A stretch of 21,279 nt of DNA from a virus. The notes under the pieces are model-generated. The model was given only the letters and a program-made list of their open reading frames with translations, searched no databases and was not told the origin of the DNA. The DNA lies in IMG/VR virus record IMGVR_UViG_3300000232_000004, positions 3,558-24,836 of that record; one strand, given 5' to 3'. This document shows positions 1 to 21,279 of this stretch, one piece after another; position 1 is the stretch's first letter, and each line of letters opens with the position of its first letter. The position numbers were made by a program, and so were the translations under genes.

Positions 1-42
1 TACAAAGTACCCGATGATGCCTACAGCAGCTACAAGACATGA
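1..42 (+). CDS. 3' end of an upstream gene (partial)
   Basis: Reading from base 1, an open frame of 13 codons (YKVPDDAYSSYKT) ends at a TGA at 40-42. That TGA overlaps the next gene's ATG in an ATGA arrangement. The same kind of overlap recurs at several other junctions in the window, which supports this being the true end of a gene rather than chance. Too little is visible to assign a function. Confidence 0.6.
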   Translation, partial: YKVPDDAYSSYKT

Positions 43-635
43 AAATTCTGTCAGCACTCACACCAATTAAGCCTCACGCAACACCGTCAGAAATTGCAGA
101 TTGGTTGCACTTGTGGACGGGTGAGCCAATAAATGACAGCCACGAAGTTAACCAGGTAAAACGGCTGAGGGCAGTTCACGAGTTGTCAAAACTAGAGCAA
201 CCGTGCCCCTACCGTGGTTTTCGAGCAATATCTGTGGCGAATGACTTGGAAACATGGGAAGACCTAGATAAGTATTTGAACGGGGATTTTCCAGAAAGCT
301 ACGCATACAGAATTTCCGGCGTTAACGGCTTTTTGCAAAGTTATCCAGCAAAGGATGAAAAGCAGCTAGTATTTCGGCTGGATATTCAACCTTCAGACTT
401 GGTGGCGAATATCAACTACCTTATTAAACGTCTGCCGGTAAGACAGCGAGAAAAAATTGTCAACGACAAGACCCTCCAAGATTGCCTTAAACAAGAGGAG
501 TTTGTTGCTGCTAGCGGCACGCTGAAAAAAGCGCTGCACCAAAAAGGGCTATTTGTCGTCGGTATTATTGTACCGGGCGAGCAAAAGGTTATTCTGTGTA
601 CACCAAGAAAGTCGGGTCTGCAATATGATGATTGA
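39..635 (+). CDS. Putative ADP-ribosyltransferase-like protein
   Basis: 198 residues, starting at an ATG that overlaps the upstream stop. I do not recognise it as a named phage protein. Its layout resembles the R-S-E class of ADP-ribosyltransferases. There is a YRG at residues 58-60 (first-strand Arg), a hydrophobic strand with a Ser around residue 93, a strand-like LVFRLDI (110-116), and QEEF at 152-155 that fits the Q/E-x-E catalytic turn, followed by a GT-containing turn and a terminal beta-rich stretch (LFVVGIIV). In the family these enzymes transfer ADP-ribose from NAD+ to protein, RNA or DNA; T4-type phages use such enzymes on host RNA polymerase. The usual STS motif is not clear. The gene overlaps the following 2H phosphoesterase gene by 11 bases, so the two are probably translationally coupled. 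Other NAD-binding or unrelated folds remain possible. Confidence 0.4.
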   Translation: MKILSALTPIKPHATPSEIADWLHLWTGEPINDSHEVNQVKRLRAVHELSKLEQPCPYRGFRAISVANDLETWEDLDKYLNGDFPESYAYRISGVNGFLQSYPAKDEKQLVFRLDIQPSDLVANINYLIKRLPVRQREKIVNDKTLQDCLKQEEFVAASGTLKKALHQKGLFVVGIIVPGEQKVILCTPRKSGLQYDD

Positions 636-1095
636 ACATGCGTACTATGAGGGAAAAGGGCTTTACGCTTCACTGACACCAACCCAAAGCACCTTACAAA
701 AATTGCAATCGCTATACTTGCCCGGTCAGGGGTTGTCCCCTATTCAATGGCATGTGACAGTTTCGTACAATCCAAAATTCTCCGTGTCACCTCATGCATT
801 TACAGAAGTGTTCGCTGTGAGCGGGGCAGACACGACTTATGCCGCAACGGTAATAAAGGAGACTTTTTGGGAGGGTGCCAACGGCAAGATTTATAAGGTA
901 CTACTGCTTCACTCGCCAGAGATTGTCACGCTGCACAACTATCTAAAAGAAGTGCTCAAGATTTCCCACGGATTTCCCACGTATGAGCCTCATATGACTC
1001 TGGTAGAAAACTGTGTCGTAAAGGGGCCAGACAATAAGAGTCTTGCCGGTACAAGCGTATCATTTGGTGGGTTTCGTATTGAGGACGTAAAATGA
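625..1095 (+). CDS. 2H phosphoesterase (Acb1-like or CPDase/LigT-like)
   Basis: 156 residues from the ATG at 625 (a second ATG at 628 is equally plausible). A longer reading from a TTG at 553 would lie mostly inside the previous gene. Two H-x-T motifs are plain: HVT at residues 43-45 within WHVTVSY, and HMT at 123-125 within YEPHMTLV. Each ends a predicted beta strand, which is the signature of the 2H phosphoesterase superfamily. Known members cleave 2'-5' or 2',3'-cyclic phosphodiesters in RNA, ADP-ribose cyclic phosphate, or the cyclic oligonucleotide signals of CBASS defence (phage T4 Acb1 is a small 2H protein of similar size). Substrate cannot be read from sequence. The gene overlaps the ADP-ribosyltransferase-like gene upstream by 11 bases and the helical gene downstream by 4 (ATGA). 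A role in counter-defence or in RNA or ADP-ribose processing is an inference. Confidence 0.8.
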   Translation: MMIEHAYYEGKGLYASLTPTQSTLQKLQSLYLPGQGLSPIQWHVTVSYNPKFSVSPHAFTEVFAVSGADTTYAATVIKETFWEGANGKIYKVLLLHSPEIVTLHNYLKEVLKISHGFPTYEPHMTLVENCVVKGPDNKSLAGTSVSFGGFRIEDVK

Positions 1096-1700
1096 CATTT
1101 CATGTGCAGCGATATGAGCCACCTTCAACAAAACTGCTACCACAAAAAGTCGAAGTAAAACGCAAAAAGCAGCAAGACCGCACGCTGCAAAAAGTGGACA
1201 AGCTCGGCTCTAGCATGGAAAAGGTGAAATCCACTTTTGGTATCAAAAGCAGAGAAATCCAAAAATTTACAAATGCTGGCGATATTGACAACGCCATTTT
1301 GCATTTTCAGCGCACTGCATACTCGACACTCGTAGCCGTTATACCTATTGCTGAACGTGAATACCGCAAATGGAAGCGTGACAGCCAAGCGTATGCGCTG
1401 AACGCGCTAATTGCGTCTGCGCGTGAACTAGCTAGTGACCTAGCTGCGTCCAACAACAGGGCAAATCTTGCAGAACAGCTTTTGCGCGAAGGGCTTGACC
1501 CCATGTTTCGAGAGTTGCTGCAGTACATGGCGCAACAATCTGTGATGCAAAAGGCTTTTCTGCAAGACAAAGTTAAACCACAGCACGTTGCAAACGTAAC
1601 CGCAAAAATTGATGAAGAACTAAAGGATGCTGCAGGGTATCTTCAATCAATTCATCAGGTAATAAGCGAACAGATGCGCCGGGCGATTCAAGGAGTGTGA
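1092..1700 (+). CDS. Hypothetical helical protein
   Basis: 202 residues, starting at an ATG that overlaps the 2H phosphoesterase stop (ATGA at 1092-1095). I do not recognise the family. The N-terminal third is basic (about residues 18-35 carry many Lys/Arg). The remainder is rich in Ala, Leu, Glu, Gln and Arg with almost no Pro, suggesting long helices or coiled coil (about 55-200). No membrane segment, signal peptide or cysteine cluster is visible. The gene is confirmed mainly by tight coupling on both sides: the AGGAG that serves the next gene lies within its last codons. A structural or scaffold-like role would suit such composition, but nothing in the sequence shows it. Confidence 0.8.
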   Translation: MTFHVQRYEPPSTKLLPQKVEVKRKKQQDRTLQKVDKLGSSMEKVKSTFGIKSREIQKFTNAGDIDNAILHFQRTAYSTLVAVIPIAEREYRKWKRDSQAYALNALIASARELASDLAASNNRANLAEQLLREGLDPMFRELLQYMAQQSVMQKAFLQDKVKPQHVANVTAKIDEELKDAAGYLQSIHQVISEQMRRAIQGV

Positions 1701-1703
1701 AAA

Positions 1704-2060
1704 ATGCTTGTGCTACATGCGAAAGAAATTGCTGCTACACCTAAATGGTGGGATGGGTTGTCCCCTGAACAGCAAAAGGAATATGTAAAGGAGCACCCGA
1801 ATTCAAAGCTGGCAAAAAATCACCCGCTTTTCAAAGCTGCCAAAGAGGGAAATAACCTTAGCAACACATTAAAGCACCCGCTAGTCGGCATTATTCAGGA
1901 CACGAACGGGAATACCCCTCTGCACTATGCCGCCGAGTATGACAAGGGTGCAAGACAGCACCCCGATGCCAATTTGACAAAGAATAAGTTAGGCCATACA
2001 CCAAAAGAACACTTTGAAGAGTTTGTCAAAAAAGCCATGTCTCCTAATTGGACAAAATGA
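1704..2060 (+). CDS. Small ankyrin-like protein with WWDGLSPEQQ segment
   Basis: 118 residues; ATG preceded by AGGAG at 1691-1695 with good spacing. Residues 14-38 carry a Trp-rich stretch, KWWDGLSPEQQKEY, followed by HPNSKLAK, which looks like a short helical interaction module. Residues 66-78 (DTNGNTPLHYAAE) match the ankyrin consensus G-x-T-P-L-H-x-A-A, and residues 96-104 (LGHTPKEHF) look like the start of a second, incomplete ankyrin unit. Between them are loop residues, so at most one and a half repeats are present, which is too few to fold as a classical ankyrin stack on its own. The protein may dock on a partner. It sits between a helical protein and a membrane-prone protein. The frame of the next gene is open across its last codons (see the note on the A-run at 2028-2033). 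Confidence 0.75.
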   Translation: MLVLHAKEIAATPKWWDGLSPEQQKEYVKEHPNSKLAKNHPLFKAAKEGNNLSNTLKHPLVGIIQDTNGNTPLHYAAEYDKGARQHPDANLTKNKLGHTPKEHFEEFVKKAMSPNWTK

Positions 2061-2091
2061 TGCCAGCAAACTGGATAATGCTTTACTACCT

Positions 2092-2868
2092 ATGGTGGCG
2101 TGTATGGATTCCATTACCCCTAGTCTGACCGAGCATGTGACTTATAGCGTCTGGTGCAGTATGATTGACGCTAATGAAACAGCAGGCATTGTTGACGCGC
2201 TGCCAAAGATTCTTCGCAAGCCGTTTGAAAAGTTGTTTTCGCAGATGCAAAGCGTAATGCTGAAAATTGCAGCAGAGACGCACACTGATTGGACAATCAT
2301 TGCAAAGGCATTTGCATCTAGAAGCGTTTACGAGTTGTTAAAAGCAGTAGCTTTTTCAATTACAAAGTTGTACAGCGCAGTCAAGGCATTCGCTTCCGTT
2401 TACGAGCACGGTTTGCTCACCGTGTTTAACAAGATTGCGGCTACGGGTGCATTCCAAAAACTGCGTTCAGGCGTGCTCAAAGTTGATGACTTGTTAAATC
2501 AGTACCCAATACTGAAAAAAGTTGCTGGGCCTGCTGTTGCGGGCTTTCTTTTCTGGTGCTTTCTTCACGCTAATTTCACATGGAATCCATCGTTAGACAT
2601 GGATTTTACACCCATTTTTAAGGCAGCATTGAATGGTCATTGGTCTTTTGAGCAATTGCTGCTTACTCCTTCTGCTCTTTTAGCGCTAACAACGCTTTTC
2701 ACTTCGCTCGCTGGCATTACTATTATGTCACCTATTTGGCTGGCGACTAGCAACAGGGCAGTAATGATGGCATTGTTTTATACTGGACTAAAGCACCTAA
2801 AAAACACAAAAGCTGGTGCAGCCGTGGCAAAAAGGATTTATCCCATGCTGCAGATGCAAAAGCTGTAA
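2092..2868 (+). CDS. Hypothetical protein with hydrophobic segments
   Basis: 258 residues if started at the ATG at 2092. The frame is open back to a TTG at 2014 inside the previous gene, and a further ATG lies at 2104. None of these has a convincing ribosome binding site, so the start is uncertain. From 2092, residues 35-140 are amphipathic and helical. Hydrophobic stretches follow at about 144-160 (AGPAVAGFLFWCFLHA region), 187-217 and 222-232, which could be two or three membrane segments or a buried virion helix bundle. No signal peptide is seen. I do not recognise the family. Possible roles are a virion-internal or membrane protein. The weak start and the open upstream frame raise the possibility that it is reached by coupling or frameshifting from the ankyrin-like gene. 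Confidence 0.65.
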   Translation: MVACMDSITPSLTEHVTYSVWCSMIDANETAGIVDALPKILRKPFEKLFSQMQSVMLKIAAETHTDWTIIAKAFASRSVYELLKAVAFSITKLYSAVKAFASVYEHGLLTVFNKIAATGAFQKLRSGVLKVDDLLNQYPILKKVAGPAVAGFLFWCFLHANFTWNPSLDMDFTPIFKAALNGHWSFEQLLLTPSALLALTTLFTSLAGITIMSPIWLATSNRAVMMALFYTGLKHLKNTKAGAAVAKRIYPMLQMQKL

Positions 2869-2885
2869 ATGAGTGGATTACAGAG

Positions 2886-3350
2886 ATGGAATTCTCCAAA
2901 GTTTTTCAATGGACTCCAGAAATCACGCACGATGCAGTGACACTGTTAGTACCTAGCATTTATATCGTTGGAGAACTGGCGTATTTGAACAATGTGTCCC
3001 CATTGCCAAAATGCTGGTTAACTCTTGAGCCTATTAGCAGAAAACCAACCGAAGAGGAAATAATCCAGAGTAATGACGTATTTGGGCCTGTAATAGCAAG
3101 ATTTGACGGGTACTTTCGCAAGATTTTACCGTTCAACCAATGGAGCATTAAGGGGCCTTCATCAGAAATCCCAATAGAGGACAATGCCGCGTTTGTTGCA
3201 GATTTTATGCAAGTCTCTCAAGCAATGTACGGGGCAATGCCAGAAAAACCAATGGGTAAATTACCTAATGGTGGATGCGTGTGTGCGGGAGATTGGCTGG
3301 TGGAGTTTGACGGGGGAATTAAAAATTTAGGAAACACTTTGCCGCTATGA
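2886..3350 (+). CDS. Hypothetical protein
   Basis: 154 residues from the ATG at 2886, following the previous stop by 17 bases. Its TGA overlaps the ATG of the HNH gene (ATGA at 3347). The composition is that of a globular, mixed alpha/beta protein with many Pro and aromatic residues (for example WTPEITHDAVTLLVPSIYIV at the N-terminus, CWLTLEPISRKP in the middle and GGCVCAGDWLVEFDGG near the end). A C-x-C at about residues 131-133 stands alone without a partner cluster. No known motif is visible and I assign no function. Only the coupling to the following HNH gene hints that the two are expressed together. Confidence 0.7.
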   Translation: MEFSKVFQWTPEITHDAVTLLVPSIYIVGELAYLNNVSPLPKCWLTLEPISRKPTEEEIIQSNDVFGPVIARFDGYFRKILPFNQWSIKGPSSEIPIEDNAAFVADFMQVSQAMYGAMPEKPMGKLPNGGCVCAGDWLVEFDGGIKNLGNTLPL

Positions 3351-3607
3351 GCTACAAGTTCAAACCGCAAAAAAAGATTAAAACGTTATGGACGAAAAGA
3401 GAGCCTCCAAAAGTTAGATTCCCTCAGCGCAAACTAACTCTTGAACGAGATAATTTCAAATGTCGCCGGTGTGGGTGTGCTGTGACTTTGGCGAACGCCC
3501 ATGAGCACCACATAACACCGTTGTCTAAAGGTGGCACTAACGCACAGTGGAACCGCGTAACTCTGTGTGAAGCCTGCCATCACAAATTCCACAAGCACGA
3601 CTTTTAA
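3347..3607 (+). CDS. HNH endonuclease
   Basis: 86 residues. After a basic, unstructured N-terminus (1-34) the HNH zinc-finger nuclease core is complete: C39-x2-C42, the H54-H55-I strand, the G62-G63 turn, N69, C74-x2-C77 and H78/H82. The four cysteines would hold a structural zinc, and the HH...N...H residues would form the beta-beta-alpha-metal active site that nicks or cuts DNA. Small free-standing HNH proteins of this kind occur in phages either as homing endonucleases or as packaging partners of the terminase. Here it is far from the terminase gene, embedded between unknown genes and translationally coupled to the one upstream. Whether it is a homing enzyme or a phage function cannot be decided from the sequence. 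Confidence 0.9.
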   Translation: MSYKFKPQKKIKTLWTKREPPKVRFPQRKLTLERDNFKCRRCGCAVTLANAHEHHITPLSKGGTNAQWNRVTLCEACHHKFHKHDF

Positions 3608-3619
3608 GGGAAGCGAAAA

Positions 3620-3937
3620 ATGAGTAAAGCTGATTTAATGACACAAAACTTGCGGCTTCGTAGAGAAGTCATGGAGTTAAAAGACCCACCTTTCAATGAA
3701 GACGAGTTGGAAGCAGCCCTAGCGCGGCTTTCCTCTTTTTTCGGTGAAATGAATTCTGCACGTGGGGCTGTAACCGCTGCAAATCTGTACAACCGTGAAT
3801 ACTTTAACCGAGTATTTGACCTGCGCTTTCGTAGCATGTTGCTTGACTTTCTAGTCGAAAAGTTTGAAAAAGACCAGTTGATGATTGAGGGTACTTATGA
3901 TTTTTGGGTGCAGCTTAAAGCGCAAACTACTACCTAA
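3620..3937 (+). CDS. Hypothetical small helical protein
   Basis: 105 residues; ATG preceded by AAGGGAAG (about 3606-3613) as ribosome binding site. The sequence is mostly helical: an N-terminal basic/acidic helix (residues 1-22), a Pro-Pro break, then an acidic helix with EDELEAALARL, and a C-terminal half with many aromatic residues and paired charges. No motif, membrane segment or cysteine pair is present, and I do not recognise it. It lies 12 bases upstream of the giant helicase gene and is likely co-transcribed with it. Confidence 0.75.
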   Translation: MSKADLMTQNLRLRREVMELKDPPFNEDELEAALARLSSFFGEMNSARGAVTAANLYNREYFNRVFDLRFRSMLLDFLVEKFEKDQLMIEGTYDFWVQLKAQTTT

Positions 3938-3949
3938 AGGAACAAGAAG

Positions 3950-6900
3950 ATGAAAGAAGTTGCAGTAATTATCCCAAATAAGTTGCACCAAGACATTGTT
4001 GCTGACCACCCGCTTTATCGTATTTTTGCTGATAATGGCATGGCCGTTTTGTTGACAGCCTACGTATATGCTAAAAATAACATCGTCCGGCGAATCAACC
4101 CTGATTTGCAGATCGGCATGGCAATTACAGAAGCTGACGAATCTGGGCTAGGCTCATTGCTAGAAAAGCTCGCAGACCCTACTGTTAAAGCGTTTCTTCG
4201 CGTGCGCAAAACGTCCACTGGATTTACCGCGTTTCTACCAGCAGCTACAACATTTCCGGTTTTGTTCGACCTATTCCCAAATTTTCGGCTTTTGGCCGGA
4301 AAAGACATTGAAGCAGCCGTGGAAAAAGTCTTGCCTGGATTCACAAATCCGGCAGAACCACTGGACGTATCCTTTGGCAAAGAGCTTATTGCTGGTTTTG
4401 AAAATGATGAAAATGCCCATGACTACGCTCCAGACCTGTTAGATCAAGTGGCTAACGGCATTACAGGGTTTCGTCTAGTCATGCAGCCCGCAGATAAAGT
4501 GACTTTGCGCGAAGACTGGCGTGATAACGAATATGACTACCGTTCAAGCCTTGGAGCTTTGATTAACCGCCGTGCTGTATTGTTTGCGTCTTTCAACATT
4601 CCAGAAAAAATGGCAGAGTTTATTACCCAAGAACGCGGTGATGGAGTCCGTACTAGTCAGATTGCCGAGTTTCTTTCTCGAATTCAATCAAATCTTTTTG
4701 AGCCTTCAAGACAAAAGCAAGAATTTGTTCCGCACATTATTTCAGTAACGTCTATCGAAAAGGACAACCGGGAGTCCGACGTAATTGTTGAGCCTGCTAC
4801 TAACGAAAAGGGCTTGACCGTTACGCGCTCTGGTGAGATTATGTGGCTGCCTGGCAAAAAGATGTCGCCGGAATTTGTAGAGAACACCATTGAATCCGGT
4901 GGTACACAGCCTGATGGTGACTGGACGGCTGCTGACGCGATAAACCCAAAGCAAACCGAGTATCACGTTGACAACGGTGTGCGTCGCCGTATTGATCGTG
5001 GGCAGAACCGCATCGTTTACGTTGACTGGAATTTAGGTAAATTGTCGTACACTGACGAAACCGCCCGTATCCGCATTATGGATATTACCGCGAATCGTAA
5101 GGTACAGCCAGTGCATGTTTTGCGGTACATGGATACTTTACTTGAAGACTCATCCCCGGCTACAACTGCAGTATTAAATGGTCTAGTTTTCGCTACCCGT
5201 ATTGCGAAAAAAATTGGAGTGGTGTTTCCACAACAAACTGCTGATACCTTTGTATCTGAAAGATTTCTGTCGTCAATGACGGAAAAATTCAACGAGGGGG
5301 CTACCCTTGAAGTCTTAAATGTCATCATTTCCCAGGTAAAAGCTGCTGTGGACTCCAGACAGACTGCAACCGGGGCAGAGTTGACGGCAGAAGAATACCA
5401 AAAGGGCCAGGCTTTCCTCGATATGCCGAGAAACATGCGAATGATTTCCCCTGATAGCCCTATCGCATTCCTTCGCGGCATGTATGTCTTCTTTTCGGAA
5501 GTTTTGGAAAAAGCGCAAAAAGACCCGGACACCGTTTTTGGGGAATTCTCGGTTCTGAATTCGTTGAAATTCGTAGGTGCATTGACTATTCTGGTTGACT
5601 ACGCAAAAGAGTACGACAATGTTGTTGCGGAAGATACCGAGGAGCGTAAGCCTTATAAAAACCCCGATCTTGACCCGATTGACAATATACAGCTTCCAAA
5701 GATTCCTCTGGTGGCTGGCACCGTAGAGTTGATGCCGCACCAAGCCAAGGTAATGAACTATCTCAAAAACTTCCCGCACAAACTGGTGTTGGAAGTAGAT
5801 GCCGGTGGTGGTAAAACTGCGATTGCAATGCTGTACGCATCCATGCTGCTTGGTGCTGGAAAAGTCAAAAAGATTTTAATTGCGTGTCCAGGTAATCTTG
5901 TGTCAAACTACTATACTGATGCAGGGTGGGTATTTGGCGGGCGTATGAACCTGATAAACATTTCTACGTCTGTGATGGAAGCGAAGAATTGGGGTGAGGA
6001 AAAGATTAGACAGTTAATCGACGCCGCACCGCCGAACACTATGTTTATTACGGATTATGACTTTTTGGCACCTTCTTCAAAGTCGAAAAGCATCGTAAAG
6101 TTTGTGTACGGGAATGAGCGCGTTAAAATTTCCACAAACACGCAATTTATCCGTTCGTACAAATGGGACCTTATCATTTACGACGAAGCGCACTTGCTTA
6201 AAACAGTCGGGGGCAATCGCAACGTCGAAATGACCCGGATTGCGGCGAATGCAAAATATCTGGTCGAAATGTCAGGTACTTACGTGTCTGATAGTCTGAG
6301 CGATCTTGTGGGTGCATTTGGAATTATCGACCCGCAAACTTTTGGTTCCCCCGATCAGTTTGCATCTGCATATTTGACAAACGGCCCAAAAAGTCTGCCT
6401 ATAGACGGTGCTCAAAAGCAAATTCGTCTAGCAATGGCAGAATCTTGCATGAATCTGCGGGTATCACGTAAAGAATGGAACGCACTGCTGCCGCGTCGCT
6501 TTGATTCGTTCTACCCTGTAGAAATGACAATGGCACAGACTTTAGTGTACCTTGCAATATTGAAGGAAACTCGGGAAGTCATCGAGCGAGCATTTGAGGA
6601 CAACCCATTCCTCAAAAATGCCTTTAAGATTAAGAAGAAAAAGGATGCGAACGCTGACGCTGACGCTGACGCTGAAGAAGAAGAAGAGGGTACAAGCCTT
6701 GATGATCTTCTTAACGGCCCGGTTGCAATGTACTTGCAGCGGCTTGAGCAATTCTTGACTGCGCCGAGTGCTGACCCTATGGGAAAAAATCTCACAGGAA
6801 AGGATGCAATCTCTCCAAAGCTGGCTAAGGTTGAAGAACTCATTCACGAGCATCTTACCGAGAAACGCCCCGGAAAGATTATGGTGTGGACACAGTACGT

Positions 6901-8677
6901 TGCTAGTGCTTCCCACATTTACGATAGTCTATCCGAGGACCTGCGAAAACACGCCGTTCTATACACCGCCGCGCACTCTGCAAAAGTTCTTGCACAGTTT
7001 GAAAAAGACCCGAATATCTACATTCTGGTTGGCTGTGAAAAATCCATCAACACTGGACAAAACCTGCAGTTTGCCAGCCACTTGATTCGTTTGGAAACCG
7101 TCTGGAATTATGGGACGCTGGAACAGGGTGAGAGCCGTATTAACCGACCTTCACGAGATGATCCTCGTAAAGAAGAAAACGGCGGGAAGGGTATTTTTTA
7201 TTCGTGGGTGTTTTGCAACAAGTCGATTGACGTTACAAAAAACGCACGAATGTTCTCCAAACTCATTTCTACCGTCAAATATAATGAGGCTATTGGGGAA
7301 GATTCCGCTGCGTACAGCATGATTGATGAACCGCCACCAATCAAGCTGAATCAAGCCAATCTTTTGACTTCAAATGACTGGCGCTCAGAAGAAGGGTGTG
7401 AGCGGTATTTTCAAGCCTACGACCAGTATCAACGAGTTCAGGAAAAATCGTACAAAGCATTCCGGGAAGACCCCAAAAATCAGATCGAGCCGTACACGAT
7501 GGAAAATGGGCCGGTTCCAAAAGGCTCTGGTTTGCTGGTAAATATCCCGTATGTGCCGCGTATGCAAATCTACAACTCCGAGCAATTGGGGTTGGTTCCG
7601 TTTATTGAGTACATTAGCACCAAAAAGAATAAGCAAGGTGTTATTCTGAATGAAGACCCTGACTGGACACCGGAAGACTTAAACATTCACTGCGAATATG
7701 GTGATTGCGTTGCGGTGGATTACAACACTACGCAGAATCGGCAACCTCAGTCAATTCGCGTTATTACTCCAAACGGAAGCCGTGCGAGCATTCCTCTGAC
7801 TGCTGCGTGGGTAATCACGAAAACAGTGTCCAAGAGTTCTGACATTCGTAAGGCTTTTGCGGAAATGGTCGGTGCTGATACTGGCAACCCTGTCACCCCA
7901 AAAATTGTCAAGCGTGTAAATCCTCTTAAAGATGCGCAGCAACAGCAGCAGGACAATGCTGATAAGCCTATCAACGTTCGGGATGTTGGCCGTGGCCCTA
8001 TCAATAAGCGTGGGCGCTTGCCGGAAAAAGACCCGAAGGGCAAAGGTGGCTTTGAGTTGTTTGTTGTCAGTTTTGACAACTATCCTGCATTAGTGGTTGA
8101 TGCAAACAACAAGCAGGTTAAATCGAACATTGACGCGCTTGAAGGGTTTGGCTTTATGCCGTCATTGCCGTATCGGTCAACTCCAATTCGTAACCCACGA
8201 GTACTTAAAGCCTGGATTGCTGCGCTTAAAGCGGCCAAGATTGAAATTGCCCCGGCGTATAAAGAACTGCTTGAAACAGACCTTGCATTGCTGACGCAAC
8301 ACAAGAGTTTGCTGCAAGTACTGCAGGGTATGGCAAAATCGTTGCGGCCAAACTTTTTCCGTAAAGAACTCAAACCGGCACCCACTGGTCAGATTAAACC
8401 TTACTTGTTCGTGGACAATGCAACGCAAGTGTATTTGTGCTTGAACCAGAAAGCAAACGCTGCAACAATGAGCCGTGTCACCTCGCTGGAAGTTCCGGGT
8501 ATAACCTGGTCACCAATTGTGAAAGGAGAGCTTGCCGCATTTTTCAAGACAAAGAAGGAAATGGAAAGCACCATGAAGGACGTACTGGCAAACTTTCCTA
8601 TTGAAAATGCACGTGAGGTTGCGCAGGACTTTGCAAAACTTCGCGTGTTCTCTACCCCGAAAAAAGTAAAAGGATAA
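3950..8677 (+). CDS. Very large SNF2-type superfamily 2 helicase
   Basis: 1575 residues; ATG preceded by AAGGAA. The ATPase core lies in the middle. Motif Ia-like input LMPHQAKVMNYL is followed by Walker A AGGGKT (618-623), Walker B DEAH (745-748), motif III SGT (775-777), then the second RecA lobe with KIMVWTQY, INTGQNLQFA and a motif VI of Q-G-E-S-R-I-N-R-P (1059-1067), which is SNF2-like. Such enzymes move along duplex DNA and remodel protein-DNA complexes. Between the lobes is a low-complexity acidic insert (residues 898-913; Ala-Asp repeats then five Glu). About 590 residues before and 450 after the core match nothing I know; a poly-Gln run sits near residue 1328. Phages use proteins of this type in replication, transcription or anti-restriction; the role here is unknown. 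It is followed directly by the acidic-tail gene. Confidence 0.9.
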   Translation: MKEVAVIIPNKLHQDIVADHPLYRIFADNGMAVLLTAYVYAKNNIVRRINPDLQIGMAITEADESGLGSLLEKLADPTVKAFLRVRKTSTGFTAFLPAATTFPVLFDLFPNFRLLAGKDIEAAVEKVLPGFTNPAEPLDVSFGKELIAGFENDENAHDYAPDLLDQVANGITGFRLVMQPADKVTLREDWRDNEYDYRSSLGALINRRAVLFASFNIPEKMAEFITQERGDGVRTSQIAEFLSRIQSNLFEPSRQKQEFVPHIISVTSIEKDNRESDVIVEPATNEKGLTVTRSGEIMWLPGKKMSPEFVENTIESGGTQPDGDWTAADAINPKQTEYHVDNGVRRRIDRGQNRIVYVDWNLGKLSYTDETARIRIMDITANRKVQPVHVLRYMDTLLEDSSPATTAVLNGLVFATRIAKKIGVVFPQQTADTFVSERFLSSMTEKFNEGATLEVLNVIISQVKAAVDSRQTATGAELTAEEYQKGQAFLDMPRNMRMISPDSPIAFLRGMYVFFSEVLEKAQKDPDTVFGEFSVLNSLKFVGALTILVDYAKEYDNVVAEDTEERKPYKNPDLDPIDNIQLPKIPLVAGTVELMPHQAKVMNYLKNFPHKLVLEVDAGGGKTAIAMLYASMLLGAGKVKKILIACPGNLVSNYYTDAGWVFGGRMNLINISTSVMEAKNWGEEKIRQLIDAAPPNTMFITDYDFLAPSSKSKSIVKFVYGNERVKISTNTQFIRSYKWDLIIYDEAHLLKTVGGNRNVEMTRIAANAKYLVEMSGTYVSDSLSDLVGAFGIIDPQTFGSPDQFASAYLTNGPKSLPIDGAQKQIRLAMAESCMNLRVSRKEWNALLPRRFDSFYPVEMTMAQTLVYLAILKETREVIERAFEDNPFLKNAFKIKKKKDANADADADAEEEEEGTSLDDLLNGPVAMYLQRLEQFLTAPSADPMGKNLTGKDAISPKLAKVEELIHEHLTEKRPGKIMVWTQYVASASHIYDSLSEDLRKHAVLYTAAHSAKVLAQFEKDPNIYILVGCEKSINTGQNLQFASHLIRLETVWNYGTLEQGESRINRPSRDDPRKEENGGKGIFYSWVFCNKSIDVTKNARMFSKLISTVKYNEAIGEDSAAYSMIDEPPPIKLNQANLLTSNDWRSEEGCERYFQAYDQYQRVQEKSYKAFREDPKNQIEPYTMENGPVPKGSGLLVNIPYVPRMQIYNSEQLGLVPFIEYISTKKNKQGVILNEDPDWTPEDLNIHCEYGDCVAVDYNTTQNRQPQSIRVITPNGSRASIPLTAAWVITKTVSKSSDIRKAFAEMVGADTGNPVTPKIVKRVNPLKDAQQQQQDNADKPINVRDVGRGPINKRGRLPEKDPKGKGGFELFVVSFDNYPALVVDANNKQVKSNIDALEGFGFMPSLPYRSTPIRNPRVLKAWIAALKAAKIEIAPAYKELLETDLALLTQHKSLLQVLQGMAKSLRPNFFRKELKPAPTGQIKPYLFVDNATQVYLCLNQKANAATMSRVTSLEVPGITWSPIVKGELAAFFKTKKEMESTMKDVLANFPIENAREVAQDFAKLRVFSTPKKVKG
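6653..6688 (+). repeat. In-frame (GCTGAC)3 plus GAA run in helicase
   Basis: Three perfect GCTGAC units (6653-6670) are followed by GCT and five Glu codons. They encode an Ala-Asp / poly-Glu linker between the two RecA lobes of the SNF2 helicase. Hexamer repeats of this type expand and contract by slippage without breaking the frame, so the linker length probably varies between relatives. Confidence 0.8.
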
Positions 8678-8680
8678 ATT

Positions 8681-9130
8681 ATGACAAACGTTGAATTTAC
8701 CAAGGCTGTACAAACAGCGATGGCATCAGAAAACTTTCTGTTCAAACAACCTGATGGAATTTGGGATGTTGAAACACAACGAGCATGGGGGCCATTTTCG
8801 GCAAAGTATGGGGCAACTAATGCCATGCAGTCGATGCAGCCGCACAGTGCAGCGTGGTTACCTGAAGCACTAAAATCCATGATTAAACACGCCACGGGTG
8901 CTGTAGAATCGGCGGCTGACGATGCAGTGCAAGCGGCTGAAAAGCTGGCTGCACCCATTGCAGAAGCCGTTGCTAAACATGAACCAGCGCCTATAGTGCA
9001 AGCGGCTGAACCGGCTGTAATTGAAGCTGCTGCTGACGCTGATGAACCTGATGCTGATGAACCGGAAGAAGCTGACGATAGTACAAGCCTGGACGAAGAG
9101 GACGAAGAGGACGAAGAGGACACCAAGTAA
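8681..9130 (+). CDS. Peptidoglycan-binding-like protein with acidic repetitive tail
   Basis: 149 residues; ATG preceded by AAGGAT. Residues 5-43 resemble a peptidoglycan-binding type 1 unit: a helix with VQTAM, then D25-G-I-W-x-x-E-T-x-R-A-W (25-36), close to the DGIWGPxTxxAL consensus, then a helix. The middle (65-110) is Ala/Glu-rich and helical. The C-terminus is almost all Asp/Glu, ending in three copies of D-E-E encoded by tandem GACGAAGAG (9092-9118). No signal peptide or catalytic domain is present, so it is not an obvious lysin. In phages such modules also act as protein-protein adaptors. The acidic tail could contact a basic protein or mimic DNA; that is inference. It is the last gene before the terminator at 9148. 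Confidence 0.75.
   Translation: MTNVEFTKAVQTAMASENFLFKQPDGIWDVETQRAWGPFSAKYGATNAMQSMQPHSAAWLPEALKSMIKHATGAVESAADDAVQAAEKLAAPIAEAVAKHEPAPIVQAAEPAVIEAAADADEPDADEPEEADDSTSLDEEDEEDEEDTK
8926..9010 (+). repeat. 16-bp in-frame direct repeat pair
   Basis: The 16-base unit AGTGCAAGCGGCTGAA occurs at 8926-8941 and again at 8995-9010. The copies are 69 bases apart (23 codons), so both encode VQAAE in the same frame. With the further GATGCTGATGAACC-like copies (about 9038-9062) and tandem GACGAAGAG units (9092-9118), it shows that the tail of this gene grew by internal duplication. Confidence 0.8.
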
Positions 9131-9147
9131 GTAGAACGGTGTAAATA

Positions 9148-9175
9148 GGGGGAGCCATAGCGCTTCCCCTTTTTT
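9148..9175 (+). terminator. Rho-independent terminator
   Basis: An 8-bp stem GGGGGAGC (9148-9155) / GCTTCCCC (9162-9169), with one G-T wobble, closes a 6-base loop and is followed directly by six T (9170-9175). It lies 18 bases after the stop of the acidic-tail gene and 16 bases before the polymerase ATG. It would end, or at least attenuate, transcription coming from the SNF2 helicase operon. There is no room for a promoter between the stem and the polymerase start, so polymerase expression either depends on readthrough or antitermination, or uses a promoter located upstream. Confidence 0.9.
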
Positions 9176-9191
9176 CGTTTCGGAGTTTTTG

Positions 9192-12179
9192 ATGCAAAAA
9201 ATAATGCAAGCGCACACGCACTTTGCAGCTAATGTGCCTGATGCACTAAGAGGACGAGAAACAAATCCATTTGCACTAAGGCTACCAATATCAAAGAATT
9301 GGAACACTAGCGCAAAAAGACTTTTGCTGGTTTATGAGTTTGTGGATACCGAAGACTTGAAAGCCGGTACTCTACTTGTTGGCCCACAAGGCAATTTGTT
9401 ACCACATTTACTGCAATTATCGGAAGACTATTCAAGCGAGAAAACTCCGGCGTTAGCAGCGATAAATTTTGACTACTTCCGTAATAGGCATTTAAGTGGG
9501 CCAGAAGCTCTAATCGCAGAAAACGCCGCAGTTGCAAGAGTGCGCGAGTATATTGCCAAAGTTAAGCCTACTGATATTTTTGTGTTTGGGCAGAACGCTG
9601 CCAAATTGCTACTTGAGATTGAAGACGAGTTTTATCTGCGCGGACGTGTACGGAAGATTAAAGGCATTTACTGGAACCACACGGTAAACATTTCCACTGC
9701 TTACCAAAGCGCGCAAGATGATGTGGAGACTGACGCCAAAATTGACCTTGCAAATTTGATTGGCTTTACTTCACGGTGTCTTGGAAATACTCTAAAGCGA
9801 ACAACTGTCCACCACATTCAGTTTGACAAAGAATCTGCAAGGTATTCTTTGGTGGACACAATGGAAAAGTGGGAAAAGTTTGTTGCGTTCTGGAGCAAAA
9901 AGTCTATATTTTCTCTCGACTTGGAAACTTTTGGATTAGGGCGTGTGGTAAATGGAATCCTGACAATGCAGATTGCGTTTAGTGCGCAACGAGGGTTCAT
10001 TGTGCCTATTTCACACAAGGACTCTCCATTTACCAAAGCCGAGCTAAAACGTATTTACTCGGACGTTCGGAAAATACTGAGCCGTAAAATACCGTCAGGT
10101 ACTCTAGACTATTTTATTCTAGGGCAAAACTTGAAATTTGATATGACTGTTTTGCGTCAACAGTTGCAGATTCAAGTTGTGCACTGGCCTCTTTTTGATT
10201 GTATGGCTGGTGAGTATCTGCTAGATGAAAATATGAAGGCGAACACATCTCGCGTTTATGGCAGAAACAAGACTTCGTATGGTTTGGATTGGATTTGTTC
10301 CAGTTATGGCTGTGACTTTTATACGGAAAACGAATTCGGAAAAAAAGATCGCGGAAACATTGCGAATATACCACTAACACCTGATGTTTTACGTTACATG
10401 GTGGCCGACGTTCAATTGCCGTGGTTGATTATGCAAATGCAGAAAGCACGCGCAGAAAAACAAATTATTAACGGAGTGCCCTACACGCAGGCTTTTATGA
10501 AGATGATGCTCTGGCAAATGAGCAACATGATTCATGTGCAGTCAATGATGGAGCATCGGGGTGAGCACCTAGACATTGAGTGGCTGCAGAGTTTGCTGAA
10601 AAAAGACGGGCCGCTGGACAAAGTAGAGCACAAGCTAGAAGGGGAATTCCGCAATTTCGAGTCTGTGCGTAAGGTAAACGAAAGTTTGTTGGCGGGGTCT
10701 GGGCTACAGTCAAAGTCAATTTTTGGCGTCAGTAATTGGATATTTTCGGTAACAAAACCAAAGCACAAAATCCAGCTATTCTTTGACACACTAGGATTAG
10801 AACCAACGTCAATTGGAAAAAGTGGGCAGCCTGCGGTAGACAAGGAATTTCAGGAAACGTACAAAGATGTGCCCGAAGTTGCAGCGTTTAAGACGCTGGC
10901 GCAAGTCGGAAAAGTACGGTCAACCTACGTATTAGGATTTCTCAAAAAGCTGCAGACAGGTGATATGGCTGTTGACCACTGCTTGCGGGCAAGCTATGGC
11001 TTTTTTGAAACCGTTACAGGGCGCTCGAATTCGTATGACCCAAACCTGCAGAATATCATTCAGCGGGGAGATTTGGCAAAGCTAATCAAACGTTCGTTTA
11101 CTGCAGCTTGCGGGACACTCGCGGTAAAGCTAGACTTTTCTGCTCATGAGGTTCGCATGTGGGGTATCGAATCTCAAGACGGCATTCTTTGCAACTTGTT
11201 TGTGAATGGACGCTGGCTGCGCAAAATGTACCGTGCAACGGGAAAGCCCGTGTATAAAGCCTTGATGGAGACTATTGGCGATATTCACAAAATAAACGTG
11301 GCGACATTTTTCCAAACTGCCCCTGCAAATGCCACAAAAGAGCAACGTGATCAGGTCAAAAGTATTGTGTTTGGCGCGATTTATGGAAGAAGCGCTCGCG
11401 CGATTTCGGTGCAGATCAAGAAAGCCGAGGACGTAATCAAGGAGCTAATGCGCAAGTTCTTTTCAAGATTCAAAAAGGCAGCTGCGTACTTGGAATCAAA
11501 GAAAAAACAAGCAGTTTCTAAGGGGTACACGGTTTCGCTGATTGGTCGAGTACGGCATTTGTACCTTCAGTATTTAGGAATTGACCAGTTTGTAGCTGCG
11601 GCAGAACGTCGTGGAGCGAATGCGCCGATTCAGGGGATTTCTGCAGATTTGGGGCATACTGCAGCCTATTTATTCGAGCAGCACTTTGAGCATGTTTGCG
11701 TCAAGTTTTCGTTGTCGGACAATAAACGCACAAAGTCTGGAACTACCTCATTCGTGCATGACGCTATTAAGAGTGCTATCGAGTATAAGAAAATGCTTGT
11801 AGCAATACAAGTTTTGCAGTGGTGTTCTACCGTGGGGCTTTGCGAGTATTACACTAGGTTATTTGGTGTAAACTTTCTGGTTGAGCCAGAAATTGAAATT
11901 GAGATTGGCGCATCAGATGACGCTCTATCTAAATGGGACTGGCACGAAGACACGCTAAAAACTATTATCCGAAAGTCTTTGGAGAATCAAAAAGGTATTT
12001 ATCCAGAGTTGGACATTGACAAAGCAGAAGCAGAAATATGGAGCGTGCGCAATGAGCCAGTTCAGGAGTATTTGGACAAGCACTATCCGATATTAGGGGA
12101 ATGGCCTAAAGCAGTTCACTGGAGAAAAGGAATGAAAGAGTACGATAACCTACAAGCGGAGATTAAAGCATGGAAGTAA
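9192..12179 (+). CDS. DNA polymerase, family A, with UDG-like N-terminus
   Basis: 995 residues from the ATG at 9192, preceded by CGGAG (9181-9185). Residues about 37-150 resemble the uracil-DNA-glycosylase fold: a VGPQGNLL turn, an N92-F strand, and FVFGQNAAKLL around G133. The 3'-5' proofreading exonuclease follows with D243-x-E245 (Exo I), N313-x3-D317 (Exo II) and Y402-x3-D406 (Exo III). The polymerase domain has motif A with D648 (LDFSAHEVR), motif B R719-x3-K723-x3-F727-G-x2-Y731-G, and motif C H856-D857. The expected Glu after that Asp is Ala858 (HDA instead of HDE). There is no 5'-3' exonuclease. It copies the phage genome and proofreads. It opens the replication run after a terminator and overlaps the next gene by 10 bases. 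Confidence 0.95.
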   Translation: MQKIMQAHTHFAANVPDALRGRETNPFALRLPISKNWNTSAKRLLLVYEFVDTEDLKAGTLLVGPQGNLLPHLLQLSEDYSSEKTPALAAINFDYFRNRHLSGPEALIAENAAVARVREYIAKVKPTDIFVFGQNAAKLLLEIEDEFYLRGRVRKIKGIYWNHTVNISTAYQSAQDDVETDAKIDLANLIGFTSRCLGNTLKRTTVHHIQFDKESARYSLVDTMEKWEKFVAFWSKKSIFSLDLETFGLGRVVNGILTMQIAFSAQRGFIVPISHKDSPFTKAELKRIYSDVRKILSRKIPSGTLDYFILGQNLKFDMTVLRQQLQIQVVHWPLFDCMAGEYLLDENMKANTSRVYGRNKTSYGLDWICSSYGCDFYTENEFGKKDRGNIANIPLTPDVLRYMVADVQLPWLIMQMQKARAEKQIINGVPYTQAFMKMMLWQMSNMIHVQSMMEHRGEHLDIEWLQSLLKKDGPLDKVEHKLEGEFRNFESVRKVNESLLAGSGLQSKSIFGVSNWIFSVTKPKHKIQLFFDTLGLEPTSIGKSGQPAVDKEFQETYKDVPEVAAFKTLAQVGKVRSTYVLGFLKKLQTGDMAVDHCLRASYGFFETVTGRSNSYDPNLQNIIQRGDLAKLIKRSFTAACGTLAVKLDFSAHEVRMWGIESQDGILCNLFVNGRWLRKMYRATGKPVYKALMETIGDIHKINVATFFQTAPANATKEQRDQVKSIVFGAIYGRSARAISVQIKKAEDVIKELMRKFFSRFKKAAAYLESKKKQAVSKGYTVSLIGRVRHLYLQYLGIDQFVAAAERRGANAPIQGISADLGHTAAYLFEQHFEHVCVKFSLSDNKRTKSGTTSFVHDAIKSAIEYKKMLVAIQVLQWCSTVGLCEYYTRLFGVNFLVEPEIEIEIGASDDALSKWDWHEDTLKTIIRKSLENQKGIYPELDIDKAEAEIWSVRNEPVQEYLDKHYPILGEWPKAVHWRKGMKEYDNLQAEIKAWK

Positions 12180-12868
12180 AAGACTGGTCGGGCGGTTTTA
12201 TCCTGCACGGAGACGCGCAATTTTCAACCTTTTTTCCTTTTCTTCAAGACCCTATCTATGGCTCTTTCGATGCAGAGGGTTCTCATTTTTGCGAATCTAC
12301 TGGTGTAGGTGCTTACGTTATGAACGGGACTCCTTGTGAGAGTATCCCTGTTTCAACAAAGAGCCAATCGGTGATTTCTTGGTATTCAGGTGCAAATGAT
12401 GTCTCCGCAATAACAAAACGTCTGCTAAGTCTAAACAAGCTGCAGCGTTTTGAAACGGCGTACACGGAAACGCTTAGAAATGAGGTATTCAAAGAGCAGG
12501 GGTGCTGGTCTGCCACAATTGCCACCCTGTCCAGACAGTCTAACATTATTCTCGCTGCGAAAAATCAGGCCATTTATCTATGGCTAGTGCGCTGGCGTGG
12601 CGCGTTTTTGCTGGTGTGGAGCACTGACCCTATGCACATGGAGCAAGTACGATCATTGCTACCTGAAATGACCCGCGACTTGTTAATGTTTGTCCGCATA
12701 GAGATTGCAAATAGCATTTGCGTCTTACACCCTACTTTTTTGCTAGGGCGTTTCAAACGGGCGTGGAATAAAATGTACTGGACAGACAGGCTAGCAGTTG
12801 TGTCGTACATTACCACGCACATAAGAAAACGCATTCAGCCATTGAACGGGGGAAATAATGGTTATTGA
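12170..12868 (+). CDS. Hypothetical protein, possibly Ntn-hydrolase-like fold
   Basis: 232 residues; the ATG overlaps the polymerase stop by 10 bases and the stop overlaps the clamp-like gene by 11. I do not recognise it firmly. The order of features recalls class II glutamine amidotransferase-type Ntn hydrolases: HGDAQF near residue 13, FETAYTETLRNE in the middle, then a glycine before a beta pair, AAKNQAIYLWL, and a following strand ending WSTDP. However, the catalytic N-terminal Cys is absent (the protein begins MEVKDW), so if the fold is right it should be inactive as an amidotransferase. The C-terminal 50 residues are basic. Its place between polymerase and clamp suggests a replication-linked role, by context only. 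Confidence 0.65.
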   Translation: MEVKDWSGGFILHGDAQFSTFFPFLQDPIYGSFDAEGSHFCESTGVGAYVMNGTPCESIPVSTKSQSVISWYSGANDVSAITKRLLSLNKLQRFETAYTETLRNEVFKEQGCWSATIATLSRQSNIILAAKNQAIYLWLVRWRGAFLLVWSTDPMHMEQVRSLLPEMTRDLLMFVRIEIANSICVLHPTFLLGRFKRAWNKMYWTDRLAVVSYITTHIRKRIQPLNGGNNGY

Positions 12869-13886
12869 TGGAAAACACTTTTCGGCTGCAATCAAGAGGG
12901 TTGCGCAGTTAACAGGCTGCACTTCTATTGGTGTAATTGCTAAAAACAAACAATTGACTTTTTGCGCAAGTAACGACGGGCGTACCTTCATAGAAAAGTT
13001 ACCCGTTGACACTGACGAAGACTGGTCTTGCGCAGTGGCTTTGGATAACGGAATGCTGCGGTTGCTTAATGGTAAGGTAAAACTCACTTGTGATGGTAGC
13101 ACTGTTTCTGTTACGTCACAGTCTTACCGTGGCAAGTTTCCAGTTGAAGGATTTGTGTACCCCGATTTAGTAGATTTTAGCAAGGCTAAATCTTTTTCCG
13201 CAAATCACATAAATCTTCTGTCTGCTGGTTACGACGCTACAAGTATTCGCAGTGTATTCGGAAAAACAACCTTTGAGTTTTCGTTTGGTAGCGGAAAGTT
13301 TGTTTGCGCAACATGGGACAGAGTTCATTTTGCATTGCTCCAAGCGACAAGCACTCTTGAAGGTGCTGCGAAAATGAGTGGGGAGGACATTGGGCAGTTA
13401 TTGGATGCGGTTGACGAACCACAAAAATTCGCAGAAGCCTCTGGGTTTCTTCTTGTTCAGAATGCTTACCAGAAATTTTATACACCCACACTGCAAGTCG
13501 AAGCAAACAACGAGTTTGAACAGTTGATTGATTTCGCAAACCGTTTCAATGAGCCTCTTTGCGAGATTAGCCCGCACGAGTTGTTGCTTGCTACGGATAG
13601 AACAATGGGTGCTTGTGAGCAAGGTCAGAGCGTTACGCTTGAATTTGGCAAACAAAAATGCACGGTAAAAGCCAAGTCAAACAAGGGTGACTATCTGGAG
13701 GTGCTTGGTATCTCAAACTCTAAGAGTACGGCGCATATCAGCGTTGACCCGTCAATGTTGATTGATATTCTAAGTCGGGCTAAAAATGACGATATGCAAG
13801 TCGGCATAACTGATCGTTTTATCTGGTTTGCTGAAAAGATTGAATTGGGTACTCATTACCTAGCACTCCTATCATCTCAGGAGTAA
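12858..13886 (+). CDS. Divergent sliding-clamp-like protein (DnaN-like)
   Basis: 342 residues, close to the 366 of a bacterial beta clamp; ATG preceded by GGGGGAA. The sequence is a series of short amphipathic strands with the pattern of clamp domains. The N-terminus has an F-x2-A-I-x2-V helix followed by strands. RGKFPVEGFVYPDL (about 95-108) recalls the clamp segment before a domain boundary. The C-terminus has a helix (PSMLIDILSRAK) then strands ending THYLALL, where clamps have their last strand. Identity to known clamps is low by eye, so this rests on pattern and on position directly downstream of a family A polymerase. A clamp would encircle DNA and hold the polymerase. Alternatively it is a beta-rich protein of another kind. 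I see no clamp loader in the window. Confidence 0.5.
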   Translation: MVIDGKHFSAAIKRVAQLTGCTSIGVIAKNKQLTFCASNDGRTFIEKLPVDTDEDWSCAVALDNGMLRLLNGKVKLTCDGSTVSVTSQSYRGKFPVEGFVYPDLVDFSKAKSFSANHINLLSAGYDATSIRSVFGKTTFEFSFGSGKFVCATWDRVHFALLQATSTLEGAAKMSGEDIGQLLDAVDEPQKFAEASGFLLVQNAYQKFYTPTLQVEANNEFEQLIDFANRFNEPLCEISPHELLLATDRTMGACEQGQSVTLEFGKQKCTVKAKSNKGDYLEVLGISNSKSTAHISVDPSMLIDILSRAKNDDMQVGITDRFIWFAEKIELGTHYLALLSSQE

Positions 13887-13888
13887 CG

Positions 13889-14320
13889 ATGAAATTCATG
13901 CACGCGCTAGATGCCACACAGCAGTTGCAAGACTATCAGAGCACTCCAAACATTTTTCATACCCTCGGATACAAACCAACAGCCGGGGCGGTTATTTTCA
14001 ACAAGCACAGTACGATTAAAGCGCCTCTTATACTGTCTCACAGCAAAAAGCTATCAATACCCTCTCTGGACGTTTATAACGTATGTATAGGTCACGTTGC
14101 CGGTTTGTCCATTGGGTTTTTGTTTCACTCGCCATTAGAGCTAAAGAGCGATTTTTTCTACTTGGTGTTTCACCGTAAAAATGTAAATGTCCAAAAGATG
14201 CCCGTACTGGAAAAGCGATTTGTTGCCGAGAACCTAATTATGTACTCTAACGAGAGTGTCCACTATATCGTGCCGCGAGGACTAAGTGCCAGAATTACAA
14301 ACTATTGCTCAAAGAGGTAG
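13889..14320 (+). CDS. Hypothetical protein
   Basis: 143 residues; ATG preceded by AGGAG, with 2 bases between the clamp-like stop and this start. The product is basic, with a mixed alpha/beta look, many His and Ser, and several hydrophobic strands (for example VYNVCIGHVAGLSIGFLF at about 62-79 and FFYLVFH at about 88-94). No membrane segment is certain and no catalytic motif is visible. I do not recognise it. It is tightly packed in the replication run, so it is likely expressed with the clamp-like gene. Confidence 0.75.
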   Translation: MKFMHALDATQQLQDYQSTPNIFHTLGYKPTAGAVIFNKHSTIKAPLILSHSKKLSIPSLDVYNVCIGHVAGLSIGFLFHSPLELKSDFFYLVFHRKNVNVQKMPVLEKRFVAENLIMYSNESVHYIVPRGLSARITNYCSKR

Positions 14321-14322
14321 TG

Positions 14323-14850
14323 ATGAATCAACTCTCGCACATTCGCGCAGTTTTGAAAGAAGACCCTACTTGGCAAAAATTTCGCAGCACGGTAAAGAAT
14401 TGCTGGCAACCGGAATTTGATGAGTACATTGAAGAAATAAAGCGGTTACACGCAGGCCGTTCTGTTCGCACAATTGATGCAAAAATGCCCACGGGTCGCT
14501 CTATTGGGGAAGCTGCGGCTCGTGACCAGATGGTGCGTTCAAGGTGCGTTGAGATTGCAATGAATGTGACTATTGTGCGCAACATTCTGGCAGCATCTTT
14601 GAAAAACGTGCAAAAGTATGTAGAAGCAAAATACTGGAGTTGGATGGCTTCTTCATTAGACCTTAGAAGCGTGAATGACCGCAAGAATCTTGTTGGCGCT
14701 ATTCTAGCTCCGTATTATGAGAGGTTTGACTCCGCTCAAACAATTATCGACATTGCAGATATGGTTATCACTGACTGCGACAGAAGCAGCTATGCAATCA
14801 AGCACATGACCGAAGCACTAACAGTTGCTACAAGGAGAGAAGGCGCATGA
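14323..14850 (+). CDS. Hypothetical helical protein
   Basis: 175 residues from the ATG at 14323, which has AGAGG just upstream. The frame is also open to a TTG at 14305 inside the previous gene, but the ATG is better placed. The sequence is predominantly helical, with charged N-terminal helices (TVKNCWQPEFDEYIEEIKRL) and Ala/Val-rich helices later. No known motif or cysteine cluster is seen. Its TGA overlaps the ATG of the following small gene (ATGA at 14847). Function unknown; context suggests part of the replication run. Confidence 0.75.
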   Translation: MNQLSHIRAVLKEDPTWQKFRSTVKNCWQPEFDEYIEEIKRLHAGRSVRTIDAKMPTGRSIGEAAARDQMVRSRCVEIAMNVTIVRNILAASLKNVQKYVEAKYWSWMASSLDLRSVNDRKNLVGAILAPYYERFDSAQTIIDIADMVITDCDRSSYAIKHMTEALTVATRREGA

Positions 14851-15071
14851 AAACTATCAAATTCGTGAACGGTGTTTGCGAAAAAAGCATTCCTGAAGAC
14901 GTTAGAATTTTGGGTGTGTACACCGATTCTGAAAAATCCAATCGAGTACCACATAGAATTGTAAAAGGTACATTGGAGATTCGCACGAAAACTACGGGTG
15001 ATATGGTTGTAGAGTACGCAAAACTGGTGCCCGCACCATTAGCTACATTCTATCCTCTCAAGGATGACTAA
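14847..15071 (+). CDS. Hypothetical small beta-rich protein
   Basis: 74 residues. Both ends overlap neighbours: ATGA with the gene before and TAATG with the helicase after, so it is almost certainly a translated gene. The protein alternates charged and hydrophobic residues in a way that suggests a small beta barrel or sheet (IKFVNGVCEKS, VRILGVYTDS, GTLEIRTKTTG, MVVEYAKLV). No motif is recognised. A small accessory factor for the helicase that follows is possible but not shown. Confidence 0.75.
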   Translation: MKTIKFVNGVCEKSIPEDVRILGVYTDSEKSNRVPHRIVKGTLEIRTKTTGDMVVEYAKLVPAPLATFYPLKDD

Positions 15072-16561
15072 TGAAGGCGCTACTTAAAAGTCGCTTATGG
15101 ATTCCCATACGCGCTGTGGACAAGGAGTATCTGGAAACAGAGTTTCGTGTTCGCAATTTTGACGACCGGCAATGTGATAAATGCGAGTACCGGCCTGATC
15201 GTTTTTGTGACGTGTGTGCAGAGTGCCCCGCGTTTCTTGGGGAAGTAAAGCTATGGCGGGAAAAAGAGGGATACATCGGAGTGCCAACGGGAGACAGAAA
15301 AGCACTAAAAAGGCTGTTAATAAAACCCGTAGAAATCAAGGACAGTCGAAGCAAGCCGAAAATGCGGTTCGGTTTAAGCCTGACAACTCCACTCAGAGAC
15401 TATCAGAAAAAGCCAGTAGAAGAAATGGTCGCAAAGGGTTTTGGCATCCTGAATGCGCCGCCGAGATCAGGCAAAACTCTGATGGCTATAGCAATTGGTC
15501 TTACTCTTGGTGTTCGCATGATTATCATGGGTGCGCAGCGAGACTGGCTAAATCAATTCTTGACAGAGTTTAAGGAACACACGGACTTTTTAGAAGTTGC
15601 AAAATTTCATGGAAAGCCTATTGTTCTTATTACAAACAGTGTGGCGCAAATGCGCGCTAGCAATGCCGATGTTATACTGTCTACCTATCAATCGTTTATT
15701 TCCAAGACTGGAAAGAAGCGGCTGCAGGAGATTAAAGACCTTTTTGGATTGGTTATAATTGATGAATGTCACGGTATTCCGGCTACTGCTTACGCGCAAG
15801 TAGTTGCTTCTTTTAACGCACGCTACAGGATTGGATTGACGGCAACGCCCGAGCGAAAAGACGGTAAGGAGGTACTTCTGTACAAGATTCTTGGTGGAAT
15901 TTCTGCAAAAGCGCATGTGGAAACTCTAAAGCCCAAAGTGCGTATGCACTTGACTAAAGCAAACACGAAGTATACCTACAAGACATGGGTGTACGCCATG
16001 CAATTCCTATACAAGCACAAGCAACGAAATTTACAGATTGTCAAGCAAGCTGTAGCAGACATAAAAGCTGGTAGGCACTTAGTAATTCCAGTGGGCACCG
16101 TGTTGCACGCCAAACTGCTGACACACAATATCAACAAGTTTGCGGGTGAAAAAGTAGCAGAGCAGTTTACCTCAAATAACATGAATGCAAAAAAGCGTGA
16201 AGAAATTTTAGCGGGTGCTCGATCTGGAAAACTAAAGTGTCTTGTTGGGACGCGGCAACTCGTGCAAGTGGGGATAAATGTACCTATTTGGGACACACTG
16301 TATGTAGTAGCGCCGATTAGTAACGTGCCAAAGTTTACTCAAGAAACTGCCCGTATCCGTACAGCAATCCCCGGTAAACCTCAACCAATGATTCGACACT
16401 TTATCGAGGAGTTTTCACCATCGGTCGGATGCTTGCGAACTTGCTTGTTTCACACATACTTAAAGGAGAAATTCGACATTGACCCGGACTCCAAAAAGTT
16501 GGCATTAAACCTAGTATCAAAGAAAAAGCCGACGCGCTCGGCAAATTTTGGAATTGTGTAA
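15071..16561 (+). CDS. UvsW-like DECH-box helicase with cysteine-rich N-terminus
   Basis: 496 residues. The N-terminus has a five-cysteine cluster, C35-x2-C38-x7-C46-x2-C49-x2-C52, that could bind zinc. The superfamily 2 core follows: Q-motif-like LRDYQKKPVEEM, Walker A PPRSGKT (130-136), DECH (231-234), motif III-like TATP (257-260), then the second lobe and motif VI Q424-E-T-A-R-I-R-T. This order and the DECH box match the T4 UvsW / T5 D10 type of phage helicase, which branch-migrates recombination intermediates and restarts forks. The motif set is complete, so ATPase activity is expected. It is coupled to the small gene upstream by a TAATG and abuts the degenerate AAA-like gene. A specific UvsW role is inferred from resemblance. 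Confidence 0.9.
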   Translation: MKALLKSRLWIPIRAVDKEYLETEFRVRNFDDRQCDKCEYRPDRFCDVCAECPAFLGEVKLWREKEGYIGVPTGDRKALKRLLIKPVEIKDSRSKPKMRFGLSLTTPLRDYQKKPVEEMVAKGFGILNAPPRSGKTLMAIAIGLTLGVRMIIMGAQRDWLNQFLTEFKEHTDFLEVAKFHGKPIVLITNSVAQMRASNADVILSTYQSFISKTGKKRLQEIKDLFGLVIIDECHGIPATAYAQVVASFNARYRIGLTATPERKDGKEVLLYKILGGISAKAHVETLKPKVRMHLTKANTKYTYKTWVYAMQFLYKHKQRNLQIVKQAVADIKAGRHLVIPVGTVLHAKLLTHNINKFAGEKVAEQFTSNNMNAKKREEILAGARSGKLKCLVGTRQLVQVGINVPIWDTLYVVAPISNVPKFTQETARIRTAIPGKPQPMIRHFIEEFSPSVGCLRTCLFHTYLKEKFDIDPDSKKLALNLVSKKKPTRSANFGIV

Positions 16562-17167
16562 ATGCTAGTTCAACTCGAAGACAAAACTACAAGAGCGTTG
16601 ACAAATAGAGGCTTACCAAAAGACATGCTGCGCGCACGCCCGTTTCCGCTTGAGCAGCATTTAATCACTATTGAGTCAAAGGTTGACGGAATAAAGACGA
16701 GGAGAGTTCCCAAAATTTCCCAGATTTTGCATCTGGAAAAGTTTATGCAGCATCCTTTTGTTGCGCCGCAGATCATTTCCATATCATCCTTTCCAAATGA
16801 CGGTAAGGCTAAAATGCTGGCGGCGTACATGATGCAGACTGCATACAATTCGCATATTGCCGGGCGTTTTCGCTTGACCAAGAATCGACAGTTACCATTG
16901 TGGCATACCTTATACGGCGGGTTTTATGACGAATTGCGCGACGGTAAAAAAGACGAAAAGCCGTCATTACTTGTGCTGAGTAACATTACGCACATGAGTA
17001 CGCAGGTAAAACTAGAAAAACTGAGAGACTTGCTTGAAAAATACAACGATATACCTAGGATCATCGTGTCAACCAATGAAGACCCCATAACGCTTGCCAA
17101 CACCAAACTGCTAATTTCGGTGAACACTGCATTCTATTTGGCTACAGCGAGAAAGGTTGACTTGTGA
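16562..17167 (+). CDS. Degenerate AAA+ protein, possible helicase-loader relative
   Basis: 201 residues; ATG immediately after the previous stop (TAA-ATG), and its TGA overlaps the GTG start of the DnaB gene. The layout follows a DnaC/DnaI-type loader core. IISISSFPNDGKAKML (71-86) sits where Walker A should be but lacks the G-x-x-G-x-G-K-S/T pattern (only D80-G81-K82). SLLVLSNITHMST (135-147) sits at Walker B with Ser-Asn where Asp-Asp is expected. RIIVSTNEDP (166-175) matches the sensor I strand that ends in T-N. The second half is the better match. If this reading is right the protein no longer hydrolyses ATP but could still bind the helicase. Its position just before the replicative helicase, overlapping its start, supports a loader or adaptor role. 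A wholly different fold is possible. Confidence 0.55.
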   Translation: MLVQLEDKTTRALTNRGLPKDMLRARPFPLEQHLITIESKVDGIKTRRVPKISQILHLEKFMQHPFVAPQIISISSFPNDGKAKMLAAYMMQTAYNSHIAGRFRLTKNRQLPLWHTLYGGFYDELRDGKKDEKPSLLVLSNITHMSTQVKLEKLRDLLEKYNDIPRIIVSTNEDPITLANTKLLISVNTAFYLATARKVDL

Positions 17168-19302
17168 AATTACTTTCGGTGCAAAGCGAACTGCGCGCAT
17201 TACGTTCAATATGTGATGGAGACACAAAGACGGCTTCAAAGTTAATGTCTGTACTGCAACAATCGCATTTTCAGTATCCACCGGCAGCAGAGGCATTCAA
17301 GATTGTCAAGCGACAAGCGAAAGCAAACGGTGAATTCCCTGAGTGGTCAACGCTTTGCAATGAGCCGACGCTGGAAGTTTCAACACGTAGAGCATTAAAA
17401 GGCGCTAATGTTGAAATGGTTCCTGCGGCAAAAACCGCGTCAATTGTCGGAATCTTGGAAAGATACCGCAAGCTAAGAGTGCTGCTCGAAGCGGGGCGCT
17501 CCATCATGGATTCGTTAGGTGGGGAAAAAGCAAATCCTGATGAACTGATTGAGCAGACTGCGAACGCATTAACAAATGCTAGGATTAACACAGAATCCAA
17601 GCAAACAATGTACCACATTGGTAAAGGCAATAACAGCACGCAGCTACTAAAAGAGCTACTGTATGGTAAAAAGCCGCCAATGGTAAAAACCGGATACCAG
17701 GCATACGATGAACGAAACGGTGGTTTTCTTCGTGGGTCGTTGGTGCTGATTGGCGCAAATACTGGCGGTGGGAAGTGCCTAGTTGGTACTTCGATGGTTC
17801 CAACATCTATGGGTCTGCTTTCGCTAGGCGAACTGCGCGAACCAACGGATGCTGTTGGTTTTTCTCCTCTAAAAGTTTCAGTGTACGGTAAGCACGGAGT
17901 TGAAGAAACTGATGCAACCTACATGACCAACGGTACGACGTTTTCAATTGAAACGGAGCAAGGGGACTTTATTGAGGGGTTGCCAGATCACAAACTATTG
18001 ACGCCGAATGGTTTTGTGCGCTTAGACAGTCTCAAAATTGGTGATAAGGTATTAAAGCCAGTCGCAACAAAGATTTTTGCCAGCAATCCGTGCATGTATC
18101 ACGGACACTTTAGATTTACCCCAGGTGTTCTTACTATGATGGCGCACGCATTCCGTAGCAGTAATCCACCAAAAGAATTTGCAGAGTGTGCGTATGGGGT
18201 GCCGAAAAGTATCCGCACAACAAAACAGGTATACCAAGAGATTTTTTGCCACGCTGTTTTGAATGACACAAGCATGGAATCCAAGAGTCACAAAAAACTG
18301 TTGCAGTTTAAGGCTCTTTGCGACAATTTGGGTATCCGCGTTATTATTGAATACTGCAAGCGCGGGCCAAAGTCCCATAAACCTGCTTATATCTTGAAAA
18401 GATTTATTGGTACTTTGGACATGGCTAAGGGTACTTTGGACAGGGTTCACCCGGAGCCATCGTTTTGGGTGCGCGTTACTAAAAATGCACCTGGAACACA
18501 ACAAGTAGTGTACGACTTGAGCGTTCCCAAAAGCCGATCTTATTGCGCGCAGGGTATTATCGGACACAATACATCAATGGCTGTTAACCTGCTTAAAAAC
18601 ATGGCAGAGTTTTACGCCAACAACTGTGCGCTGGTTTCTCTGGAAATGTCGGCTGAACAAATGCTGGCTCGTTTGCAGGCAATTCTGACCGGCATTGAAC
18701 TGCAAAAGATTACGCTGCACCGGCTTGATGCTGACGAAAAGAAACGAATTGCGGCAGCGTACAAAAAGTTTGCTGTTAGCCTAAAAAACAACGATACCCG
18801 GTTTACCATCCACACGCCAGAGACAGCCAAACTTGAAGAATTACTGTATAGCCTTCAACCATTCGGGTATGACGTAATCTTGATCGACTATGTATCTCTA
18901 CTTGATGGTAGCGGTTCAACAGGCGAAGCAGCGCAATGGGAAAAGCTAGGAGCCATAACAAAATTTGCCAAACGGTACGCAGAAAGAACTGGCATTGTCG
19001 TGATTTTGCTTGTTCAGGTTACAGCAGAGGGATTGGTTCGCTACTCTCGCACCATGATTGAAGACGCAAACCATGTTTGGGTGTGGACAGCTACAAAAGA
19101 AGAAAGCGAGACGGTAATTTATGACATTGCGCAGTTGAAGGCTCGAAATCTTCAATTGTTCAATTTTCAGCTATCTTCAAACAGTGTGACTGGCAAGATT
19201 ACAGATGTTGACGCGACACAGTTGTCACAGACTGATGAAGAGGTTGAAAATGAACCGAAACAATACATGGTGGATATAAATGACCAATCGGATGATAGTT
19301 GA
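17164..19302 (+). CDS. DnaB-type replicative helicase interrupted by an intein
   Basis: 712 residues from a GTG start that overlaps the previous stop (GTGA at 17164). Extein residues 1-204 hold the N-terminal helical domain and linker, ending in GANTGGGK of the P-loop. An intein (205-469) follows, then the C-terminal RecA-like domain resumes at T470. Joined, the P-loop reads GANTGGGK-T and the mature helicase has about 447 residues, a normal DnaB size. Walker B is LIDYVSLLD with D575. A motif H3-like strand VVILLVQVT ends in the sensor Gln, and KARN near the C-terminus is at the arginine-finger position. It unwinds DNA at the fork as a hexamer. No primase domain is fused. Because the intein splits the P-loop, the helicase is inactive until splicing occurs. 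Confidence 0.92.
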   Translation: MKLLSVQSELRALRSICDGDTKTASKLMSVLQQSHFQYPPAAEAFKIVKRQAKANGEFPEWSTLCNEPTLEVSTRRALKGANVEMVPAAKTASIVGILERYRKLRVLLEAGRSIMDSLGGEKANPDELIEQTANALTNARINTESKQTMYHIGKGNNSTQLLKELLYGKKPPMVKTGYQAYDERNGGFLRGSLVLIGANTGGGKCLVGTSMVPTSMGLLSLGELREPTDAVGFSPLKVSVYGKHGVEETDATYMTNGTTFSIETEQGDFIEGLPDHKLLTPNGFVRLDSLKIGDKVLKPVATKIFASNPCMYHGHFRFTPGVLTMMAHAFRSSNPPKEFAECAYGVPKSIRTTKQVYQEIFCHAVLNDTSMESKSHKKLLQFKALCDNLGIRVIIEYCKRGPKSHKPAYILKRFIGTLDMAKGTLDRVHPEPSFWVRVTKNAPGTQQVVYDLSVPKSRSYCAQGIIGHNTSMAVNLLKNMAEFYANNCALVSLEMSAEQMLARLQAILTGIELQKITLHRLDADEKKRIAAAYKKFAVSLKNNDTRFTIHTPETAKLEELLYSLQPFGYDVILIDYVSLLDGSGSTGEAAQWEKLGAITKFAKRYAERTGIVVILLVQVTAEGLVRYSRTMIEDANHVWVWTATKEESETVIYDIAQLKARNLQLFNFQLSSNSVTGKITDVDATQLSQTDEEVENEPKQYMVDINDQSDDS
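17776..18570 (+). mobile_element. Intein in the P-loop of the replicative helicase
   Basis: 265 residues from Cys205 (CLVGTSMV) to the His-Asn pair at 468-469 (GIIGHN), with Thr470 as the first residue of the C-extein. Block A starts with the nucleophilic Cys. Block B has the conserved histidine in GLPDHKLLTP (H276). Block F is VYDLSVPKSRSY, and block G ends in HN. All residues needed for splicing are present. Between blocks B and F about 150 residues remain, shorter than a full LAGLIDADG endonuclease. One stretch (SHKKLLQFKALCDNLGI) resembles the region after a second LAGLIDADG helix, but no intact acidic motif pair is seen, so the homing nuclease looks degenerate. The GK|T of a P-loop is a recurrent intein site. 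Confidence 0.92.
18409..18441 (+). repeat. 12-bp direct repeat inside the intein
   Basis: GGTACTTTGGAC occurs at 18409-18420 and 18430-18441, 21 bases apart and in frame, giving GTLDMAK then GTLDRVH. It lies just before splicing block F, in the part where an endonuclease has decayed. A small tandem duplication or a linker scar would explain it. Confidence 0.7.
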
Positions 19303-19927
19303 GTCAGAGCTTGACAGTTTGCCTACAGAAGAATTACAGCGCAGACTTGAGCAAAACGGGATTTTTGAAAAGAAGCGCATTGTTAAAAAAGTCAAGCGCA
19401 TTCAACGCATAAAAATCGAACAGCCAGAAGAAATTAAGGTTATACCGGAAGTAGTAAACTTGCGGCGCGCGCCCAAAGATTGGGAACGTGAGTTTTTGGA
19501 AAAACTCCAAGACCGACAAAAAGAACTCGCAAAGCACTTGTTCGTTGAGATAACTTCACTAGAGGCTGCAATTCCCGTGGCTTTGGAAGACGCCGCAGAT
19601 TGTTTCCGAATGACAACTTCTGGTGAGGGTATTGAAATATCCTTAGGCAGAGTGCAGGGTTACATTCAAAAGATTGCCGAAATCTCAGTTCTGCGTTTGA
19701 TTTGTAAACAAGCCGGACTTTCCGACGAAGACACGCAACTGCTAGTAAATGATTTAATAGGCCCAAATGAAAAACTGTCTAAACTGCAAGAAACTGTCAA
19801 CATGCTCAAGCAAGCAAAAGTCGGCAACATGGGTATGCAACGAGTACCTACCACGCTCAACAATCGAGATAAAGAACGAAGCGTTGCCAAAGCTGACCCA
19901 AACACAACCCGTAGAGCAAAGGACTGA
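19280..19927 (+). CDS. Hypothetical helical protein next to the terminase
   Basis: 215 residues; the ATG lies inside the end of the helicase gene (overlap of 23 bases), and a second ATG at 19292 is possible. The N-terminal 20-60 residues are highly charged with Lys-rich runs (EKKRIVKKVKRIQRIK). The middle is helical, with ALEDAADCFRMTTSGEG; a long helix pair follows (IQKIAEISVLRLICKQAGLSDEDTQLLVNDLIG). The C-terminus is basic and disordered. Because it is immediately upstream of the large terminase, overlaps its likely start and is helical with basic ends, it could be the small terminase subunit. No helix-turn-helix is clear enough to say so. Confidence 0.7.
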   Translation: MTNRMIVESELDSLPTEELQRRLEQNGIFEKKRIVKKVKRIQRIKIEQPEEIKVIPEVVNLRRAPKDWEREFLEKLQDRQKELAKHLFVEITSLEAAIPVALEDAADCFRMTTSGEGIEISLGRVQGYIQKIAEISVLRLICKQAGLSDEDTQLLVNDLIGPNEKLSKLQETVNMLKQAKVGNMGMQRVPTTLNNRDKERSVAKADPNTTRRAKD

Positions 19928-21279
19928 TTCAATTCCTACAGCGCAGAATTCCGAGCTAAATCTTATAGGGCTGCTGGACAATCTATTTGACCCTAACACT
20001 AAGGTCATGTACGATTTGCGGGTTGATGACAGGGACTTTAAGGAAGCACCAAACTTGCACACGTTTTGCACCAGCCCAAAGGGATTGAACGTACCACTTT
20101 GGCCTAGACAAACGTGGATGACTGCAGAGTTGCTCAACGAAATTTGCCCAACGTGCTCAAAGTATAAGTGCCTTACTGATGTACCAAAAGACGTAGATGC
20201 AGACGAGTTTGAACGCAACACGCAGTTTTTGCATTATGGCGTTTGCCCAAAATGCAAGAAAACAAGATTAGACTTGTTGCGTGCTGGAAAAATGCAGCCG
20301 TATTCAGAACTTGCCGGCCTAGCTGGGCAACGTATCGGCAAGTCTTTTATGGCTGCTGTTTTGATGGCGTACTCGACACATCGCTTCTTAAAGCTGCAAG
20401 ACCCGTCAAAAGTGTACGGCGTGCTACCAACAACATTTATGGGGACAATGGTAGGTCTTACATTCGATAAAGCCGTCTCTCAGTTATGGCTGCCATACAA
20501 GGGGCTTATTGATTCGTCACCGTGGTTTCAGGGTTATCTGGAAATGCTCAAAAGCCGTGAACTTGAACTAGGCAAACAGCTTTTGAAATACAATAACCAG
20601 TCCATACACTTTTTGCATCGTGGTTTGCTAGTCCACCCTGCGGGGCCTAACAGAAAAACGCTTCGCGGTAACACGCGGATTTTTGCCAGCATTGATGAAT
20701 TTGACTTTTTTGACACGGACGAAGCAAATGACTCTGTAAAGATGAACGGTGTTGAGGTTTACAAGTCGCTGACAAACTCATTATTCACCGCTCGAATTGG
20801 TTGGCGTGACGCAGTAAAACGCGGTATGTACTCCCTGATGAATGCCTATCAGTTCAACATTTCATCACCGCAGTCCATGAATAGCCCGCTGTCCAGCATT
20901 GTGCTGACAAAGCCAGACACGAAACGGGTTTATGCGGTGCATTTAGCAACCTGGGAAGTACATCCAAAAGTTTGCGAAGCAGACATTCGCCGGGAATTCT
21001 CTGATGACCCCGCAAAAGCTGACCGCGACTTTGGAGCTATACCGCCTAGAAGTAGCAACCCATTCCTGAGCTTGGAGATTGCCGAAGCGATGCCGTCGCA
21101 AACAATGCAAAATGCAGTGAGTTTGCGGTACATTCACGGAAAAACACCTTCCGGGGAATTGCGAAGAGCGGCAAAAATTACAAACATACGCAAACTCGCT
21201 GTTGAGCAACCGGCTGTTTTATCAATTGATGCAGGCTTTAGCAATAACTCGTTCAGCTTTTCTGTTGGTCACGTAGAAA
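19884..21279 (+). CDS. Large terminase subunit (partial, runs off the window)
   Basis: About 465 codons are visible and the frame is still open at the right edge. The start is uncertain. No ATG precedes residue 42, so I use a TTG at 19884 inside the previous gene; an ATG at 20007 would remove sequence that looks like normal terminase N-terminus. Walker A is AGLAGQRIGKS (K153) and Walker B is ASIDEFDFF (D271, E272), followed by the coupling-like SLTNS. The nuclease domain begins with LSIDAGFSN (D449, first metal-binding Asp of the RNase H-like fold); the rest is cut off. Unusually, a zinc-ribbon-like cluster, C88-x2-C91-x4-C96 and C121-x2-C124, lies just before Walker A. The protein packages the genome into the prohead by ATP hydrolysis and cuts the concatemer. 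Confidence 0.9.
   Translation, partial: MPKLTQTQPVEQRTDSIPTAQNSELNLIGLLDNLFDPNTKVMYDLRVDDRDFKEAPNLHTFCTSPKGLNVPLWPRQTWMTAELLNEICPTCSKYKCLTDVPKDVDADEFERNTQFLHYGVCPKCKKTRLDLLRAGKMQPYSELAGLAGQRIGKSFMAAVLMAYSTHRFLKLQDPSKVYGVLPTTFMGTMVGLTFDKAVSQLWLPYKGLIDSSPWFQGYLEMLKSRELELGKQLLKYNNQSIHFLHRGLLVHPAGPNRKTLRGNTRIFASIDEFDFFDTDEANDSVKMNGVEVYKSLTNSLFTARIGWRDAVKRGMYSLMNAYQFNISSPQSMNSPLSSIVLTKPDTKRVYAVHLATWEVHPKVCEADIRREFSDDPAKADRDFGAIPPRSSNPFLSLEIAEAMPSQTMQNAVSLRYIHGKTPSGELRRAAKITNIRKLAVEQPAVLSIDAGFSNNSFSFSVGHVE

Follow-up and report, generated by a model that had tools for sequence, protein, structure and literature searches.

Acb1 of phages FBB1 and T4 (gp57B; 7t26 and 7t27) has its catalytic residues at H44, T46, H113 and T115 and stacks the bases of its ligand on Y12, W74, F107 and W147 (PMC9117128). 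The adenine N6 is contacted by E141, and residues 145-152 form a lid (PMC9117128). Nine further acb1 genes were tested in the same study, and all nine products cleaved 3'3'-cGAMP and cAAA (PMC9117128). The neighbors of acb1 in T4 are 57A, gene 1 and ipI. Acb1 proteins from outside the T4-like phages have also been described, in prophages (PMC9117128) and in the Burkholderia phage BCSR5 (9q2g). The first-pass annotation of the gene studied here had proposed a possible counter-defense gene outside the T4 context. This applies to the phage that carries it, but not as a novelty, since Acb1 proteins of such origin were already known.

The window, a stretch of 21,279 nucleotides (positions 3,558 to 24,836 of the IMG/VR record IMGVR_UViG_3300000232_000004), is part of a linear virus record of 38,651 bases (a 38.7-kb fragment of an uncultured jumbo phage). 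The Acb1-family 2H phosphoesterase gene, P0001, occupies positions 625..1095 of the plus strand as an intact open reading frame of 156 codons with an ATG start and a TGA stop. Its start falls within the last 11 nt of the upstream reading frame 39-635, giving an 11-nt overlap, and at its other end the stop codon and the start codon of the following gene overlap in the sequence ATGA (1092-1095). Overlaps at both ends are an arrangement common in phage operons. A scan of the surroundings of the gene for promoters and terminators gave nothing above chance. The length of the product is close to that of T4 Acb1 (152 amino acids), as had been noticed from the sequence, and the two HxT motifs reported at the same time are present and intact.

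To place the protein in a family, it was compared with 24,736 Pfam models. The anti-CBASS family Acb1 (PF23474) was the sole match at E<=1, scoring 31.3 bits where the curated cut-off is 27 (E = 2e-7), and a search of the virus record itself with this model gave 31 bits. No match at E<=1 was found to the LigT and 2'-5' RNA ligase models (PF02834 and PF13563), where very weak matches may be masked by the HMMER filters, or to the CPDase (ADP-ribose cyclic phosphate) family in Pfam. Among solved structures, only Acb1 proteins matched by sequence. The phmmer E-values were 5e-7 and 1e-5 for the two entries of BCSR5 Acb1 (9q2g and 9q2y), and the match to FBB1 Acb1 (7t26) had an E-value of 0.006. In hhalign, a profile of five T4/KVP40-type Acb1 proteins was matched with a probability of 97%, and 120 columns were aligned at 33% identity. 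Sequence identities to Acb1 proteins lie in the range of 16-32%, and direct scans of viral and bacterial genome collections and of plasmids gave no close relatives. Taken together, the protein is almost certainly a divergent member of the Acb1 family. The search against family models had been suggested at first reading, where an Acb1-type identity was raised as a candidate; it picked this family and no other, and the candidate identity is supported by the Acb1-only structure matches and by the predicted fold.

The catalytic residues of T4 Acb1 are conserved. The first motif, H43-V-T45 (HVT; 751..759, plus strand), corresponds to T4 H44/T46, and the second, H123-M-T125 (HMT; 991..999, plus strand), to H113/T115. 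Three of the aromatic residues on which the bases stack in T4 (PMC9117128) also have counterparts in our alignment (A6), namely Y14 (codon 664..666) for Y12, W82 (868..870) for W74 and F117 (973..975) for F107, all on the plus strand. The adenine-contacting E141 is aligned with E153 (1081..1083, plus strand). This pairing is ungapped along the last strand in A6, but conservation of that strand is poor and the pairing moves in other alignments, so E153 is a probable rather than a secure counterpart. The protein is 25% identical to T4/FBB1 Acb1 and is predicted to share the 2H fold with it. The BCSR5 enzyme, the best PDB match both by sequence and by fold, has the two HxT motifs as well and the same GLY...W...H.P.Y..H.T signature, with about 24% identity in a structural alignment; it differs in having a histidine at the position of F117.

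An AlphaFold2 model was built from an alignment of 20 sequences, in which all 19 helper sequences were Acb1 proteins. The model (mean pLDDT 78, pTM 0.76; residues 1-9 unreliable) predicts a compact paired-lobe 2H fold. In VIA-align 2, it came closest to BCSR5 Acb1 (Z 16.6, rmsd 2.6 over 144 residues) and FBB1 Acb1 (Z 16.0, rmsd 2.1 over 132 residues; Z 15.1 for the product-bound entry). Arabidopsis CPDase (1jh6; 13.0), E. coli LigT (5ldm; 11.8) and the penguinpox cGAMP phosphodiesterase (10.8), all scored in the same way, followed behind, and Foldseek likewise ranked Acb1 proteins first. The comparison of folds that had been proposed from the sequence thus came out in favor of an Acb1, although a helper alignment made up of Acb1 proteins tilts the model towards that family, and the predicted fold is to be taken as support and not as independent proof.

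One part of the T4 enzyme is missing. The protein ends three residues past E153, so the T4 lid (residues 145-152) with W147 has no counterpart. The T4-type C-terminal tail is absent as well from the homologs of BcepSauron, Motura, PaBG and a 277-kb IMG/VR relative. It is also absent from BCSR5 Acb1 in the part of the sequence that was seen, although the titles of the BCSR5 PDB entries mention a lid. The lid would therefore be a mark of the T4 branch and not of the family. For the comparison with the poxvirus lid, we relied on a commentary (PMC12064943). The position of E141 also varies, with E, P, G, G, Q, Q, S, E, E and K among the ten copies from jumbo phages that A6 includes. The missing lid and W147, together with this variation among related jumbo phages, suggest that the range of substrates may differ from that of T4 Acb1.

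To identify the phage, the terminase and portal of the record were compared with those of known phages. Both are closest, at 33-42% identity, to those of jumbo myophages: Vibrio GR7B and GR11A, the Pseudomonas putida SKa-4 group, PaBG, NCTB, Yoloswag, Dickeya JA11 and Xanthomonas PhiXhv. Matches to PF23474 above the cut-off were found in all 13 relatives searched (PaBG, PhiXhv-12, GR7B, GR11A, NCTB, Yoloswag, JA11, SKa-4, RHph_N46, BcepSauron, BcepSaruman, Motura and the 277-kb IMG/VR contig). Because several of these had been found through Acb1 itself, the eight picked solely by terminase, portal or P0003, the downstream neighbor (GR7B, GR11A, NCTB, Yoloswag, JA11, SKa-4, RHph_N46 and Motura), make the fair sample, and all eight carry the family. 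The match in RHph_N46 contains one TGA, and either this copy is broken or the match overruns the end of the gene. Neither phiKZ nor lambda has a PF23474 match. In this small sample, Acb1 looks near-universal in the PaBG/Yoloswag/GR7B-type jumbo phages, which suggests that the whole group retains an Acb1 gene. An accessory gene that is freely exchanged would be expected to be less widespread, and the pattern may reflect either constant pressure from CBASS or an additional role.

The PaBG copy is annotated "RNA ligase LigT" (YP_008433550). It belongs to a Pseudomonas phage related by its portal (42%), is of the Acb1 family and also lacks the T4 lid. It differs in having a glycine at the adenine-contact position, a longer N terminus and other neighbors (a head maturation protease), and it is, weakly, the nearest row in our trees. 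With long branches included, the window protein groups with the jumbo-phage rows (split 97/97, branch length 0.034). This split is weak once PhiXhv-12 and NCTB are left out, and the data do not reject a tree that places the protein among the T4-type sequences (p-AU 0.30). We therefore claim no exact placement.

The gene neighborhood was also explored and differs from that of T4 acb1. Downstream, P0003 (1092..1700, plus strand; 202 amino acids) has its start overlapping the stop of the Acb1 gene, and matches to it were found in 10 of the 13 records searched, its own record counted. In PhiXhv-12, the P0003 homolog directly follows Acb1, and after it come an HNH endonuclease, one gene and a giant helicase, an order that resembles the window. 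GR7B, GR11A and SKa-4 keep the order of P0003, a short gene (an HNH gene in SKa-4), one gene and a very long gene, and in these phages Acb1 lies ~6 kb upstream, on the far side of an NAD-dependent DNA ligase. In Motura, Acb1 comes after a helicase and two genes ahead of the head protease. These orders place Acb1 in a replication/head region, with no obvious anti-defense island around it. The upstream neighbor P0002 (39..635, plus strand; 198 amino acids) gave no relatives and no family match. By eye, it has a YRGFR motif and a QEE near its C terminus that recall an ADP-ribosyltransferase, but with a pLDDT of 41 for a single-sequence model and no family match, we do not claim this function.

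Substrate, chemistry and an anti-CBASS role can be proposed by analogy with T4/FBB1 Acb1. On this basis, we hold it probable, at roughly three chances in four, that the protein degrades cyclic di- and trinucleotide immune signals. It would be a metal-independent 2H phosphodiesterase holding the alarm signal between its two lobes, with the bases stacked on Y14, W82 and F117. H43/T45 and H123/T125 would provide acid-base catalysis for an attack of the ribose 2'-OH on the 3'-5' bond, and the signal would be linearized through a 2',3'-cyclic phosphate intermediate. As an outcome, CBASS effectors would be kept from killing the cell.

A protein of this superfamily could instead act as a cyclic phosphodiesterase on RNA or ADP-ribose ends, of the LigT/CPDase type, and serve RNA or tRNA repair rather than act on immune signals. 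The protein does match PHROG 755 (E = 2.4e-14), a family named "RNA ligase," which is also the label of its relatives in many phage records. However, the record of T4 57B, the first known Acb1, uses this label too, so that the name is no evidence for a ligase. Ten of the 14 aligned family members also match the generic LigT or 2_5_RNA_ligase2 Pfam models, and a gene found almost throughout a phage group would fit a housekeeping role. Against this stand the match of the window protein to PF23474 alone among Pfam models, the lower rank of the LigT and CPDase folds and the conservation of the aromatic residues that stack the bases in Acb1, and we regard a repair function as improbable.

It is quite improbable, in our judgment, that an enzyme of the Acb1 family has here been re-targeted to another immune nucleotide, such as the larger cyclic oligoadenylates of type III CRISPR or the 2'3'-c-di-AMP of Panoptes-type systems, with CBASS no longer the main target. 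The pocket could be opened or changed by the loss of the lid and by the variable residue at the E141 position in jumbo phages, and T4 Acb1 also degrades 2'3'-c-di-AMP (PMC12657230). On the other hand, cA4 is left uncleaved by T4 Acb1 (PMC9117128), E153, as the probable counterpart of E141, suggests that the adenine contact is retained in this copy, and no feature of the window indicates any particular other system. Low identity, a long branch and a shortened C terminus might also be read as signs of a decayed or non-catalytic 2H protein that only binds its ligand or is being lost. This is very improbable for a complete reading frame that preserves the two catalytic HxT pairs, is set in a string of overlapping genes and is retained in every related phage tested.

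A gene commonly labeled "RNA ligase" or "hypothetical" becomes a testable counter-defense candidate. Two points are mildly interesting: the gene looks near-universal in one jumbo-phage group, and the lid and adenine-contact positions vary. A search of the literature on BCSR5 Acb1 and on Acb1 in PaBG/Yoloswag/GR7B-type jumbo phages found no description of a lid-less jumbo-phage branch. If that branch is active, comparison with T4 Acb1 would reveal the pocket elements that determine nucleotide specificity. One could speculate that the lid-less Acb1 of these phages is a core gene of altered specificity. Without W147 and with a changed E141 position, it might act on signals that are out of reach for T4 Acb1, such as guanine-only cyclic dinucleotides or larger rings, and be retained because such signals are met in most hosts. 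We consider this proposal doubtful.

Several other genes of this phage were observed along the way. A 1575-aa SNF2-type helicase is encoded at window positions 3950-8677 (plus strand), and a very long gene lies in the same relative place in related jumbo phages. A DnaB-like replicative helicase at 17164-19302 (plus strand) contains an intein (PF14890, 34.8 bits, just below the cut-off of 35.8), which interrupts the protein directly behind the Walker A lysine (GANTGGGK/C ... HN/TS, slashes marking the junctions). Two ankyrin-repeat proteins (window 1704-2060 and L002:182-967), the longer one with several repeats, have a common N-terminal motif, W(W/F)...S.E.QKEY.K.HP.SK. Outside the window, a 551-aa protein at L003:11266-12921 (plus strand), with a DUF723 and a weak REase_MTES_1575 match, is probably a free-standing homing-type endonuclease, and a papain-family (C1) cysteine protease (L003:6714-7523, plus strand; 53.9 bits) lies between the terminase and portal genes. 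In another phage, Pam3, the C-terminal stretch of the portal (PDB 8hds, residues 482-589) is Acb1-like, with E-values of 0.001 to GR7B Acb1 and 0.06 to T4 Acb1, and may be a 2H domain fused to a portal.
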